From NCBI GenBank assembly GCA_018266395.1, contig JAFEAM010000002.1:34689-98688 (forward strand): a stretch of DNA of 64,000 nucleotides, read 5' to 3'. The translations under genes were made by a program, and so were the position numbers. Below are positions 1-64,000 of the stretch, in pieces. Numbering within the stretch: the stretch's first letter is position 1; each line of letters starts with the position of its first letter. The notes under the pieces were generated by a model. The model was given only the letters and a program-made list of their open reading frames with translations. It did no database searches and had not been told where the DNA came from. The stretch is from Bacteroidota bacterium. Lineage in GTDB: Bacteria; Bacteroidota; Bacteroidia; Cytophagales; Cyclobacteriaceae.

Positions 1-2
1 AA

Positions 3-962
3 TTTCTCATGGATGAGCGCGTCATCGATATTCCCTTCCTGGTGCGCACGCTGCTGGTGAAAGGCATCATCGTACCTTTCCGCGCTCCCAAAAGTGCAGC
101 CAAGTACAAGACCATTTGGACTGAGAACGGGTCGCCGTTGATTCACATTTCACGACAAGTGCAGCACCTGCTGGAAGAAAAGACCGGGCTCCCCGTAGAG
201 TTGTGCATGCGCTATGGCCAACCCTCACCGGGACTGGCACTGGCAAATCTTCACCGTGGCCATCCTGACCTAAAAGAAGTGGTACTGGTACCGCTCTACC
301 CACATTATGCCATGAGCAGCTATGAATCAGCAGTAGTTCATGTGGAGAAAGCTTACAGGGATGGCAACTATCCGTTTGCGTTGAAAGTTGTTCCGCCCTT
401 CTATAATCATCCGGCCTACATAGCATCCCTGGCAGAAAGTGTCCGGCCTCACTTGTCAGCAGGTTATGATCATGTGCTTTTCAGCTATCATGGCGTGCCT
501 AAGAGGCATATCCTCAAATCTGATCCATCCCATTCGCACTGCCTGTTGAAGGAAAGTTGCTGTGACATCAAGTCTCCTGCGCACTCAACGTGCTACCGTC
601 ATCAGGTTATCGAGACCACCCGGCTTGTGGCCCATGAACTTACATTAAAGGAGGGATCTTACAGTTTTTCATTCCAGTCCCGGCTGGGTCGCGATGCATG
701 GCTTCAGCCTTACACGGCTGCGCAGTTGTCTGCATTTCCATCAAAGGGTATCAAACGATTGCTTGTGTTGTCACCTGCATTTGTCAGCGATTGCCTTGAA
801 ACACTGGAGGAAATTCAGATGGAAGGAAGAAACGATTTTCTCGGACACGGCGGAACGGAATACAAAGTGGTACCTTGCCTGAATACCCGTCAGGATTGGA
901 TCATGGCACTGGACAGAATAGTGAAGGAAACTATGAACCCTGAAATGATCAGTGCCGGCTGA
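3..962 (+). CDS. hemH: Ferrochelatase (5' end cut by window)
   Basis: Inserts ferrous iron into protoporphyrin (or coproporphyrin) in the last steps of heme synthesis. The reading frame is already open at the window edge: codons before the ATG at 9 read Phe-Leu directly before MDERVIDIPFLVR, and this family carries a conserved EFLxDxxVIDxP motif about 25 residues into the protein, so that ATG is internal and the true start lies upstream. Family motifs visible are the SxHGxP-type active-site stretch (FSYHGVPKRH), the YRHQ segment, QSRLGRDAWLQPYT and the late SPAFVSDCLETLEEI block. The stop TGA overlaps the ATG of hemJ by one base, so the two genes are translationally coupled in a heme operon. 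Confidence 0.95.
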   Translation, partial: FLMDERVIDIPFLVRTLLVKGIIVPFRAPKSAAKYKTIWTENGSPLIHISRQVQHLLEEKTGLPVELCMRYGQPSPGLALANLHRGHPDLKEVVLVPLYPHYAMSSYESAVVHVEKAYRDGNYPFALKVVPPFYNHPAYIASLAESVRPHLSAGYDHVLFSYHGVPKRHILKSDPSHSHCLLKESCCDIKSPAHSTCYRHQVIETTRLVAHELTLKEGSYSFSFQSRLGRDAWLQPYTAAQLSAFPSKGIKRLLVLSPAFVSDCLETLEEIQMEGRNDFLGHGGTEYKVVPCLNTRQDWIMALDRIVKETMNPEMISAG

Positions 963-1495
963 TGTATATGTACCCCTACGTAAAAGCGCTTCACATCATT
1001 TTTGTCGTAACCTGGTTTGCAGGCCTGTTCTACGTGGTCAGGCTTTTTGTTTATAACCGGGAAGCGCTTGACAAGGCAGAACCGGAAAAAAGCATTTTAC
1101 AGAGGCAGTTCGCAGTGATGATACGCCGGTTATGGTTGGGCATCACCTGGCCCTCCTGCATCCTGACCGTCATTTTCGGAACGTGGCTGATCATCCTGAT
1201 TGGATTCCCTATGTGGTTGATCATCAAACTGGGGTTCATCGCAGGTCTGCTGGCCTATCATTTTTCGTTGCATGTAATTTACAAGAGGCAGAGCAGGGGA
1301 GACTTTGGCTACGCTTCCAATCAACTCCGCGCGTGGAATGAGGTGGCAACCGTATTTCTCTTTGCCATTGTCATGCTGGCTGTGGTCAAAAGTGAGCTGG
1401 GTCTTCTGTGGGGGCTTCTGGGCCTTGGTCTGCTCACCCTGGTGCTCGTGGTCTCTATCAGGATCTACAAAAGCTTTCGTAACAAAACGACTTAG
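962..1495 (+). CDS. hemJ: Protoporphyrinogen IX oxidase, HemJ type
   Basis: Integral membrane protein of 177 residues with four to five hydrophobic segments. The N-terminal signature ALHIIFVVTWFAGLFYVVRL, with its conserved His and Arg, and the second block WLGITWPSCILTVIFG match HemJ, which oxidises protoporphyrinogen IX to protoporphyrin IX in organisms lacking HemG/HemY. The ATG shares its A with the hemH stop codon. Linkage to ferrochelatase supports a role in heme synthesis over other CopD-like proteins. A hairpin terminator follows within 45 nt. Confidence 0.9.
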   Translation: MYMYPYVKALHIIFVVTWFAGLFYVVRLFVYNREALDKAEPEKSILQRQFAVMIRRLWLGITWPSCILTVIFGTWLIILIGFPMWLIIKLGFIAGLLAYHFSLHVIYKRQSRGDFGYASNQLRAWNEVATVFLFAIVMLAVVKSELGLLWGLLGLGLLTLVLVVSIRIYKSFRNKTT

Positions 1496-1503
1496 GCGGA
1501 ATG

Positions 1504-1538
1504 AAAAAGCGCCGGCGAATCAACTTCACCGGCGTTTT
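1504..1538. terminator. Bidirectional hairpin terminator
   Basis: A run of A, then CGCCGG, a 13-nt loop, CCGGCG and TTTT. It lies between the convergent hemJ (plus) and BNR-protein (minus) genes, and with A on one side and T on the other it can serve both strands. Confidence 0.75.
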
Positions 1539-1557
1539 CCCTAGGGAATAGCTTGAT

Positions 1558-4500
1558 TTACCGCTTCAAGGGTTCATAGTTCTTGAACGGGTTGAATGTC
1601 ACCTTTTCCATTGTGTTGCGGTATTCCGGCCACTGCTTTTCGAAAAAGGTATTGACCCGGTTCAACACTTTGTCCACCTGTTCGGATGCCTGTCGAACCA
1701 GCATCTGATCGGTTGGGCTAACCGGATCTTTGGAGGAAGAAATGAAGAACTGAGCATTGCCAATGTGGGACAAAGGCGTGGGATCGGCAGATCGAGTGAT
1801 GCCCTGACGTTTGTCCTCTTTTCCAATCATGTAATCGATGATGTTGTTGATTGAATCACGAATCGCTTTGGTTTTGGCGGAGGCATCTTTCAGATCATCG
1901 CGCTTTGACTCCTTGATTTTCTTTTCATACTCATCTGTTATTTCTTTTGATTCCTGGAGACGCGCCATCGCTTTTGCAGCCAGCCCTGTCATCTTCTGCA
2001 GGTCCTTCAACAAAGCGTAGCGATCAGCAAGTGTCTTCTCCATGTTCGGGAATCTAGGATCTGATTTTACTGTTACCATCGTGGAATCCTTCTGTCCGCC
2101 AAACGTAACTCTCACCTTGTAGGTGCCAGGCAGTACCTGTGGACCCGGAGGTTCCATGCCTTCCCTGCGGGGCCTCTCACGACCGGGGATGCGTTCACCC
2201 TTCTCATTCATGCCCCACTGCAGGCGATTAAAGCCATTGTCTTCAGGCGCTTTCAACTTCATGGTTCGGATCTTTTCGTTGGATGCGCTGAATACCTCAA
2301 CCGTGAGGGAGTCATACTTCACAGCCGGCTTTTCGTCCTTCTTGTCTGCAGGTTTTGATGTCTCAGCTGCTTTTGTGTCGGCAGGCTTTTTACCCTTTTC
2401 CTCTGCCTTTTTAGGCTCTTCCTTTTTGGGCTCTTCTTTTTTGTCCGGTTTGTTTATGACATAAGAAATCATCGCACCGGAAGGACGATTTTCTCCCTGG
2501 AACATGGCGTTGCCTGGGAACAGCACGCCAGCGGGATCCTGGAAGGTTACCTGATAGGCATCGGGAGCATCAAAGACGTGAATCTGTTTGCCGAGAACCT
2601 GGGTTCCTTCTGTAACCATTTGCCTTAATGGACGGATATCATCCAACACATAAAATGCTCGTCCAAAAGTTCCGATCACCAGGTCATGCTCTCTGGGGTG
2701 GATCACGAGATCCATGGTAGAGACTCCTGCAGGGAATCCACTGGTCCATCGCGTGTAGGTCTTCCCCTCATCCAGACTTACGAAAAGCCCGTTCTCAGTG
2801 CCGACGAAAATCAGCCTGGGTTCGACAAGATCCTGCTGAACAGCCAGCGTGTAGTTGTTGTCTCCAAGCTCAGTTGCGTTTACCATGTTTTCCCATGTTT
2901 GTCCGTAATCTCTTGACCGGAACAGGTAGGGTTTGAAATCGAACTGACGATAATTATTTACAACGACAAAGACTTCTCCTGCTTTGTAACCGGAGGCCCG
3001 TATCTGTGGAATCCATGCTCCTTTTGGTAGACCGATAATCCTTGAAGTCAGATTGGACCAGGTTTTGCCGCCATCGCGAGTGAGCTGCACCTGACCGTCG
3101 TCTGTCCCTATCCAGATCAGGCTCTTATCCAAAGGACTCGGTGCGATGGTCAGGATGGTGCAATGATTCTCTGCGCCGGTTGCATCCATGGTGAGACCGC
3201 CGCTTTCATGCTGCTTTTGTTTTTCAGGATCGTTGGTGGTAAGGTCCGGAGAAATGATTCCCCAGGTGTTGCCCTTGTCTGTGCTCTTGTGCAGGAACTG
3301 GCTGCCGTAGTAAATCGTGGAATTGTTGAATGGATCCTGTGCGAAGGCTGCATTCCAGTTAAAGCGCAGTTTCATTTTTACGTCGGGATGTGTGGGGCGA
3401 ATGATCTTGGTATGACCGGTCTTCCGATCAAAACGCCCAAAAAATCCCCCCTGAGACATCGCATACCCGTATCGACTGTCATCGGGATCAGGAGCTGTGT
3501 CGAATCCATCTCCGAACATTACGGACTGCCAGTACATGTTCCGGATGCCTTCATCTTTCCACACGTAAGCAGGACCCACCCAGGAGCCATTGTCCTGAAG
3601 ACCCCCGTATACATTGTAAGGCTGATCCATATCCACATTAACGTGATAGAACTGACCCACAGGAATGTTGTCGACAAACTGCCAGTTTTTTCCTCCGTCG
3701 TGGGTAATGTTGAGTCCCCCATCGTTGCCGTCAATCATGTAGGATGGATTCTCAGGGCTTATCCACCAAGCATGGTGGTCGGGGTGCACGCCGGAATAGG
3801 GAAGCAGTTTCTGGAATGACTTGCCGCCATCGATGCTCACATTCACTTCCGAGTAGATGGTGTATAACTGATTTTCATTTTTCGGATTGGCTCTGATTTC
3901 GGAATAGTAGAAAGGCCGGTCCCCGATCTCATTCATCTTGTCGTTGACCATCTGCCATTTGAAGCCGCCATCGGTGGAGCGATACAGCCCATTTTTCTTG
4001 CTTTCCACCAGCGCATAGATTACGTCCGGTTTGTTTTCAGAGATAGCCAATCCGATGCGGCCAAGCTCGCCTTCCGGCAGCCCGTCCTTAGAAGTTTTCT
4101 TCACCCAGGTCTTGCCTCCGTCAAAGGTGATGTGGAGTCCTGAGCCAGGACCGCCTGATTTGAATGTCCAGGGCCAGCGGCGGTGTTCCCACATGGTTGC
4201 GACCAGCTTGTTTGGATTGGATGGGTCCATAATGAGATCGGCGCATCCGGTCTTTTCGTCGACAAAGAGGACCTTTGTCCATGTCTCGCCACCGTCGGTG
4301 GTTTTGAATACGCCGCGTTCAGGGTGTTCACCCCAAGGTGATCCAATGGCGCCCACGTAGACTGTGTTGGGGTTGGTCGGATCGACAATAATGCGATGAA
4401 TGTTGCGGGTCTTCTCGAGGCCCATGCGTTTCCAGTTTTTGCCACCGTCGAGACTTTTGTAAATGCCATATCCGCCGTTGAGACTGTTGCGGGGATTTCC

Positions 4501-4824
4501 TTCTCCTGTGCCCACCCAGATCACGGAGGGATTATTCTGCTGGATGGCGATGGCGCCAATGGACAGCACTGTTTCCTTGTCAAAGAGAGGCTCCCAGTTG
4601 ATACCCCCGCTCGTGCTTTTCCATAGTCCACCAGAGGCGGCACCCGCATAGATAATGTCAGGATTGCTGACTACTGCATCTATTGCTGTAATGCGGCCGC
4701 TCATCCCTGCGGGCCCAATGCTGCGGGGTTTGTAGCCTTTCAATTTATCCATATCCAGCTTCTGCGCCTGGGCAAGGTCAACCAGGATGACAAAGCCCAG
4801 CAGAAGGATCAGTAATTTTTTCAT
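1558..4824 (-). CDS. Secreted BNR/VPS10-type beta-propeller protein
   Basis: A 1088-residue exported protein with a signal peptide ending near ALA QAQ at about residue 20. The first two thirds contain many Asp-box/BNR-like repeats of the form S-x-D-G-G-x-x-W (for example STSGGINWE, SLDGGKNWK, TTDGGETWT, TFDGGKTWV, STDGGFKWQ, SRDYGQTWE), as in sortilin/VPS10, sialidase and xyloglucanase propellers. A Lys/Glu/Pro-rich linker follows at about residues 775-835, then a C-terminal region with a beta-sandwich-like segment (GTYKVRVTFGG) and a helical tail. Relatives are usually named glycosyl hydrolase, but I see no catalytic signature that proves hydrolase activity. The gene stands alone between a terminator and a divergent gene. 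Confidence 0.85.
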   Translation of the reverse strand: MKKLLILLLGFVILVDLAQAQKLDMDKLKGYKPRSIGPAGMSGRITAIDAVVSNPDIIYAGAASGGLWKSTSGGINWEPLFDKETVLSIGAIAIQQNNPSVIWVGTGEGNPRNSLNGGYGIYKSLDGGKNWKRMGLEKTRNIHRIIVDPTNPNTVYVGAIGSPWGEHPERGVFKTTDGGETWTKVLFVDEKTGCADLIMDPSNPNKLVATMWEHRRWPWTFKSGGPGSGLHITFDGGKTWVKKTSKDGLPEGELGRIGLAISENKPDVIYALVESKKNGLYRSTDGGFKWQMVNDKMNEIGDRPFYYSEIRANPKNENQLYTIYSEVNVSIDGGKSFQKLLPYSGVHPDHHAWWISPENPSYMIDGNDGGLNITHDGGKNWQFVDNIPVGQFYHVNVDMDQPYNVYGGLQDNGSWVGPAYVWKDEGIRNMYWQSVMFGDGFDTAPDPDDSRYGYAMSQGGFFGRFDRKTGHTKIIRPTHPDVKMKLRFNWNAAFAQDPFNNSTIYYGSQFLHKSTDKGNTWGIISPDLTTNDPEKQKQHESGGLTMDATGAENHCTILTIAPSPLDKSLIWIGTDDGQVQLTRDGGKTWSNLTSRIIGLPKGAWIPQIRASGYKAGEVFVVVNNYRQFDFKPYLFRSRDYGQTWENMVNATELGDNNYTLAVQQDLVEPRLIFVGTENGLFVSLDEGKTYTRWTSGFPAGVSTMDLVIHPREHDLVIGTFGRAFYVLDDIRPLRQMVTEGTQVLGKQIHVFDAPDAYQVTFQDPAGVLFPGNAMFQGENRPSGAMISYVINKPDKKEEPKKEEPKKAEEKGKKPADTKAAETSKPADKKDEKPAVKYDSLTVEVFSASNEKIRTMKLKAPEDNGFNRLQWGMNEKGERIPGRERPRREGMEPPGPQVLPGTYKVRVTFGGQKDSTMVTVKSDPRFPNMEKTLADRYALLKDLQKMTGLAAKAMARLQESKEITDEYEKKIKESKRDDLKDASAKTKAIRDSINNIIDYMIGKEDKRQGITRSADPTPLSHIGNAQFFISSSKDPVSPTDQMLVRQASEQVDKVLNRVNTFFEKQWPEYRNTMEKVTFNPFKNYEPLKR

Positions 4825-4980
4825 AAATGGAAATTTTGGTAAAAGGTGGCTAAAGATAGTGATTGGTCACAGTAAGGAGTGTCAGATTCCGTAAGCGGTA
4901 GTTGGGCATTTGACCGGCCAGCAAAAATTATCTGACGTTCAATTGTCCATTCATTAAATTGTGAAAACCTGTTTAAGCTT

Positions 4981-5883
4981 ATGAATACTTCACGACGTGA
5001 CTTTCTAAAGCAGGGAGCCGCCCTTGCAGCCACCCTGTCTTTTAGTTCCTCTCTTTTGGCAAAAGATACCGGCACGCGGCTCACCGGGATGCAGTTGTAT
5101 TGTGTGCGCGATCAGATGAAGGCTGACCCTATGGGTACCCTGAAGAAACTTGCGGCAATCGGATACAAATATGTGGAGCACGCGAACTATGTGGATCGTA
5201 AATTCTATGGCTGGAAGGCAACGGAATTCAAAAAAATACTGGATGACCTGGGAATGAAAATGCCGAGCGGTCACACGGTAATGGGCAAGCAGCACTGGGA
5301 TGCAGGCAAGAAGGAGTTTACTGATCTATGGAAATATACTGTGGAAGACGCAGCAACTGTCGGACAACAGTTTGTGATCAGTCCCTCGCTTGATGAGAGT
5401 CTACGCAAGACAAGAGACGACTGTCTTCGTTATATGGAAGTGTTCAATAAGGCAGGTGAGTTGTGCAGAAAGTCGGGGATGAAATTCGGGTACCACAACC
5501 ACGACTTTGAATTCAGCCAGAAGTTGGACGGGCAGGTGTTGTATGACATCATTCTCAAGAACACCGATCCTTCCCTTGTTATGCAACAGCTCGACACCGG
5601 AAACCTGTACAATGGGGGAGCCAAGGCCATTGACATCATGAGACAATACCCCGGGCGGTTTGAGTCCATGCACGTGAAGGATGAGATTCTGACCAAGGAC
5701 GGTCATGAAAAATATGAAAGCACCATCCTCGGAAAAGGTATAGTCAATGTGAAGGAGGTGATTGATCTCGGGAAAAAGAACGGGACCCTTCATTTCATCA
5801 TCGAGCAGGAGGCTTACCAGGGGAAAGATCCTGTAGACTGCATGAAGGAGAATTTCGCAGTCATGAAGAGTTGGGGATACTGA
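4981..5883 (+). CDS. Tat-exported sugar phosphate isomerase/epimerase-like TIM barrel
   Basis: A 300-residue protein of the xylose-isomerase-like TIM-barrel family (AP endonuclease 2 fold). The N-terminus carries a twin-arginine signal (RRDFLKQGAALAATL), so it probably folds in the cytoplasm and works in the periplasm. Metal-site features of the family are visible: YHNHDFEF, QLDTGN, SMHVKDE and a late Glu in FIIEQEA. The substrate is unknown; periplasmic members in Bacteroidota often sit with oxidoreductases and 3-keto-glycoside enzymes. Transcribed alone and followed by a strong terminator. Confidence 0.85.
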   Translation: MNTSRRDFLKQGAALAATLSFSSSLLAKDTGTRLTGMQLYCVRDQMKADPMGTLKKLAAIGYKYVEHANYVDRKFYGWKATEFKKILDDLGMKMPSGHTVMGKQHWDAGKKEFTDLWKYTVEDAATVGQQFVISPSLDESLRKTRDDCLRYMEVFNKAGELCRKSGMKFGYHNHDFEFSQKLDGQVLYDIILKNTDPSLVMQQLDTGNLYNGGAKAIDIMRQYPGRFESMHVKDEILTKDGHEKYESTILGKGIVNVKEVIDLGKKNGTLHFIIEQEAYQGKDPVDCMKENFAVMKSWGY

Positions 5884-5901
5884 ACGTCACTTAGCTAAAG
5901 G

Positions 5902-5930
5902 CCCCGGTTCATGCCGGGGTTTCTTTTCGA
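5902..5930 (+). terminator. Rho-independent terminator
   Basis: Perfect stem CCCCGG-TTCATG-CCGGGG followed by TTTCTTTTC, about 20 nt after the stop of the isomerase-like gene. Confidence 0.85.
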
Positions 5931-5967
5931 ACTGTAGTAAGTAGCTTAAGATTTGAATTGAGCAATC

Positions 5968-7008
5968 ATGAAGTATAGATTATTTGGAAACACAGGTCTC
6001 CGCGTCTCGGAACTGTGCTTCGGCACCATGGGCTTCGGCACAGAATGGGGATGGGGTTCTGACAAAGAAGAGAGCAGGAAAATCTTTGACACCTTTGCAA
6101 ATGCAGACGGTAATTTCTTTGACACAGCCAACCGCTATACCGAAGGGACTTCGGAGAAGTTTCTGGGCGAGTTTATCGCCAGTGATCGTGATCATTTCGT
6201 GATTGCCACCAAGTATACACTCAAGGACCGCAATGGCGACCTGAATTTTGCCGGCAATCATCGCAAGAATCTCATGCGGAGTGTGCGCGACAGTCTGAAG
6301 CGGCTTAACACAGAATACATTGACATCCTGTGGATGCACGCATGGGACCTGATGACGCCCGTAGATGAAATCATGCGTGGATTCGATGATCTCGTCAGCA
6401 GGGGACTTGTTCACTATATAGGTGTAAGTGATACTCCTGCCTGGGTGGTCAGTCAATGCAATACCCTTGCCCAGCTCAGAGGATGGAGTCAGTTTGCCGG
6501 GCTGCAGGTCGAGTACAGTCTCATTCAGAGAACAGTAGAGTTCGATTTGTTTTCTATGGCAACCGCATTTGGTATGACCGTGACTCCATGGGCGCCATTG
6601 GGTGGCGGCGCACTAACAGGGAAGTATCTCAAAGGTGAAAAGGGTCGCATCCAGGAAGGGAGCAAGCGACTCAGTGAGAGAGCCAGAAGCATAACACAAA
6701 AAGTAGTGGAGGTGGCTGAACACCTTGGGGTCACCCCTGCCCAGGTAGCCATCAACTGGACACGGCAGCACCGTCAACTTAGCATGGTGCCGATCATAGG
6801 AGCAACCAAAGTGGCACATGTGGAAGATATGCTGGGGGCCACCAAATTTGTTCTGCCAAGGGCAGCGTTTGATGAGCTGAATGAAATAACAAAGATTGAC
6901 CTGCCATTCCCATATTCTTTCTTCGCTGAAAAAACACCAATGGACGTGGTTTACTCCGGTGCACGAGAAAAACTTGAGGACAGTCGCTTCAGAGTTTCAG
7001 ATTACTGA
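5968..7008 (+). CDS. Aldo/keto reductase
   Basis: A 346-residue NAD(P)H-dependent aldo/keto reductase of the voltage-gated K-channel beta/YajO-like class. The catalytic tetrad can be read in order: Asp and Tyr in FFDTANRYTEG, Lys in IATKYTL and His in DILWMHAWD. The cofactor-binding SVPIIGATK-type motif is present as SMVPIIGATKV. Probably cytoplasmic, reducing a carbonyl substrate that sequence alone does not identify. It is followed after 8 nt by an SDR gene on the same strand, probably one transcript. Confidence 0.92.
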   Translation: MKYRLFGNTGLRVSELCFGTMGFGTEWGWGSDKEESRKIFDTFANADGNFFDTANRYTEGTSEKFLGEFIASDRDHFVIATKYTLKDRNGDLNFAGNHRKNLMRSVRDSLKRLNTEYIDILWMHAWDLMTPVDEIMRGFDDLVSRGLVHYIGVSDTPAWVVSQCNTLAQLRGWSQFAGLQVEYSLIQRTVEFDLFSMATAFGMTVTPWAPLGGGALTGKYLKGEKGRIQEGSKRLSERARSITQKVVEVAEHLGVTPAQVAINWTRQHRQLSMVPIIGATKVAHVEDMLGATKFVLPRAAFDELNEITKIDLPFPYSFFAEKTPMDVVYSGAREKLEDSRFRVSDY

Positions 7009-7016
7009 TTAATCCT

Positions 7017-7709
7017 ATGAAGACTGTTCTTGTTACAGGAGCCAACAAAGGAATTGGACTGGAGATCGCACGTCAAATGGCAGGGAGTGGTTTTGATATA
7101 ACCATTTCCGGCAGGAGTGAACAACGCCTTCGGGAGGCCAGTGATATTTTAAAGCGAAATGGTATTGAAGTGCATTTGCTGTTGATGGATGTCGGGAATG
7201 ATGCTTCAGTGGAGGCGGCTGCCAAAGCGTGGTCAGCAGGCGGCAAGAAACTGGATGTCCTGATAAACAATGCAGCTGTAGCTATTAAAGGTGACCGATC
7301 GTTGACCGTTTCACCGTTTGAGATATTTGATGAGACCATACAAATCAACAGCTATGGTCCACTTCGAGTGACGCGTGCTTTTCTGCCTATGATGAACAAA
7401 CCTGGAAGGGTTATCATGATGTCGAGCGGGGGTGGGTCCATGACGGACCCTGTTGAGGGTTGGTCCCCATCGTATTGCGTCTCGAAGACCATGCTGAATG
7501 GCTTGACGCGACACCTGGCATATGAATTGGAAAAGTCATCCATCGCAGTGAATGCCGTTTGCCCTGGTTGGGTGAAAACGGACATGGGTGGAAAAGGTGC
7601 GACGAGATCCGTGGAGAAAGGAGCAGAAACGCCTGTGTGGCTTGCTACCGAAGCGTCTCAACTATTGTCCGGGCAGTTCTTCAGGGACAAGAAATCAATT
7701 CCGTGGTAA
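7017..7709 (+). CDS. Short-chain dehydrogenase/reductase
   Basis: A 230-residue classical SDR. The Rossmann glycine motif TGANKGIG is at residues 7-14, followed by NNAA, the catalytic Ser region MMSSGGG and the Tyr-x3-Lys pair in SYCVSKTML. The PGWVKTDMGG loop resembles carbonyl-reductase-like SDRs (CBR1 type), which are NADPH-dependent and broad in substrate. It lies 8 nt behind the aldo/keto reductase. Its stop codon abuts the stop codon of the convergent gene with no spacer. Confidence 0.9.
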   Translation: MKTVLVTGANKGIGLEIARQMAGSGFDITISGRSEQRLREASDILKRNGIEVHLLLMDVGNDASVEAAAKAWSAGGKKLDVLINNAAVAIKGDRSLTVSPFEIFDETIQINSYGPLRVTRAFLPMMNKPGRVIMMSSGGGSMTDPVEGWSPSYCVSKTMLNGLTRHLAYELEKSSIAVNAVCPGWVKTDMGGKGATRSVEKGAETPVWLATEASQLLSGQFFRDKKSIPW

Positions 7710-8798
7710 TCACACCTTGAAGAATATTTTCTTCTGGTAGAGAAAGTAGCAGAGATACCACTCCAGCGCAAAAATTGAAAGTGAGCCAAGGATGTTGATC
7801 ATCCATTCCGCAGCATGCGCCATTGTCAATAAACCTCCGGAGACAGCTGTTACGTAGCCATTGAACCAGCGGTGTCCGACAATTTCAAAGAAGAGATAGA
7901 TAAAAATTGAGTTCAATCCCACCACGGTGAAGAAAGTGAGATTGAATACCTTCTTCCTGATGTCGATCCACCAATACGAAATAGCCAGCCCGGTAAAGCA
8001 CCAGCCTGCTGAGGCGAGGACAAATGATGTCGTTGCAATCCGCTTGATGATGGGAGTCATGGTGTAATCCAGGATAAAACCGGCAGCGAGACAGACGGCT
8101 GCGCTGATCCATAGCTTCTTCATTTTCTCGGAGGATGCAGCATCCGATAGCAGCCATTTTCCGGCCACGGCTCCAAGTATGGTGTGGACGGCAGTCGGGA
8201 TGCAGTTGATGGCGACCCAGCCATCGGGATTGATCTTGTTCATCAGCAACAGATCCATGTAGTTGCCAAAATTGTGCTGATCGGTGAAGGGTTGATCGAA
8301 TCCGCTGACGCCTGTAAACCGATACAAAATTTCCGTAATGACCAAAAGAACTGCACAGACCAATAACTGACGCGCCACCGTCCATCTGAAAATCAGAAAT
8401 GCCACCAGAGATGTGAATGAGAGTTGGGTAAGAACATCCCAGAGTTCGAAGGATAGTCCTTGTGGGCGAACGGCATAATCCAGTACGCCCCAGAAGAAGA
8501 GCCATCCGGATCTTTTGAGCGCTTTTCTGAGAGAGTCGCTCCAGCTTCTGCCTTCCAGTTCCTGACGATTCAGTGAAAACGCCATCGCTGTACCTGCCAT
8601 GAACATAAAACCCGGCTGAATAAGATCCCAAAACCGCAAGCCGTGCCATGGATGATGCTCAAACTGGATGAAAAAGCTGTGAAGGAAATTTCCCTCCGAC
8701 ATCCCAATCAAATATGAATAAAGGCCGGTACTTTCCATCATCAGAAGAACCATAATCAGACCGCGCAGGAAATCAAGGGAGAGCAGGCGGGAGGGCAT
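7710..8798 (-). CDS. NagX/DUF5009-like membrane acyltransferase
   Basis: A 362-residue polytopic membrane protein with about ten hydrophobic segments. The N-terminal block (RLLSLDFLRGLIMVLLMMEST) and the following HHPWHGLRFWDLIQPGFMFMAG are typical of the heparan-alpha-glucosaminide N-acetyltransferase/NagX-like family, which includes DUF5009 proteins. The conserved His, Trp and Asp cluster in the first loop would be the expected active site. In Bacteroidota this family is linked with amino-sugar handling, but nothing next to this gene confirms a substrate. Confidence 0.75.
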   Translation of the reverse strand: MPSRLLSLDFLRGLIMVLLMMESTGLYSYLIGMSEGNFLHSFFIQFEHHPWHGLRFWDLIQPGFMFMAGTAMAFSLNRQELEGRSWSDSLRKALKRSGWLFFWGVLDYAVRPQGLSFELWDVLTQLSFTSLVAFLIFRWTVARQLLVCAVLLVITEILYRFTGVSGFDQPFTDQHNFGNYMDLLLMNKINPDGWVAINCIPTAVHTILGAVAGKWLLSDAASSEKMKKLWISAAVCLAAGFILDYTMTPIIKRIATTSFVLASAGWCFTGLAISYWWIDIRKKVFNLTFFTVVGLNSIFIYLFFEIVGHRWFNGYVTAVSGGLLTMAHAAEWMINILGSLSIFALEWYLCYFLYQKKIFFKV

Positions 8799-8925
8799 TG
8801 GATAAAGTTAGTTGAATTTATAAGAGTTTGACTGGGTCCGGCATCTCCTAATGCATAAGGGAAATGAAAATTTAAAGGAGAAAAGCGTGGAACCGTGGAG
8901 GCCGTATTGCTGTTTATCTTCGCGT

Positions 8926-9231
8926 ATGGCGAAAGCAAAATTCAACGAACTGATAGCATCCGACCGCCCGACATTAGTCGATTTTTCGGCTGAATGGTGC
9001 GGCCCTTGCAAGATGATGGCCCCTGTTCTTTCTGAGCTCAAAGGCATGATGGGAGATCGGATCAGCGTTATCAAAATAGACGTCGATCGTAATCCGGAAA
9101 TCGCATCCAACTACCAGGTACGGAGTGTCCCTACCCTCATTCTTTTCAAAGGCGGAGCTTTGAAGTGGCAGCAAAGCGGAGTGGTGCCTGCAGCCCAGCT
9201 GAGAAAAGTGATTGAACAAGTTGGCGTCTGA
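8926..9231 (+). CDS. trxA: Thioredoxin
   Basis: A 101-residue thioredoxin with the active site WCGPC at residues 24-28, preceded by VDFSAE and followed by the cis-Pro motif SVPT. It is a cytoplasmic disulfide reductase. The ATG at 8926 gives the normal family length. An in-frame GTG at 8887 has a better Shine-Dalgarno (AAAGGAG, six bases upstream) and would add 13 residues including two Cys (PYCCLSSR); this longer form cannot be excluded. No signal peptide in either form. Confidence 0.9.
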   Translation: MAKAKFNELIASDRPTLVDFSAEWCGPCKMMAPVLSELKGMMGDRISVIKIDVDRNPEIASNYQVRSVPTLILFKGGALKWQQSGVVPAAQLRKVIEQVGV

Positions 9232-9244
9232 ACTTCCGGCCTCT

Positions 9245-10006
9245 TTAGTATGGTGAAGGGCTGACGCTCGTCCAGCCGCCATCCACCACCAACGTCTGCC
9301 CCGTAATATGTGCGGCCTCTGGCGATACGAGAAATAATGCCGCGTTGGCTACATCAACTGTGGTGGCCGGCCTTCCCATGGGAGTAATCTCTGACCACGT
9401 CTTGTCATAATCGGGATCGCGGGATGTTCGTTCGGTCAGCGTGGCACCTGGCGCAATTGCATTGACGGTAATTTTATAAGGAGAGAGTTCAATCACCAGC
9501 GTTTTGGCGAGCATTTCAAGCGCGGCCTTGCTCATACCATAGGCCGTAAGATTCTTATGCGCCTGATGTCCAGTGACGGAAGACATGAAAAGAATGCTGC
9601 CGCTGGTGGCCTGCTCCTTCATTTGTGCTGCTGCCGCCTGTGCCAGGAAGAAACTTCCGCGGAGGTTGACGCGCATGACCTGATCAAAGTCTTCAGGACG
9701 ATAGGAAAAGAAATCTCCGTAGAGTGTTATGCCGGCATTTGCAATGGCAATATCAACATGTCCAAATTGCCTGACCGCTTCTGCAACCATGGCAGAGGTT
9801 TGAGCTGGATCGGAGCAGTCTGCAATGAAGGGACTGCACACCCCCTTCTCTTTTCTGATCGATGATACTGCTTCTTCGGCAAGTGAACTTTCAATATCGT
9901 TCAGAAGCACGTGGGCTCCGCCAGCTGCCAGCTTGCGGCTGATTTCGAGTCCAATTCCCTGTCCTGCCCCGGTGACAATGGCTACTTTGTTTTGAAACGC
10001 TTTCAT
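9245..10006 (-). CDS. SDR-family oxidoreductase, sugar-dehydrogenase-like
   Basis: A 253-residue classical SDR with TGAGQGIG at residues 12-19, NAGI, a catalytic Ser in FMSSVTG, YGMSK (Tyr-x3-Lys) and the C-terminal GQTLVVDGGW motif common in glucose 1-dehydrogenase and 3-oxoacyl-ACP-reductase-like SDRs. It starts 8 nt after the end of the IlvD/Edd dehydratase gene on the same strand. That pairing suggests an oxidative sugar pathway in which a sugar is oxidised to a lactone or acid and then dehydrated; the assignment is inferred from context. Confidence 0.85.
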   Translation of the reverse strand: MKAFQNKVAIVTGAGQGIGLEISRKLAAGGAHVLLNDIESSLAEEAVSSIRKEKGVCSPFIADCSDPAQTSAMVAEAVRQFGHVDIAIANAGITLYGDFFSYRPEDFDQVMRVNLRGSFFLAQAAAAQMKEQATSGSILFMSSVTGHQAHKNLTAYGMSKAALEMLAKTLVIELSPYKITVNAIAPGATLTERTSRDPDYDKTWSEITPMGRPATTVDVANAALFLVSPEAAHITGQTLVVDGGWTSVSPSPY

Positions 10007-10014
10007 ATGAAATC

Positions 10015-11727
10015 CTAGTGCGAGTCTCGTGAAACTTCATCCCCTGAACTTCCGTGCAGAAAATCCAGATCAACACCCAGATGCGCCTGTTGAACGTGCC
10101 TTTGATAAAGCCTCACATAGCCTCGGTCATATTCCTTATGAATAGGTTTCCAATTGCCACGGCGTTTGGCCAGTTCTTCGTCAGAAACATGGAGCGTCAG
10201 CGTCCTGTTAGGTACGTCCAGTGAAATTTCGTCGCCGGTTTTCACCACGGCAAAGTTTCCGCCCCTGGCGGCCTCAGGTGATGCATGCAGGATTACAGTA
10301 CCGAAGCCAGTGCCGCTCATCCTGCCGTCTGAGATCCGCACCATGTCTTCAACCCCTTTAGCAAGGAGTTTCCTCGGGAGGCCCATGTTGCCCACTTCAG
10401 GCATGCCCGGATAGCCGATCGGCCCCACATTCTTCAGAACGAGGATGCTGGTTTCATCCACCTCAAGATTCGGCAGATCAATGCGATTTTTATAATCATC
10501 AATGTCTTCAAACACTACTGCCTTTCCACGGTGGGTCATCAGGTGCTTGCTGGCTGCAGTGGGCTTGATGACAGCACCATTCTCACAGAGGTTTCCCCTG
10601 AGAATGGCAACACCTGACAAGGCATTGAACGGATCTTTTGCTGTTGCGATGATATCGCGGTTGTAACATTCAGCCGACTGGTAGTTTTCTCTTAATGATT
10701 TCCCATTGGCCGTGATCACATCGTGGCGCAAATGCAAATCCAACTCCTTCATGACGGCTGGTAGTCCGCCCGCGTAATAGAGATCCTCCATGAAGTATTT
10801 GCCCGAAGGCTGGAGATTGGCTACCAGCGGAACCGCACGGGAGTAACGGTCAAAATCCTCAAGTTCCAACTTAACCCCAATCCTTCCTGCGATCGCAAGA
10901 AGGTGAATAATAAAATTCGTAGAGCCACCTATCGCAGCATTGACGATGATTGAGTTTTCGAATGCGTGGCGCGTCAGAATATCGGACATGCGCAGATTTT
11001 CCTTTACCATCTCAACGATTCTGATGCCGGATAGCTGTGCCAGTACCTTCCGCCGGGAGTCTGCTGCAGGTATGGCGGCATTCCCGGGAAGGGACAGGCC
11101 CAGCGACTCTACCATGCAAGCCATGGTGGAGGCTGTACCCATTACGGCGCAATGCCCGCGACTGCGACACATGCAGGCTTCTGCGACAGACAGATCTTCT
11201 TCTGTCATTTCTCCGGATCGTATCGCATTGTCAAAACGCCATAGGTCACTGGTGCCGATGTCTTTGCCCTGGTATTTGCCGGTGAGCATCGGACCTCCGG
11301 ACACGACAATGGAGGGGAGGTTTACACTGGCTGCCCCCATGATGAGAGACGGAGTGGTCTTGTCGCAACCGCACAAAAGCACAACTCCATCGAGCGGGTT
11401 CGCCCGTATGGACTCTTCCACATCCATGCTTGCAAGATTGCGGTAAAGCATGGTGGTGGGCTTCATAAGGGTTTCACCCAGAGATATCACAGGGAATTCC
11501 ACCGGAAATCCACCGGCTTCACGGACACCTATCTTTACCGATTCTGCCAGTTCCCTGAAATGCGCATTACACGGGGTAAGCTCAGACCAGGTATTGCAAA
11601 TTCCGATTACCGGTTTGCCCCGGAATTCATAGTCGGGAATGCCCTGGTTCTTCATCCACGCCCTGTAGATGAAGCCATCCTTGCCTGTTTTTCCAAACCA
11701 CTCTTGACTGCGAAGTTTCTTGCCCAT
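10015..11727 (-). CDS. IlvD/Edd-family sugar-acid dehydratase
   Basis: A 570-residue iron-sulfur dehydratase. The Cys ligands of the cluster are visible in GICNTWSELTPCNAH, LLCGCDKTTPS and ACMCRSRGHCAVMGTAST. Length and the motif SDGRMSGTGFGTVILHASPEA fit the L-arabinonate/D-xylonate dehydratase branch better than housekeeping dihydroxy-acid dehydratase (IlvD), and no branched-chain amino-acid genes are nearby. It probably converts an aldonic acid to its 2-keto-3-deoxy derivative in the cytoplasm. The SDR immediately downstream could supply the preceding or following oxidation. Exact substrate unresolved. Confidence 0.85.
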   Translation of the reverse strand: MGKKLRSQEWFGKTGKDGFIYRAWMKNQGIPDYEFRGKPVIGICNTWSELTPCNAHFRELAESVKIGVREAGGFPVEFPVISLGETLMKPTTMLYRNLASMDVEESIRANPLDGVVLLCGCDKTTPSLIMGAASVNLPSIVVSGGPMLTGKYQGKDIGTSDLWRFDNAIRSGEMTEEDLSVAEACMCRSRGHCAVMGTASTMACMVESLGLSLPGNAAIPAADSRRKVLAQLSGIRIVEMVKENLRMSDILTRHAFENSIIVNAAIGGSTNFIIHLLAIAGRIGVKLELEDFDRYSRAVPLVANLQPSGKYFMEDLYYAGGLPAVMKELDLHLRHDVITANGKSLRENYQSAECYNRDIIATAKDPFNALSGVAILRGNLCENGAVIKPTAASKHLMTHRGKAVVFEDIDDYKNRIDLPNLEVDETSILVLKNVGPIGYPGMPEVGNMGLPRKLLAKGVEDMVRISDGRMSGTGFGTVILHASPEAARGGNFAVVKTGDEISLDVPNRTLTLHVSDEELAKRRGNWKPIHKEYDRGYVRLYQRHVQQAHLGVDLDFLHGSSGDEVSRDSH

Positions 11728-11850
11728 AGTTGTTTAACGTACTTCAATGTTCCACTCAGATGCCACCTGATTTCTTGCATGTTAAAGATACGGCTTTGAT
11801 GCAGGTTCAGGGTTTCTTTTTACATGATGATAATCATCAAAAACACATTC

Positions 11851-11881
11851 ATTGTAGATACAATAATCATCGCTACATTTG
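11851..11881 (+). promoter_or_regulatory. MarR gene promoter with overlapping inverted-repeat operator
   Basis: The -33 TTG lies at 11852-11854; after 19 nt comes the -7 box TACATTTG at 11874-11881, matching Bacteroidota TAnnTTTG. The perfect inverted repeat ATTGTA-GA-TACAAT (11851-11864) covers the -33 element, a position suited to autorepression by the MarR protein. The start codon follows only 5 nt after the -7 box, so the mRNA should be nearly leaderless. Confidence 0.7.
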
Positions 11882-11886
11882 CTGGC

Positions 11887-12345
11887 ATGTCGATTGAGTC
11901 AGATATCCTGCAGGAAAAATTTGATAGCGAGCATCAGAAGGCGGCCATCAACGTGCTCTATACCAGCGGATGGCTTTACAATCTGAATGCCGTGCGTCTG
12001 AAGAAGTTCGGGATCACACCTGAGCAATTTAATGTGCTGCGTATTCTGCGCGGATCCCATCCAAAGACCATGATGCTGGCTGATATCACTTGTCGCATGC
12101 TGGACAAAAGCAGCAACGCGACGCGGCTGGTAGAGAAACTTCGTCAGAAAAATCTGGTACGAAGAGAGATCTGCGCCAACAACCGCAGGCAGGTAGACAT
12201 TGCCATTACGCAGCAGGGGTTGACGCTGCTGCAGAAAATCGATGATGATGCCAACGAGTGGGTCGCTGCCCTGAAATCCATCTCCAGGACGGAAGCCAAA
12301 GAGCTTAACCGCATTCTCGATAAACTAAGAAGTCAGTCAGCCTAG
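11887..12345 (+). CDS. MarR-family transcriptional regulator
   Basis: A 152-residue winged-helix regulator. The DNA-binding part includes LRILRGSHPKTMMLADITCRMLDKSSNATRLVEKL, followed by the wing (RRQVDIAITQQG) and dimerisation helices at both ends. An upstream ATG at 11824 would add a 21-residue hydrophobic stretch encoded by promoter DNA, so the ATG at 11887 is preferred. The promoter has a near-perfect copy of an inverted repeat also found at the pirin operon about 3.6 kb downstream, so this protein probably represses both. The single Cys residues in the HTH region (TCRML) and wing (REICAN) could sense oxidants. Its stop overlaps the convergent gene by 4 nt. Confidence 0.88.
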   Translation: MSIESDILQEKFDSEHQKAAINVLYTSGWLYNLNAVRLKKFGITPEQFNVLRILRGSHPKTMMLADITCRMLDKSSNATRLVEKLRQKNLVRREICANNRRQVDIAITQQGLTLLQKIDDDANEWVAALKSISRTEAKELNRILDKLRSQSA

Positions 12346-13301
12346 GCCAGCAGGGGTTTCAGGTAAGAAGCAGAATTCTTCAATGTGCGCTGTGGATCCG
12401 GTGCCAGGTCTCTCTCCACATAGAAGTACTCGACTCCCGATTGAGCGGCCGCTTTAATAATGGACGGCATGTCAAATACTCCTTCTCCCGGATCGCTCAT
12501 CTTGGGAAAAAGGGTCATCCACTGATCTGGCGTCCCGCCGTCACCGGCAAAACGAATGGGTTCGGCAGCATTCTTTACATGCATGAGTTTGAATCTGCCG
12601 GGATATTTCTTCAGGTATTCTTCCGGTTTGGCACCGCCGGCAGTAAGCCAGAAAATATCCATTTCAAAAGCGACATGTTTCGGATGGGTTCTCGAAATCA
12701 GGACATCAAATGGAATTTCATTTGATTTGGGCGCGTGTTCATAGCCATGGTTGTGATACGTAAACACCATCTTGTAGGCAGACATTTTCTCTCCAAGTGA
12801 ATTGAACTCGTCGGCCAGCTTTTTGTAATCGTCGAGGGTTTTTCGCTCTTCTAGATTGTTGAGTGCGGGCAATGCCACATAGGTGGTTCCCAGGATGCTT
12901 AACTGATCCAACGAGAGGCTCATCTGTGTTCTCAGAGTTTCCAGATCCATGTGAACGGAAGTGGCCCTAAGCCCGGAGTCGTCCAGCATTTTCTTTACTT
13001 CTTTGGGAGAATAGCCGTAAAAAGCATTTCGTTTAAAGCCGAGTTGGGCTGCTATTGGTTTCCAGCGCTCAATAACGGATGGTGCACTGAATTCGTAGGG
13101 TCCAAAGAATTCCACTTCCTGATACCCGAGTTGTCCAAGAAGTTTCAGGGTCCCGGGAAGGTCGTCATCTATCATTTTCTCTATGCTGAAGAGGCCAACA
13201 CCCAGCTTTCTTTTAGGTTTGGGTGTAGTATTGGCGAGAGCGCCCAATGTGCCGGCCACTCCAGCCGTCGCCACGGCAATAAAATCACGTCGGGTAATCA
13301 T
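12342..13301 (-). CDS. Tat-exported sugar phosphate isomerase/epimerase-like TIM barrel
   Basis: A 319-residue TIM-barrel protein of the xylose-isomerase-like family with a twin-arginine signal (ITRRDFIAVATAGVAG). Family metal-site motifs are visible: TYHNHGYEH, FEMDIFWLT, LMHVKN and FYVERD. It is a distant paralogue of the 4981-5883 protein. Export with a Tat signal implies folding, probably with bound metal, before translocation. Substrate not determined. Confidence 0.83.
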   Translation of the reverse strand: MITRRDFIAVATAGVAGTLGALANTTPKPKRKLGVGLFSIEKMIDDDLPGTLKLLGQLGYQEVEFFGPYEFSAPSVIERWKPIAAQLGFKRNAFYGYSPKEVKKMLDDSGLRATSVHMDLETLRTQMSLSLDQLSILGTTYVALPALNNLEERKTLDDYKKLADEFNSLGEKMSAYKMVFTYHNHGYEHAPKSNEIPFDVLISRTHPKHVAFEMDIFWLTAGGAKPEEYLKKYPGRFKLMHVKNAAEPIRFAGDGGTPDQWMTLFPKMSDPGEGVFDMPSIIKAAAQSGVEYFYVERDLAPDPQRTLKNSASYLKPLLA

Positions 13302-13363
13302 GGAGGAAAGTTAATTGATTTAGGATTCAGAAGTGGTACACAACGCCGCGACCGGTCAATGCC

Positions 13364-13870
13364 CTATTTTCTCGCCTTGTTTTCACGGAGCATTTCTGCA
13401 AATCCCTGTTTTTTGGCAAAACCGTTGAGCGCCATGGCGATACGACGGGCCTTGGTTGGGGATGTCTTCGCGCTTTCGATCCAATTGCTATAGTACTTCT
13501 GATGCGAGCCGGGAAGAGACTTGAAGAATCGGAGTGACTCCGGCTCTTCTTTCAGACAGGCCATCAGATCCGGAGACAACACGAATTTGCTTTCATCTGC
13601 CTGCAGTGTGACATGGATCATATCGCCCGCCTGCTTCCCGATAGACTTTCTCAAAGTTCCTTTCAGCGGAAAAATAAAGTTTCCCTCACCCATCGGAAGC
13701 AGCGATGCTTTGCTGATGGCATAACCATCAATTGTGCCCTTCACCCTGAAGGAAACCTTTGTATTCGGCTTCAATTTCTGTGCTTGCTTCTTTGAAATCT
13801 CGATATAGGACCATCCCGTCTTCTCGCCTTGCTTGCCGAACTTCAGGATGCGGGTTGAAAAGGAGATCAT
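13364..13870 (-). CDS. YdeI/OmpD-associated family protein (DUF1905-type)
   Basis: A 168-residue protein. The N-terminal DUF1905-like beta-barrel domain begins MISFSTRILKFGKQGEKTGW and the C-terminal part is the OmdA/YdeI helical domain (KYYSNWIESAKTSPTKARRI). The start at 13870 is chosen because family homology begins there and because a TATATTTG box lies only 3 nt upstream; a longer frame from 13987 would read through the promoter. Function is unknown; the OmdA domain has been linked with cationic-peptide resistance in some bacteria. Confidence 0.8.
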   Translation of the reverse strand: MISFSTRILKFGKQGEKTGWSYIEISKKQAQKLKPNTKVSFRVKGTIDGYAISKASLLPMGEGNFIFPLKGTLRKSIGKQAGDMIHVTLQADESKFVLSPDLMACLKEEPESLRFFKSLPGSHQKYYSNWIESAKTSPTKARRIAMALNGFAKKQGFAEMLRENKARK

Positions 13871-13873
13871 ACC

Positions 13874-13881
13874 CAAATATA
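13874..13881 (-). promoter_or_regulatory. -7 promoter box at a leaderless start
   Basis: TATATTTG on the minus strand, followed by GGT and the ATG at 13870. With the usual -7 spacing, transcription would begin at or next to the A of the start codon. No good -33 TTG is visible at 19 nt. Confidence 0.5.
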
Positions 13882-14032
13882 GTTGTTCCGGCTTCCGCGG
13901 ATAGCCGGCAATGTGGAGAACCAGGGAAGATTGAAGAATTCTGTTGTTCATGCATTTCCTGCCAAAGATCAGTTTACCATCAGGCATGTTATTCGTTGTG
14001 AAAGGTTATTGCGTAGTAAATTAAGTGCCGGT

Positions 14033-14698
14033 ATGGAGGACAATCCCCGAATAGCGCATTTGCAGGATTTGTGGAAGGCTGACCGGGCAACCAAACTCGT
14101 GAACATGGTCACCCTGTACAGGATTGTCACGTTTCCTGTCCTGCTGCTTCTCATCTTTCTGGACCGGTTTGATATTTTTCAATGGATGCTGGTTGCCAGC
14201 TTCCTTACCGATGCAGCGGATGGTCATCTGGCCAGAAGATATAAAGTGTCCAGTGTACTGGGATCACGCCTGGATTCGCTCGGAGACGACCTCACGCTGT
14301 TGGCAGCCATTTTAGGGTTGGCCGTATATCAGCCAGGATTTCTCCGCGAGCAATGGTGGACCATTCTCGTGCTGCTGATTCTTTTCTTTATTCAGATCGG
14401 AATTTCCATTGCGAAGTACGGGAAGATGACAAGCTTCCATACCTACTTCGCGAAATTGGCGACAGTGTTTCAGGGATTCTTCTTGTGCTCTATTTTCCTC
14501 TTTGGAGGCCCGGCGATGTGGCTTTACTACTTAACGGTCATTGTCACAGCGATCGAACTGGCAGAGGAGATTATTATGGTGATCCTGTTAAGAGCCTGGA
14601 AGACAAATGTTCATGGACTTTATTGGCTGGTGAAGGAGAAGATGCATCACTACTCCAGGCATGAAGTCAGGCCGGGTAATCAGTCTGAGCATCAATGA
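14033..14698 (+). CDS. CDP-alcohol phosphatidyltransferase family protein
   Basis: A 221-residue membrane protein of about six segments. The full family signature D-x2-D-G-x2-A-R-x8-G-x3-D-x3-D is present as DAADGHLAR followed by eight residues, G, three residues, D, SLG and D. It transfers a phosphatidyl group from CDP-diacylglycerol to an alcohol acceptor, which cannot be named from sequence. The ATG at 14033 gives a normal N-terminus (MEDNPRIAHL); the longer open frame upstream runs back through the divergent promoter of the YdeI-like gene. Confidence 0.85.
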   Translation: MEDNPRIAHLQDLWKADRATKLVNMVTLYRIVTFPVLLLLIFLDRFDIFQWMLVASFLTDAADGHLARRYKVSSVLGSRLDSLGDDLTLLAAILGLAVYQPGFLREQWWTILVLLILFFIQIGISIAKYGKMTSFHTYFAKLATVFQGFFLCSIFLFGGPAMWLYYLTVIVTAIELAEEIIMVILLRAWKTNVHGLYWLVKEKMHHYSRHEVRPGNQSEHQ

Positions 14699-14828
14699 GG
14701 GGGTAATTCAATCTGATGCTGGTGAAAATTGCATTTGAAATAATTGTTTCAGGGTTAGCAGAACACATGATCTTGCGGCAAAATCTCCGGGAATTTGTAA
14801 CATTTTGATCCCCGGGTCATCTTCAGTC

Positions 14829-15461
14829 ATGGATGTTCAGAATCTGTACAAAAGCGTTCGAAAAAGACGATGGTTGTCCTTCGCTGTAATCTGGAGCCGG
14901 TATCTCATCGGTTTTGCCTTTATCCCATCCGGCATGACCAAATTGCTGGGGAACCGGTTCACTTCTCTTCCGGTAAGTGATCCTGTCGGCTACTTTTTTG
15001 AGGCGATGTACCGTACAGGATGGTACTGGAACTTCCTGGGCGGGGCACAACTAACGGCCGCCCTGTTGTTGATGACGCAGCGTTTTGCATCGGCGGGCAA
15101 CCTTATTTTTTTCCCACTCTCGCTGAACATTTTTTTGATCACCTGGTCGGTGGGTTTCAAGGGTACGGTCTATATCACCGGTCTGATGCTGATGGCTTCC
15201 CTGGGACTTCTTTTGTGGGACTATCCCAAATGGAGAAGTATGCTGGCAACGGACAACTCAATCTCCACTTGGGATATGGAAAATTGGCCCACCTACAACC
15301 GTCACTGGATAATCACGGGCATGATATTGTTTGTGGAAGGAGTTGGGATGGCGCTGACAGGTCATTATGCGCCGGGCAGGATCGTTTCCCTGCTCTTCCT
15401 GGCCCTCATGGCGCTTACTTTCTTAGTATCCGTAATCCTGTTCAGGTTCCGGAAGGCCTGA
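14829..15461 (+). CDS. DoxX-like membrane protein
   Basis: A 210-residue protein with five to six hydrophobic segments and a conserved-looking first helix (SRYLIGFAFIPSGMTKLLG), typical of DoxX/DoxD-like proteins. These are often found with redox and thiol-stress genes. The ATG at 14829 is preferred to an in-frame TTG at 14805. It lies just upstream of the pirin operon but with a separate promoter region between them, so co-regulation is only a possibility. Confidence 0.7.
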   Translation: MDVQNLYKSVRKRRWLSFAVIWSRYLIGFAFIPSGMTKLLGNRFTSLPVSDPVGYFFEAMYRTGWYWNFLGGAQLTAALLLMTQRFASAGNLIFFPLSLNIFLITWSVGFKGTVYITGLMLMASLGLLLWDYPKWRSMLATDNSISTWDMENWPTYNRHWIITGMILFVEGVGMALTGHYAPGRIVSLLFLALMALTFLVSVILFRFRKA

Positions 15462-15500
15462 AGCGAAGGCAGAAGGCTGCGGATATCAGCAGTAACAATA

Positions 15501-15563
15501 GTTGTAAATACAACAATTGTATGTATCTTTGTTAACGGTTTAACCGTTAAACAACCGGGGAGG
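15501..15563 (+). promoter_or_regulatory. Pirin-operon promoter with MarR-like operators and a second palindrome
   Basis: -33 TTG at 15502-15504, 19-nt spacer, -7 TATCTTTG at 15524-15531. The inverted repeat GTTGTA-AA-TACAAC (15501-15514) lies on the -33 exactly as in the MarR gene promoter, and a further TTGTA half-site follows at 15517-15521. A different palindrome TTAACGGTT-T-AACCGTTAA (15532-15550) covers the expected transcription start. GGGGAGG at 15557-15563 is an unusually clear Shine-Dalgarno 7 nt before the ATG at 15571. Confidence 0.75.
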
Positions 15564-15570
15564 AAAAACG

Positions 15571-16284
15571 ATGAAAACGATCTATCACGCTGCATCCAGC
15601 AGGGGACATGCCAATCACGGCTGGTTGGATTCCCATCATACTTTCAGTTTTGCAGGCTATTATGACCCCGCCAGGGTGCATTTTGGGTTACTGCGTGTTC
15701 TAAACGATGACATGGTTAAAGGAGGCATGGGCTTTGGCCAGCATCCGCACGACAATATGGAAATTGTTTCCATACCGCTGAGCGGCGCCTTGGAGCACAG
15801 GGATAATACAGGAGGGCATGGAATAATTCGTTCAGGAGAAGTCCAGATCATGAGTGCCGGTTCCGGCATTGTTCACAGTGAGAAAAATGCGTCTGCAACA
15901 GAGCCGGTCAACTTCCTTCAGATTTGGGTCTTTCCAAAAGAAAAGAATATTGAGCCGCGGTACGATCAAAAGCTGTTTAAACAAGAGGACAGGATAAACC
16001 AGCTTCAAACAGTCGTGTCGCCTGAGAAAAGCAGCAATACGTTGTGGATCAATCAGAATGCCTGGTTCAGTCTGAGTCATTTGGGCAAGGGCACCGGCAT
16101 CGATTACAAATTGCACGATCCTTCAAATGGTGTATATGTTTTTGTCATAGACGGTGAGGTCAGTGCCGGAGGGCAAGAAATGAAGAAGCGGGATGGAACG
16201 GGAATCTGGGAAACTGATGCAGTAAGGATTGAGTCGCACGAAGAAGCCGAAATCCTGCTTATGGAGGTACCTATGCATGGATAA
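15571..16284 (+). CDS. Pirin family protein
   Basis: A 237-residue bicupin of the YhhW-like pirin class. The metal-binding cupin motif is visible as GQHPHDNMEIVSIPL with a later IVHSEKN, and the C-terminal cupin is degenerate as usual in the family. Related proteins show quercetin 2,3-dioxygenase-like activity or act as redox-responsive iron proteins. First gene of an operon with a second pirin, a nitroreductase and a YjdI-type protein. A strong Shine-Dalgarno and two operator-like palindromes precede it. Confidence 0.9.
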   Translation: MKTIYHAASSRGHANHGWLDSHHTFSFAGYYDPARVHFGLLRVLNDDMVKGGMGFGQHPHDNMEIVSIPLSGALEHRDNTGGHGIIRSGEVQIMSAGSGIVHSEKNASATEPVNFLQIWVFPKEKNIEPRYDQKLFKQEDRINQLQTVVSPEKSSNTLWINQNAWFSLSHLGKGTGIDYKLHDPSNGVYVFVIDGEVSAGGQEMKKRDGTGIWETDAVRIESHEEAEILLMEVPMHG

Positions 16285-16335
16285 CAAGACTAAGAACCGA
16301 ACCGTAGAGCGTTTGCTATACGCCCAGCTGGTAGA

Positions 16336-17157
16336 TTGGGAGGGATGCCTGTGCGCCAGCCTTTACCTACACAACAGGTAGATAAACTGGATCCATTTCT
16401 TTTGCTACACCATGCAGATATAAAAGTGCCTACTCATGTTGATCCTGCCAAGGCGGGTGTGGGACCCCATCCTCATCGGGGCTTTTCACCTGTGACGTTT
16501 ATCTTTAAAGGCGGTGTTCATCATCGGGACAGCCGCGGAAATAATAGTATCATCTATGAAGGTGGTGCGCAATGGATGAATGCTGGAATGGGGATTATTC
16601 ATAGCGAAAGGCCGCCGGCTGATATTCATGAAAGGGGAGGAAGGCAGGAAATCATACAACTCTGGATCAACACTCCGGCCGGGCACAAAATGGATCAACC
16701 CTCTTATCAGCCAATCACCGCACATGGATCACCCGGTTATAAATCGCCCGACGGATTGGTTACGCTGAAATTGTTTTCAGGAGAACTGCTTGGGTTGAAG
16801 GGCCCCGTTCGTTCCTATACTGAAGTGAATACAGCAACCTTGACCATGCTCAGGACAGGCAGGATCTCGCTGTCCCTTCCGGCACATCACCAGGTCATGC
16901 TGTATCTCCTGGATGGACAAATAACAGTTGACACTTTCGGACTGGTGGATGGACTTCATCTTGTCCATTTCAGAAATGACGGAGATGGAATCACGATTGA
17001 GGCCAAAGAAGATACGCGGATGCTGCTGCTGACAGGCGCCCCTCTGGATGAGGAGGTTGTGAATTACGGTCCTTTTGTGATGAACAATCAAACCCAGATA
17101 CTGCAGGCTATGCGGGATTATCAAATGGGGAAAATGGGCGTGCTGATCGAGGATTAG
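16336..17157 (+). CDS. Second pirin family protein, apparent 5' frameshift
   Basis: The 273-residue open frame begins at the conserved segment MGGMPVRQPLPTQ and contains the pirin cupin motifs GPHPHRGFSPVTFIF and GIIHSERPP. Pirins of this class have about 20 more N-terminal residues. These are found in another frame: an ATG at 16277, overlapping the first pirin stop by 8 nt, encodes NRTVERLLYAQLVD up to about 16336, where a single missing base (GATTGGGAGG in place of a GAT-ATG-GGA-GG-like sequence) shifts the frame. Translation could restart at TTG 16336 or ATG 16345, giving a shortened product. Sequencing error, recent decay or real restart are all possible. Confidence 0.8.
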   Translation: MGGMPVRQPLPTQQVDKLDPFLLLHHADIKVPTHVDPAKAGVGPHPHRGFSPVTFIFKGGVHHRDSRGNNSIIYEGGAQWMNAGMGIIHSERPPADIHERGGRQEIIQLWINTPAGHKMDQPSYQPITAHGSPGYKSPDGLVTLKLFSGELLGLKGPVRSYTEVNTATLTMLRTGRISLSLPAHHQVMLYLLDGQITVDTFGLVDGLHLVHFRNDGDGITIEAKEDTRMLLLTGAPLDEEVVNYGPFVMNNQTQILQAMRDYQMGKMGVLIED

Positions 17158-17235
17158 AATGTGTGCATTTGTACAATGAGATCGATAATCTGATAGAGGT
17201 TTGAACCAATGAAGAAGTTTATTGTTTGAAGAGAC

Positions 17236-17835
17236 ATGGAAATTGCAACAATGGAAAAAACAACGGAGCTGGAAGCTGCCGTTATGGATCAGATAAAAGA
17301 CAGAAGAAGTTCAAGATCCTATTTATCAAAACCCTTGGAGGCAGAAAAAATCAAATCATTGTTTGAGGCAGCCCGTTGGGCACCTTCAGCCATGAATGAT
17401 CAGCCCTGGACTTATGTATTTGCCACAAAAGGGGAGGGTGAACTTTGGGTCAAGCTCTACAGCATGCTGAACGATGGAAACAGGCTATGGGCGGGAAACG
17501 CCCCATTGCTCATACTCAGCATGGCGAGGAATACTTACAGGAACTACGGAACACCCAATCCCACCGCTCTTTATGACCTCGGTGCAGCCAATGCCTTTCT
17601 TTCCCTGCAGGCTACCGAACTGGGTTTGAATGCACATCAAATGGGTGGATACAACAGGGAAAAAACGCGCGAGCTTCTGAACATTCCTGATACCTATGAT
17701 CTGGGTGTAATCATCGCGGTCGGTTATCCGGGAGGACCGGAACTCCTTCCTGAGGCGCTTCGCGTGAGGGAATTGTCGCCCAGATACAGATTCAGCCAGA
17801 AGGAATTTGTACATTCAAAGGCTTTTGAAAAGTGA
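17236..17835 (+). CDS. Nitroreductase family protein
   Basis: A 199-residue FMN-dependent oxidoreductase. Typical motifs are the N-terminal IKDRRSSRSYL, ARWAPSAMNDQPW (substrate and FMN contacts) and the late VIIAVGYPG. Probably cytoplasmic, reducing quinones or nitro compounds with NAD(P)H. Third gene of the pirin operon; the 78-nt gap before it contains a TTGTACAA palindrome (17169-17176) resembling a fused half-site of the upstream operators. The association fits a redox or electrophile defence operon. Confidence 0.9.
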   Translation: MEIATMEKTTELEAAVMDQIKDRRSSRSYLSKPLEAEKIKSLFEAARWAPSAMNDQPWTYVFATKGEGELWVKLYSMLNDGNRLWAGNAPLLILSMARNTYRNYGTPNPTALYDLGAANAFLSLQATELGLNAHQMGGYNREKTRELLNIPDTYDLGVIIAVGYPGGPELLPEALRVRELSPRYRFSQKEFVHSKAFEK

Positions 17836-17839
17836 CAAG

Positions 17840-18085
17840 GTGAAGGACATCACAAAGAAATATTCCAACGGAGAGGTTACCATCGTATGGAAACCTTCTT
17901 TGTGTTCCCACTCCGCACTATGCTTCACAGGTCTAAAGGAGGTTTTTCATCCGAAGCAACTACCGTGGATCACGCCCGAAGGCTCAACAACGGACAAGAT
18001 TATCCAACAAGTCCAGAAATGCCCTTCCGGCGCTCTGAGTTACAAGATGAATAAAGCTGCCACGGATAAGTCTGCAAAATCCTGA
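17840..18085 (+). CDS. YjdI-type (4Fe-4S) mono-cluster protein
   Basis: An 81-residue small protein of the divergent ferredoxin (Fer4_19/YjdI) family. The putative cluster ligands are in SLCSHSALCFTGL and QKCPSGAL. It follows the nitroreductase stop by 4 nt if the GTG at 17840 is used; a TTG at 17807 would overlap the upstream gene by 29 nt. It may pass electrons to the nitroreductase or the pirin proteins, which is inference from the operon. Confidence 0.75.
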   Translation: MKDITKKYSNGEVTIVWKPSLCSHSALCFTGLKEVFHPKQLPWITPEGSTTDKIIQQVQKCPSGALSYKMNKAATDKSAKS

Positions 18086-18111
18086 ACTAATAATTCAATC
18101 AGTTTACAAAA

Positions 18112-20646
18112 CTATTGAGATAAGCCCTGCCTGGACAGGAACACCCCCGGATAAGTGCCGGTTGCTTTTCCTTCGTCATACACCACTTTGCCATTCACCC
18201 AAACCATTTTAATACCGGTACTGAGTGCACCAGGATTTGCAATGGTGGCCTGATCGATTACTGTAGCAGGGTCAAAAAGCACGAGGTCGGCGGCTTGTCC
18301 TGCAGCTATGAGTCCACGACCTGTAATACCGAGGTGCTCAGCTGACAGGCCGGTCATTTTATTGATAGCGGTTTCCAGCGTCATCACCTTCTGCTCTCTG
18401 ACATATCGCCCCAACACGCGGGGGAATGTGCCGAAACCACGGGGGTGTCCGTAAACCGCACCATCAGAGCAGACATTGGTATGGGGCCATGCAAGAATAT
18501 TGGCAACATCTTTTTCACTCATGGACTTGCCCATAATGGTCTCGACATCGACATTCTTGTCTTTGTTATTGAGTTCAAATTTGTCGGCTTCATCTACCAG
18601 CCGCATAAGGGTGACGTATGGCTTCTCATTGCTCAGCCGTGCCACTTCACCAACAGTCTTGCCGGCATATTCAGGATGAGGCGCAAACGCAACCAGCACT
18701 GAACCATCGGGATCAAAAAGCTGCTGGACAGCAAATTCTGCGCTGGCTGGATTCTTGTAGTCTCTTTTCGGGAACAGCACCCTCAGCGTAGACATCCAGT
18801 AGTCGTATGGATAGGCGTCTGCCGTAATGTTGATGCCTTCCGTTCTGGCTTCTTCTAGTCTCACCAGCAGGTTGGCGGCTGACCCCCAGCGGTCTTTCAG
18901 TGCGATCTTCATGTGCGACACCTGTACCGGCAATTTTGCCTGCCTTCCGATATCGATTATTTCGTCAATGGCGTCATCCATATTCATGTCTTCGCTTCGG
19001 ATGTGGCTGATATACCGTCCACCCTGACTGGCGGTCACTTTGGCAAGCTCCAGCACTTCATGTCTACTTGAAAAGAAAGCGCGTTCATATTCCAAGCCTG
19101 AAGCAAGACCCAGTGAGCCTTTTGACAATTCACTTAACAGCATTGATTTCATCTTCTCCAGCTCCTCAGGCTTGGAACTGCGAAACACACCCGATGGCCC
19201 CATCGCAGCAACGCGCAGGGTGGTATGTCCTGTATAGGTGGCAAGATTTATGGAGAGCGGATGTTTTTTCAGTTGCGATTTTATACTGTCAATTGGATTG
19301 CCCCCGCCGTCCTGTCCGACCACAATGGTAGTGATCCCCTGGTTAATGGCGGCCAGAATTTCAGGGTGTTCCATGGAGCCCCAATCGTGATGACTATGGG
19401 TATCGATGAACCCTGGAGAAAGCGCGAGGCCCTTTCCATCCAGGCTGGACTCACCTTCAAACGGGTTCAACGATCCTACTTCCCAGATTTTGTCATTCAG
19501 AATCCGCACTGAACCACTGAACGCTGCCAGTCCGGTACCATCAATAACTGAGACGTGCGTAATTAATTGAGTGGCAGGTACTGTTGGGCGCTCCCCATTG
19601 ATCCATGAAAATAATTTACTCCGGACATTAAAGGCATCATTCGTACCATTGGTCAGGACAATAATGGTCCGCTTATTCGGGATGTCTCTGATGATAATAT
19701 TGCGGAACCCAACCCAGCCACCGGTATGAGAGATGACACCGTTTGGTTCCACCCGCCAGCCGAAGCCATAAGGAAAGGTGGTACCGTCATTGAGTTTCAC
19801 GGGCTGAAAAGCTTCTCTAAGTGTTAACTGTTTGACCAGTTTTTCTCCATACAATGCCTGATCCCATTTCAGAAGATCTTCTGCAGATGCGTATACATTG
19901 CCGTCACCCCAAACGCCGTCATATCTTCCAAGTTCATTTACAACTTCTTTTCCATTCTCGCGCCGAAAGCCGTATACCCGGTTTGGAATAGTCATCTTGA
20001 GCGTAAGATTGTACAGGACTGTGTTTTTCATTCCGAGCGGTCCGGCAATCTTCTCTTGAAACATCTGATTGGCATGTGTCCCGGAGATAACTTCGATGAC
20101 TGATGCCAGGATGGCATAATTGGTATTGCAATAGCTCCATCTGGAGCCAGGCTGGAAGACCAGACTGGGTTTCACATCGCCTATCAAGCGCAGGAGTTTG
20201 GCATTGGTCAGGGTATCAAGTGGTCCGTTGTATCGCTGAGCCAGTTCGAAATACTCCGGCAGCCCTGAAGTATGGGTCATCAAATGGCGGAGAGAAATGC
20301 CAGGGTAGGGGAACGCCTTCAGGTATTTGTCGACGGGATCATCATACGAAAGTTTGTTCTGTTCCTTCAGCATCATGATCATCATGGTGAAGAACTGCTT
20401 GGACACGGAAGCCATATTGAACGATGATGACATTGTGAGTGGTCGTCTCGTGTAAATGTTCGCAACGCCGAAGGGTCGTTGATAAACCACTTTGCCTTTC
20501 TCGGCTATAAGGACGACTCCGTTGAACAGGGCCTGGCGGTGCAGTAAACTGAAGGCTGAGTCAATTGATTTTACCGGGATGTTCTTTGCGCCAGTCAGTG
20601 TCGGAGCAGAGACAAAAAATAGCAGGATGAATAACAGCCGTTTCAT
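18112..20646 (-). CDS. Serine hydrolase / D-aminoacylase fusion protein
   Basis: An 844-residue exported protein with a signal peptide (cleavage near residue 20). Residues about 25-350 are a beta-lactamase/class-C-like serine hydrolase with Ser80-x-x-Lys83 (ASVSK), YCN as the Tyr-x-Asn motif and HTGG as the KTG-like motif. Residues about 360-840 are an amidohydrolase of the N-acyl-D-amino-acid deacylase type, with the metal site IDTHSHHDWG and later VSHMK and GAVYGHPRGFGT. Both domain classes can act on amide bonds next to D-amino acids, so a role in peptidoglycan- or D-peptide-derived nutrient use is plausible. The gene is monocistronic. Confidence 0.85.
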   Translation of the reverse strand: MKRLLFILLFFVSAPTLTGAKNIPVKSIDSAFSLLHRQALFNGVVLIAEKGKVVYQRPFGVANIYTRRPLTMSSSFNMASVSKQFFTMMIMMLKEQNKLSYDDPVDKYLKAFPYPGISLRHLMTHTSGLPEYFELAQRYNGPLDTLTNAKLLRLIGDVKPSLVFQPGSRWSYCNTNYAILASVIEVISGTHANQMFQEKIAGPLGMKNTVLYNLTLKMTIPNRVYGFRRENGKEVVNELGRYDGVWGDGNVYASAEDLLKWDQALYGEKLVKQLTLREAFQPVKLNDGTTFPYGFGWRVEPNGVISHTGGWVGFRNIIIRDIPNKRTIIVLTNGTNDAFNVRSKLFSWINGERPTVPATQLITHVSVIDGTGLAAFSGSVRILNDKIWEVGSLNPFEGESSLDGKGLALSPGFIDTHSHHDWGSMEHPEILAAINQGITTIVVGQDGGGNPIDSIKSQLKKHPLSINLATYTGHTTLRVAAMGPSGVFRSSKPEELEKMKSMLLSELSKGSLGLASGLEYERAFFSSRHEVLELAKVTASQGGRYISHIRSEDMNMDDAIDEIIDIGRQAKLPVQVSHMKIALKDRWGSAANLLVRLEEARTEGINITADAYPYDYWMSTLRVLFPKRDYKNPASAEFAVQQLFDPDGSVLVAFAPHPEYAGKTVGEVARLSNEKPYVTLMRLVDEADKFELNNKDKNVDVETIMGKSMSEKDVANILAWPHTNVCSDGAVYGHPRGFGTFPRVLGRYVREQKVMTLETAINKMTGLSAEHLGITGRGLIAAGQAADLVLFDPATVIDQATIANPGALSTGIKMVWVNGKVVYDEGKATGTYPGVFLSRQGLSQ

Positions 20647-20748
20647 GGTATGCGGTTAGATAGTCGAATGAATTTAGAAAAACGGCTGATGTCAAAGGAA
20701 CCGTACACAAAAACATTGTAAAATGCCCTCTGGATGCTGCCATGTATA

Positions 20749-20756
20749 TATATTTG
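20749..20756 (+). promoter_or_regulatory. -7 promoter box for tRNA-Val
   Basis: TATATTTG matches TAnnTTTG and lies about 50 nt before the tRNA. No TTG is found at 19 nt, so the upstream element is weak or absent. Confidence 0.4.
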
Positions 20757-20808
20757 TGACCCTCAGCCGGAGGAAAGTCGCATCCGCAACACCGATATCG
20801 ACTAGTAA

Positions 20809-20883
20809 GGGGTCTTAGCTCAGCTGGTTTAGAGCACTACCTTGACAGGGTAGGGGTCGAGGGTTCGAATCCCTCAGATCCCA
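20809..20883 (+). tRNA. tRNA-Val (anticodon GAC)
   Basis: Full cloverleaf by eye: acceptor GGGGTCT/AGATCCC with one G-U pair, D-arm GCTC..GAGC, anticodon stem CTACC/GGTAG with loop TTGACAG (anticodon GAC, reading GUC and GUU), a short variable region, T-arm GAGGG-TTCGAAT-CCCTC and discriminator A. The 3' CCA is not encoded. Confidence 0.95.
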
Positions 20884-20946
20884 CACATTTGTGGAATTGA
20901 CTTTTTACGCACTCAGCAACAAGAATATACAATCAGGAATTAGTCA

Positions 20947-22431
20947 TCATTTCATCATGGCCAGAAACACTCCATTGGTCCAGCCAAATCCATCCTGATT
21001 TGGATACTCCCCGCCGCTGGCAGCACCATCTTCATTCCACACGTCATACTTCTCAGTCATCTTTCCGGTCTTCTGGTATACTTTGATCACAGTCTGTGTC
21101 CATCGGTGGCAGACTTCCCTACCCAGGTCATCAAATCCGTAGTTCATCAAACCTTTCGAAGCGATCCACTGGAGTGGAGCCCACCCATTCGGTGCATCCC
21201 ATTGCTGCCCTGAGTGGATTAGCGTAGTGGTGAGTCCGCCGTGCTTAAGAAACTTTTCGCGTAGTAATACTTCCACACCCAGGGCCTGATCAGGTGTGGC
21301 GATTTCAAAGAAGAGAGGGAAGGTTGCAGCCAAATTGAAATGACCCGTCAACTGCTCGGCTACAAAGTCGTAATCAAAAAAGAAACTTCTAGTGTGATCC
21401 CATAAGTGTTTACGGATGGCCGCTTTCCTTTTGGTCATACGCTTTACAAAATCGCTTGCCTTCGCCGCATTCCCGGATTGTTGAAAAGCATCTGCAAGAG
21501 TATGCTCAAGATAGTAGAGCAGGCAATTCAGGTCTACAGGAACAATGTCGGTGGTGTGAATGGTATCGAACCGGTTCATGTCACTGAACCATCTGCTGCT
21601 GAAGTCCCAACCTGATTCCGCCGCAGCCCTAAGATGACGAAACAATTGATCCGCTGGCTGTTCGCTTTGATGCGATAACTCAACGTCTTCCCGATAAGAC
21701 TCAGGCCGTGGCGTCGCGCTTTCATCCCAGTATCGGTTAAGTGTGCTGCCATCTGGCATGCGTACCACTCTTTTGACAGAAGACGTGCTGTCATTAAGCA
21801 TATCGTAACCGGACATCCAGAAATTGTATTCTTTTTCCATCTCCGACAGATATTGCACAAGCACTGCCGTCCCCTTTATTTCAGACAGCAGCCTGACCAT
21901 AAGCGCGAAAAATGGCGGCTGGGATCTGCCGAGAAAATAGGTTCGGTTGCCGTTGGGAATGTAGCCATACCGATTGATGAGGAAGGCGAAATTGTCGATC
22001 ATGTTGCGGATCAGATCTTCACGGTGTGAGATCTCCAGACCCAACATTGTGAAGTAACTGTCCCAATAATAGATTTCTCGAAATCTTCCACCCGGAACGA
22101 TATATGAAAAGGGTAATGATATAAGTGAACTTGATTCGTGGCCGGGATTGCGGCGAAGCACATTCCAGAGATCGTTGATATGCTCCTGGGGTGACCTGGA
22201 CAAATCACTGGTGTAAGTGCTGTCCGGAGCTTTTGGCAGTTCGAAATTTCTCCGCACGAACTCTTTCAGATCAAACCCGGGCTGTTGCTTGCCTGCCTGA
22301 TATCCTTTAAGGAGGTCCTCCATGGATCTTTTGGCAATACAGTCGGGAAAAGTTTTACCATCCGGGAAGATATTCTTCATCTGAACCTCCTCGAACAGGG
22401 GGCCCAGCTCATGGATGTACTGAATCTTCAT
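20947..22431 (-). CDS. treF: Trehalase, cytoplasmic type
   Basis: A 494-residue GH37 trehalase that hydrolyses trehalose to two glucose. Signature 1, PGGRFREIYYWDSYF, is at residues 113-127; signature 2, QWDAPNGWAPLQW, is near residue 410. There is no signal peptide, so it resembles the cytoplasmic TreF form. It is transcribed after a sugar MFS transporter with a 45-nt gap, which suggests uptake of trehalose followed by internal cleavage. Confidence 0.93.
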   Translation of the reverse strand: MKIQYIHELGPLFEEVQMKNIFPDGKTFPDCIAKRSMEDLLKGYQAGKQQPGFDLKEFVRRNFELPKAPDSTYTSDLSRSPQEHINDLWNVLRRNPGHESSSLISLPFSYIVPGGRFREIYYWDSYFTMLGLEISHREDLIRNMIDNFAFLINRYGYIPNGNRTYFLGRSQPPFFALMVRLLSEIKGTAVLVQYLSEMEKEYNFWMSGYDMLNDSTSSVKRVVRMPDGSTLNRYWDESATPRPESYREDVELSHQSEQPADQLFRHLRAAAESGWDFSSRWFSDMNRFDTIHTTDIVPVDLNCLLYYLEHTLADAFQQSGNAAKASDFVKRMTKRKAAIRKHLWDHTRSFFFDYDFVAEQLTGHFNLAATFPLFFEIATPDQALGVEVLLREKFLKHGGLTTTLIHSGQQWDAPNGWAPLQWIASKGLMNYGFDDLGREVCHRWTQTVIKVYQKTGKMTEKYDVWNEDGAASGGEYPNQDGFGWTNGVFLAMMK

Positions 22432-22476
22432 ATAAAAAGAATAAAGGCTATGGGTATAACCGTCAAAGTAGGTATC

Positions 22477-23730
22477 CTAGTGTCCTCCGGAACTGACGAA
22501 ATTCACCTTTGCCTCTGATTTTTTCTGTAACCTGCTGAAGATGGCCAGACAAATGGTCAGCATGGCTATAGGCAAAAGAGAAAAATAGAATGCCTTTTCA
22601 CCGCCATAGGCTTCAAATAAGTGACCGGTAATAATGGATCCGGTGGTGCCGCCTAACGCTGAGAAGATTACTATCAATCCTGACATGGGTCCATGTTGAC
22701 GGGGCGGGAGCGTACTCAGTATGACGGAATTGATGGCCGGATAAATAGGCGCGATGAACAACCCGATCAGCGGAAATACAAAAGCAGCAAGTGGCGCAGT
22801 GGCCCAACCAGTCACTTCTCCCTGGGCGGCGCGGGCCATAGGCATGGCAATGAGGACGAGTGTTGCGGATGCGGCCAGGCAAATCACAAGAACAAAAAAC
22901 CAATGAAGCTTCCTCAGGGCAATGCCGGCAGAGAACCGGCCTATGGCAGTGGATGCCGCGAGGATGCTGGCCATTTGAATGCTCAATGTCGCAGGCAGCT
23001 GCAGCACCTTGCTGTTGAATGTGGGGAGCCAGCTCATGATGCTTTGCTCGATGAGTACGTAGGTGAAAGCGCTGACAATGAACACCAGGACCAGTGGCTG
23101 AATCGCCAACTTGACCATATCAAAAAAGTCCTTGCTGAAAGACAAGGATTCAGAAGGACGGATGGCAGATTCGTCCAGCGTGGTAGTCCACAAGAGAACG
23201 AAAGCAATGGCAGAAATGCCGGCGAGCAGGTAGTAGACTCTGAACCAGTCGTTAGAGGTCGGCTCGGAATCACTTACGAAAGCGCTGAAAATGAAGTACC
23301 CCGTGAGAATTCCTACCATAAAAAAGGACTCAATAAAATTCATGAAGCTTGCATGGTCCTTTTTGTTGTCTGTGATAATCCCTATGGTCGCGTACACCGA
23401 CACTTTGATGAGCGCAAAGCAGGTGCCCGTTACGGCAAAAAGTACTTTCGTCATGGCGAAACTTCCCATCGAAGGCATCAACAGGCATGTGGCGGAAATC
23501 AGGCCGAGTGCAATGAGCATGGCGTTTTTGTACCCAATCCTTACAATATAAGAAGCAACAAGAAAGCTCACCGCCGCAATGCTCAGGTCTTTGAACCCCT
23601 CCAGAATGCTGGCACTCGACTCAGACACTCCGAAATTGTGCTGCACCTGAAGAATGACCGTCCCAACACTGTTGAGGAGAATGGCAAAGACAAAGTAGTT
23701 GAGGAAAAGGGAGAGTTTGATACGCCACAT
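22477..23730 (-). CDS. MFS sugar transporter, probably for trehalose
   Basis: A 417-residue protein with about 12 hydrophobic segments, resembling FucP/TsgA-like members of the major facilitator superfamily. The start is taken at the ATG at 23730 (MWRIKLSLFLNYFVFAILL), directly before the first membrane helix; the longer frame adds a Cys/Gln-rich stretch without support. The trehalase gene follows in the same transcript, so trehalose or a related disaccharide is the inferred substrate. Confidence 0.8.
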   Translation of the reverse strand: MWRIKLSLFLNYFVFAILLNSVGTVILQVQHNFGVSESSASILEGFKDLSIAAVSFLVASYIVRIGYKNAMLIALGLISATCLLMPSMGSFAMTKVLFAVTGTCFALIKVSVYATIGIITDNKKDHASFMNFIESFFMVGILTGYFIFSAFVSDSEPTSNDWFRVYYLLAGISAIAFVLLWTTTLDESAIRPSESLSFSKDFFDMVKLAIQPLVLVFIVSAFTYVLIEQSIMSWLPTFNSKVLQLPATLSIQMASILAASTAIGRFSAGIALRKLHWFFVLVICLAASATLVLIAMPMARAAQGEVTGWATAPLAAFVFPLIGLFIAPIYPAINSVILSTLPPRQHGPMSGLIVIFSALGGTTGSIITGHLFEAYGGEKAFYFSLLPIAMLTICLAIFSRLQKKSEAKVNFVSSGGH

Positions 23731-23793
23731 AGTGTTGGGGTTCTGGTTGATCACTTGTTTCTGGCAGCAGGGCGGAAATCTTGACAAAAGAGA

Positions 23794-24729
23794 TCAAATC
23801 CCCAAAACTTTCCTATTCCGGTCCTCTTTCAGGCTTGGGGGGATATGCTCCATAATTTCTTCCTTCAATGCTGCCAGCAAACTGGTTCGGTGGAAATTCT
23901 TGTTTACTACAAGGCTGATTTCCCGAACGGGTTTCGGTGGGGCGAATTCACGCACCTTTTCTTTCTGCTTTCGTGACAGATCCAGCGTGGCCAGATAGGG
24001 CAGTATGGTGATGCCCTGATGATGGTCTACCAGATTTTTCAAAGTCTCAATGCTGCCCGTCTCGTATTGGAGGCGCACCCCTCCGAAATCTTTTTTCTTC
24101 AGTTCACACAAATCCAGCATCTGGTTGCGCAGGCAGTGGCCTTCCTCCAAAAGCCACAACTTACTCAGATCAATGTCACGTGGAAGCAGATATCTCTTCC
24201 TCGATGCTTTTTCTTCCGTGGCCACATAAGCAAAGAACTCTTCATAGAAGACAGGGTGCTCGTCTAATTTCGGATCATTCAGGGGAGTGGCAAGTAGCCC
24301 TATATCCACCTCGCCCGTTTTGAGTGACTCTATGATCTTGTCTGTGACCAGTTCTCGGATGCTGATCTTGAGTGCCGGATATTTGTCTGTGAATGATTTT
24401 AGAAACAAGGGTAGCAGGTAAGGTGCTACCGTCGGGATGACAGCCAACACCATTTCCCCGGAGATTTCATGCCGTCTTTGCTGGGCGTATTCCTTCAGGC
24501 GGTTGACATCGGCAAGTATCTGGCGGGCCCGGGCAATGATCTCTTGACCCTCAGGAGTAGGAATAACCGGCTGCCGGCTGCGATCGAAGATCTTGATGCC
24601 CAACTCGTCTTCCAGCTTTTGCACCATCATGCTCAGCGTCGGCTGGGTGACAAATGTCCTTTCAGCAGCACGGGCGAAATGCCGGTGAGTATCGATGGCA
24701 ATAATATATTCCAGCTGCTGGAGATTCAT
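23794..24729 (-). CDS. oxyR: OxyR, peroxide-sensing LysR regulator
   Basis: A 311-residue LysR-type regulator. HTH at about residues 1-60 (LEYIIAIDTHRHFARAAERTFVTQPTLSMMVQKLE). The two redox cysteines are Cys199 and Cys208 (GHCLRNQMLDLC), in the same spacing and numbering as E. coli OxyR, so it should form an intramolecular disulfide on H2O2 exposure. The ATG at 24729 gives the usual start (MNLQQLEYI); the longer frame to 24906 is rejected because it runs into the next gene. A TATCTTTG box on the minus strand (24816-24809) may be the promoter. Confidence 0.93.
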   Translation of the reverse strand: MNLQQLEYIIAIDTHRHFARAAERTFVTQPTLSMMVQKLEDELGIKIFDRSRQPVIPTPEGQEIIARARQILADVNRLKEYAQQRRHEISGEMVLAVIPTVAPYLLPLFLKSFTDKYPALKISIRELVTDKIIESLKTGEVDIGLLATPLNDPKLDEHPVFYEEFFAYVATEEKASRKRYLLPRDIDLSKLWLLEEGHCLRNQMLDLCELKKKDFGGVRLQYETGSIETLKNLVDHHQGITILPYLATLDLSRKQKEKVREFAPPKPVREISLVVNKNFHRTSLLAALKEEIMEHIPPSLKEDRNRKVLGI

Positions 24730-24808
24730 AGCAACATTCGGCTCCTTGTTTCCGATTTCTTGTTTGTGCCGGGGATAAGCGTCCCCGCTGCAATAGAGCC
24801 TATCTATA

Positions 24809-24816
24809 CAAAGATA
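24809..24816 (-). promoter_or_regulatory. Candidate oxyR -7 box
   Basis: TATCTTTG on the minus strand, 80 nt before the oxyR start. No clear -33 TTG at 19 nt. Confidence 0.4.
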
Positions 24817-24847
24817 ATTGCAATCGGTCTGATTGATGATGGGAATA

Positions 24848-26953
24848 CTACCTTCTCCTTCCGCCACCCCCGCCTCTCGCTCCGCCTCCGCCAAATCCAC
24901 CGCCACCCCGGTTCATCTGCTGGAAGCCTGCGTTCTGGTTTGAACTTCGCTGACGGTTCTCATAATCCCGGTTCATGTTGTTGCGCTGGTCTGCCTGGTT
25001 CCACTGATTTCCGTTGCGCTGGGACCAGTCTCCATTATCACCGCGCTGATAGACATTCCCGCTTCTGTCGCCATACACATCATTTCGACCTCTTCCAGTC
25101 GGCTGTTGTGAAGCTTTCGGCTGCGAAATATTGTTCCCCTGACTGCGGCGATCACCTGCAGGCTGTTGCGAAGCTGATGGACCACGTTGACGGTCGCGTG
25201 TGGCGACGTCATTGCGGCCATTGTAGATATTATTGGAGCGATCAATGTTGATGTTTCCATTGTTGATGAACGTGGGCCCCCGACCGCCATACATTCCGCC
25301 ACGATAGGGAGGATAATAAGGAGGACGATACATGGGAGGTCCCCAATAGCCGCCACCGCCATAGATACTCATGTGAAACCATCCATAACTCATGTGAAAT
25401 CCCATGCTCCATCCTGTCCAGGGATTATAGTGCATGCTGAAGCCGTAGGTAACCGGCTGGGGATAATAGTAAGGACCATACCAGGGGTTGTAATAATATC
25501 CGGTACCATATACTACCGTTCCCCCGTAAACATAACAGCCTGTATAACCAGGAGTGTATCCCACGTAGACCACCTCCGGCGTGCTGTCATAAATGTAGAC
25601 GTACTGCAACGGATAGGCTGGTGAACTAGCAGGTATCTTGTCCACTTCCTTGGGCCGCTCATCACTCACCTTCCATGGACCTTTGGGTGAATCGGCAACA
25701 AACCACACGCCTGTCTCCACACAGTAATATTTGTTTCCAGATTGAAGGACTTTACTGGTGGTGTTGACAGCCAGCGAGAGCGATGTTCCTTCAATCTTCT
25801 CAAACTTGGGCTCGCCGTCATAGGTGACGGTGCACGTTGCCTTCTTCCTGTCCACCTTGGCCGTTTGAGGGATCTGCGCATCCATTACCGCCATCCTGCT
25901 AGCGGGTGTGCCCGGTACACTGGCCAGCACGTTATCCTTTTCAGATCCTTCAGGAATGTTTGCGAAGTCTTTTGGGAGCTGATCACCAGAAATGTAAGCC
26001 CAGGGTCCCTTCAGATCCGATGCCGCATACCACCGCCCGGAAAGCAGCACGTAGAATTTCTGATCTTCAATACTCTTGAATATATCATCCTCTGAGTTTG
26101 ATATGTAGAGAAGAGATGTCTTCTGAATGTTGACGTATTGCGGTTCGCCTTTGGATTGGATGAGTTCAGCAGATGTAAGACTCACCAATACAGCAGGCTT
26201 TTCGTTGGTTACCGGGGCCTTACCTTCCGTTTCTTTTTTCAATTGCTTGTCCAGGGACTGAATCCTCTTCGGCAGTTGTGCCGCCAAATTATAGTCTTTT
26301 GCGACCAAAGCAGAGACATACCAGTTCTGGCCGCCATATAAATAGTATTTCTTGTCATCAGGATTCTCAACTATGAGAAAGGGTGTATTGATCACCTTGT
26401 TCATACCCAGCTTCTCGTCTTTCTTGAGACGCGGCTCGCCATCAATGAGTACAAGGGTGGTGGGTTCAGTCTTAAAAATAATTTCAGGAGCATTGTTCTT
26501 AAAATCGGCGTTGACGGCCTCCTGCTCCTGTTCTATGGTGGCGGCAATATCATCGAGGGAAGCCACAATTTCCCATTTGGGTATTTCCTTTTCCAGGAAT
26601 GCCTTCAGCTTATTGATCTTGTTTTCATCTGTAACACCGGGAAGCCTTACTTCCGAAATGGTGATGCTCTCAAGGGTAGCCGTACGGGTATCTCGATCAG
26701 TAACCAGGGTCGCGTTGTACCAGAACACACCGAACTGCAATTCATCACCTGGCAATTCTTTTGCAGAAAAGGCTGCCCTGCCGACAAGCCGATCACCCTT
26801 GAGGCTTTCCGGTTGCGGCTGATAGATGGTGATGACACCTCCTTTTTCGGTTTTAAGTTCCTTGGGCCATATGGATTCAGCGTTCACGACCAGTGAAAAA
26901 AGGCTGATGAAGGGAATCAGTAGAATTCCTGTTTTGTTGAAAAATGTTTTCAT
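24848..26953 (-). CDS. Exported repeat protein with Tyr/Gly-rich and Arg/Gly/Asn-rich tail
   Basis: A 701-residue protein with a signal peptide (SLFSLVVNAES). The folded N-terminal half has three diverged repeats, each ending in a pattern like YYLYGGQNWYVSALV, FYVLLSGRWYAASDLKGPW and YYCVETGVWFVADSPKGPW. After about residue 450 comes a Tyr/Pro/Gly/Trp-rich segment (YYNPWYGPYYYPQP), then a long Asn/Gln/Arg/Gly-rich tail ending in poly-Gly and RRR. Relatives are annotated as hypothetical or carbohydrate-binding envelope proteins. Function unknown; the tail looks disordered and very basic. Confidence 0.75.
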   Translation of the reverse strand: MKTFFNKTGILLIPFISLFSLVVNAESIWPKELKTEKGGVITIYQPQPESLKGDRLVGRAAFSAKELPGDELQFGVFWYNATLVTDRDTRTATLESITISEVRLPGVTDENKINKLKAFLEKEIPKWEIVASLDDIAATIEQEQEAVNADFKNNAPEIIFKTEPTTLVLIDGEPRLKKDEKLGMNKVINTPFLIVENPDDKKYYLYGGQNWYVSALVAKDYNLAAQLPKRIQSLDKQLKKETEGKAPVTNEKPAVLVSLTSAELIQSKGEPQYVNIQKTSLLYISNSEDDIFKSIEDQKFYVLLSGRWYAASDLKGPWAYISGDQLPKDFANIPEGSEKDNVLASVPGTPASRMAVMDAQIPQTAKVDRKKATCTVTYDGEPKFEKIEGTSLSLAVNTTSKVLQSGNKYYCVETGVWFVADSPKGPWKVSDERPKEVDKIPASSPAYPLQYVYIYDSTPEVVYVGYTPGYTGCYVYGGTVVYGTGYYYNPWYGPYYYPQPVTYGFSMHYNPWTGWSMGFHMSYGWFHMSIYGGGGYWGPPMYRPPYYPPYRGGMYGGRGPTFINNGNINIDRSNNIYNGRNDVATRDRQRGPSASQQPAGDRRSQGNNISQPKASQQPTGRGRNDVYGDRSGNVYQRGDNGDWSQRNGNQWNQADQRNNMNRDYENRQRSSNQNAGFQQMNRGGGGFGGGGARGGGGGRRR

Positions 26954-27001
26954 AATTGCAAACGCAATGTAGTTATACCTGTCCGAATTGTCAGTGTGAT
27001 A

Positions 27002-27724
27002 TCACTGGGTTACCGCACCAAAAAACATGATGAACCTCAACCTCCAGATGCTGTCCACAGTATCAAAGGACTGGTCGATGGTTTCACGCGATTGTTGAAA
27101 AGCATAAATGAACTGGAATCGGTATTGATAGTTTAGCCTGTAACCGAGACCGAGACGGGTCTTGAAGATATTGGCAAATCTTTCCCCCACATTTTTGTCC
27201 ATAACAAAAAAACCTTCCACGTCGGTGATGGCATAGAGTTGTTTGTTTTCGAAGAAGGTCTTTCGGTTTATTGGCACGAACACTTCAGTGAATAGCCGGA
27301 CGCGGTTGCTGATCTCCATTTCCCCGCCTTCAGGCTTCACCATCCGGTAATCATATCGCAATACAGCCCGGCTTTCAATCCGACCGCCCGTCGTTATCGT
27401 GTAACGCATGGCAGGACTCAGTCTGGTTTCATAGGTACGAAGCTTATTGCTTTGCTGTACCCAATACAATGGCACGGAAAACATCAAATCGATCTTGGGC
27501 GACATACTCCGCTGGATGGTGGGGGTAATCATCAGGGCTCGCCAGGGGTCCTGACCCGAAGTCACTTTTTCAAAACTGGCTTCAGTATCAAAAACCCAGA
27601 CGTTGGCGAATGGATAGACCCCCTGAAGGTCCGCCCACACCTGTGTATCATATGACTTCTGCCCTGAAGCGGACAAGACCGGCAACAATCCTATAAGTAA
27701 GAAAGCAATTTTCCGGAAACCCAT
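27002..27724 (-). CDS. DUF2490 outer-membrane beta-barrel protein
   Basis: A 240-residue protein with a signal peptide (LLPVLSASGQ) and alternating amphipathic strands throughout (TQVWADLQGVYPF, RAVLRYDYRM, YRFQFIYAFQQS), the pattern of DUF2490 barrels. It starts 1 nt after the amidohydrolase stop and is the last gene of the seven-gene amide/aspartate operon. A pore or surface role is likely, but substrate is unknown. Confidence 0.8.
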   Translation of the reverse strand: MGFRKIAFLLIGLLPVLSASGQKSYDTQVWADLQGVYPFANVWVFDTEASFEKVTSGQDPWRALMITPTIQRSMSPKIDLMFSVPLYWVQQSNKLRTYETRLSPAMRYTITTGGRIESRAVLRYDYRMVKPEGGEMEISNRVRLFTEVFVPINRKTFFENKQLYAITDVEGFFVMDKNVGERFANIFKTRLGLGYRLNYQYRFQFIYAFQQSRETIDQSFDTVDSIWRLRFIMFFGAVTQ

Positions 27725-27725
27725 T

Positions 27726-28832
27726 TCACTTCAAATGTAGCTTCTCCCATTGGCGGACTTTGTGACGGGCATCATCAAACAGTCTGATGTAGTTTCTCAG
27801 CCTGACTTTTTCACTCGTTTCCCTATCTAGCAAATTCCAGAGAGGCGCATACATTTCATAAACGGAATAATAGGACTTCTCATCAGGAGGTGCCACCACA
27901 TCTGTGCCGAACAGAAAGCGATCGGGGAAGCGGTTCAACAAACCTGCTGTGTTTTGCGTTGCCTGAGGCGAAGAGACTACATACTTGGCAACTTCATCCC
28001 ACGAGATGTCAAAATAGACATGCTGCAGAGTGGGATCGCTCAGTATTTGTTCTACAATATCAATGTGTGCTGTGCTTCTTTCCGGCACAGCGGATCCGCC
28101 GTAGGTAGCGGGACTCACAACTCGACCGAGACCCGTATGAGCCCAGATAATGGTTGTCTTCGGATGTCGCCTCAGCAATTCTTTCACCTGCGTGAGATAG
28201 ACCGGCTCTGACTTGGCTTTCGCGAAGGGCACATCGATATCATTGTGTAGAATAACGAGCAACCCGACTTTACCTGCGAAGTCGAGAATACTGTCCAGCG
28301 CCGGGTTTGTGAGGCTGGCTACTTCACCAGCCACTTTGGCTGAAACGAACTCCTTGTGAATACTGAATTCACCTATTCCAGTAAAAACGCCCGGGAAAGT
28401 CTGAAGCACGCGTTGAATATGTTTCCAACCGTACATGTCTGCCGGATTGAAACCTGTGATCATAGGGTCAAATCGCGCCTGCTGCTCAGGTTTCAGGTGA
28501 CTGTACTGCGTTGCGATCCATGCGTCTGTGAAGGAGTAGTAATACAGGGGCGCATCGCTTTGCAAATAATAGGACGGGCCATAGCTGCCGGAGTTCTGGT
28601 AGGACCACTGTTGCTGAAGGGGAATTCCAAACAATGTGGACCTTCCAACGTTGTCACCCATCAATTGCAGATAGCGCTCTATGGTAATTCCTTCCTGGAT
28701 GAAATTGGTTAAGTGAAAATGAGAATCGTTGAAAAGTATCTGCTTGTTCGGCTGGGCGTAAGCAGACCAAAACTGAAGGCTGCAAAATATCACTGCCAGC
28801 AGTAATCGACGGTCTTTCCCTTTCCCGTTCAT
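27726..28832 (-). CDS. Exported amidohydrolase-2 family metal-dependent hydrolase
   Basis: A 368-residue protein with a signal peptide (FWSAYAQ). The TIM-barrel metallohydrolase motifs are NDSHFHL (His-x-His) near residue 37, VILHNDID, IIWAHTGLG and FGTDVV with the late Asp. It overlaps the glutaminase gene by ATGA, so the two are coupled. In this operon it might act on an amide or N-acyl derivative of Asp/Glu or Asn/Gln, which is inference only. Confidence 0.8.
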   Translation of the reverse strand: MNGKGKDRRLLLAVIFCSLQFWSAYAQPNKQILFNDSHFHLTNFIQEGITIERYLQLMGDNVGRSTLFGIPLQQQWSYQNSGSYGPSYYLQSDAPLYYYSFTDAWIATQYSHLKPEQQARFDPMITGFNPADMYGWKHIQRVLQTFPGVFTGIGEFSIHKEFVSAKVAGEVASLTNPALDSILDFAGKVGLLVILHNDIDVPFAKAKSEPVYLTQVKELLRRHPKTTIIWAHTGLGRVVSPATYGGSAVPERSTAHIDIVEQILSDPTLQHVYFDISWDEVAKYVVSSPQATQNTAGLLNRFPDRFLFGTDVVAPPDEKSYYSVYEMYAPLWNLLDRETSEKVRLRNYIRLFDDARHKVRQWEKLHLK

Positions 28833-29860
28833 TTTGTCCGTGGCTCTACCAGGTAGGGATTGACTTTCAATTCACGCGACACTTCAAAAATTGCCCGCTG
28901 TGCTTTTACGCTGTTACCTGCTTCATTCAGAGGAGGTGATATGGCAGCAATCCCGAATTTGCCTGGGCACACTGCAATGATTCCTCCGCCAACTCCCGAC
29001 TTTCCCGGAAGACCAACTGCAAACAACCATTGACCGGAGTCATCATATAATCCGGCGGTAGCCATCACCGAAAGGGTGAATGCCGCTGTCTCCGGAGAAA
29101 CCACTTTTTTCTTTGTGACAGGATTGAAACCTCCGTTTGCCAGCGTAGCCGCCATCGTAGCGAGGTCGCGCGTGTTCACATTGAGCGCGCATTGCTTGGT
29201 GTAAATGTCGGTGGACTGGACTGGATCAAAATACATTCTGTTATAAGCAAACAGCAGGTGAGCGATGGCCTGATTTCTGAGGTTGTCACCGGCCTCGCTG
29301 ATATAGACAGGGCGGTTGATGTCCAGAGGTCTTCCCGCGAACTCACTCTGTATTTGAATGATGCTCTTCCATTTGGCAGCTGAGTCAGCTCCTGCCACCA
29401 GACTGGTGGTAGCAATGGCACCAGGATTTACAAGAGGATTGATCTCTTTGCCTTTCTGCAACTCAATGGCAATGATGGAATTGAAGCGAAGTCCCGTTGC
29501 ATCTACACCGATCTTGTCCATCACGGCCTTTGGACCTTGTTCTTCGAGAACCCTGGCAAGGGTAAAGACCTTTGAAATGGATTGTATGGAAACTCTGGAA
29601 TCCAGGTCGCCCTTGTAGAACACCTGACCATCTACAGTTACAATGCAGATTCCGAAGATATTGGAATCCACCGACGCCAACTCCTTAATATAGTCAGCAT
29701 TCTTTCCCTCTTTGATGTCCTTGCATTTCTCAAAGGCGTGATCAACCGCCAGCTGATACGGGGAAATCACCACTTCCGTCTTTCCTTTTTTTGCCTGCCC
29801 GGAGGCGTTCCAGGTCAGGAAAAAGACACCGGCGATAAGGAGACTGAATATACGCTTCAT
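28829..29860 (-). CDS. glsA: Glutaminase with signal peptide
   Basis: A 343-residue serine-dependent glutaminase (beta-lactamase-like fold) that converts glutamine to glutamate and ammonia. The catalytic Ser94-x-x-Lys97 is in QSISKVF; LVNPGAIATTSL and SGVGGGIIAVCPGKFGIA are further family blocks. Most bacterial GlsA proteins are cytoplasmic, but this one begins MKRIFSLLIAGVFF..NASGQ, a clear export signal, so it should act in the periplasm together with the neighbouring asparaginase and aspartase. Confidence 0.92.
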   Translation of the reverse strand: MKRIFSLLIAGVFFLTWNASGQAKKGKTEVVISPYQLAVDHAFEKCKDIKEGKNADYIKELASVDSNIFGICIVTVDGQVFYKGDLDSRVSIQSISKVFTLARVLEEQGPKAVMDKIGVDATGLRFNSIIAIELQKGKEINPLVNPGAIATTSLVAGADSAAKWKSIIQIQSEFAGRPLDINRPVYISEAGDNLRNQAIAHLLFAYNRMYFDPVQSTDIYTKQCALNVNTRDLATMAATLANGGFNPVTKKKVVSPETAAFTLSVMATAGLYDDSGQWLFAVGLPGKSGVGGGIIAVCPGKFGIAAISPPLNEAGNSVKAQRAIFEVSRELKVNPYLVEPRTK

Positions 29861-29875
29861 AGGATTTGACTTGGC

Positions 29876-31090
29876 TTAGTTCTTGTAGAAGGATTGCAGA
29901 AAATTGTATTTGAAGGAGAACTGAATTTTGGTTGCAGAAGTGGACCAGCCATCGGAATAGTTCTCTCGGGTGATGTGCTGGAACTCTACACCACACATGG
30001 CGTTGGTGGCCGGATACCACATCAGATTGGCGGCGAAATAGTTTCCGCGCTTATATGCGTTGGAAAGCTGCCCATCCGAATTGGTAATGTTGACCATTGA
30101 CCAGCCAATGGCTGTTGAGAATTTTTCATTCCACCGGTGGTCCACGAAAGTAACCACGCCGAGTACCGGCAATGCAACGCCTTTGATCGGGCTCACCGGA
30201 TTGGTGAAGTCATTCTTGATCCCAACATCAACAGGAGCATCATTCATGTAGTTCTGAATGCCTTGTCCATAGACGACCTGGCCACGGAAAACATCACTTT
30301 TGGTAAAATTGACATTGGTGCTCAGGTTAAGTCCCCAACCCAATGCCTTTCCACTGAAGTCGGTGACGCCTTTGTTCTGGTCAATCCACTCGATGCGCCG
30401 CAGAATGCCGGCTAACTCTACATACCCAAAACCGGTAGCCTTATGATATTCCGCTGATAAGTCGGGAAGCGCAAATCTTGGCTTGACACCTGTGAGTTCG
30501 ATTCTGTTTGCATAGACGCCCTGATCAGCGCTTGCACCCGGTCGTTCCAGCGCAATGGTCAGCCGGGTGTCGCCCTGGATTGGCATGTACCGGAACTGAA
30601 CGTTACGGAAGAATACCATTCCGCTCGGCCCCCAGTATTCTACTGTATTGGGAAACACATCGATATCCATAAACGGGCTCCAGTATTGTCCCACACCGAA
30701 TTTTCCAAGCTCGGCATAGGCGTGACGGAGACGTATGGTGGTTTGACCTGCGTCTACGCCTGTGCCGAACATTTCAAATTCAAAGTGTGTCTTTAGTTCT
30801 CCCAGCGGGGTTTCAAAATAGTTCTTCACCCCAAAGCGCGTCTGGCGAACGCTCATGTAAGTGTTGCCATCCGTGCCAAACTCATTCTTATAAGAGGGAA
30901 GTTTGGTGGGACGCATGACATCAAACCAGTTGGGATCCACCTGGTTGAAATTATATCCCATGTCCATCATGATAAACCCATAGAGGTCCATGGTCTTCTT
31001 CTTTTCCTGATCCTGGGCTGTAGCGGGACTGAGGGAGACAGCGAATACGATCATTAGTAACAGTTTCTTTAGGTCTTCGAAAAGGTTCAT
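29876..31090 (-). CDS. DcaP-like outer-membrane porin
   Basis: A 404-residue exported barrel protein (signal ending SPATAQ). LYGFIMMDMGYNFNQVDPNWFDVMRP, the RQTRFGVKN block, GQYWSPFMD and VEFQHITREN match the DcaP trimeric porin family; the longest quoted piece spans residues near 35-60. In other bacteria DcaP-type porins pass dicarboxylic acids. Located between asparaginase and glutaminase, it is the likely entry or exit pore for the amino acids or dicarboxylates handled by this operon. Confidence 0.8.
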   Translation of the reverse strand: MNLFEDLKKLLLMIVFAVSLSPATAQDQEKKKTMDLYGFIMMDMGYNFNQVDPNWFDVMRPTKLPSYKNEFGTDGNTYMSVRQTRFGVKNYFETPLGELKTHFEFEMFGTGVDAGQTTIRLRHAYAELGKFGVGQYWSPFMDIDVFPNTVEYWGPSGMVFFRNVQFRYMPIQGDTRLTIALERPGASADQGVYANRIELTGVKPRFALPDLSAEYHKATGFGYVELAGILRRIEWIDQNKGVTDFSGKALGWGLNLSTNVNFTKSDVFRGQVVYGQGIQNYMNDAPVDVGIKNDFTNPVSPIKGVALPVLGVVTFVDHRWNEKFSTAIGWSMVNITNSDGQLSNAYKRGNYFAANLMWYPATNAMCGVEFQHITRENYSDGWSTSATKIQFSFKYNFLQSFYKN

Positions 31091-31101
31091 GAGAAATCCT
31101 G

Positions 31102-32202
31102 TTAGTATTCGTAATACAGTTTCTGAATCTCATCGAGTTTCCGAGGCTTCAGCAAGGCAACTGAAAGAAGAATTCTTGCTTTCTGCGGGTTGAGGTCATA
31201 AGAAGCAACCAATCCCAGTTTATCATCATCCACCTCAACATTCCGCCCGACATTTCCGGTGGCCACGCGCGTACTCCTGACAACAACTACTCCTTTCTTG
31301 CTTGCCCGGGCACAGGCATCAAGTCCCGCTTTGTTCATATTACCGTTGCCAACACCTGCAATTACGATTCCTTTGGCGCCGTGTTCCACGCTGGCGTCAA
31401 TCAAGTCGGCAGGCATGTCCACATCAGCGTAAATAATATCAACCCTTGGAAGTGTGGTTACACCATCGACTGAGAACTCGCTCTGGGAGCCAAACTTGTT
31501 GTGTGGGTAACGATAGTACTCATTTACGCCATAAGCGGAAGTTCCGATCAGACCGCGGAGGGGAGACATGAAAGTCTGCACAGCCGTTGTGCTCACTTTT
31601 ACCAGTGTCTGGGCCGAGTGAATCCAGTCATTCATAACCAGCAAAACGCCATGGCCTTTCGCCTTGGGGTCTGCGGCCACAGCGACAGCGTTATACAAAT
31701 TGAGCGGACCATCTGCACTAACAGCGGTGGAAGGCCTCATGGAGCCCACCAGTACTACGGGCTTATCCGTCTTAACCACCAGATTGAGAAAGTAAGCTGT
31801 CTCTTCCATGGTGTCTGTACCATGCGTGATGACGATGCCATCGACATCCTTGCCGGCAGCCAGCTCGGCGATTCGCTTGGCCAGTTGAAGCATGATGGCA
31901 AAGCTCATATCTTGGGATCCCACGTTGGAGATTTGCTCGCCTTTGATATTGGCCAGTTTCTTGATGTCGGGAACGGCATTGACCATTGCATCGATGGTAA
32001 CTTGTCCTGATGTGTAACCCGCTTGTGTTCCCGAAGCGGCAGCGCCGGCAATGGTGCCACCCGTCGCGAGGATTACAACATTAGGAAGTTGTTTGTTTTG
32101 GGAAGTCGTCTGGGCCAGTGATGGAGATGCCAAAATCAGCGTCATCAATCCTGCCAAGATGAGACGAACGATACCTTTGTGGATTTGTGTGTTAGTTTTC
32201 AT
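31102..32202 (-). CDS. ansB: Type II (periplasmic) L-asparaginase
   Basis: A 366-residue asparaginase with a signal peptide (LASPSLAQ). The two catalytic Thr motifs are present: TGGTIAG at residues 47-53 and THGTDTMEET at 126-135. It hydrolyses asparagine to aspartate and ammonia in the periplasm. The gene lies 29 nt behind aspartase and 11 nt ahead of the porin. Its product is the substrate of the exported aspartase encoded just upstream. Confidence 0.94.
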   Translation of the reverse strand: MKTNTQIHKGIVRLILAGLMTLILASPSLAQTTSQNKQLPNVVILATGGTIAGAAASGTQAGYTSGQVTIDAMVNAVPDIKKLANIKGEQISNVGSQDMSFAIMLQLAKRIAELAAGKDVDGIVITHGTDTMEETAYFLNLVVKTDKPVVLVGSMRPSTAVSADGPLNLYNAVAVAADPKAKGHGVLLVMNDWIHSAQTLVKVSTTAVQTFMSPLRGLIGTSAYGVNEYYRYPHNKFGSQSEFSVDGVTTLPRVDIIYADVDMPADLIDASVEHGAKGIVIAGVGNGNMNKAGLDACARASKKGVVVVRSTRVATGNVGRNVEVDDDKLGLVASYDLNPQKARILLSVALLKPRKLDEIQKLYYEY

Positions 32203-32231
32203 ACTCGTTTTCCTGGGTGTTTCATTTAATG

Positions 32232-33686
32232 TTATTTCTTCTGACCGGTCATTGTGGCCGGATCCATTAACTTCTTGATCTGTTCCTCCGTCAGGAGTTT
32301 CTTCTCACGGATAAGTTCTATGATGCCCTTGTTGGTTCGTAGTGCCTCGGCTGCCAACTCGGTGGTTTTCTCATAACCCAGCACAGGGTTGAGGGCCGTT
32401 ACCGTTCCGACGCTTTTTTCGATGTAATGGTTGAGAATGGCAGTGTTGGGAGTAATGCCTTCAATACATTGTTTCCTGAATAATGGCAGTGACTTGTAGA
32501 GCAATCCTTGTGATTCCATGATGGAAATGGCGATGACCGGTTCATAAGCATTGAGTTGCAACATTCCTGAATGGGCAGCCATGGAAACCGTAGCATCATT
32601 GCCCACTACTTTGAAACATACTTCATTCATCAATTCGGGCATGACAGGATTTACCTTGCCGGGCATGATGGAGGATCCGGGCTGCAAAGCGGGGAGGTTG
32701 ATTTCAAACAGTCCGGTCCTTGGACCTGTCGTAAGCAGGATAAGATCACTGCTGATTTTGGACAAGGTGAGCGCATAACTCTTCAGCGCTGCAGAATACA
32801 TTACAAATCCTTGCATGCTTGAAGTGGCTGCAATGAGGTCCTTGCTGAGCACCATAGGCTTGCCGGTAATTTTGGCCAGGTGAACAGCGACCTTTTCAGC
32901 GTACCCGGGAGTGGCGGTGATGCCAGTACCAATGGCGGTCGCCCCCATGTTCTGCTCATATAGGTAGGCTTCATTCTTTTTCAGCGAAGCAATCTCTGCA
33001 TCGAGTTGATTGCCGAAAGCATGAAATTCCTGGCCCAACGTCATAGGCACGGCATCCTGGCCTTCAGTCCTCCCCATTTTTACAATGTCCTTGAACTCAT
33101 CACCCTTTTTGTGAAAAGCCTGGGAAAGTCCTTCAGCTTCTTTGATGACCTTATCATTGTGCAGAAGGAGTGCAACCTTAATAGCGGTTGGGTATACATC
33201 ATTGGTCGACTGCCCCATGTTCAGGTCGTCATGTGGTTCAACGAACTGGTACTCGCCCTTCTTGTGACCGCTCAACTCAAGGGCAATATTTGCCAGCACT
33301 TCATTGGCATTCATATTGGCAGAAGTACCTGCTCCCCCTTGATAGAGATCTACAAGGAATTGCTCGTGATATTTGCCATCCATTACGGCCTGACAAGCTT
33401 TCTCAATGGCGGCAAGTTTCTCTGGTTTCAATCTCCCGGATTCAGCGTTGGCACGGGCGGCGGCCAGCTTCACCATCGCAAAGGCCCTGACGTAATCAGG
33501 ATAAAACCGGGTCGTGACGCCGCTCACCTGGAAGTTTTCCAGTGCGCGTGAAGTCTGTACGCCATAGTAAGCATCAGCGGGGACCTGCTTTTCACCCAGC
33601 AGGTCTTTTTCTGTTCGTGTCTGTGCGTTCAGGGAGAATGCTGAAACGACGACCAGGATCATTGTAAACTTGATTGAATAGTTCAT
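32232..33686 (-). CDS. aspA: Aspartate ammonia-lyase with a signal peptide
   Basis: A 484-residue member of the fumarase/aspartase superfamily. Active-site segments are intact: TSANMN (121-126), GQSTND (158-163) and the signature GSSIMPGKVNP (337-347), so it should convert aspartate to fumarate and ammonia. The core homology begins at RTEKDLLGEKQVPADAYYG; normal AspA has only a few residues before it, while this protein has 23 forming a signal peptide (MNYSIKFTMILVVVSAFSLN-AQ). Exported aspartase is unusual. It sits 11 nt behind the Dcu carrier and 29 nt ahead of asparaginase. Confidence 0.93.
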   Translation of the reverse strand: MNYSIKFTMILVVVSAFSLNAQTRTEKDLLGEKQVPADAYYGVQTSRALENFQVSGVTTRFYPDYVRAFAMVKLAAARANAESGRLKPEKLAAIEKACQAVMDGKYHEQFLVDLYQGGAGTSANMNANEVLANIALELSGHKKGEYQFVEPHDDLNMGQSTNDVYPTAIKVALLLHNDKVIKEAEGLSQAFHKKGDEFKDIVKMGRTEGQDAVPMTLGQEFHAFGNQLDAEIASLKKNEAYLYEQNMGATAIGTGITATPGYAEKVAVHLAKITGKPMVLSKDLIAATSSMQGFVMYSAALKSYALTLSKISSDLILLTTGPRTGLFEINLPALQPGSSIMPGKVNPVMPELMNEVCFKVVGNDATVSMAAHSGMLQLNAYEPVIAISIMESQGLLYKSLPLFRKQCIEGITPNTAILNHYIEKSVGTVTALNPVLGYEKTTELAAEALRTNKGIIELIREKKLLTEEQIKKLMDPATMTGQKK

Positions 33687-33697
33687 AACGGGAATGT

Positions 33698-35062
33698 TTA
33701 AAGAAGAATCGATTGAAGAATGAGACCGGCAACCACCGATGCAATGGTGGTGACGATGCCGGGTAGCATGAAACTGTGGTTCAGTACAAATTTTCCTATT
33801 CGTGTTGTTCCGGTGCGGTCAAATTGAATGGCTGTAAGCAGGGTGGGATACCCGGGAACAAAGAAGTGCCCGTTGACTGCAGGAAATATCCCCACCAGGT
33901 AGGCAGCAGGCATGCCAAGTGAAAGGCCAAGTGGCATCATCGCCTTGGTAGTCGCTGCCTGGCTGAACAACATGATGCTGAGAATGAAGAGTCCCAGCGC
34001 AAAGGTCCATGGCTGACTTGCGACCAGTCCCCCTAAGGCATGCTGGATCACTTCATAGTTGTTGTTCATGAAAGTGCTGCTCATCCAAACTACACCGAAA
34101 ACAGCAATGGTGGCCTGACCAGCGGAAGCAAACAGGGAAACTTTAGTCACCTGGTTCGCTGTGGTCTTTGCAAACAGGATAATAAAGCCTGTGGCAGCAA
34201 GCATAATCATCATAATCATGGAAGGCATTTGTACCTGGCCTGCTGAATTGACTGCAAAGCCGGGCTGAAATCCGGGATGCTCTGCAAAAGATGGCAGCAG
34301 TGCAGGGAAGAAACCAAGAGCAACCACAGCCAGAACAGCAAGACCGAAAATGATAACGGAAGAGACGGCTCCGGCACGCAATTCAGACGACTTGTCTTCT
34401 GAATCTTTTCCCATTTGAGCTGCAAAAGCAGGATCTTTCATCCGTTCCAGGAATTCAGGATCCTCATCCAGCTCTTTGCCACGCCTGAACACAAAAAGAA
34501 CGCCAACGAGTACACCGATCAAAGTTGACGGGATGCAGATCAATAGGATATCACCTAATTTAATCCCGGCCGTGCCCAATACTGAAAGCAATGCCGCTGT
34601 CGCTGCCGACACGGGGCTGGCCGTGATTGCCATGTGTGCAGCGGTTACGCTCATGCTCATCGCCCTCTCCGGTCTGATCCTCTTTTTGATTGCGACTTCA
34701 GAGATGATGGGCATTATTGAATAGGAGATATGTGCTGTACCCGCAAAGAGGGTGAAGAAGTAAGTAACCACCGGCCCCAGGAAAGTGATCTGCGATGGCC
34801 GGCTCCGCAAAATCCGGGCAGCGATTTGCACGAGATATTCCATACCGCCGGCTGCCTGCAAAGCAGCAGCTGCGGTTACCACGCTGAGAATGATCAACAT
34901 TACCTCAAGCGGCGGGTCTGACGGCTGCAGATCAAAAACAAATAGCAGTACCAGCAAACCGATCATGCCCATCACACCCAAGCCGATACCGGACATCCTA
35001 GCACCCATGAAGATGCAGAAGAGGATGACCAGGAGTTGAGCAGAGATAAGCATAGTTTCCAT
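33698..35062 (-). CDS. dcu: Anaerobic C4-dicarboxylate transporter, DcuA/DcuB family
   Basis: A 454-residue inner-membrane carrier with about ten hydrophobic segments and the DcuA/B-type blocks LFAGTAHISYSIMPIISEVA and GHFFVPGYPTLLTAIQFDRTGTTRIGKF (only key parts quoted). These carriers exchange fumarate, malate, aspartate and succinate. It is the first gene of the operon that makes aspartate and fumarate in the periplasm, so it probably imports fumarate or aspartate against succinate. A or B type cannot be fixed from sequence. Confidence 0.9.
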   Translation of the reverse strand: METMLISAQLLVILFCIFMGARMSGIGLGVMGMIGLLVLLFVFDLQPSDPPLEVMLIILSVVTAAAALQAAGGMEYLVQIAARILRSRPSQITFLGPVVTYFFTLFAGTAHISYSIMPIISEVAIKKRIRPERAMSMSVTAAHMAITASPVSAATAALLSVLGTAGIKLGDILLICIPSTLIGVLVGVLFVFRRGKELDEDPEFLERMKDPAFAAQMGKDSEDKSSELRAGAVSSVIIFGLAVLAVVALGFFPALLPSFAEHPGFQPGFAVNSAGQVQMPSMIMMIMLAATGFIILFAKTTANQVTKVSLFASAGQATIAVFGVVWMSSTFMNNNYEVIQHALGGLVASQPWTFALGLFILSIMLFSQAATTKAMMPLGLSLGMPAAYLVGIFPAVNGHFFVPGYPTLLTAIQFDRTGTTRIGKFVLNHSFMLPGIVTTIASVVAGLILQSILL

Positions 35063-35150
35063 TTCTATTGGTTATGATTTTGTTCTGTAAATGGAATTTG
35101 GAGTCAGTCTTTGAAACTCGACGAATGAGGAGATAATGAGAGGAAGAGGT

Positions 35151-35186
35151 GATGCACTATTGCATCGAATAATGTTGGCGAACATA
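35151..35186 (-). promoter_or_regulatory. Candidate promoter and operator of the dcu-aspA-ansB operon
   Basis: The minus strand carries TATGTTCG (35186-35179), one base off TAnnTTTG. Just downstream, a perfect inverted repeat GATGCA-CTAT-TGCATC (35151-35166) lies where a repressor would block initiation or early elongation. Both assignments are by eye. Confidence 0.35.
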
Positions 35187-35249
35187 AAGACGATGATTTG
35201 ACTAAACTCATCAATGCCAATTGGGGTGGTTTCAGCAAAGTAACACCAT

Positions 35250-35309
35250 TTCATATTATTAGAAGTTTACGAACAGGAGACGTTCCGTCTTTTCTAATAA
35301 TTCATATTA
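35250..35309. repeat. Inverted repeat with flanking direct repeats in the dcu upstream region
   Basis: Arms ATTATTAGAA (35255-35264) and TTCTAATAAT (35292-35301) enclose a smaller GAAC/GTTC hairpin. The 9-mer TTCATATTA occurs at 35250-35258 and again at 35301-35309. No gene is encoded here. It might be a cruciform regulatory site, an RNA structure or a small mobile remnant. Confidence 0.5.
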
Positions 35310-35327
35310 CTATAAAGTGTAAGTGTC

Positions 35328-35345
35328 GAGGCTCATTACAGCCTC
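35328..35345 (-). terminator. Stem-loop after the barrel gene
   Basis: GAGGCT-CATTAC-AGCCTC, 5 nt past the stop codon of the minus-strand gene that ends at 35350. There is no U-run, so termination is uncertain. Confidence 0.4.
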
Positions 35346-35349
35346 AACC

Positions 35350-35979
35350 TTACTCTTTATTGTTCAGTGTAATTTCAACGCCACAGGTAAGGCCAAGTTG
35401 TGTAGCTGTTGATGATGTTGTGGCACCGCTTCCACAGCCGGAAGTTCCGCAACCGACCCCCAGTCCAAGACTTTGGATCGGAATCATCAACTGCGACTGG
35501 AGCAGTAAGCCCACACGATCACTGACGCGATTCACCAATCCCAACTTTCCGCCAACAGAAAATTTCCATTCTTCTGACAGATTTCGGCTGGGTGTGAAAA
35601 TACCTGCCCCCAGCATAAAACCACCAAAAGGGGAAATTCTTGCAATGAGATCGGGACTGTGAGTCGTGCCTATCATAATATAGCTGGCGCTGCCATTGTA
35701 ATCGCCGGACCTTCCTTCACCAGAATAATCCTTTACGTTATACGTGGTGCTTTGATGACTGTAAGTAAGATCAAATTTTAGCGTGCTTGACACCTGATAA
35801 CTTAATATCCCCCCATAGTGGGGACCTGCGCGGATAACAAGATCTCCATAGTAACCGTACACCTTGTCCTGAAGTGTGTAGCCGCCAAAGGGAGTAAGCT
35901 TCAATGCCTGACCCTCGGATGAAAAGTGAAGCAGAGCAAGCAGTATCGTAATGGCGATAACTCGAATGGTTAATTTCAT
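35350..35979 (-). CDS. Outer-membrane beta-barrel protein, unknown function
   Basis: A 209-residue protein with a signal peptide (LLHFSSEGQ) and strand-like alternation (LKLTPFGGYTLQ, GGILSYQVSSTLKFDLTYS, WKFSVGGKLGLVN). Near the C-terminus is a Cys/Gly-rich patch (GVGCGTSGCGSG) that is unusual for a barrel and could form a disulfide or metal loop. I do not recognise a specific family. Confidence 0.65.
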   Translation of the reverse strand: MKLTIRVIAITILLALLHFSSEGQALKLTPFGGYTLQDKVYGYYGDLVIRAGPHYGGILSYQVSSTLKFDLTYSHQSTTYNVKDYSGEGRSGDYNGSASYIMIGTTHSPDLIARISPFGGFMLGAGIFTPSRNLSEEWKFSVGGKLGLVNRVSDRVGLLLQSQLMIPIQSLGLGVGCGTSGCGSGATTSSTATQLGLTCGVEITLNNKE

Positions 35980-36113
35980 GTTTCAATCGAATTTGATTGC
36001 TTTGTCTTTCACTTTGGAACAAAATTGCGCTTATTCCAGTGCATGCGAGATGACCGATATCATCCTTCGGTGCTTTCAAATTCACTTAAATTGCACTTCA
36101 ACAATGCTAAAAT

Positions 36114-37238
36114 ATGAAGGCGCTGTGTACTGTGATAGTAGTTGTGTTTGGTCTGATCGCGACCTCACATGCTCAGGTTTATTCTGACAAGATTGTAGGG
36201 AAGAAGAACACAGCACTGGCCGACAGCATCAAATCAAAGGAATATCCATTTGTCCTGCCTATCTGGGGTGCAAAGGCAGCCAAGCTCGGATTTGATCTTC
36301 CGTATTCGGCGGGCATGAGTGTACAATATGTATGGCAGGAATCAGATCTGATCATCGACAACCTCCAAGTGGGATTCAACAATGGACCCAAGACCAACAT
36401 GGATCAGATTATTCGTTTCAACAATGCACGCTCAACAGCCAGCGGTGTAAATTTCAGACCTGACATTTGGCTTTTTCCATTTCTAAATGTTTATGGCCTC
36501 TTTGCAAAGGCCCAGCCCTCCACTGCCGTTGATTATGGTATTTGGGTGCCGGATGGTTCAGGTACATGGAAACAAGTAGTTGCCCTGAACTCGAAAGCTA
36601 ACTTTGATGCGACTACGGTTGGATTTGGGTTGACTCCCACCATCGGCGTAGGAGGAGGCTGGCTAGCGTTGGATATGAACTTCGCCTGGTCCAGCATTGC
36701 GGCCTTAAAAGATCCTGCTTACACTTTCATCTTCGGTCCAAGGATGGGAAAAACATTCCGTTTTCATAAACACCCGGAACGCAATATTGCTCTCTGGGCC
36801 GGGGGCTTCCGGTTGAAATTGAACTCCGGGACAGAAGGATCAATTAACGTAAGTGATGTACTGCCGATTGATCAACTGCAAGCTCAACTGGCGCAAGGAT
36901 ATCAGAAGGTGGGAGATGCACAGGCATCAGTGGATACATGGTGGGCAGGTCTCACTCCTTTGGAACAGACCAATCCGGTAAACAAAGCCAGGTACGAAAC
37001 CGCCAACCAGGCCCTGGCCAAGGCGGGCTCCTTTCTGAATTCCGCATCGGCGGCTGTTGACAAGGCCAGCCAGGGCACCGTGCAGTACTCCCTAGACAAG
37101 CGACCCAAAGACATGTGGAATTTCGTTGTGGGTACTCAGTTCCAGTATAACAAACACGTCATGCTGAGGGTAGAGTACGGTTTCATGGGGTCTCGCACTC
37201 AACTGATCACCGGCCTGCAGTACCGGTTCGGATTGTAA
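36114..37238 (+). CDS. Putative outer-membrane protein, unknown function
   Basis: A 374-residue exported protein (signal ending ATSHAQ). The body has barrel-like strands (MSVQYVWQESDLIIDNLQVGF, FLNVYGLFAKAQ) and ends in a classic C-terminal strand RTQLITGLQYRFGL. An insertion at about residues 245-330 is helical and Ala/Gln-rich (QLQAQLAQGYQKVGDAQ), perhaps an extracellular or periplasmic arm. It is followed after 13 nt by another barrel gene on the same strand. Confidence 0.65.
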   Translation: MKALCTVIVVVFGLIATSHAQVYSDKIVGKKNTALADSIKSKEYPFVLPIWGAKAAKLGFDLPYSAGMSVQYVWQESDLIIDNLQVGFNNGPKTNMDQIIRFNNARSTASGVNFRPDIWLFPFLNVYGLFAKAQPSTAVDYGIWVPDGSGTWKQVVALNSKANFDATTVGFGLTPTIGVGGGWLALDMNFAWSSIAALKDPAYTFIFGPRMGKTFRFHKHPERNIALWAGGFRLKLNSGTEGSINVSDVLPIDQLQAQLAQGYQKVGDAQASVDTWWAGLTPLEQTNPVNKARYETANQALAKAGSFLNSASAAVDKASQGTVQYSLDKRPKDMWNFVVGTQFQYNKHVMLRVEYGFMGSRTQLITGLQYRFGL

Positions 37239-37251
37239 GCTTCGGCAGGAA

Positions 37252-37968
37252 ATGAGAAAGTACTTTCTGATTTCGCTTCTTTTATTGGGTGCTCATCTCT
37301 GCAATGGCCAGGTGCTCATTTCATTGCTGCTCGGCGACAAGATCAACTCCGGCAAAATTGAATTTGGTCTTGAAGGCGGAGCCAATTTCATGAGCATGAA
37401 AGGAATCTCACCCTCCACCTCTGATACCGGGTTTAACCTCGGATTCTATTTTGATTTCAATACCAAGACCAACTGGATGTTCCATACGGGAGTGATTGTA
37501 AAATCGCCAATGGGCGTCACCGGGATCACGCCCTACTCGCTAAACAATCCTGATCTGGATAATCAATTCGCCGGTGGAAATGTGCAGCGTAACCTGCGCT
37601 ATTTTAATGTTCCATTCCTTGCGAAGTATAATTTCAGGAATCATTTCTACGCCGAGGGCGGCATCATGCTTGGGCTTCTCTACAAAGCTTTCGACCAGTT
37701 CTCAAACACAGTTAATGGAAATGAACTGACCTATAAAGTGGATATATTGGACCAGTTTCACCGGTTGGATGCGGGAGGTGTTGTGGGAATTGGTTACCGG
37801 CTAATGAAAGGTCACGGCATGAATATTACGGCGAGATACTACTACGGATTTGCGGATATCAACAAATCAGCAACGCAGCCCGCACAATATAACCGGTCGC
37901 TTTACCTGGTAGTGGGGATACCGGTCGGCAAGGGTAAATCAGAGGAACGCCGGAATGCAAAGCCGTAA
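37252..37968 (+). CDS. PorT-like outer-membrane beta-barrel protein
   Basis: A 238-residue protein with an N-terminal signal (LLGAHLCNGQ) and the PorT-like pattern of alternating strands (FGLEGGANFMSMKGI, LGFYFDFNTKTNWMFHTG, VPFLAKYNFRNHFYAEGG). The C-terminus is short and basic. Probably cotranscribed with the preceding barrel gene and perhaps the SulP gene 20 nt downstream. Confidence 0.7.
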   Translation: MRKYFLISLLLLGAHLCNGQVLISLLLGDKINSGKIEFGLEGGANFMSMKGISPSTSDTGFNLGFYFDFNTKTNWMFHTGVIVKSPMGVTGITPYSLNNPDLDNQFAGGNVQRNLRYFNVPFLAKYNFRNHFYAEGGIMLGLLYKAFDQFSNTVNGNELTYKVDILDQFHRLDAGGVVGIGYRLMKGHGMNITARYYYGFADINKSATQPAQYNRSLYLVVGIPVGKGKSEERRNAKP

Positions 37969-37988
37969 TTGAACCATTCTAATCAGTT

Positions 37989-39692
37989 ATGATGTCAAAG
38001 GTCGCTGACATATTTCCGGTTACATCGTGGATTAGGGAGTACAACCTGGGTCTGGCCCGCTGGGATTTGGTGGCAGGAATAACTCTTGCATCTTTTGTGT
38101 TGCCGGAAAGCATGGCTTATGCTTCACTTGCCGGGTTGCCAGGTCAATACGGAATTTACTGCTGCATTGGCGGATGTTTCCTTTTTGCTTTACTCACACA
38201 GGCCAAACAGGTGGCTGTAGGCCCCACGTCTGCTATTTCTCTGATGGTGGGATCTACAGTTGCACTCTTGTCGGAGGGTGATCACCAGCGATGGATTGCA
38301 ATCGCTTCATTGTCGGCACTCGTTGTGTTTGCTCTTTGTTTGACAGCCTACCTGTTGAAGCTCAGCAGCCTGGTAAGTTTCATAAGTGAGAACATACTGC
38401 TCGGATTCAAAACAGGAGCAGCACTAAGCATTGCTGTTACGCAGCTACCCAAACTTTTCGGAGTTGAAGGAGGGGGAAGGAATTTCTTTGAAAGGGTGGA
38501 AAACCTCTTCCTGCATTTGCCGGAAACGGATATGACGATTTTTCTCTTCGGTGTGTCTGCACTTGCCTTATTGTTACTAGGAAATAAATTCTTCCCCGGT
38601 CGTCCCGTTTCCCTGGTCGTGGTGGCGCTTTCCATCCTGGCGGTAACGTTTTTCAAAGAACCCTTCAGCAGCCTCCACTTGACCGGGAATATTCCGGAGG
38701 GGCTACCCACTATTGGAAGGCCCTCCTTGCGCTTTACTGATGTAGACGGAATTCTGGGACTCGCCCTTGGTGTGTTCCTGATGGGATACATCGAGACCAT
38801 GGCCGTTGCCAGGACATTTGGAGAGAAAAACAACTATCGCGTCGACCCCAGACAGGAACTCTTGTCTCTTGGTGCCGCTAATCTTGCATCTGCAGTAGTT
38901 GGCGGCTACCCGGTATCGGGCGGAATGTCGCAGTCGACAGTCAATGACAAGGCCGGTGCCAGGACCCCCATGGCGCTAATTATCTGCAGCATCACGCTAT
39001 GTATTCTCTTGCTGTTTCTCACAGGTTGGCTCCAGAACCTGCCCGAAGTAATCCTGGCTGTTGTTGTACTCGACGCCATCACCGGACTGATAAAGTTGAA
39101 GGAATTGAAGAGGCTTTATACGCTTAGCCGCAGCGAGTTTTTCATCGCATTGTTGGCCATTGTAGGTGTACTCACTTTCGGCATCCTGAAAGGTGTGCTG
39201 ATTGCTGCCATCGCATCAATCGTTTATCTCATTGCCAGGACCTCGTCCCCCGTAGTCTCTGTATTGGGTCGCGTTCCGGGTACTTACCAGTACTCTGATA
39301 TTCAGCGACATCCGGATAACGAGGAAATTCCCCATTGTAGAATTGTACGAGTCGAATCATCCATCCTCTATTTTAATCAGGAATATGTTCATGAGCGTGT
39401 GACAGATGCCGCAAATGGGGTGAAGGATCTCAGACTCCTCATCTTGGATTTGTCGGCAAGCCCCTGGGTGGATGTGTCCGCCTCAAGGATGCTGATAAAA
39501 CTTCAAATGGAGCAGCGCGCACGTGGGGTGGATGTTCGGATTGTAAACGCGCTATCAGGTGTTAGGGAACTCCTTAGAAAACAAGGGATGGAAGAATCCA
39601 TCGGACACATCAGCAGAAGGGTGAGCATTGACCAACTGGTGAAGGAGTACTTCGATTCCAACCCTTTTGTGGCTGATAAAAGTCATAATTGA
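37989..39692 (+). CDS. SulP-family inorganic anion transporter with STAS domain
   Basis: A 567-residue carrier. The SulP signature region is near the N-terminus (FVLPESMAYASLAGLPGQYGIY), followed by about 12 to 14 membrane segments and a cytoplasmic STAS domain from about residue 440 (VESSILYFNQEYVHERV..WVDVSASRML). The family moves sulfate, bicarbonate or related anions. No sulfur-assimilation or carbonic-anhydrase gene is next to it, so the substrate is open. Confidence 0.9.
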   Translation: MMSKVADIFPVTSWIREYNLGLARWDLVAGITLASFVLPESMAYASLAGLPGQYGIYCCIGGCFLFALLTQAKQVAVGPTSAISLMVGSTVALLSEGDHQRWIAIASLSALVVFALCLTAYLLKLSSLVSFISENILLGFKTGAALSIAVTQLPKLFGVEGGGRNFFERVENLFLHLPETDMTIFLFGVSALALLLLGNKFFPGRPVSLVVVALSILAVTFFKEPFSSLHLTGNIPEGLPTIGRPSLRFTDVDGILGLALGVFLMGYIETMAVARTFGEKNNYRVDPRQELLSLGAANLASAVVGGYPVSGGMSQSTVNDKAGARTPMALIICSITLCILLLFLTGWLQNLPEVILAVVVLDAITGLIKLKELKRLYTLSRSEFFIALLAIVGVLTFGILKGVLIAAIASIVYLIARTSSPVVSVLGRVPGTYQYSDIQRHPDNEEIPHCRIVRVESSILYFNQEYVHERVTDAANGVKDLRLLILDLSASPWVDVSASRMLIKLQMEQRARGVDVRIVNALSGVRELLRKQGMEESIGHISRRVSIDQLVKEYFDSNPFVADKSHN

Positions 39693-39743
39693 CCCAATCC
39701 TCTTTTCTATTTAATAACTTTCGCGACTAAAGATACCCCCTAT

Positions 39744-40868
39744 ATGAGAAAGGCATTTTGGTCAGCCCTGTTCCTTTTGGCAGCGGCAGGTTGCAGTAAA
39801 AAGGAAGCTGCGGTCTTGCCTCCAGCGAAAGTTACAGTGGTGAAGGCCGTTGAGAAGGACGTACCCCTTTATGAAGACTTTATAGCCCAGGTATACGGCC
39901 AGTCCGATGTGGAAATCCGTTCGCGGGTGGAAGGCTGGGTGACAGGTGTTCATTTCCAGGAAGGATCGGCCGTAAAGAAGGGTCAACTGCTGTACACGAT
40001 TGACGACATACAATACAAAGCCAATGTGGATCGTCAGGCCAGTGAATTAGCCAGGGCCAGCGCGGAGATGGTCAGAGCGCAAAATGAATTGAGCCGCGTT
40101 AAGCCTTTGACTGAAGCCAATGCCTTGAGCAAAAAGGACCTTGACAATGCCATCGCCTCCTATGATGCGGCCAAGGCACAAGTCAAAGCCTATGAGGCCT
40201 CTCTTGAAAATGCAAAAATTGAGTATGGTTATACCAGGGTTTATGCTCCTTTCGATGGAGTAATCGGCATTTCGAACGCCAGAGTTGGAGACTATGTAAA
40301 AGGGGCCGGCAATACCTCTGTTCTCTCTACGATGTCAAGCATCTCATCAGTGCGGGTTCGCTTTCAGTTGAGTGAGCGCGAATACTTGCGGGTGGCCAAA
40401 ATGTCATCCGAGGAGTTGAAAAACATAAGAAAAGTACAGCTCATTCTGGCTGACGACTCGCTTTATCCGGAAACGGGAGAAGTAAATTTTGCGGATCGTC
40501 AAATCGATCCCAAGACCGGAACCTTAACTATTGAAGCCTCCTTTCCGAATACAAATGGTTTGTTGCGCCCCGGCCTTTTCGTGAGAGTCAGGGTATTGAT
40601 GGCCACAGTGAAGAACGCGGTGTTAATTCCGCAACGTTCCGTGTTTCAGTTACAGAGCTTGTATCAGGTATTTACCATAACGGATTCCAGCACGCTAAAA
40701 GTTTCGGTGGTTAAGATGGGAGCCAAGTCTGGCGATGGATGGATTGTCACAGAAGGATTGAAGGCAGGTGATAAGGTAGCCATCGTTGGAAATGCAGGTC
40801 TGTCTGCCAAATCCAAGATCGAAGAGATCGTTCAAGAGTGGCCTGAGAACTCCACTGAGAAGAAGTGA
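39744..40868 (+). CDS. RND efflux periplasmic adaptor lipoprotein
   Basis: A 374-residue AcrA/MexA-type membrane-fusion protein. The lipobox LAAAGC is at the end of the signal peptide. Domains follow in order: barrel-sandwich lipoyl part (SRVEGWVTGVHFQEGSAVKKGQ), coiled-coil hairpin (about residues 95-155), and the beta-barrel and membrane-proximal parts. First gene of a three-gene efflux operon. A TAACTTTC box about 25 nt before the start is a weak promoter candidate. Confidence 0.92.
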   Translation: MRKAFWSALFLLAAAGCSKKEAAVLPPAKVTVVKAVEKDVPLYEDFIAQVYGQSDVEIRSRVEGWVTGVHFQEGSAVKKGQLLYTIDDIQYKANVDRQASELARASAEMVRAQNELSRVKPLTEANALSKKDLDNAIASYDAAKAQVKAYEASLENAKIEYGYTRVYAPFDGVIGISNARVGDYVKGAGNTSVLSTMSSISSVRVRFQLSEREYLRVAKMSSEELKNIRKVQLILADDSLYPETGEVNFADRQIDPKTGTLTIEASFPNTNGLLRPGLFVRVRVLMATVKNAVLIPQRSVFQLQSLYQVFTITDSSTLKVSVVKMGAKSGDGWIVTEGLKAGDKVAIVGNAGLSAKSKIEEIVQEWPENSTEKK

Positions 40869-40894
40869 TAGCTCCATAGATCCACAAGAATTTT

Positions 40895-43800
40895 ATGAGT
40901 GAGTTTTTTATACGCCGCCCCATCGTTGCGATGGTAATCTCGATCCTGATGATCATCATCGGATTGATCACCTTGTCCGGCATCCCGATCTCCAAGTACC
41001 CTGACATCACGCCCCCTATGATTCAGGTGACCACCACATTCAACGGCGCGAATGCCGTTAACGTAGAGCAAGCGGTGGCGACCCCCATCGAGCAGCAGGT
41101 CAACGGTGTGGAGAACATGCTGTACATGAAGTCCATCAACGCAGCCGACGGTTCCTTGACACTGCAGGTAAGCTTTGAGGTGGGCACTGATCTAGACAAT
41201 GCGAACATGCTGACGCAAAACCGTGTGTCGCAGGCCAACGCCAAAATGCCCATTGAAGTGAAAAACTTCGGCGTTACAACGAAGAAGTCGCTGGTATTCC
41301 CGCTGATGCTGGTATCGCTTTCTTCGCCGAACGAAACCTATGACGCGCTGTTCCTGAACAACTATGCCAATATCAATATTGTTGACCAGCTGGCACGTTT
41401 GAAAGGGGTTGGTAACGTCATGTTGTTTGGTGGCGCCGACTATGCCATGCGTGTCTGGCTCAAGCCGGATCAGCTTTCGAAGCTGGATCTCACCGTGAAT
41501 GACGTGGTGAACGCAGTCAAGAAGCAAAATGCAATTTCTCCGGGCGGTAAATTCGGCGCACCTCCGACCCCTGCGGGCGTACAGAATACCTATAGCGTCG
41601 TTTTGCAGGAGCGCCTAATTACCGAAGAGGAATTCGGCAACATCATTGTGAAATCTGATCCGTCCGGAGCTTTGGTCAGACTTAAAGACGTCGCTCGTCT
41701 GGAGTTGGGCATGGAGAATTACAACTCCTACAGCCGCTTGAACAACAAACCTGCGTCCACCATTGTGGTGTACCAGATGCCGGGATCCAATGCATTGGAT
41801 GTTGCAGACAAGGTTCAGCAGACGATGCTTGAGCTAAAAGACAGATTCCCTGAAGATCTCAAGTATGATATTTCACTCAACACCACCAGGGCCATCTCTG
41901 TCGGTATTGAAGAAATTGTACATACCCTTTTCGAAGCGGTGGCATTGGTTATTCTTGTGGTATTTATTTTTCTCCAGGACTGGAGGGCGACCCTGATCCC
42001 CCTGCTTACCGTTCCGGTATCCCTCATCGGAACGTTTATCATTTTCCCCTTGCTCGGCTTCTCCGTAAACGTATTGTCACTTCTTGGTTTGGTGCTTGCC
42101 ATTGGCCTTGTTGTGGATGACGCCATTGTGGTTGTTGAAGCCGTGATGCATAATCTTGAACACGGGATGAATCCGAAAGAAGCCACAAGCAAGGCAATGA
42201 AGGAAGTGGGAGGGCCTGTTGTGGCCATCGCCCTGATATTGGCTGCGGTTTTTGTGCCGGTGGCATTTGCCGGTGGAATCACGGGCCGACTGTATCAGCA
42301 GTTTGCCATTACCATCGCGATCTCCGTGCTGTTCTCAGCATTCAATGCGTTGACACTCAGCCCCGCGTTGAGCGCGCTTATTTTGAAACCAAAGAAAGAA
42401 TCAAAAGGTTGGCTCCAGCGATTCTTTGATGCGTTCAACAGGGCGTTTGACAAGTTCACCCTCGGTTATACAGGTGTGGCGGGTATTGTTGCCCGAAAGG
42501 CCGTGCGATCACTCATTATTATTGCAGTAGTGGGTGTGTTTGTGGTCTTATTGGGAAAAAGAATACCGGGTGGATTCGTACCCGAAGAAGACGAAGGATA
42601 CTACCTGATCAACGTGCAGTTACCTGATGCTGCTTCTCTCGAGCGCACCGACGAAGTGGCCAAAAAGGTGGAGAAGATCGTCACTTCGACTGAAGGCGTT
42701 CAATATACCACAGTCGTTCTTGGCTACAGCTTGCTGACGCAATCATTCTCACCCAACAATGCATTTGTATTTGTTTCATTGAAGCCATGGGACGAGCGGG
42801 AAGGATTTACAGCCAAGCAGCTTATTCAAATGACAAACATTGCTTTCCGAAGGGAAGTGAATGAAGCGACAGCAATCGCATTTGCTCCGCCGCCCATCGA
42901 AGGTCTTGGAACCTCTGCCGGTTTTACCATGCAGCTGCAGGACATGTCGGGTCAGACTCCTCAGTACCTGGATGAGCAGACAAAGACCTTTATCGCAGCT
43001 GCAAGGCAAAGACCGGAGATCGGCAATATCTTCTCCCTGTATCGTTCAAATGTCCCGATGAAAAAGATCATCGTTGACTACGACAAAGCTGAAAAGCTGA
43101 ATATCGACATGTCGGAGATCAACAGTACAATATCAACTTACCTGGGCAGTAACTATGTAAATGACTTCAACCGCTTTGGACGTCAGTACAAGGTTTTCGT
43201 GCAGGCCGAGGCAGAAGACAGACTTAAGCCTTCGGACATCTCAAGATTTTATGTAAGAACCAGAACTGGTGATGTGGTGCCGCTGGTTACGCTGGTCACC
43301 GTGGAGGATATAAGCGGACCATCTTACACGAACAGGTTCAATATGTACCGCTCCGCAGAAATTTCCGGAGCACCAGCCCCCGGCATCAGCTCTTCTGCTG
43401 CGTTAAGCGCTCTTGAAGAAGTGGCTGCTCAGGCACTTCCCAAGTCCATGGGAATAGCCTGGAGCAATATGTCTTACCAGGAGAAAGCGGCAGAAGGTAC
43501 CGGTGGTGTCATGTTCCTCATGGCGCTGGTGTTTGTGTTCCTCATTCTTGCAGCGCAATACGAAAGCTGGACCCTCCCGTTCAGTGTCTTGCTCGGCGTG
43601 CCGGCAGCGGTGTTTGGTGCCTTCTTTGGCTTGTGGTTTGGAGGCCTTTGGAGCCCGAGTTATGTGAACAATGTCTTCGCACAGATTGGCCTCGTTATGC
43701 TCATCGGGCTGAATTCGAAGAATGCCATCCTGATCGTTGAGTTTGCCAAGATGACTCATGAGCAGGGCAAAGGACTTCTGGAATCTGCACTGGAGGCGGC

Positions 43801-44044
43801 CAAGCTCCGTCTTCGTCCGATCCTGATGACATCATTTGCCTTCCTCCTCGGCGTGGTTCCTCTGCTGACAGCAAAGGGTGCGGGAGCTGAAGCCAGAAAA
43901 GTAATGGGTATGGCTGTATTCAGCGGAACGCTCATCGCCACTATCATTGGTGTGATCGTGGTTCCGGCCCTGTTTGTATTGATTGAGAGTATCGGAAAAA
44001 AGAAGTCGGACGGTCAGGCTTCAACAACAGTAAGCGGACACTGA
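40895..44044 (+). CDS. RND multidrug efflux inner-membrane pump (AcrB/MexB-like)
   Basis: A 1049-residue hydrophobe/amphiphile efflux (HAE-1) pump. It starts with the characteristic MSEFFIRRPIVAMVISI and has two large periplasmic loops and 12 membrane helices. The proton-relay Asp pair is visible in LAIGLVVDDAIVVVEAV of helix 4. It lies 26 nt behind the adaptor and 1 nt ahead of the outer-membrane channel, forming a full tripartite system. Substrates cannot be predicted from sequence. Confidence 0.95.
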   Translation: MSEFFIRRPIVAMVISILMIIIGLITLSGIPISKYPDITPPMIQVTTTFNGANAVNVEQAVATPIEQQVNGVENMLYMKSINAADGSLTLQVSFEVGTDLDNANMLTQNRVSQANAKMPIEVKNFGVTTKKSLVFPLMLVSLSSPNETYDALFLNNYANINIVDQLARLKGVGNVMLFGGADYAMRVWLKPDQLSKLDLTVNDVVNAVKKQNAISPGGKFGAPPTPAGVQNTYSVVLQERLITEEEFGNIIVKSDPSGALVRLKDVARLELGMENYNSYSRLNNKPASTIVVYQMPGSNALDVADKVQQTMLELKDRFPEDLKYDISLNTTRAISVGIEEIVHTLFEAVALVILVVFIFLQDWRATLIPLLTVPVSLIGTFIIFPLLGFSVNVLSLLGLVLAIGLVVDDAIVVVEAVMHNLEHGMNPKEATSKAMKEVGGPVVAIALILAAVFVPVAFAGGITGRLYQQFAITIAISVLFSAFNALTLSPALSALILKPKKESKGWLQRFFDAFNRAFDKFTLGYTGVAGIVARKAVRSLIIIAVVGVFVVLLGKRIPGGFVPEEDEGYYLINVQLPDAASLERTDEVAKKVEKIVTSTEGVQYTTVVLGYSLLTQSFSPNNAFVFVSLKPWDEREGFTAKQLIQMTNIAFRREVNEATAIAFAPPPIEGLGTSAGFTMQLQDMSGQTPQYLDEQTKTFIAAARQRPEIGNIFSLYRSNVPMKKIIVDYDKAEKLNIDMSEINSTISTYLGSNYVNDFNRFGRQYKVFVQAEAEDRLKPSDISRFYVRTRTGDVVPLVTLVTVEDISGPSYTNRFNMYRSAEISGAPAPGISSSAALSALEEVAAQALPKSMGIAWSNMSYQEKAAEGTGGVMFLMALVFVFLILAAQYESWTLPFSVLLGVPAAVFGAFFGLWFGGLWSPSYVNNVFAQIGLVMLIGLNSKNAILIVEFAKMTHEQGKGLLESALEAAKLRLRPILMTSFAFLLGVVPLLTAKGAGAEARKVMGMAVFSGTLIATIIGVIVVPALFVLIESIGKKKSDGQASTTVSGH

Positions 44045-44045
44045 T

Positions 44046-45416
44046 ATGAAGAAGATAATCGTTAGCCTCTTTGCATTGTTCGCAGTCGCCTGTGTGGGAC
44101 CCAAGTATTCGCGGCCTGAGGTGAAGGCGCCCGGAGAATATACACAGTCACCTGCCAAATCAGATTCCATCACAGATATGAAGTGGTGGGATGTTTTTCA
44201 GGATACTGTGCTCCAGGGCCTCATCAAGACCAGCCTGACGAATAACCGGGATCTGCTCGCTGCGATGTCCAGGGTGGATCAATCACGTGCAGTTTTGGGT
44301 TACAACAAAGCCAATTTGGGCCCTACCATCGACTATAATCTCAGGGCCAGGGCAACAGACTTTGGTGCTACGGGTGAGTCTGCGACCGTTGCATTTCCCA
44401 CCAATTCTTATGCTGCCCTCGGTATGCTCAACTGGGAGATTGATATCTGGGGAAGGTTACGGCATGCCAACCGTGCTGCTTATGCTGAAATGATGGCCTC
44501 CGATGAAGACCGCAAATCGATCTACATAAGCCTTATTGCCATGGTCGCGGATCAATATTTCAGTCTGAGGGGAACGGATGAGCGATTGCTTTTGGCGAGG
44601 AAAACCCTTGAGTCCAGAAGGGAGTACGCCAGGATTTTGGCACTCAGATTTGAGAAAGGTGAAGTCTCTGAGCTGGATAAACTGCAGGCCGATCAGGTGG
44701 CCTTTGCTGCGGAAGCCCAGGTGTACAATCTGGAACGGCAGCAAATTGTAATTGAAAACTCGTTGAATGTACTGCTTGGCCGCAATGGTCAGCCTATAAA
44801 GCGGGGACTCGATAATGAGTCGCAGATCATGCCGGTGGACATTCCTCAGGGTCTGCCATCTCAATTGCTGGAGAGACGTCCCGACATTCGCTACTCGGAA
44901 CAGAAGCTGATTGCACAGACTGAACGTGTTGGAACAGCCGTGGCAGTTCGCTTCCCCATGCTCAGCTTAACCGGATTTCTCGGAATTGCCAGTCCCGAAC
45001 TAAGCACCATTGGCAACAGTGATGCTTTCGTGGGATCCATCACCGGTCAATTGGCTGGCCCTATCTTCCATTTCAATCAGAACAGAAGAAGGGTGGAGGT
45101 AGAACGTGAAGGTGCCAAACAGGCGGCCTTTCAGTACGAGCAAACGGTGTTGAATGCCTTTGCAGAAGTTGAGAATTCACTGGCGGGAATAAGAACTTAT
45201 CGCAGCGAGTATCAGGCGCTGAGCGGTCAGGTAAACGCAACCGCTAAAACGCTTGACCTTTCAAAACAGCTGTATGACAATGGTTACACTTCATTCTTGC
45301 AAGTACTCGATGCAGAAAGACAATATTATGATGCGCAATACCAGAAATCGCTTGCGCTTCAAAACCACCTGACATCAACGGTGAATCTCTATAAGGCGTT
45401 GGGTGGCGGCTGGTAA
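44046..45416 (+). CDS. RND efflux outer-membrane lipoprotein (NodT/OprM family)
   Basis: A 456-residue TolC-like channel protein with lipobox FAVAC. Conserved features are VGPKYSRPEV after the Cys, the WWDVFQDTVLQGLI block, NWEIDIWGRLRHANRAA and RRPDIR-like ERRPDIRYSEQ. Third gene of the RND operon, with a strong terminator just downstream. Confidence 0.93.
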   Translation: MKKIIVSLFALFAVACVGPKYSRPEVKAPGEYTQSPAKSDSITDMKWWDVFQDTVLQGLIKTSLTNNRDLLAAMSRVDQSRAVLGYNKANLGPTIDYNLRARATDFGATGESATVAFPTNSYAALGMLNWEIDIWGRLRHANRAAYAEMMASDEDRKSIYISLIAMVADQYFSLRGTDERLLLARKTLESRREYARILALRFEKGEVSELDKLQADQVAFAAEAQVYNLERQQIVIENSLNVLLGRNGQPIKRGLDNESQIMPVDIPQGLPSQLLERRPDIRYSEQKLIAQTERVGTAVAVRFPMLSLTGFLGIASPELSTIGNSDAFVGSITGQLAGPIFHFNQNRRRVEVEREGAKQAAFQYEQTVLNAFAEVENSLAGIRTYRSEYQALSGQVNATAKTLDLSKQLYDNGYTSFLQVLDAERQYYDAQYQKSLALQNHLTSTVNLYKALGGGW

Positions 45417-45435
45417 GGTTCACAAGGGATAAAAG

Positions 45436-45464
45436 AAAATGACCTGCGATTGGCAGGTCATTTT
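45436..45464. terminator. Bidirectional terminator of the RND operon
   Basis: Long perfect stem AAAATGACCTGC with a 5-nt loop and GCAGGTCATTTT, followed by GTTTAT. It lies between convergent genes and works on both strands. Confidence 0.9.
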
Positions 45465-45486
45465 GTTTATAAGGATTAGCTTCTGA

Positions 45487-45960
45487 CTATTTGTTATCCA
45501 ATTCTCCGATAAATGGAATGTTATCAAGAATGGAAGCGCGGATCACGCTGAGCAGGTAGCCTTCAAGTTGGTAGAACTGGGCAGCTGGTTTTACACCGGA
45601 ACCTTTCTTGATGATGCCGTAGTATTTCACAATAAGCTTGTCGGTCTTCTCCTGAAGAGATTGTATTTCCTTGATGATGCCATCCATCTGTGCATCGTCC
45701 ATGCTGTTGTAGCTGGAAGCATATTTTTCAAGAAGTTCAATTCTCTTCTTACCCAACGCTTTTCGTTCTGTTTCGTAAGCGTCGTAATTCTTCCAGAAAG
45801 CGTCGGCCTGTGCTCCTTCCAGTTTGATAAAGCCTGCTACGATTTCCTTCTTCTGTTTGCCTAATACAGACTGGATGATATCGACATCCTCCTTGTTGCT
45901 TTGCGCAAAGACTCCCAGACTGAGGAGGACGGCGCTGCAAATCATCACTAGTTTTTTCAT
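45487..45960 (-). CDS. Small exported helical protein, unknown function
   Basis: A 157-residue protein with a clear signal peptide (LLSLGVFAQ). The mature part is charged and helical with heptad-like spacing (KALGKKRIELLEKYASSYNSMDDAQMDGIIKE), recalling Spy/CpxP-like periplasmic proteins, though no LTxxQ motif is present. Convergent with the RND operon. Confidence 0.65.
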   Translation of the reverse strand: MKKLVMICSAVLLSLGVFAQSNKEDVDIIQSVLGKQKKEIVAGFIKLEGAQADAFWKNYDAYETERKALGKKRIELLEKYASSYNSMDDAQMDGIIKEIQSLQEKTDKLIVKYYGIIKKGSGVKPAAQFYQLEGYLLSVIRASILDNIPFIGELDNK

Positions 45961-46034
45961 GTGTTTTAAAATTAAGGTGTTATAGAATTAGGGTGCAATT
46001 TTATTCAATTCGCGGCTAAAATGCCTGATCAATG

Positions 46035-47426
46035 TCAGAATGTTTCGCCCACGGCAAAGTAAAACCCCTTTGAGCCGTTTTGCCCAAATGCCATATCCAT
46101 GGCGATATTCAGGCGGCCAGACCGGTTGAGGGTGATACGCGCCCCAAAGCCTGCCGCAGGTCGAAGTGCCTCAAAAAGAGGCAGTTTAGGTGAAACAACA
46201 CTGCCGCTAATATCACTTACAGAATTTCGTGATGTAGTGGTAACATTGGCAAAAAGCACGCCTCCAAAAAGGCCATTCTTCGTTACGGGAAAGCGATACT
46301 CACTCTCCAGTGTAACCCATGAAGGACCCCTGAACCGGCCCGCTACGTATCCCCGCCCGATACGGTTCCTCATGTCATAGCCGCTAGCCGGCAAGTCGAG
46401 ATAGGGAATCACCCCTGACGTTATTATTTGTGCAATTCCCCAGAATCCGATCAGATGTCGGGGTATAGTTTTGGACAGAGGAACGTAGTGCCTGATTTCT
46501 GCGTAGAGTTGCTCACTGTCTGCTGCACTGCCAAAGAATTTTGTGTTGGTACGGTATGCAAGCTGCGCATAGGTTCCACTGTAAGGACTCACCACATGGT
46601 CGCGGCTGTCATATAGAATATTAAGACTGGTTCCGACAGTGCTGTAAGCCGTGGGGTCGATTCCATAGTGTGTGGAGTAGTAATAATGACTGGTGATCAC
46701 CGGATTCGGCGAAGTAAGATCCAGATTGAGATCCTGGATGTTGGAGTGGCGATCAAAGTGAAGGCCTATTCCTACGAACAGGCTTTTCGCAATTTCTTTC
46801 AGAGGGGTTATGTGCACGCGAACCTGGCTGAAAGTCATGGGTTGAGCGCCGCTGATGCCTTGCGCCGCAACACCTCCCAGGGTCCAGTCCTCCTGGATGG
46901 GCTGCTGATAGTCGCTGCCCAATCCCCAGGTGCTCTCTGAGAATTTGCTGTAACGGATATCGGTAAGGATTTCCCATGAATTGCCGGGAAGCATCACGGT
47001 TCCCTTTATCGTGGCTATGAATTGTTTCTTCGTGGTAAACAATGCTGAGGCGCTGATGCTGGAGATATTCGTGTCCTCTGGTTTACCTAGAAATATGGCG
47101 CCTGTTCCGGCGAGCCCATAAAACGCACCCAGGCTTGGGTTGGAGCCCACAGCCGGCACGATCATGAACATGAGTTTCCCTTTTTCAGGGGCCGGATTAC
47201 TTACAGCAGAATCGGATTTGCCCCTCATCTCCGAGAAGACTTTGCGAAGATCTGTCATGTCAAAATATCCCGGATTTTTGGACACATCTTCCGCCTGGGC
47301 GAATGCGGTAACGGAAAGTGAAAGAAAATTTCCTAACAGCAGGCAAGCCACAATCAGTTTATAGCTGCCCAAAGAAATTAGATTCAAATTGCCGGCTGCA
47401 CCGTATCGATTATTTTTCGCCCGCAT
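46035..47426 (-). CDS. BamA/TamA-family outer-membrane protein (surface antigen)
   Basis: A 463-residue exported barrel of the bacterial surface antigen (D15/Omp85) type without POTRA domains. The barrel is about residues 75-463. Conserved late motifs are SGYDMRNRIGRGYVAGRFRG (the family R-G-Y/F segment) and LESEYRFPV. The N-terminus has 20 residues before the hydrophobic core, and a terminator lies only 8 nt upstream of the ATG, so a downstream non-ATG start (for example TTG in LISLG) is conceivable. Function is unassigned in this class. Confidence 0.8.
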   Translation of the reverse strand: MRAKNNRYGAAGNLNLISLGSYKLIVACLLLGNFLSLSVTAFAQAEDVSKNPGYFDMTDLRKVFSEMRGKSDSAVSNPAPEKGKLMFMIVPAVGSNPSLGAFYGLAGTGAIFLGKPEDTNISSISASALFTTKKQFIATIKGTVMLPGNSWEILTDIRYSKFSESTWGLGSDYQQPIQEDWTLGGVAAQGISGAQPMTFSQVRVHITPLKEIAKSLFVGIGLHFDRHSNIQDLNLDLTSPNPVITSHYYYSTHYGIDPTAYSTVGTSLNILYDSRDHVVSPYSGTYAQLAYRTNTKFFGSAADSEQLYAEIRHYVPLSKTIPRHLIGFWGIAQIITSGVIPYLDLPASGYDMRNRIGRGYVAGRFRGPSWVTLESEYRFPVTKNGLFGGVLFANVTTTSRNSVSDISGSVVSPKLPLFEALRPAAGFGARITLNRSGRLNIAMDMAFGQNGSKGFYFAVGETF

Positions 47427-47433
47427 AAAAGAA

Positions 47434-47455
47434 AAGACCGGCTTTCACCGGTCTT
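47434..47455 (-). terminator. Rho-independent terminator
   Basis: On the minus strand AAGACCGG-TGAAAG-CCGGTCTT followed by TTCTTTTAT. It ends the transcript of the gene at 47475-47939. Confidence 0.85.
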
Positions 47456-47474
47456 CCTATTTTTGTTTTGTCAG

Positions 47475-47939
47475 TTACTTGACCAGTTGAGAAGGGCTGG
47501 GGGCGCGTTTATAGCCGATGGATTTTGATTTCAAACTCTTGTAGAAAAAGAGACGAATAAGTGATCCATCCTGGAGCTCGACAAGGGCGCTCATACCGTC
47601 AGTTACAACCCTGTCTTCAGGCTTGAGGCGATTATCTGCACCCTGAAAAGCTGCGGTGGCTTTCTTATCAAAAGCTGCCCATGTTCCGTCTGCCTTCTGG
47701 ATCATCAGGTTTCCGGCAAGTGAGCCTGACTTGATATCGACCTTGCCCATGAAACAATCGGAATAATCTCCGTTACGGATGCTGATGATGATGTCATTTG
47801 TACCGTCAGGAACAGGGTTGGCGCCGCGGTCTTTAAAAAGGGAATACCATTCTTTAAAGCAGTTGCCCGCAGGTGCTGTCTGTCCAAAGGCGCTGGAAAC
47901 GATAAAAACCAGAACAATCAGGAAGGTAGCTTTCTTCAT
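47475..47939 (-). CDS. Exported protein of unknown function
   Basis: A 154-residue protein with a signal peptide (VFIVSSAFGQ). The mature part has two Cys (NCFKEWY and YSDCFMG) that could form a disulfide, and strand-rich sequence. The ATG at 47939 is chosen because it directly precedes KKATFLIVLVF; the longer frame adds a hydrophilic stretch. It lies downstream of the two-component genes on the same strand with a 65-nt gap. Confidence 0.65.
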   Translation of the reverse strand: MKKATFLIVLVFIVSSAFGQTAPAGNCFKEWYSLFKDRGANPVPDGTNDIIISIRNGDYSDCFMGKVDIKSGSLAGNLMIQKADGTWAAFDKKATAAFQGADNRLKPEDRVVTDGMSALVELQDGSLIRLFFYKSLKSKSIGYKRAPSPSQLVK

Positions 47940-48004
47940 AATTAGGTGTTTTTGCGAGTTCAATTTAGCAATAATCCCTTTCAAGAGCATCCTTTTTGCT
48001 CATT

Positions 48005-48694
48005 TTAGCCCGCAACAAACCGGTATCCCACACCCTTGATGGTAATGATTTCCACGTCTGCGTCCTCCTTCAGGTACTCCCTAAGGCGGGTGATGTAGAC
48101 GTCAAGGTTGCGCGAATTGAAGAATGAGTCGTCCCCCCACACTTTCAGAAGAATATCCTTCCGCTGTACAACCGTATTTTTCTGGTCAGCCAATAGACTA
48201 AGAAGTACCGCCTCACGGTGGGACAACTTCCGGACCTGATCTCCATTTTTCAGCTCATACCGGTTGGGATAAAATGTGTATTTCCCCAAGGCAATGCCTT
48301 CAACATTCTTTCCAGTAGTTTCCTTTCGGGTTATGCTGAGGAGGTTGTTGATTCTTACGATGAGCTCCTCCATGCTGAATGGCTTCCGCAGATAATCATT
48401 GCCGCCGGATTCAAATCCTTTTACAACATCTTCCGTTTGTGTTTTGGCGGTCACAAATATGATGGGAAGGGCAGGAGCCTTGGCCCGTAGTTCCGTAGCG
48501 ATGGCATACCCGTCACGCTGGGGCAACATGATGTCCAACACGCAAATGTCCGGCTTCCATTCATCGAAAACAGGCACGGCCTCGGCCCCGTTGTCCACCA
48601 TCCTCACAACAAAGTTTCTCCTCTCCAGTGTCTCCTTGACAATTCGCCCCAGGAACGGTTCGTCTTCCACATACAGAATTCTCACGCCAGACAT
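48005..48694 (-). CDS. OmpR-family response regulator
   Basis: A 229-residue regulator. The receiver domain has the acidic pair in YVEDE, phosphoacceptor Asp54 (CVLDIMLP) and the Lys in YLRKPF; the C-terminal winged helix has the DVYITRLREYLK recognition region. The ATG at 48694 starts 1 nt after the sensor kinase stop (TGACATG), so the two proteins are made together. Likely target: the divergent GLPGLI/TonB pair, whose upstream DNA has phased TTAAC repeats. Confidence 0.92.
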   Translation of the reverse strand: MSGVRILYVEDEPFLGRIVKETLERRNFVVRMVDNGAEAVPVFDEWKPDICVLDIMLPQRDGYAIATELRAKAPALPIIFVTAKTQTEDVVKGFESGGNDYLRKPFSMEELIVRINNLLSITRKETTGKNVEGIALGKYTFYPNRYELKNGDQVRKLSHREAVLLSLLADQKNTVVQRKDILLKVWGDDSFFNSRNLDVYITRLREYLKEDADVEIITIKGVGYRFVAG

Positions 48695-48695
48695 G

Positions 48696-50099
48696 TCAGG
48701 ATTTTTTCGGCAATTGAATAATGAACTGACTACCCCTACCTGGCTCACTATCCACTTTGATCGAGCCGCCATGAGCTTTTATCACGCTGTCTGCATAACT
48801 GAGCCCAAGTCCATGCCCTTTCACATTATGAACATCGCCCGTTGGCATCCGGAAGAACTTTTCGAATATCTTCTTATGAAACTCCTTTGAGATGCCAATC
48901 CCCTTGTCGGAAACAGATAATTCCAGGTGATCGTCGTTGTCCTTTAATAGTATGGTTACGTCGGGAGCACCCGGACTGTACTTGAGGGCATTATCCAGGA
49001 GATTGAAGATCACACTGGTCAGGTGGATCAGACTTCCCTGCACGGTAAAGTCGTTGCCGGTCGTTTCAAATGAAACCTTGGCTTTCCGTTTGGTGGTGAC
49101 CAGTTTCATCGAGTTGAGAACATGGGCTATGACCTCATTCATCCGAACGGTCTCAACGTTATTTTTGATGCCGTGCTCGTCCAGGATGGCGCTCGTCAAC
49201 ACTTTGTCGGTAAGAAGGGTAAGCCGTCCAAGTTCCTGACGCGCCATGTCGATGTATTCGGACGATACGTTTTCATCCATTCCCTTGAACTCTTTTAATG
49301 CCTCAAGAGCGACACTCACGGTTGCAATAGGCGTCTTGAGTTCATGGGTCACATTGCTGATGAAATCATTCTTCAAGGTCATCAGCCTCTGTTGTGCCTT
49401 CATACTTTGATACAGCAGGAGGAACGACATCACCGTCAGGGCGGTCAGGAATACCGAGAAGAGAATCTGAGGAGCGATCTTCCTCAGAATGGGAAGGGAT
49501 ACGTTGTCGAAGGTGGCCACATAGGAATTGGCAGGCATGACCGGGACCCATTCTGTGCGGATGTCGAAATGGAAATCTTCCGGTGGTGGCATTTTCTTCC
49601 CCGCCAAATGAATGATCCTGAAGGGTAAATCAATCCCGGCATCGCTGAGGGCTTTTTTGTATCGGGACTGGATGTCGGACCTCTTCAGCGAGTCGCCCTT
49701 CATCCGGATGACAAAAGCTTTTCCTTTCCCTGGCTCGCTGAAATTATTGACCAGTGGCCGGAAGAACACCGGCTTAAGTGAATCCATACGACCGTCAGAG
49801 GTGATAAATATCTGTATGTTATCAGATGACGGTGGCAATTTTCCTTCCTTCCCCACCACACGCCTGTGTACAATTTTAAAACTGTCCATCATGAGTTTCC
49901 GGGCAGTCACTGCTTGTGTTCCGCTGTCCGCGCCTTCCACAGGCCTGATGTTCTGCCGGATCAGGGAGTCCTGCATTTCCAGAAGCGTGGAGCGGTAAAT
50001 GAAATTGGTCTCTCTTTTCAATAACATCAATTCATCCCTCATCGCGCTCCTGAGCCAAAATCCCTCCAGCACCATCAGCAGGGCAACGGTGGTGATCAT
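48696..50099 (-). CDS. Sensor histidine kinase
   Basis: A 467-residue membrane kinase: helix 1 at the extreme N-terminus, a periplasmic sensor of about 185 residues, helix 2 at about 209-230, H-box with His252 (NVTHELKTP), and an HATPase domain with N, G1 (DKGIGIS) and G2 (GHGLGLSY) boxes. The frame is open 14 codons upstream of the ATG and encodes ILKKRNTIILTL, which would give a typical positively charged N-terminus but only from a CTG or ATC start. The stimulus is unknown. Confidence 0.92.
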   Translation of the reverse strand: MITTVALLMVLEGFWLRSAMRDELMLLKRETNFIYRSTLLEMQDSLIRQNIRPVEGADSGTQAVTARKLMMDSFKIVHRRVVGKEGKLPPSSDNIQIFITSDGRMDSLKPVFFRPLVNNFSEPGKGKAFVIRMKGDSLKRSDIQSRYKKALSDAGIDLPFRIIHLAGKKMPPPEDFHFDIRTEWVPVMPANSYVATFDNVSLPILRKIAPQILFSVFLTALTVMSFLLLYQSMKAQQRLMTLKNDFISNVTHELKTPIATVSVALEALKEFKGMDENVSSEYIDMARQELGRLTLLTDKVLTSAILDEHGIKNNVETVRMNEVIAHVLNSMKLVTTKRKAKVSFETTGNDFTVQGSLIHLTSVIFNLLDNALKYSPGAPDVTILLKDNDDHLELSVSDKGIGISKEFHKKIFEKFFRMPTGDVHNVKGHGLGLSYADSVIKAHGGSIKVDSEPGRGSQFIIQLPKKS

Positions 50100-50197
50100 C
50101 AGGGTAAGGATTATGGTATTGCGCTTCTTCAGGATGCTTCTTTAAGTCGTTCAGGTTCGACAAAACTAACGGCTTTTACTTCGCAGCCGTTCAGGCT

Positions 50198-50263
50198 TTA
50201 ACATTAATTAACCTTTCATACAGCCCAATTAACCAGGCAGCGTATCAATCGGCCGTAGATTTA
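50198..50263 (+). promoter_or_regulatory. Candidate response-regulator sites and promoter of the GLPGLI gene
   Basis: TTAAC occurs at 50198, 50208 and 50229, spaced 10 and 21 nt, so all face the same side of the helix, as expected for an OmpR-family activator. TAGATTTA (50256-50263) is a near-consensus -7 box with no -33 TTG at 19 nt, which fits an activator-dependent promoter. Confidence 0.45.
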
Positions 50264-50297
50264 CACTGGAATGATAAACATGATAATCAACAGACAT

Positions 50298-51056
50298 ATG
50301 AAACGCATTTTAATGATCATCGGCATATTGGTTTCGGTGGCCGCCGCCCGTGTAGTATGGGGTCAGAATACAGACGGCGTCATTAACTACGAAATGAAAG
50401 TGAACCTGCATCGCAGAATTCCTGCGGACCGTGAGTCCATGAAAGCCATGGTACCTGAATACCGCTCCACCAAACACCAGTTGTTTTTCAACGCCAATGA
50501 ATCGATTTACAAGCCAGTGATTGAAGACGACGAAGAAGAGGCGTTCAACGGTACTGTCGGTGGCGGCGGAAATGTCCAGATCAGAATGCGCAACCCGAAT
50601 GAGGAATTTTACACCAAGCCTTCTGAAATCACGGGATTGATCAAGCGCGAATTCTTCGGCAAGGATTACCTCATTCAGGATACGCTTAAGATCCGTCCCT
50701 GGAAATTCGGAACTGAGACCAAAGACATCCAGGGATACACCTGCAAGCAGGCCTATTATACAGATGAATCCCAGCCGGATCGCAAAATGGAAGTCACGGC
50801 ATGGTACACAGACCAGCTGCGGGCAAACCTGGGCCCGGAACGCTATGGTTCACTTCCCGGCGCAGTATTGGCCGTCGACATAAATAATGGTGAGCGGGTA
50901 ATCGTAGCCCGCAGCATTGAATTCAGACCGCTGAAGAAAAACGAAATGAAAGTGCCCTCCTCAGGACAAAAAGTGTCGGAGAAGGAATTCCGCAAAATTG
51001 TGGATGAACAGATGAAGCAGATGGGCGGCCGTGGAGGAATGATCATCCGCAACTGA
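50298..51056 (+). CDS. GLPGLI family protein
   Basis: A 252-residue exported protein (signal ending RVVWGQ). The family motif occurs here as GSLPGAVLAVDIN, after the conserved KDIQGYTCKQAYY and EVTAWYTDQL blocks. GLPGLI proteins are Bacteroidota-specific, of unknown function, and usually paired with a TonB-type outer-membrane protein, as here after 31 nt. Start ATG 50298 precedes KRILMIIGILV; earlier in-frame ATGs from 50271 are less likely. Its C-terminus GGRGGMIIRN resembles that of the next protein. Confidence 0.85.
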   Translation: MKRILMIIGILVSVAAARVVWGQNTDGVINYEMKVNLHRRIPADRESMKAMVPEYRSTKHQLFFNANESIYKPVIEDDEEEAFNGTVGGGGNVQIRMRNPNEEFYTKPSEITGLIKREFFGKDYLIQDTLKIRPWKFGTETKDIQGYTCKQAYYTDESQPDRKMEVTAWYTDQLRANLGPERYGSLPGAVLAVDINNGERVIVARSIEFRPLKKNEMKVPSSGQKVSEKEFRKIVDEQMKQMGGRGGMIIRN

Positions 51057-51087
51057 CCCAATTTCAGTTCAAAGTTTCCTGGATTCA

Positions 51088-53901
51088 ATGAACAACTTAT
51101 TGAAAGCGTTCCTTATTGCAGGATTGCTTGCCATCAGCGTCAGTGCTGCTGCGCAGAAATCAGCCATACGGGGCACAGTGACCGACACGCTTGCTGCTCC
51201 CATGCCCTCATCGACAGTAATGTTGTTGAGCCAAAAAGACTCGTCACTGGTGAATTTTGGTGTGACGGATGCCAAAGGCTTCTTTGAGATCAAAAATGTG
51301 GCAAAGGGCAATTACCGGCTCAAGGTGACTTTTGTGGGGTATGCCCCGGCAGATCGATTGATTTCTACGGCGCAATTTGACGGCCCGGTTGTTGATGCCG
51401 GCAAGTTTGTGCTTCGCCCGGAGAACAGCCAGCTGGACGCCGTTGTGGTGCAGGGTGAGAAAGTTCCGGTTACCGTGAAACGGGACACCATTGAATATAA
51501 CGCCACGGCTTTCAAGACCAGGCCGAATGCCAACGTGGAAGATCTGATCAAAAAGATGCCGGGGATGGAAGTCCAAACCGATGGAACCATCAAGGCCCAA
51601 GGAGAGGAAGTGACAAGGGTGATGGTGGATGGCAGGGAATTTTTCGGCAGGGATCCCAAGCTTGCCACCCGCAACCTTCCGGCCGACGCGGTGGAGAAAG
51701 TGCAGGTGTACGACAAGAAGTCGGATCAGGCGGTTTTCACGGGTATCGATGATGGTCAGCGTGAGAAGACCATCAACCTGGCGCTGAAGGAGGAAAAGAG
51801 AAAGGGTGCTTTTGGAAATGCAATGGCCGGAGCGGGTACCACGGATCGCTTTCAGGCCAAAGCCAGCATCAACAAGTTTGCCAAGGGAAAGCAGTTGTCA
51901 TTCCTGGGAATGGGCAACAATGTAAACGAGCAGGGCTTCTCCATGGATGACTACATGAACTACTCCGGAGGCTCTCAACAAATGATGGGAGGCGGAGGAG
52001 GAGGTGTAAGGATACAACTGGATGGCAACAACCAGAACGGCGTGCCCCTCAATTTTGGCGGCAGACAAAACGGAATTCTGACGAGCTACGCAGGAGGGAT
52101 AAACACCAATCAGGACATAGGTAACAACACTAAACTGGGCGGGAGTTATTTCTACAACCGGCTGGATCAGAATGTCAACAAAAACCTGGATCGCATCAAT
52201 TATCTGCCTGCCGGGAATTACTATTTCAATCAGGTGAGTCGTCAATATAGCCTGAGCGATAATCACCGGGTTAACATGACACTCGATCACCGAATAGACT
52301 CTGCAAATTCCCTGAAGTTTACAGCAAGCGGCACATACACCACCACCAATCAGAATCTGCAAAGCATCAGCAAGACCACAACAGCAAATGGTCTTTTGCA
52401 GAACGACGGATTTCGCAACACAACCAGCAATGGGTCCAGCGGCAACTTCAATTCCACATTGCTGTGGCGCCATCGCTTTGCAAAGAAAGGCAGGACCTTC
52501 TCAGCTTTGCTTTCGGGAACCATCAGTCAGTCCAATACCGATGGCACGTTGCAATCGGTGAACCAGTATTACACCACGTCGGTTGAAAAGCAGGACATCG
52601 CCCAGACAAACAATCAGAAATCGGATAACCAGACATATGGCATCCAGGCTGCGTACACGGAGCCGCTTGGCAACCGCCAGTATCTGGAGCTCAATTATGC
52701 GATTCGCACAAACAGGAACCAGGTAGATAAGATGGTATACGACATGGTGAGTGGCGCTCCGGTGATGAACATGCAGTTGAGTAATTCATACCATAGCAAT
52801 TATCTGTATAGCCGCCCCGGTGTGAACTTTCGCATGAACCGTCAGAAATTCAATTTCACGGTCGGCGCAAACTACCAGCGCACCGACCTGAAGGGAACGC
52901 TGGTGTTGCGCGACACCACCATCAACCGGGTGTTTGAAAATATCCTGCCGGTGGCCAGGTTCTACTACGACTTCTCCAACTTCAAGCACCTGCGATTTGA
53001 TTATGAGACTTCCATGCAGGAACCCACTATTCAGCAACTGCAACCCGTGGTCGATAACAGTGATCCGCTTAATCTGTCGGTTGGCAATCCGAGCCTGAAG
53101 CCGTCGTATGCCCACAGTGTCCGGCTCAACTATACGCAGTTTGATCCCGGAAAAGGAGTGGGGCTCTTCGCTTTTGTCAATGCAAACTATACTACCAATG
53201 CCATTACCTACTCTCAGACGGTGAACGCGAAGCTCGTCCGTACTACGGTGCCGGTTAATGTGAAATACGGCATGCAGTTGTCGGGGAATTTCAATTTTGT
53301 TTTCCCGGTTCATAAGGGTGGGCGTTTCAGTCTGGGCCCCAATGTTTCCTATACGGAATCGATCAACCTGCTGAACCTTCAGGAAAACCTGGCCAGGCAG
53401 CAGAATACCGGAGGAACTGCGCGGTATGACTACAACCTGAGCGACATCCTGAATTTTGGTATGAGTACAAACCAGTCCTATTCCCACACGGAGTACAGTT
53501 TCAACACTGCTCAAAACCAGACTTACCTGAACTCCACGTATTCAGCAGAGGCGAACGTTACTTTCCTGAAAAGGAATTTCAACTTCAGTTCGTCGTTTGA
53601 TTTCTACAGGTATCACAGCCAGACCACCGGCTTCGACCAGACCATACCGATCTTGAACCTGTCCTTGTCGCGGTTTGTGTTGAAGAACAAGGTGGGGGAA
53701 GTGAAGCTTGCTGTAGTCAATGCACTGGACAAGAGCCTGAGCGTGACACAGTCAGCGACGGCGAATTACCTTCAGCAGGAGACCACTAATAACCTCGGCA
53801 GATATTATATGGTGAGTTTCACCTACGTCCTAAATAAGCAACTCAACCCGATGGGGGGCGGACCCGGCCGGGGCGGTATGAGGATGATGATCCGGAATTG
53901 A
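51088..53901 (+). CDS. TonB-receptor-like outer-membrane protein
   Basis: A 937-residue exported protein with a carboxypeptidase-regulatory-like beta-sandwich (about residues 24-105: RGTVTDTLAAPMPSSTV), a plug-like domain (DLIKKMPGMEVQTDGTIKAQ, VMVDGREFFGRDPKLAT) and a large barrel (OMP_b-brl_3 type). It follows the GLPGLI gene. A Gly/Met-rich insert (SGGSQQMMGGGGGG) occurs near residue 300, and the protein ends GRGGMRMMIRN. Possibly a metal or peptide receptor or exporter; substrate unknown. Confidence 0.85.
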   Translation: MNNLLKAFLIAGLLAISVSAAAQKSAIRGTVTDTLAAPMPSSTVMLLSQKDSSLVNFGVTDAKGFFEIKNVAKGNYRLKVTFVGYAPADRLISTAQFDGPVVDAGKFVLRPENSQLDAVVVQGEKVPVTVKRDTIEYNATAFKTRPNANVEDLIKKMPGMEVQTDGTIKAQGEEVTRVMVDGREFFGRDPKLATRNLPADAVEKVQVYDKKSDQAVFTGIDDGQREKTINLALKEEKRKGAFGNAMAGAGTTDRFQAKASINKFAKGKQLSFLGMGNNVNEQGFSMDDYMNYSGGSQQMMGGGGGGVRIQLDGNNQNGVPLNFGGRQNGILTSYAGGINTNQDIGNNTKLGGSYFYNRLDQNVNKNLDRINYLPAGNYYFNQVSRQYSLSDNHRVNMTLDHRIDSANSLKFTASGTYTTTNQNLQSISKTTTANGLLQNDGFRNTTSNGSSGNFNSTLLWRHRFAKKGRTFSALLSGTISQSNTDGTLQSVNQYYTTSVEKQDIAQTNNQKSDNQTYGIQAAYTEPLGNRQYLELNYAIRTNRNQVDKMVYDMVSGAPVMNMQLSNSYHSNYLYSRPGVNFRMNRQKFNFTVGANYQRTDLKGTLVLRDTTINRVFENILPVARFYYDFSNFKHLRFDYETSMQEPTIQQLQPVVDNSDPLNLSVGNPSLKPSYAHSVRLNYTQFDPGKGVGLFAFVNANYTTNAITYSQTVNAKLVRTTVPVNVKYGMQLSGNFNFVFPVHKGGRFSLGPNVSYTESINLLNLQENLARQQNTGGTARYDYNLSDILNFGMSTNQSYSHTEYSFNTAQNQTYLNSTYSAEANVTFLKRNFNFSSSFDFYRYHSQTTGFDQTIPILNLSLSRFVLKNKVGEVKLAVVNALDKSLSVTQSATANYLQQETTNNLGRYYMVSFTYVLNKQLNPMGGGPGRGGMRMMIRN

Positions 53902-53926
53902 GGGCGGAGAACTCATGACAGGCGCA

Positions 53927-53934
53927 TATATTTG
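53927..53934 (+). promoter_or_regulatory. -7 promoter box at a leaderless start
   Basis: TATATTTG, then GGC and the ATG at 53938. The arrangement is the same as before the YdeI-family gene (TATATTTG-GGT-ATG). Confidence 0.5.
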
Positions 53935-53937
53935 GGC

Positions 53938-54924
53938 ATGCGCTTGTTGTTTTTCCTGTTTGTCCTGGTCATGAGTGATGCGGCCGCACAGATTCATTAT
54001 CCCAAATTTGACGTTGCCGGGCATCGCGGCTGCCGCGGGCTGAGGCCGGAAAACTCCATTCCCGCATTTCTTCTCGCGCTGGACTCAGGGGTTACGACCC
54101 TTGAGATGGACGTGGTCGTAACCAAAGACCGTCAAATCATTTTGTCCCATGAGCCCTGGATGTCGCCGGAGATTTGCCTCGATCCATCCGGACAGGCGCT
54201 GACCAAAAAAGATGAGAAGAAGTACAACATCTACGGGATGACCTATGATGAAGTAAAATCCTGGGACTGTGGCTCAAAGGGATCGGAGCGTTTCCCACAG
54301 CAGGTGAAGATGAAAGTCTCCAAGCCGCTATTGCGGGATGTGGTGATGGCGGTGGAAGATCATATTAAAAATAAGTCCAGATATGAGGTAGATTATAGCA
54401 TCGAGATTAAAAGCTCTCCGGACGGGGACGGCAAATTTCATCCCAAGCCGGAGGAGTATTCTGATCTCGTCTATCAGTTGCTGAATGATTACCTGCCCTG
54501 GGAGCGCGTAGTCATTCAGTCATTTGATTTCAGGGTATTACGGTACTGGCATGAGAAGTACCCGGATGTCCGTCTGTCGGCATTGGTTGAAAACTTCAAG
54601 ACTGTGGACCAGAATCTGCAGGATCTAGGTTTTACGCCGGCCATTTACAGTCCCATGTATAAGCTCATCACCCGCGACGATGTAAAGCACATCCATGAGA
54701 TTACGGTCCCTCTGTCACCGGCACAGAAGAAGGCAAAGAATGGAAATGGAAACGGCAAGTCGAAAAAGGTGAACAACCGCCTGCGTGTAATTCCGTGGAC
54801 CGTCAACGATGAAAAGGAAATGGTTGCCCTGAAGGGAATGGGAGTGGACGGTTTTATCACCGATTACCCCGATCGTGCCAGGAAATACAAAATGACCCTG
54901 ATGATCGTGCCGGCTCAGAAATAG
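53938..54924 (+). CDS. Glycerophosphodiester phosphodiesterase family protein
   Basis: A 328-residue exported enzyme (signal ending SDAAAQ). The GDPD signature is visible as AGHRGCRGLRPENSIPAF with catalytic His/Arg and Glu, then LEMDVVVTKDRQIILSHEP with Glu, Asp and His of the metal site, and the late VIPWTVNDEKEM block. It hydrolyses glycerophosphodiesters to glycerol 3-phosphate and an alcohol, probably in the periplasm. Confidence 0.92.
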   Translation: MRLLFFLFVLVMSDAAAQIHYPKFDVAGHRGCRGLRPENSIPAFLLALDSGVTTLEMDVVVTKDRQIILSHEPWMSPEICLDPSGQALTKKDEKKYNIYGMTYDEVKSWDCGSKGSERFPQQVKMKVSKPLLRDVVMAVEDHIKNKSRYEVDYSIEIKSSPDGDGKFHPKPEEYSDLVYQLLNDYLPWERVVIQSFDFRVLRYWHEKYPDVRLSALVENFKTVDQNLQDLGFTPAIYSPMYKLITRDDVKHIHEITVPLSPAQKKAKNGNGNGKSKKVNNRLRVIPWTVNDEKEMVALKGMGVDGFITDYPDRARKYKMTLMIVPAQK

Positions 54925-54989
54925 ATGGGTAGCAGATGACCTGTCTTTTACGCATGGTGTTATCTTGATTAAGTATTTGACTGAGGCAA

Positions 54990-55162
54990 GTCGAAATTGT
55001 CGCGTGCGCTTACCGAGCTTAAGGTGCGGTGGACGTGCACGAACGGCGCGGCGCAAACCGAGGCATGTGTGGTGGCAAGGCGGCTAGCAGCGGGGAGGTG
55101 CGCAGCGTTCGTGCTGCCTTTTCTTTTGGTTACTTTTCTTTGGGCAAGCAAAGAAAAGTGAC
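54990..55162. repeat. GC-rich structured element with a terminal hairpin
   Basis: GCACGAACG (55037-55045) pairs with CGTTCGTGC (55106-55114), with inner GCGCA/TGCGC pairing, around a GC-rich core. Immediately after is a 14-bp hairpin GTTACTTTTCTTTG-GGCAAG-CAAAGAAAAGTGAC (55129-55162) with one wobble pair. Composition differs from neighbours and no convincing gene is present. It looks like a dispersed structured repeat, but copy number cannot be judged from one window. Confidence 0.55.
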
Positions 55163-55201
55163 AAACATCAAAGATATGATGAAGTCGACCAGAGACTTGT
55201 A

Positions 55202-55606
55202 TCAAGACTTAGCGGGAACCTTTGAACCCTTTGCCGTCTTCAATTTCTTCTTCTCCTCATTCTGCTTCATCCTGTATTTCACCATAGCTGTGATCAGTTT
55301 TACCGGCACAGGTTCATCGGGAGGCAACTGCACGGTGCCGGCTGAGGTCTGATATTTCTTAAGCTGGTTCTTGTATTGCTCAATTACTGACTTACTACCC
55401 GGATAAAAACCGATGTGCTGATCCCACGCGGCAAAGTACACCAGCGGCCCATGGTATTTGAAGGCAGGCATCCCATAACTGATCGCTTCCTCCGCCCCTG
55501 GTGCCGCCTTTCGGATGACGGCCCGCAATTCCTTGAGGTACTTTCTCATCTTAGGTGATTGAAGGGCGATGTATTCATCAATGGAGGAGAAGTTTTGCAT
55601 TTTCAT
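55202..55606 (-). CDS. DUF1801 / YdhG-like protein
   Basis: A 134-residue cytoplasmic protein. The family pattern is clear: IDEYIALQSPKMRKYLKELRAVIRKAAPGAEE, SYGMPAFKYHGPLVYFAAWDQHIGFYPG (key residues quoted), and a basic C-terminal tail. Members are named iron chaperone Fra-like in Bacillus; the role here is not proven. No operon partner. Confidence 0.85.
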   Translation of the reverse strand: MKMQNFSSIDEYIALQSPKMRKYLKELRAVIRKAAPGAEEAISYGMPAFKYHGPLVYFAAWDQHIGFYPGSKSVIEQYKNQLKKYQTSAGTVQLPPDEPVPVKLITAMVKYRMKQNEEKKKLKTAKGSKVPAKS

Positions 55607-55772
55607 GTTGAAGCGGGTGAGGTGGAGAGTTGAATGTGGAGAGATGAATATCGAACATTGATTTGAATATTCCGAAAGGAAATACCTATTCAGGGAAACT
55701 CAGGCAAACTGTTTATTGTTTATCAATGGGCTTAGTTTAATATTTTAACTTGAGAACCAATCCTCAGCACCC

Positions 55773-56351
55773 ATGATGACACTCTACATCAAGAACATGG
55801 TTTGCAGCCGCTGCGTGGCGGCGGTCACGCAGGAATTGGAACGCCAGGGTCTCCACCCCGATACCGTGGTCCTGGGCCAGGCGGTTATAAAGGAGGATAG
55901 CCTTTCCCGTGAACAACTGGCGGCCCTTGATGCATCTCTTCTGGGATTGGGCTTCGAACGGATCGATGACAGAAAAGCGAGGCTCATAGAATCCATCAAG
56001 AATATCGTCATCCGGATTATTCATCAGGGTGAGCGGATTCATCTGAAGATCAACTGGTCGAGCCTGTTGTCGGAGGAATTGCATTACGATTACAACTACC
56101 TGAGCACGCTCTTCTCCTCCGTCGAGGGGATTACCCTTGAGCAGTACATCATTCGTCAGAAGATCGAGCGGGCTAAGGAATTGCTGTTTTACGATGAATG
56201 GTCATTAAGCGAGATCGCAGACCGTCTGGGATACAGCAGTGTGGCCCATCTCTCCAGCCAGTTCAAGAAGGTGACCGGCTTTTCCCCCTCCGAGATGAAA
56301 AAGGCGAGGAATGTCGCCCAATCCCGCAAGCCGCTGGACAGGGTCTCGTGA
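55773..56351 (+). CDS. AraC-type regulator with N-terminal HMA-like metal domain
   Basis: A 192-residue protein. Residues 1-70 resemble a heavy-metal-associated domain with the CxxC pair Cys11-Ser-Arg-Cys14 (IKNMVCSRC). Residues about 90-185 are an AraC double HTH (YLSTLFSSVEGITLEQYIIRQKIERAKELL and SEIADRLGYSSVAHLSSQFKKVTG; key parts). The arrangement implies that Cu(I) or another soft metal is sensed directly. The copper ATPase gene lies about 2.8 kb downstream on the same strand, separated by accessory DNA. Confidence 0.85.
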   Translation: MMTLYIKNMVCSRCVAAVTQELERQGLHPDTVVLGQAVIKEDSLSREQLAALDASLLGLGFERIDDRKARLIESIKNIVIRIIHQGERIHLKINWSSLLSEELHYDYNYLSTLFSSVEGITLEQYIIRQKIERAKELLFYDEWSLSEIADRLGYSSVAHLSSQFKKVTGFSPSEMKKARNVAQSRKPLDRVS

Positions 56352-56394
56352 ACCCACCGACCACCGTCTCCCTTGAGGATTGAACCTTGAAGTG

Positions 56395-56600
56395 CACTCC
56401 TTCACTCATTTCTCACTCAACCTCACTCATTCTCACTCGTTTCTCACTCAAATCTCACTCATTTCTCACTCATTCTCACTCGTTTCTCACTCGTTTCTCA
56501 CTCAGCTCTCACTCATTCTCACTCGCTCTTCACTCGTTTCTCACTCAGCTCTCACTCATTCTCACTCACTCTTCACTCATTTCTCACTCACTCTTCACTC
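56395..56600. repeat. Tandem CACTC array with 10-11 nt period
   Basis: About 19 copies of CACTC spaced 10 or 11 nt apart, with variable fill such as ATTTCT, GTTTCT and AGCTCT. Average spacing is about 10.7 nt, close to one DNA helical turn. It lies just after the AraC gene and is not plausible coding sequence. Confidence 0.85.
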
Positions 56601-56601
56601 C

Positions 56602-56640
56602 TTGCTTAGGCTCACATCACACGTTGCTTAGGCTCACTAT
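56602..56640. repeat. Two copies of TTGCTTAGGCTCAC
   Basis: The 14-mer TTGCTTAGGCTCAC occurs twice about 21 nt apart directly after the CACTC array. Confidence 0.6.
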
Positions 56641-56756
56641 ACTCATGGTCCACTCGTGCCCACAGAGTATCCAGTCGCATCCAGTAGCTGCCCATCCCGC
56701 CGGGTTGTCCCCCGCCACTTCAACATTCAGCATTCCTTGTTCAATATTCTACATTC

Positions 56757-56861
56757 TATCCTTACCCATCCGGCAGGCATCCTTATCCATCCGGCAAACA
56801 TCCTTACCCATCCGGCAAACATCCTTACCCATCCGGCCAAAGAGCTTGTTTATCCGGCAAA
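56757..56861. repeat. 21-bp tandem repeat, about five copies
   Basis: Consensus CATCCTTACCCATCCGGCAAA, five units with the outer ones diverged. The period is a multiple of three, so a frame stays open (ILTHPAN on plus), but composition and lack of a start context argue against a gene. Confidence 0.8.
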
Positions 56862-57125
56862 GAACCTTACAAATACCTAATGGGATCCATATGTTTACCT
56901 TATGCAGACCTTGCAGGAACCTTGTAAACGGTCGCGCAACTACTACTAAATAGTTATTCATTCCGGCAGGGAGGATATGGAGCCGGGACCAGGCAGAACC
57001 AGGCATTCTCGCTCAACTCTCGAACAGCAGGCTGGTTCAATACACCGTTTACCCCGCACCATTTCGCCCTCATTGGTCTTCAGCCTGATCCATGAACTAT
57101 TTCAAGAAAACCGCGGTTCATAAAC
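56862..57125. other. Non-coding stretch, nothing recognised
   Basis: Between the 21-bp repeats and the HigBA promoter I see no gene, RNA or clear repeat. Confidence 0.5.
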
Positions 57126-57156
57126 TTTGGTGGGGTTACCTATTTAGGTAACTTTG
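57126..57156 (+). promoter_or_regulatory. HigBA promoter with internal operator
   Basis: Textbook Bacteroidota promoter: TTTG (57126-57129), 19-nt spacer, TAACTTTG (57149-57156). The perfect inverted repeat GTTACCT-ATTT-AGGTAAC (57135-57152) fills the spacer and enters the -7 box, ideal for antitoxin autorepression. The toxin ATG follows 5 nt later. Confidence 0.8.
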
Positions 57157-57161
57157 CCATA

Positions 57162-57515
57162 ATGGACAGCAAGCCTGGACTGGTAAGAGAAGTAATAGTT
57201 TACGGGGACGATTTTTGGGAATTCTACAACAAGCAACAGCAAAAGGTTAAACTCAAAATCAACTGGACAATTGGGCTTGTAAAGGACCTAAGAATGGTTC
57301 CTGAACAGTATTTAAAGCATATAGAAGGCACGGACTTGTATGAAATACGAATCATTCTTGGGAGTAACATCTTTAGAATATTCTGCTTCTTCGACAAAGG
57401 GAGGCTTGTTGTTTTGTTGAATGGATTTCAAAAGAAGACACAAAAGACTCCAAAGAATGAAATTGAAAGGGCACTGACACTTAAAAGACAATACTATGAA
57501 GACCAGGAAAAATAG
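57162..57515 (+). CDS. HigB/RelE-superfamily toxin
   Basis: A 117-residue protein of the phage-derived Gp49-like/HigB class, probably a ribosome-dependent mRNA endonuclease. Typical parts are GLYEIR-like DLYEIRIILGSNIFRIFCFF and VVLLNGFQKKTQKTPKNEIERAL. It overlaps the antitoxin gene by 20 nt (toxin first, as in higBA). The region is more AT-rich than its surroundings, suggesting horizontal transfer. Confidence 0.88.
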   Translation: MDSKPGLVREVIVYGDDFWEFYNKQQQKVKLKINWTIGLVKDLRMVPEQYLKHIEGTDLYEIRIILGSNIFRIFCFFDKGRLVVLLNGFQKKTQKTPKNEIERALTLKRQYYEDQEK

Positions 57516-57801
57516 AATTGTACGATTTACGGACCACCTTGACAAGGAGTACGGAAAGCGCGGAACAATAAAAAGAGAAAAGTATGAACAGGGATTTGAG
57601 GCCTTTAAACTTGGAGTTATGCTTCAAGAGTTGAGAAAGCAAAAAAACCTGACTCAAGAACAATTGGCTGAGAAGTGTGGGACAACGAAGACTTACATTT
57701 CAAGAATTGAGAATGACGCGAGCGACATCAGGCTTTCGACTCTTCTGAGAATTATTCATGAAGGCCTCGGTGGGCACATTAACATTTCAATCACACACTG
57801 A
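57496..57801 (+). CDS. HigA-type XRE antitoxin
   Basis: A 101-residue protein with a C-terminal XRE helix-turn-helix (LRKQKNLTQEQLAEKCGTTKTYISRIEN). It should neutralise the toxin and bind the GTTACCT/AGGTAAC operator in the shared promoter. Confidence 0.9.
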   Translation: MKTRKNRIVRFTDHLDKEYGKRGTIKREKYEQGFEAFKLGVMLQELRKQKNLTQEQLAEKCGTTKTYISRIENDASDIRLSTLLRIIHEGLGGHINISITH

Positions 57802-57867
57802 GTGGGGCCACTCCTATCCCGGCAACGTCATATGCACCGGGCGTTGTGCGTCATCCCTGCGGGACAA

Positions 57868-58331
57868 ATGAGACAAGGAATAAGAATAAAAGTTATTAGA
57901 GAACCCGATGAAGATCCCGATGAAGATGGACTATATAAGTTCATGATTAGTTTATCGCAAGACTAGAATTCTGGGGCTACGGGGACGCCTTCAAGGAATT
58001 TGGTGAACGACTGACTTACTTTCCAAACGGCCTGAAAGACGTAGTGAAGCATGAGTTAGGAGATGACAAAAACTACGGCCAACCGAAATGGGCGTACTAT
58101 TTACTATTGAGTGTTTTCTGTTAAGATACCACGGGACAATCAGTCATAAGAGTTATCGTGGACAATCATGGTGACCCCCCGAATTACAATCGAAGTGAGT
58201 TTTACATTTTATCAGAGTCAGCTTCCCTCAACAAACTAGCTCAAACACTGAGAACTTGGAATCCTGAGAATGAAAAAGAAATCTATTGGTTTTCAAACGA
58301 AGATGAGAGAAGAAAGAACGAACAATGTTGA
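57868..58331 (+). pseudogene. Decayed gene of unknown family
   Basis: An ATG at 57868 opens MRQGIRIKVIREPDEDP and runs to a TAG at 57964. At that point the alternative frame continues with LEFWGYGDAFKEFGERLTYF and then, past a single in-frame TAA at 58122, with DTTGQSVIRVIVDNHGDPP up to TGA at 58329. Restoring one base and the one stop gives about 155 residues of normal-looking protein. I do not recognise the family. It lies between two toxin-antitoxin modules, so a small defence, immunity or cassette protein is possible. Confidence 0.65.
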
Positions 58332-58426
58332 GCTCGTAAGACACGTCGCGGCTCAGAAATCCGCAGCCGTAATAAGCGTTGGTCGATGTAAAGCATAGGT
58401 GCGCCATATTACCCGCCAAAAATCCT

Positions 58427-58434
58427 TAAATTTG
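58427..58434 (+). promoter_or_regulatory. -7 promoter box of the ParE-like module
   Basis: TAAATTTG, 5 nt before the ATG at 58440. No -33 TTG at 19 nt. Confidence 0.45.
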
Positions 58435-58439
58435 GTTCC

Positions 58440-58670
58440 ATGAGCACAGCCGAATTGAAATCTGATTTAAGCAAAATGCTGGAAAATATAGATGACGAGC
58501 AGTTGCTTCGAACGATTTACGAGTTTCTCAAACAGGGAACCAAGGAGGAGGAAGGTAGGTTCTGGAAAACCCTCACTGAAGATCAAAAGCGAAGGGTTTA
58601 CGAATCCTATGAGCAATCAAAAGATGACAAAAAACTGATTGCCTGGGACACAATTAAGAAGAAGTACTAG
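58440..58670 (+). CDS. Addiction-module antitoxin-like protein
   Basis: A 76-residue charged helical protein (LKSDLSKMLENIDDEQLLRTIYEFL, EGRFWKTLTEDQKRRVYESYEQS) like the short addiction-module components that precede RelE/ParE toxins. Its stop codon overlaps the toxin start by one base. The antitoxin frame is intact although the toxin is broken. Confidence 0.75.
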   Translation: MSTAELKSDLSKMLENIDDEQLLRTIYEFLKQGTKEEEGRFWKTLTEDQKRRVYESYEQSKDDKKLIAWDTIKKKY

Positions 58671-58947
58671 TGCAGGTCTTCGTTACGCCCAACGCCGAGG
58701 AAGACTTCGACTCAATTGTTAAACAGATCAGGAATCAATGGGGGGAACGAACCGCTAAGCAATTCCTGACAAAAGCAGACAAGGTTTTCAATCTACTTCA
58801 GAGCTTTCCGGCGATGGGACAGATTGAAAATGGTGAAATCAGAGGATTTCGCCGCAAACCAGGATTCTCTATCGAATCACAGATAACCGAATCATCATAC
58901 TTTCCTTCTTTGATACAAGACAAGACCCGGCGAAGAGAATGAGGTAG
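58670..58947 (+). pseudogene. ParE/RelE toxin gene with C-terminal frameshift
   Basis: The frame begins MQVFVTPNAEEDFDSIVKQI and follows the ParE pattern to IRGFRRKP. There it shifts: the open frame reads GFSIESQITESSYFP and ends at 58942, while another frame encodes RILYRITDNRIIILSFFDTR and QDPAKRMR to TAG at 58945-58947, the classic ParE C-terminus. One missing base near 58858 explains it. The start is TTG or GTG-type (TTG-like codon at the antitoxin stop). The normal product should be inactive unless the shift is a sequencing error. Confidence 0.85.
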
Positions 58948-59194
58948 CACCTACGCCTTACAGCAAGGGTATATGCACCATACCGGGAACTTGGTCTATA
59001 GGACCATCAACCAGCAATCCCCAATCACCTCCTAATTCCATAAGTCTTTCAAGGTAAAATGTAAGAACTCCGTCCTCCGGGACCCTAACTTTGTCAGACA
59101 TTCCCGATAAGGAAATCCTGGAAATGAAACGGGGTAAAATACAAACCTGGAGAAGCGCGTATGCTGTTTAATAGCTGAGATCAATAAAGTAATC
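58948..59194. other. Intergenic stretch before the copper ATPase
   Basis: About 250 nt without a recognised gene. The 9-mer ATATGCACC near 58972 also occurs near 57829 after higA. A short open frame ([15 protein letters not shown]) close to 59125 has no known relatives that I can name. Confidence 0.35.
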
Positions 59195-61444
59195 ATGACA
59201 AAATCAGCAACAAAAGAACAGACACTGGCACTCAAACGCGAAACCTTTCCCGTACTGGAAATGTCGTGCGCGGCATGCGCAGTGAGCGTGGAGAGCATGC
59301 TGAAGGCAACTACAGGCGTTAACGAGGCGCGTGTAAATTTTGCCAACCAATCCGCGTGGGTGGAGTATGATCCGCAGGTAGCCAAACCCGCGGATCTGCG
59401 GCAGGCCGTCCAGTCAATTGGCTACGACCTCGTCGTCAATGTGGAAGATCCGCAGGCGGTAAAGGAGGAAGCACTGCACAAAGCATACGAAGACCTGAAG
59501 TTCCGGACACTCGGCGCCATCATACTGGCCGTACCCGTGGTCATACTGGGTATGTTCTTCATGGATTGGAAATACTCTCCGTGGATTTCATTCGCCCTTA
59601 CGGCCCCTGTAGTCTTCTACTTCGGCAGAAGATATTTCTTTAACGCCTGGAAACAGGCTGCTCATCGGCAGGCCAACATGGATACGCTGGTGGCCCTCTC
59701 TACCGGAATTGCTTTTCTGTTCAGTGCCTTCAATACTTTCTTCCCAGGGTTCTGGCATGCCCGCGGATTGCATGCGCATGTCTATTACGAAGCAGCCGCC
59801 GTGGTGGTGGCGTTCATTTCATTGGGCAAACTCCTGGAGGAACGCGCCAAGACAAATACTTCGTCGGCCATCCGCAAACTGATGGGGTTGCAGCCCAAAA
59901 CGGTCCGGATCATTTCAAACGACGCGGAGATCGAAATTCCATTGGCCTCGGTGAAGTCAGGGCAAATTGTTGTGGTGCATCCCGGAGAAAAAATTCCTGT
60001 GGACGGACGCGTAACGGAAGGCAGCTCCTTTGTTGACGAAAGCATGATATCGGGAGAACCAGTGCCTGTTGAGAAATCATCCGGCGCCAAAGTTTTTGCC
60101 GGAACGATCAATCAGAAAGGAAGCTTCAGAATTGAGGCGACCGGTGTTGGCGCAGACACCATGCTCGCACATATCATTCGGATGGTGGAAGAAGCGCAGG
60201 GGAGCAAGGCACCGGTCCAGAACCTTGTCGACAGAATCGCCGGAATATTTGTTCCCGTGGTCATGGGAATTTCGGTATTAACCTTCGTGCTGTGGATGAT
60301 CTTCGGAGGCGAGAATGCATTTACACATGCCTTGCTCACTTCAGTCACTGTGCTGGTTATTGCTTGTCCATGTGCACTGGGACTCGCCACTCCGACAGCG
60401 ATTATGGTAGGTGTAGGTAAGGGCGCTGAAAACGGAATCCTGATCAAGGATGCCGAGAGTCTCGAAATAGCCCATCGCGTCAGTGCAGTGGTCCTGGATA
60501 AGACTGGCACCATCACGGAAGGCAAACCATCCGTTACTGATTTTGAATGGCAGCCAGGGATCACCGAAAAGGAATTGCTAAAATCAGTTCTGCTGTCACT
60601 GGAATCGAGATCAGAGCATCCGCTGGCTGGTGCCGTCGCAGATGTATTGAGAACAGATAACGTGAAGGATGATTCCCTTACTTCATTTGAAAGTGTTACA
60701 GGACGCGGCGTGAAGGGAATGTGGAGGGGTGAAACCTATTATGTGGGAAGTCAGAAATGGATGGAGGAGCTGAAAATAAATGCCGCTGATGCACTCGAAC
60801 AACTGTCACACAAATGGCAGGAAAAAGCCAAGACCACCATCTACTTCTCCAACGGGAAAGAAATTCTCGCAGTCATTGCAATAGCTGATCGAATCAAGCC
60901 CAATTCACCCGAGGCTATCAAGTCTCTTCGCGCACGGGGAATTGAAGTGTATATGGTCACCGGAGATCAAAAGCATACGGCAGGCGCCATTGCCAAAATG
61001 ATTGACCTTGATGGCTTTGAGGCAGAAGCCCTTCCGGCTGACAAGGCGGAGTTTGTGAAAGGCCTCCAGTCAAAAGGAAAAATTGTGGCGATGGTAGGGG
61101 ATGGGATCAATGATTCACAGGCACTGGCCCAGGCAGATGTAAGCATGGCCATGGGACGCGGTACCGATGTAGCTATGGACGTAGCAAGGATCACGCTGAT
61201 GTCAGGCGACCTGAAGTCGGTTCCGAGAGCACTTCTGCTGTCATCAAGAACGGTGAATGGGATTCGTCAGAACCTTTTCTGGGCGTTTATCTATAATATC
61301 ATTGGCATCCCGCTGGCAGCCGGCATATTGTTCCCCTTTAATGGATTCCTGCTCAACCCCATGATCGCGGGTGCGGCAATGGCCATGAGCTCGGTCAGCG
61401 TGGTGTCCAACAGCCTGCGACTGAGATTTGCCAGTATTGATTGA
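59195..61444 (+). CDS. copA: Copper-exporting P1B-type ATPase
   Basis: A 749-residue pump. N-terminal HMA domain with Cys25-Ala-Ala-Cys28, A-domain, CPC metal site near residues 391-393 ([12 protein letters not shown]), phosphorylated Asp435 ([11 protein letters not shown]), SEHPLAGAV (HP motif) and [10 protein letters not shown]. The last helices carry [11 protein letters not shown] and [16 protein letters not shown], the Cu(I)-specific P1B-1 signatures. It exports Cu(I) from the cytoplasm. The HMA-AraC regulator gene upstream is a likely regulator, although accessory DNA now separates them. Confidence 0.95.
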
Positions 61445-61501
61445 AATCCCCGGACCAATTTTCCATTAATCGTTACTTTTACGGCCCATTAAGGATCGGA
61501 C

Positions 61502-62500
61502 ATGAAATATGATGTTTACGGCATAGGAAATGCCATCGTGGATATTGTTACTGAGGTGGACGTAGACTTCTTTGAAAGGAATGAAGTGGAGAAAGGGGTC
61601 ATGACGCTGGTGGATGAGAAGCGGCAACTGCATCTCATGAAGGCCATCGACATGAAGCGAAGCAAAATGTCGGGAGGCGGCTCCGCAGGCAACACGGTGG
61701 TGGCAGTGAACCAGTTCGGCGGCAAGAGTTTCTACTCATGTGTGGTCGCTCATGATGATCTTGGACGATTCTTTCTTGAGGACCTGAAGCGCAACGGTGT
61801 AGATACCAATATGAGCCATGAACGCGCTCCGGAAGGCCACACGGCAAGGTGCCTGGTCATGACTTCACCTGATGCGCAGCGCACCATGAATACTTTTCTG
61901 GGTGTGAGTTCCTTTCTGTCTCCAGAGCACCTGGATGAAAATGCGCTGAGCAATTCTTCCATCGTTTATCTCGAAGGCTACATGGTTTCCAGCCCAAAGG
62001 GACTGGAAGCGATGAAGGAGGCGAAGAAGATGGCAGAGCGCAACAAAGTTGATGTGGCGCTCACGTTCAGCGATCCCAGCATGGTGAAATATTTTTCCAG
62101 GCAGATGGAGGACATTGTGGGCGCCAGTGTAGATCTTCTTTTCTGCAATGAAGAGGAGGCGATGATCTTTACCGGCACAGACGACATTCTCCAGGCGCGT
62201 GAGAAACTGAAACAAGTAGCCAAGCGGTTTGCCATCACCCTCGGCGCCAACGGAGCCCTCATCTTCGATGGCGATACTTTCATTGAAATAGAGCCATATA
62301 AGGTAAGAGCCATTGATACCAATGGTGCGGGCGACATGTTTGCAGGCGCATTTCTCTATGCCATCACCCATCAGCACGGTATGGCCGATGCAGGCAAGCT
62401 GGCTTCACTGGCCTCTTCAAGGGTGGTGAGCCAATGGGGCCCGAGACTTGAACCTTCACAGGCTAAAAAGCTTCTGTCGGATCTGACGGAAGCGATGTAA
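61502..62500 (+). CDS. Adenosine kinase-like PfkB sugar kinase
   Basis: A 332-residue PfkB-family kinase. GIGNAIVDIV at the N-terminus, SGGGSAGNTVVAVNQFGG in the substrate region, and DTNGAGDMFAGAFL with catalytic Asp near residue 275 are visible. The pattern matches bacterial adenosine kinase, which phosphorylates adenosine (or a related nucleoside) to AMP. A hairpin terminator follows. Confidence 0.88.
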   Translation: MKYDVYGIGNAIVDIVTEVDVDFFERNEVEKGVMTLVDEKRQLHLMKAIDMKRSKMSGGGSAGNTVVAVNQFGGKSFYSCVVAHDDLGRFFLEDLKRNGVDTNMSHERAPEGHTARCLVMTSPDAQRTMNTFLGVSSFLSPEHLDENALSNSSIVYLEGYMVSSPKGLEAMKEAKKMAERNKVDVALTFSDPSMVKYFSRQMEDIVGASVDLLFCNEEEAMIFTGTDDILQAREKLKQVAKRFAITLGANGALIFDGDTFIEIEPYKVRAIDTNGAGDMFAGAFLYAITHQHGMADAGKLASLASSRVVSQWGPRLEPSQAKKLLSDLTEAM

Positions 62501-62503
62501 TCA

Positions 62504-62530
62504 GCAGGGAGCTAACACTCCCTTCTTTTG
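62504..62530 (+). terminator. Rho-independent terminator
   Basis: AGGGAG-CTAACA-CTCCCT followed by TCTTTTG, directly after the adenosine kinase-like gene. Confidence 0.8.
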
Positions 62531-62595
62531 CTTAACTTGGTTAGACGCACACATAAGGTGCGAAGAGAATTCCTGTTCCCTAACCTACGCTTCCT

Positions 62596-64000
62596 ATGAA
62601 GATACCATCTGACCGCCGCTCGTTTTTGAAAAAAGTGGGCGGAATCACTGCTGCCGTTGCGGCCACGCCCTTTGGAGCGGTTGCAGCTCCGGCGAAAGAA
62701 GTCCAGCAACAACTCGCTGCATCAGGTCGATCCTACAACGGGGCCTATCAAAATGACAACCTGCGTCGCGTAGCCTTTCCCATAGGTGGACTGGGCTCAG
62801 GTATGTTTTGTCTTGAAGGCACAGGAGCCATTTCTCATATGTCGGTAAGAAACCGACCTGAAGTTTTTAATGAGCCAGGTCTTTTTGCTGCTATTGCAGT
62901 GAAGGGCAAAGAACCCATTGCACGTGTGGCTGAGGGCCCCGTGCCTGACTGGAAGAGGTTTGGCCAGCCGGATGCTGGCAATGGTAGTGCCGGAGCCATC
63001 TTTGGCTTGCCGCGATTTCATGAGGCTGCCTTCACAGCGCGATTCCCTTTTGCGTCCATCGATCTGAAGGATGATAAATTTCCACTGTCGGTAAAGTTGG
63101 AGGGGTGGAGTCCTTTCATTCCCGGCGATGCGGATAACTCGAGCTTGCCATCAGGTGCAATTGAATACACTTTTGAAAATCACGGAAACGAAACTGTCGA
63201 AGCTGTCTTTTCATGCCACACCAGAAACTTCATGCGCAAGGAGCCTGCCAAAGGAAGCATTGGCCGGATTCAGAATGGGTTTATTCTTTCCTGCGAGGAA
63301 GTGGCCGACAAGCTTTTCTACAAAGGTGACTTTGCCGTGTATACCGATCAGCCGGAAACCATTGTGGACCACTGCTGGTTTCGGGGTGGATGGTTTGACC
63401 CGCTCACCATGGCATGGGAAACAATTCGTTCAGGAGGTACACGTGCATCAGAACCGGTAGCTGACGAAGCGCCGGGAGGATCACTCTATGTACCGTTCAA
63501 GCTGGGTGCCGGTGCTGCAAAGACTATCCGAGTTTGCTTTGCCTGGTATGTGCCCCTCAGTGAACTTCGATTTGGGACAGAGGGTACAGATGAAAAATGC
63601 GATCCTGGATCAGGATGCTGCAATACTACTGCGGACCTTCTTGAAGGGATGAAGCCTTTTGCAGGAAAAGAGTATAAACCCTGGTATGCCAGCAAGTATC
63701 CCGACGTATCATCCATTGCTTCCTACTTCACAAAGAATTATGACGATCTGAAAAAGAAGTCTGCTTTGTTCAGGGATGCATTCTTTTCCAGTACCCTGCC
63801 TGCTGAAGTGACGGAGGCAGTTGCAGCAAATCTTTCGATCCTCAAGTCCCCGACCGTTCTTCGCCAATATGATGGACGGCTATGGGCGTTTGAGGGTTGC
63901 AGCGACAACGCTGGTTGCTGTCATGGCAGCTGTACCCATGTGTGGAACTATGCACAGGCCATCCCGCACTTGTTCTCGGATCTTGAGCGCACGCTCCGGC
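62596..64000 (+). CDS. GH116 beta-glucosidase-like protein (3' end cut by window)
   Basis: The first 468 residues of a larger protein. It begins with a Tat-type signal (SDRRSFLKKVGGITAAVAA). The N-terminal beta-sandwich (VAFPIGGLGSGMFCLEGTG) and the following LWAFEGCSDNAGCCHGSCTH and VWNYAQA segments match GH116, the family of non-lysosomal glucosylceramidase GBA2 and bacterial beta-glucosidases or xylosidases; the Glu of AFEG is the probable nucleophile. The frame is open to the last base, so the catalytic barrel is mostly outside the window. Confidence 0.88.
   Translation, partial: MKIPSDRRSFLKKVGGITAAVAATPFGAVAAPAKEVQQQLAASGRSYNGAYQNDNLRRVAFPIGGLGSGMFCLEGTGAISHMSVRNRPEVFNEPGLFAAIAVKGKEPIARVAEGPVPDWKRFGQPDAGNGSAGAIFGLPRFHEAAFTARFPFASIDLKDDKFPLSVKLEGWSPFIPGDADNSSLPSGAIEYTFENHGNETVEAVFSCHTRNFMRKEPAKGSIGRIQNGFILSCEEVADKLFYKGDFAVYTDQPETIVDHCWFRGGWFDPLTMAWETIRSGGTRASEPVADEAPGGSLYVPFKLGAGAAKTIRVCFAWYVPLSELRFGTEGTDEKCDPGSGCCNTTADLLEGMKPFAGKEYKPWYASKYPDVSSIASYFTKNYDDLKKKSALFRDAFFSSTLPAEVTEAVAANLSILKSPTVLRQYDGRLWAFEGCSDNAGCCHGSCTHVWNYAQAIPHLFSDLERTLR

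Follow-up and report, generated by a model that had tools for sequence, protein, structure and literature searches.

In textbook accounts, aspartase is a cytoplasmic enzyme. The AnsB–DcuA–AspA cluster of Actinobacillus succinogenes is described with imported aspartate and a cytoplasmic aspartase (PMC10634366; this and the other sources are cited from excerpts), and an aspartase adjoining a Dcu carrier is described in PMC9386147. Some Campylobacter jejuni strains carry AnsB^s, an asparaginase directed to the periplasm by a Sec signal, which opens an otherwise unused substrate (PMC4178425). Within the Bacteroidota, asparaginase and aspartate ammonia-lyase activities have been measured in Prevotella bivia, taking asparagine to fumarate and ammonia (PMC8585091), and Bacteroides thetaiotaomicron exports an asparaginase in vesicles (PMC9397113). 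Our literature search, whose reach mostly excluded subscription papers and preprints, found no description of an aspartase that is periplasmic or exported. The hits appear, from the titles listed, to concern 'periplasmic asparaginase' and the like.

The window analysed here is a 64,000-nucleotide stretch of a Cyclobacteriaceae genome (GCA_018266395.1, contig JAFEAM010000002.1), in whose numbering all positions are given. A first-pass annotation had recognized seven close minus-strand genes; all are open reading frames at the coordinates of Table 1, and their family names are upheld by Pfam and NCBIfam profiles. Packing is tight, with gaps from dcu to the DUF2490 gene (calculated from coordinates) of 11, 29, 11, 15, −4 and 1 bp, the start of the amidohydrolase overlapping the glutaminase stop by 4 bp, and with 287 bp between dcu and the next gene upstream. 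The glutaminase passes a further glutaminase A cut-off (TIGR03814, 346.1 against 255.4 bits) and is the only PF04960 match in its genome. Sequence searches of solved structures place the asparaginase closest to chain 1wsa and the glutaminase closest to 1u60 (YbaS). The unit probably extends beyond position 27002 to take in the 701-aa gene, 48 bp downstream, because relatives of this gene recur beside the cluster in two other loci, behind the amidohydrolase in L077 and before dcu in L023. Pfam and NCBIfam profile searches with the 701-aa protein gave no match. Scans of the region for promoters (18 promoter-like sites, 17.6 expected) and terminators (22 terminator-like, 15.4 expected) were of no clear help, and G+C is flat throughout (0.45–0.51).

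Table 1 Genes of the cluster and its probable extension, in window coordinates.
Feature	Coordinates	Strand	Length and profile match
Dcu C4-dicarboxylate carrier	33698..35062	−	454 aa; PF03605 (DcuA_DcuB) 469 bits
Aspartase with predicted signal peptide	32232..33686	−	484 aa; PRK12273 655 bits
Type II asparaginase with predicted signal peptide	31102..32202	−	366 aa; TIGR00520 442.9 bits, cut-off 314.3
DcaP-type outer-membrane porin with predicted signal peptide	29876..31090	−	404 aa; PF19577 78 bits
Glutaminase A with predicted signal peptide	28829..29860	−	343 aa; PRK12356 441.1 bits, cut-off 395
Amidohydro_2-type hydrolase with predicted signal peptide	27726..28832	−	368 aa; PF04909 41 bits
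DUF2490 protein, probably outer-membrane barrel, with predicted signal peptide	27002..27724	−	240 aa; PF10677 50 bits
701-aa protein with predicted signal peptide, probably next gene of the unit	24848..26953	−	

The assignment of signal peptides to six of the seven products agrees with our reading of Sec-type N-termini on all six, made by inspection and with a crude hydropathy score; Dcu, the one exception, is a membrane carrier. Their best 10-residue hydropathy is 2.68–3.02, against −0.6 to 2.03 for Escherichia coli controls that we take to be soluble, 1.83–3.75 for membrane proteins and 2.8 for dsbD, a protein with a signal peptide. As the ranges nearly meet or overlap (the lowest value in the exported aspartase clade is 1.95, the highest among the other aspartases 1.89, and E. 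coli CutA reaches 2.03), the score fails by itself to part the classes, and comparison across homologues carries the weight. Residues 1–21 of the window aspartase precede an AQ|T junction, in a form that, by eye and hydropathy, fits the cleavable, lipobox-free Sec signal expected of a soluble periplasmic protein. All 27 exported-type aspartases have such an N-terminal extension, 20–40 residues with a basic start and a hydrophobic core, usually ending A-x-A/Q before the conserved R-T-E-x-D-L-L-G start. It is lacking in all 37 other aspartases compared (nearer aspartases taken from the loci of best matches, not a census), whose start lies close to the mature position or follows a cNMP-like domain; 15 of them have a front domain of about 150 residues, cyclic-nucleotide-binding in both of the two scanned. 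L004 requires a second start codon before a signal appears. The N-terminus comparison kept L004, L031 and L058 at their first ATG, where L004 scores 1.11 and L058 1.89; for the residue columns and the tree these starts were moved to an inner Met. Asparaginase, porin, glutaminase and amidohydrolase N-termini look exported in the other loci compared as well. No member of the aspartase clade (27/27) lacks the signal, and the same neighbours turn up elsewhere in the Bacteroidota; we therefore regard the signals as beyond chance. The aspartase appears to be exported from the cytoplasm, and the N-termini bear out, as a prediction, the proposed export of both aspartase and glutaminase.

The 27 exported-type aspartases derive from 26 genomes (L015 and L038, with equal coordinates, are one) and form a single clade with SH-aLRT 100 in a quick IQ-TREE analysis of mature parts (66 rows). 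The export label changes once on this tree, the stem of the clade measuring 0.76 changes per site, and the window enzyme is placed among aspartases, away from fumarase. All counts leave out L002 (FumC), L003 (argH) and L067, which duplicates the window gene. Hosts comprise Flavobacterium, Flavihumibacter, Pollutibacter, Chryseosolibacter, Algoriphagus, a Cyclobacteriaceae member and others. Contigs were scanned with six short peptides of the window aspartase. Seven of 395 genomes in an even draw of the phylum hold the exported type (own genome included; identity at least 66%), 59 having any match to the aspartase query at E ≤ 1e-120; the corresponding figures for 118 genomes of the family are six (own included; at least 60%) and 12. 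Rows from the window's own family occupy several separate parts of the tree, a pattern suggestive of transfer between families. Two same-genus genomes are missing both the aspartase and the neighbouring 374-aa gene. With respect to a mobile element, the flat G+C, same-genus gaps and scattered rows fit sporadic transfer or loss; a limited look (G+C, same-genus genomes, tree) found no element boundary.

Most carriers seem to have no other aspartase. Searches of 23 distinct exported-type genomes in whole (E ≤ 1e-115 or 1e-120), which would miss a very distant aspartase, found no second copy in 19: six from the family draw, three of seven from the phylum draw and 11 of 12 further genomes, the own genome standing in both draws, one genome (G336 = G507) in the phylum draw and among the further genomes, and L033 being left out. 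The other four keep a second aspartase, 49–53% identical. The lyases of the window genome are the exported-type aspartase, fumC (TIGR00979, 770 bits, cut-off 665) and argH; its asparaginases are the type II enzyme of the cluster and a type I.

Seven residue columns are fixed in 27/27 members of the exported clade and rare or absent in the others (L037 was left out of this comparison). Glu208 of the window enzyme aligns with AspB His188 and E. coli Gln191, beside the amine of the substrate, the His188 position being taken from alignment to 8rj1, a variant of the Bacillus enzyme; this position also touches the amine of the product (PMC11744663). It is Glu in all 27 clade members, against Gln (35) or His (2) in the 37 others. 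E. coli Asn135 and Arg299, present in 37/37 others, are replaced by His and Ile in 27/27. Three Cys columns, filled in 29, 25 and 34 of the 37 others, contain no Cys in the clade, and the mean Cys count is 4.0 against 7.0. This loss matches an oxidising compartment and, lying in the mature part, is evidence independent of the N-terminus. As the clade-wide changes all map to a single stem branch, they do not count as independent of one another.

The motifs GAGTS, STND, GRT and GSSIMPGKVNP are intact in the three clade members inspected. The window aspartase scores higher against aspA than against fumC_II (604.9 and 442.6 bits) and below the curated aspA equivalog cut-off (TIGR00839, 681.2 bits), so that another substrate is possible; the FumC of the same genome passes PRK12273 just as the window enzyme does, making aspartate a presumed substrate. 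Our claim is for an enzyme that would work like aspartase, within the aspartase branch, and not for a certified AspA.

Among the 25 exported-type loci with enough context, a type II asparaginase lies within four genes on the same strand in every one, some porin likewise in 23 and Dcu in 15; the other ten would need another importer. An asparaginase or Dcu is found within 1.5 kb at 27/27 exported-type loci, against 2/37 others (E. coli AspA left out). The porins are DcaP or Porin_O_P, with DcaP relatives (67–71%) beside the exported aspartase in Flavobacterium, Flavihumibacter, Pollutibacter and Chryseosolibacter, and DUF2490 relatives are present in four other compared loci (L020, L022, L079 and L083). 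Of the gene association read from the window, the core of aspartase, asparaginase, porin and Dcu thus recurs in other Bacteroidota, whereas the exact seven-gene order was seen only in the window; the proposed logic of asparagine to aspartate to fumarate is also supported. In two contrasting loci an aspartase lacking a signal is surrounded by these same partners: L013 has asparaginase and Dcu, and L028 has Dcu, with asparaginase and porin more distant in that block. In L022, L079 and L083 the cluster is followed by a co-oriented Na+/H+ exchanger gene, and L081 has one nearby in the opposite orientation.

The window Dcu passes TIGR00770 (478.1 against 331.35 bits) and scores 307 bits to E. coli DcuB and 281 to DcuA. 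Bit scores favour DcuB in 16/16 carriers compared, often slightly; identity favours DcuA in L028, L033, L077 and L082. The Dcu tree does not separate the DcuA (aspartate) from the DcuB (C4-dicarboxylate) type, and the carrier could import fumarate, aspartate or both.

Glutaminase and amidohydrolase occur together in four places, the window, L021, L076 and G407. In G407 the order runs from DcaP through glutaminase, the gene of a 460-aa outer-membrane-like protein and the amidohydrolase to a relative of the 701-aa protein; in L021 and L076, glutaminase and amidohydrolase flank the outer-membrane-like gene as well. At E ≤ 1e-30 the amidohydrolase is found in three of 296 genomes (own, G237 and G407), all with the exported aspartase, which lies 6–12 kb away in G237 and G407; at the same threshold it is missing from G142 and G300, both exported-aspartase genomes of that draw. 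Because the amidohydrolase is rare and missing from these two, the pair is, on this distribution, a rarer linked module, an optional add-on to the aspartase core. A sequence search of solved structures with the amidohydrolase gave no match up to E = 1. Its predicted structure, from a two-row alignment of window and L021, had a mean pLDDT of 56.7, too poor for a fold search. As a guess, it may be an upstream supplier of glutamine or glutamate.

From the gene identities, N-terminal signals, single clade, residue changes and linkage found in the sequences, we infer a scheme of export, catalysis and directed transport. Porins would admit asparagine, glutamine and aspartate to the periplasm, where exported asparaginase would convert asparagine to aspartate, exported aspartase would convert aspartate to fumarate and ammonia, and exported glutaminase would convert glutamine to glutamate. 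Fumarate rather than aspartate would be taken up, via Dcu where present and probably in exchange for succinate or another C4-dicarboxylate, and would feed central metabolism, the ammonia being released outside the inner membrane. The aspartase would have gained its signal peptide once, in the clade ancestor, and later adapted to the new compartment through loss of cysteines and a change of the amine-pocket Gln/His to Glu, and the gene set would have spread sporadically through the Bacteroidota. We consider it likely that the putative operon is such an extracytoplasmic line of deamidation and deamination with fumarate uptake, its aspartase exported once and then adapted. Its purpose, we would guess, is the use of asparagine and aspartate as carbon without taking in nitrogen.

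The ordinary AnsB–Dcu–AspA pathway, with a periplasmic asparaginase, aspartate imported by Dcu, a cytoplasmic aspartase and an extension that is no export signal, is a rival reading: it is the scheme described for A. succinogenes (PMC10634366), and L013 and L028 pair a plain aspartase with the same partners. It is nevertheless very unlikely, as the extension shows basic residues, a hydrophobic core and an A-x-A/Q-like end across the clade, varies in sequence yet keeps this form, and accompanies the cysteine loss in the mature part. An exported lyase could instead act on an aspartate derivative or a different amino dicarboxylate and make no fumarate from aspartate, as might be read from the fixed amine-pocket Glu, the Asn135His and Arg299Ile exchanges throughout the clade, the long stem and the missed aspA cut-off. 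Intact catalytic motifs, an aspartate-making type II asparaginase that always adjoins and a score far closer to aspA than to fumC_II make this improbable.

The role of the unit might also be mainly the release of ammonia, for acid defence or to provide the neighbourhood with nitrogen, fumarate being a by-product. Three ammonia-releasing enzymes share the cluster, the Na+/H+ exchanger gene lies by it in four loci, and pH homeostasis is named as one role of the cytosolic version in A. succinogenes (PMC10634366), but the porins and Dcu point to carbon uptake and an acid-response regulator was not identified here; we see a small chance that this is right. Fumarate respiration, which Dcu carriers serve in described species (PMC10634366) and for which the window genome has two full-length FAD_binding_2 flavoproteins, is given a similarly small chance. 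Of the PF00890 matches, two strong and 19 weaker, the two strong ones (L086 and L087) were read; their N-termini show no export signal, so that reduction by them would be cytoplasmic.

The cluster is real and conserved, and it is an apparently undescribed variant of a known pathway. Beyond the first-pass annotation, the comparison adds the single-origin clade, the Gln/His-to-Glu change, the cysteine loss, the lack of a second aspartase in most carrier genomes searched, and the 701-aa gene linked to the cluster. Somewhat less firmly than the scheme itself, we lean towards a single Bacteroidota aspartase lineage having been exported, rebuilt for the periplasm and substituted for the cytoplasmic enzyme in most carriers, bringing fumarate in and leaving nitrogen outside. 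If true, the carbon and nitrogen of asparagine and aspartate would be parted before uptake, ammonia would be given to the surroundings, and the reversible aspartase reaction would be pulled by loss of its products. The linked amine-pocket Glu and cysteine loss offer a testable case of an enzyme adapting to a new compartment, and metabolic modelling of Flavobacterium, Algoriphagus and Chitinophagaceae should be wary of a cytoplasmic aspartase as the default.

Of the described systems, the A. succinogenes cluster comes nearest. Like the A. succinogenes AnsB–AspA–DcuA and E. coli aspA–dcuA arrangements, as excerpted, the cluster brings together aspartase, Dcu and (as in A. succinogenes) asparaginase II for a route from asparagine through aspartate to fumarate; unlike them, it has an aspartase with a predicted signal and adds an outer-membrane porin and the glutaminase–amidohydrolase module. 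Since the described scheme has a cytoplasmic aspartase, the window cluster would be a relocated variant of it. P. bivia is likewise a member of the Bacteroidota with both enzymes, their location being given, in the excerpted source, only as the soluble fraction (PMC8585091). For the evolutionary change, the nearest precedent is AnsB^s of C. jejuni, where a Sec signal also moves an amino-acid-degrading enzyme to the periplasm; there, according to the excerpt, the asparaginase moved and AspA acts on imported aspartate, whereas here the aspartase appears to have moved too.

Predicted regulators adjoining the cluster vary in kind between lineages (L015-L019, L018:7815-8678, L080, L078 and L020, handles for compared loci around aspartases in other genomes). 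By eye, these include OmpR-like/TPR kinds among the compared loci and a sigma-54 activator in L080, whereas a family search gave a LysR gene in the window; one kind of control thus seems to have given way to another repeatedly. An inverted repeat (TTATTAGAA...TTCTAATAA, window 35257-35302), which we spotted by eye in the stretch separating the 209-aa gene from dcu, the first gene of the operon, is possibly a regulatory or terminator element.

Some Bacteroidota aspartases, judged by length 15 of the 37 non-exported rows, carry an additional N-terminal domain. Both of those scanned (2/2; L044 and L060) have a cyclic-nucleotide-binding domain (PF00027) there, a sequence feature that suggests control of these aspartases by nucleotide.

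The gene divergent from the operon probably encodes an outer-membrane protein, for which no Pfam match was found; its relatives lie close to the exported aspartase in L018, L020, L076 and L081. At the porin place of an Algoriphagus locus (L027:11444-13074), the sequence reads as interrupted ORFs, which may reflect sequencing error or decay. Four loci (L022, L079, L083 and L081) have a Na+/H+ exchanger gene (PF00999) close to the cluster, which may indicate a link to ammonia or pH.

Coordinates of features in the window and compared loci
Feature	Position	Basis or remark
Na+/H+ exchanger	L022:14862-16070	PF00999
Aspartase with PF00027 front domain	L044:1048-2913	Domain scan
Aspartase with PF00027 front domain	L060:1066-2928	Domain scan
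Probable outer-membrane protein, 374 aa	window 36114-37238	Divergent from operon; without Pfam match
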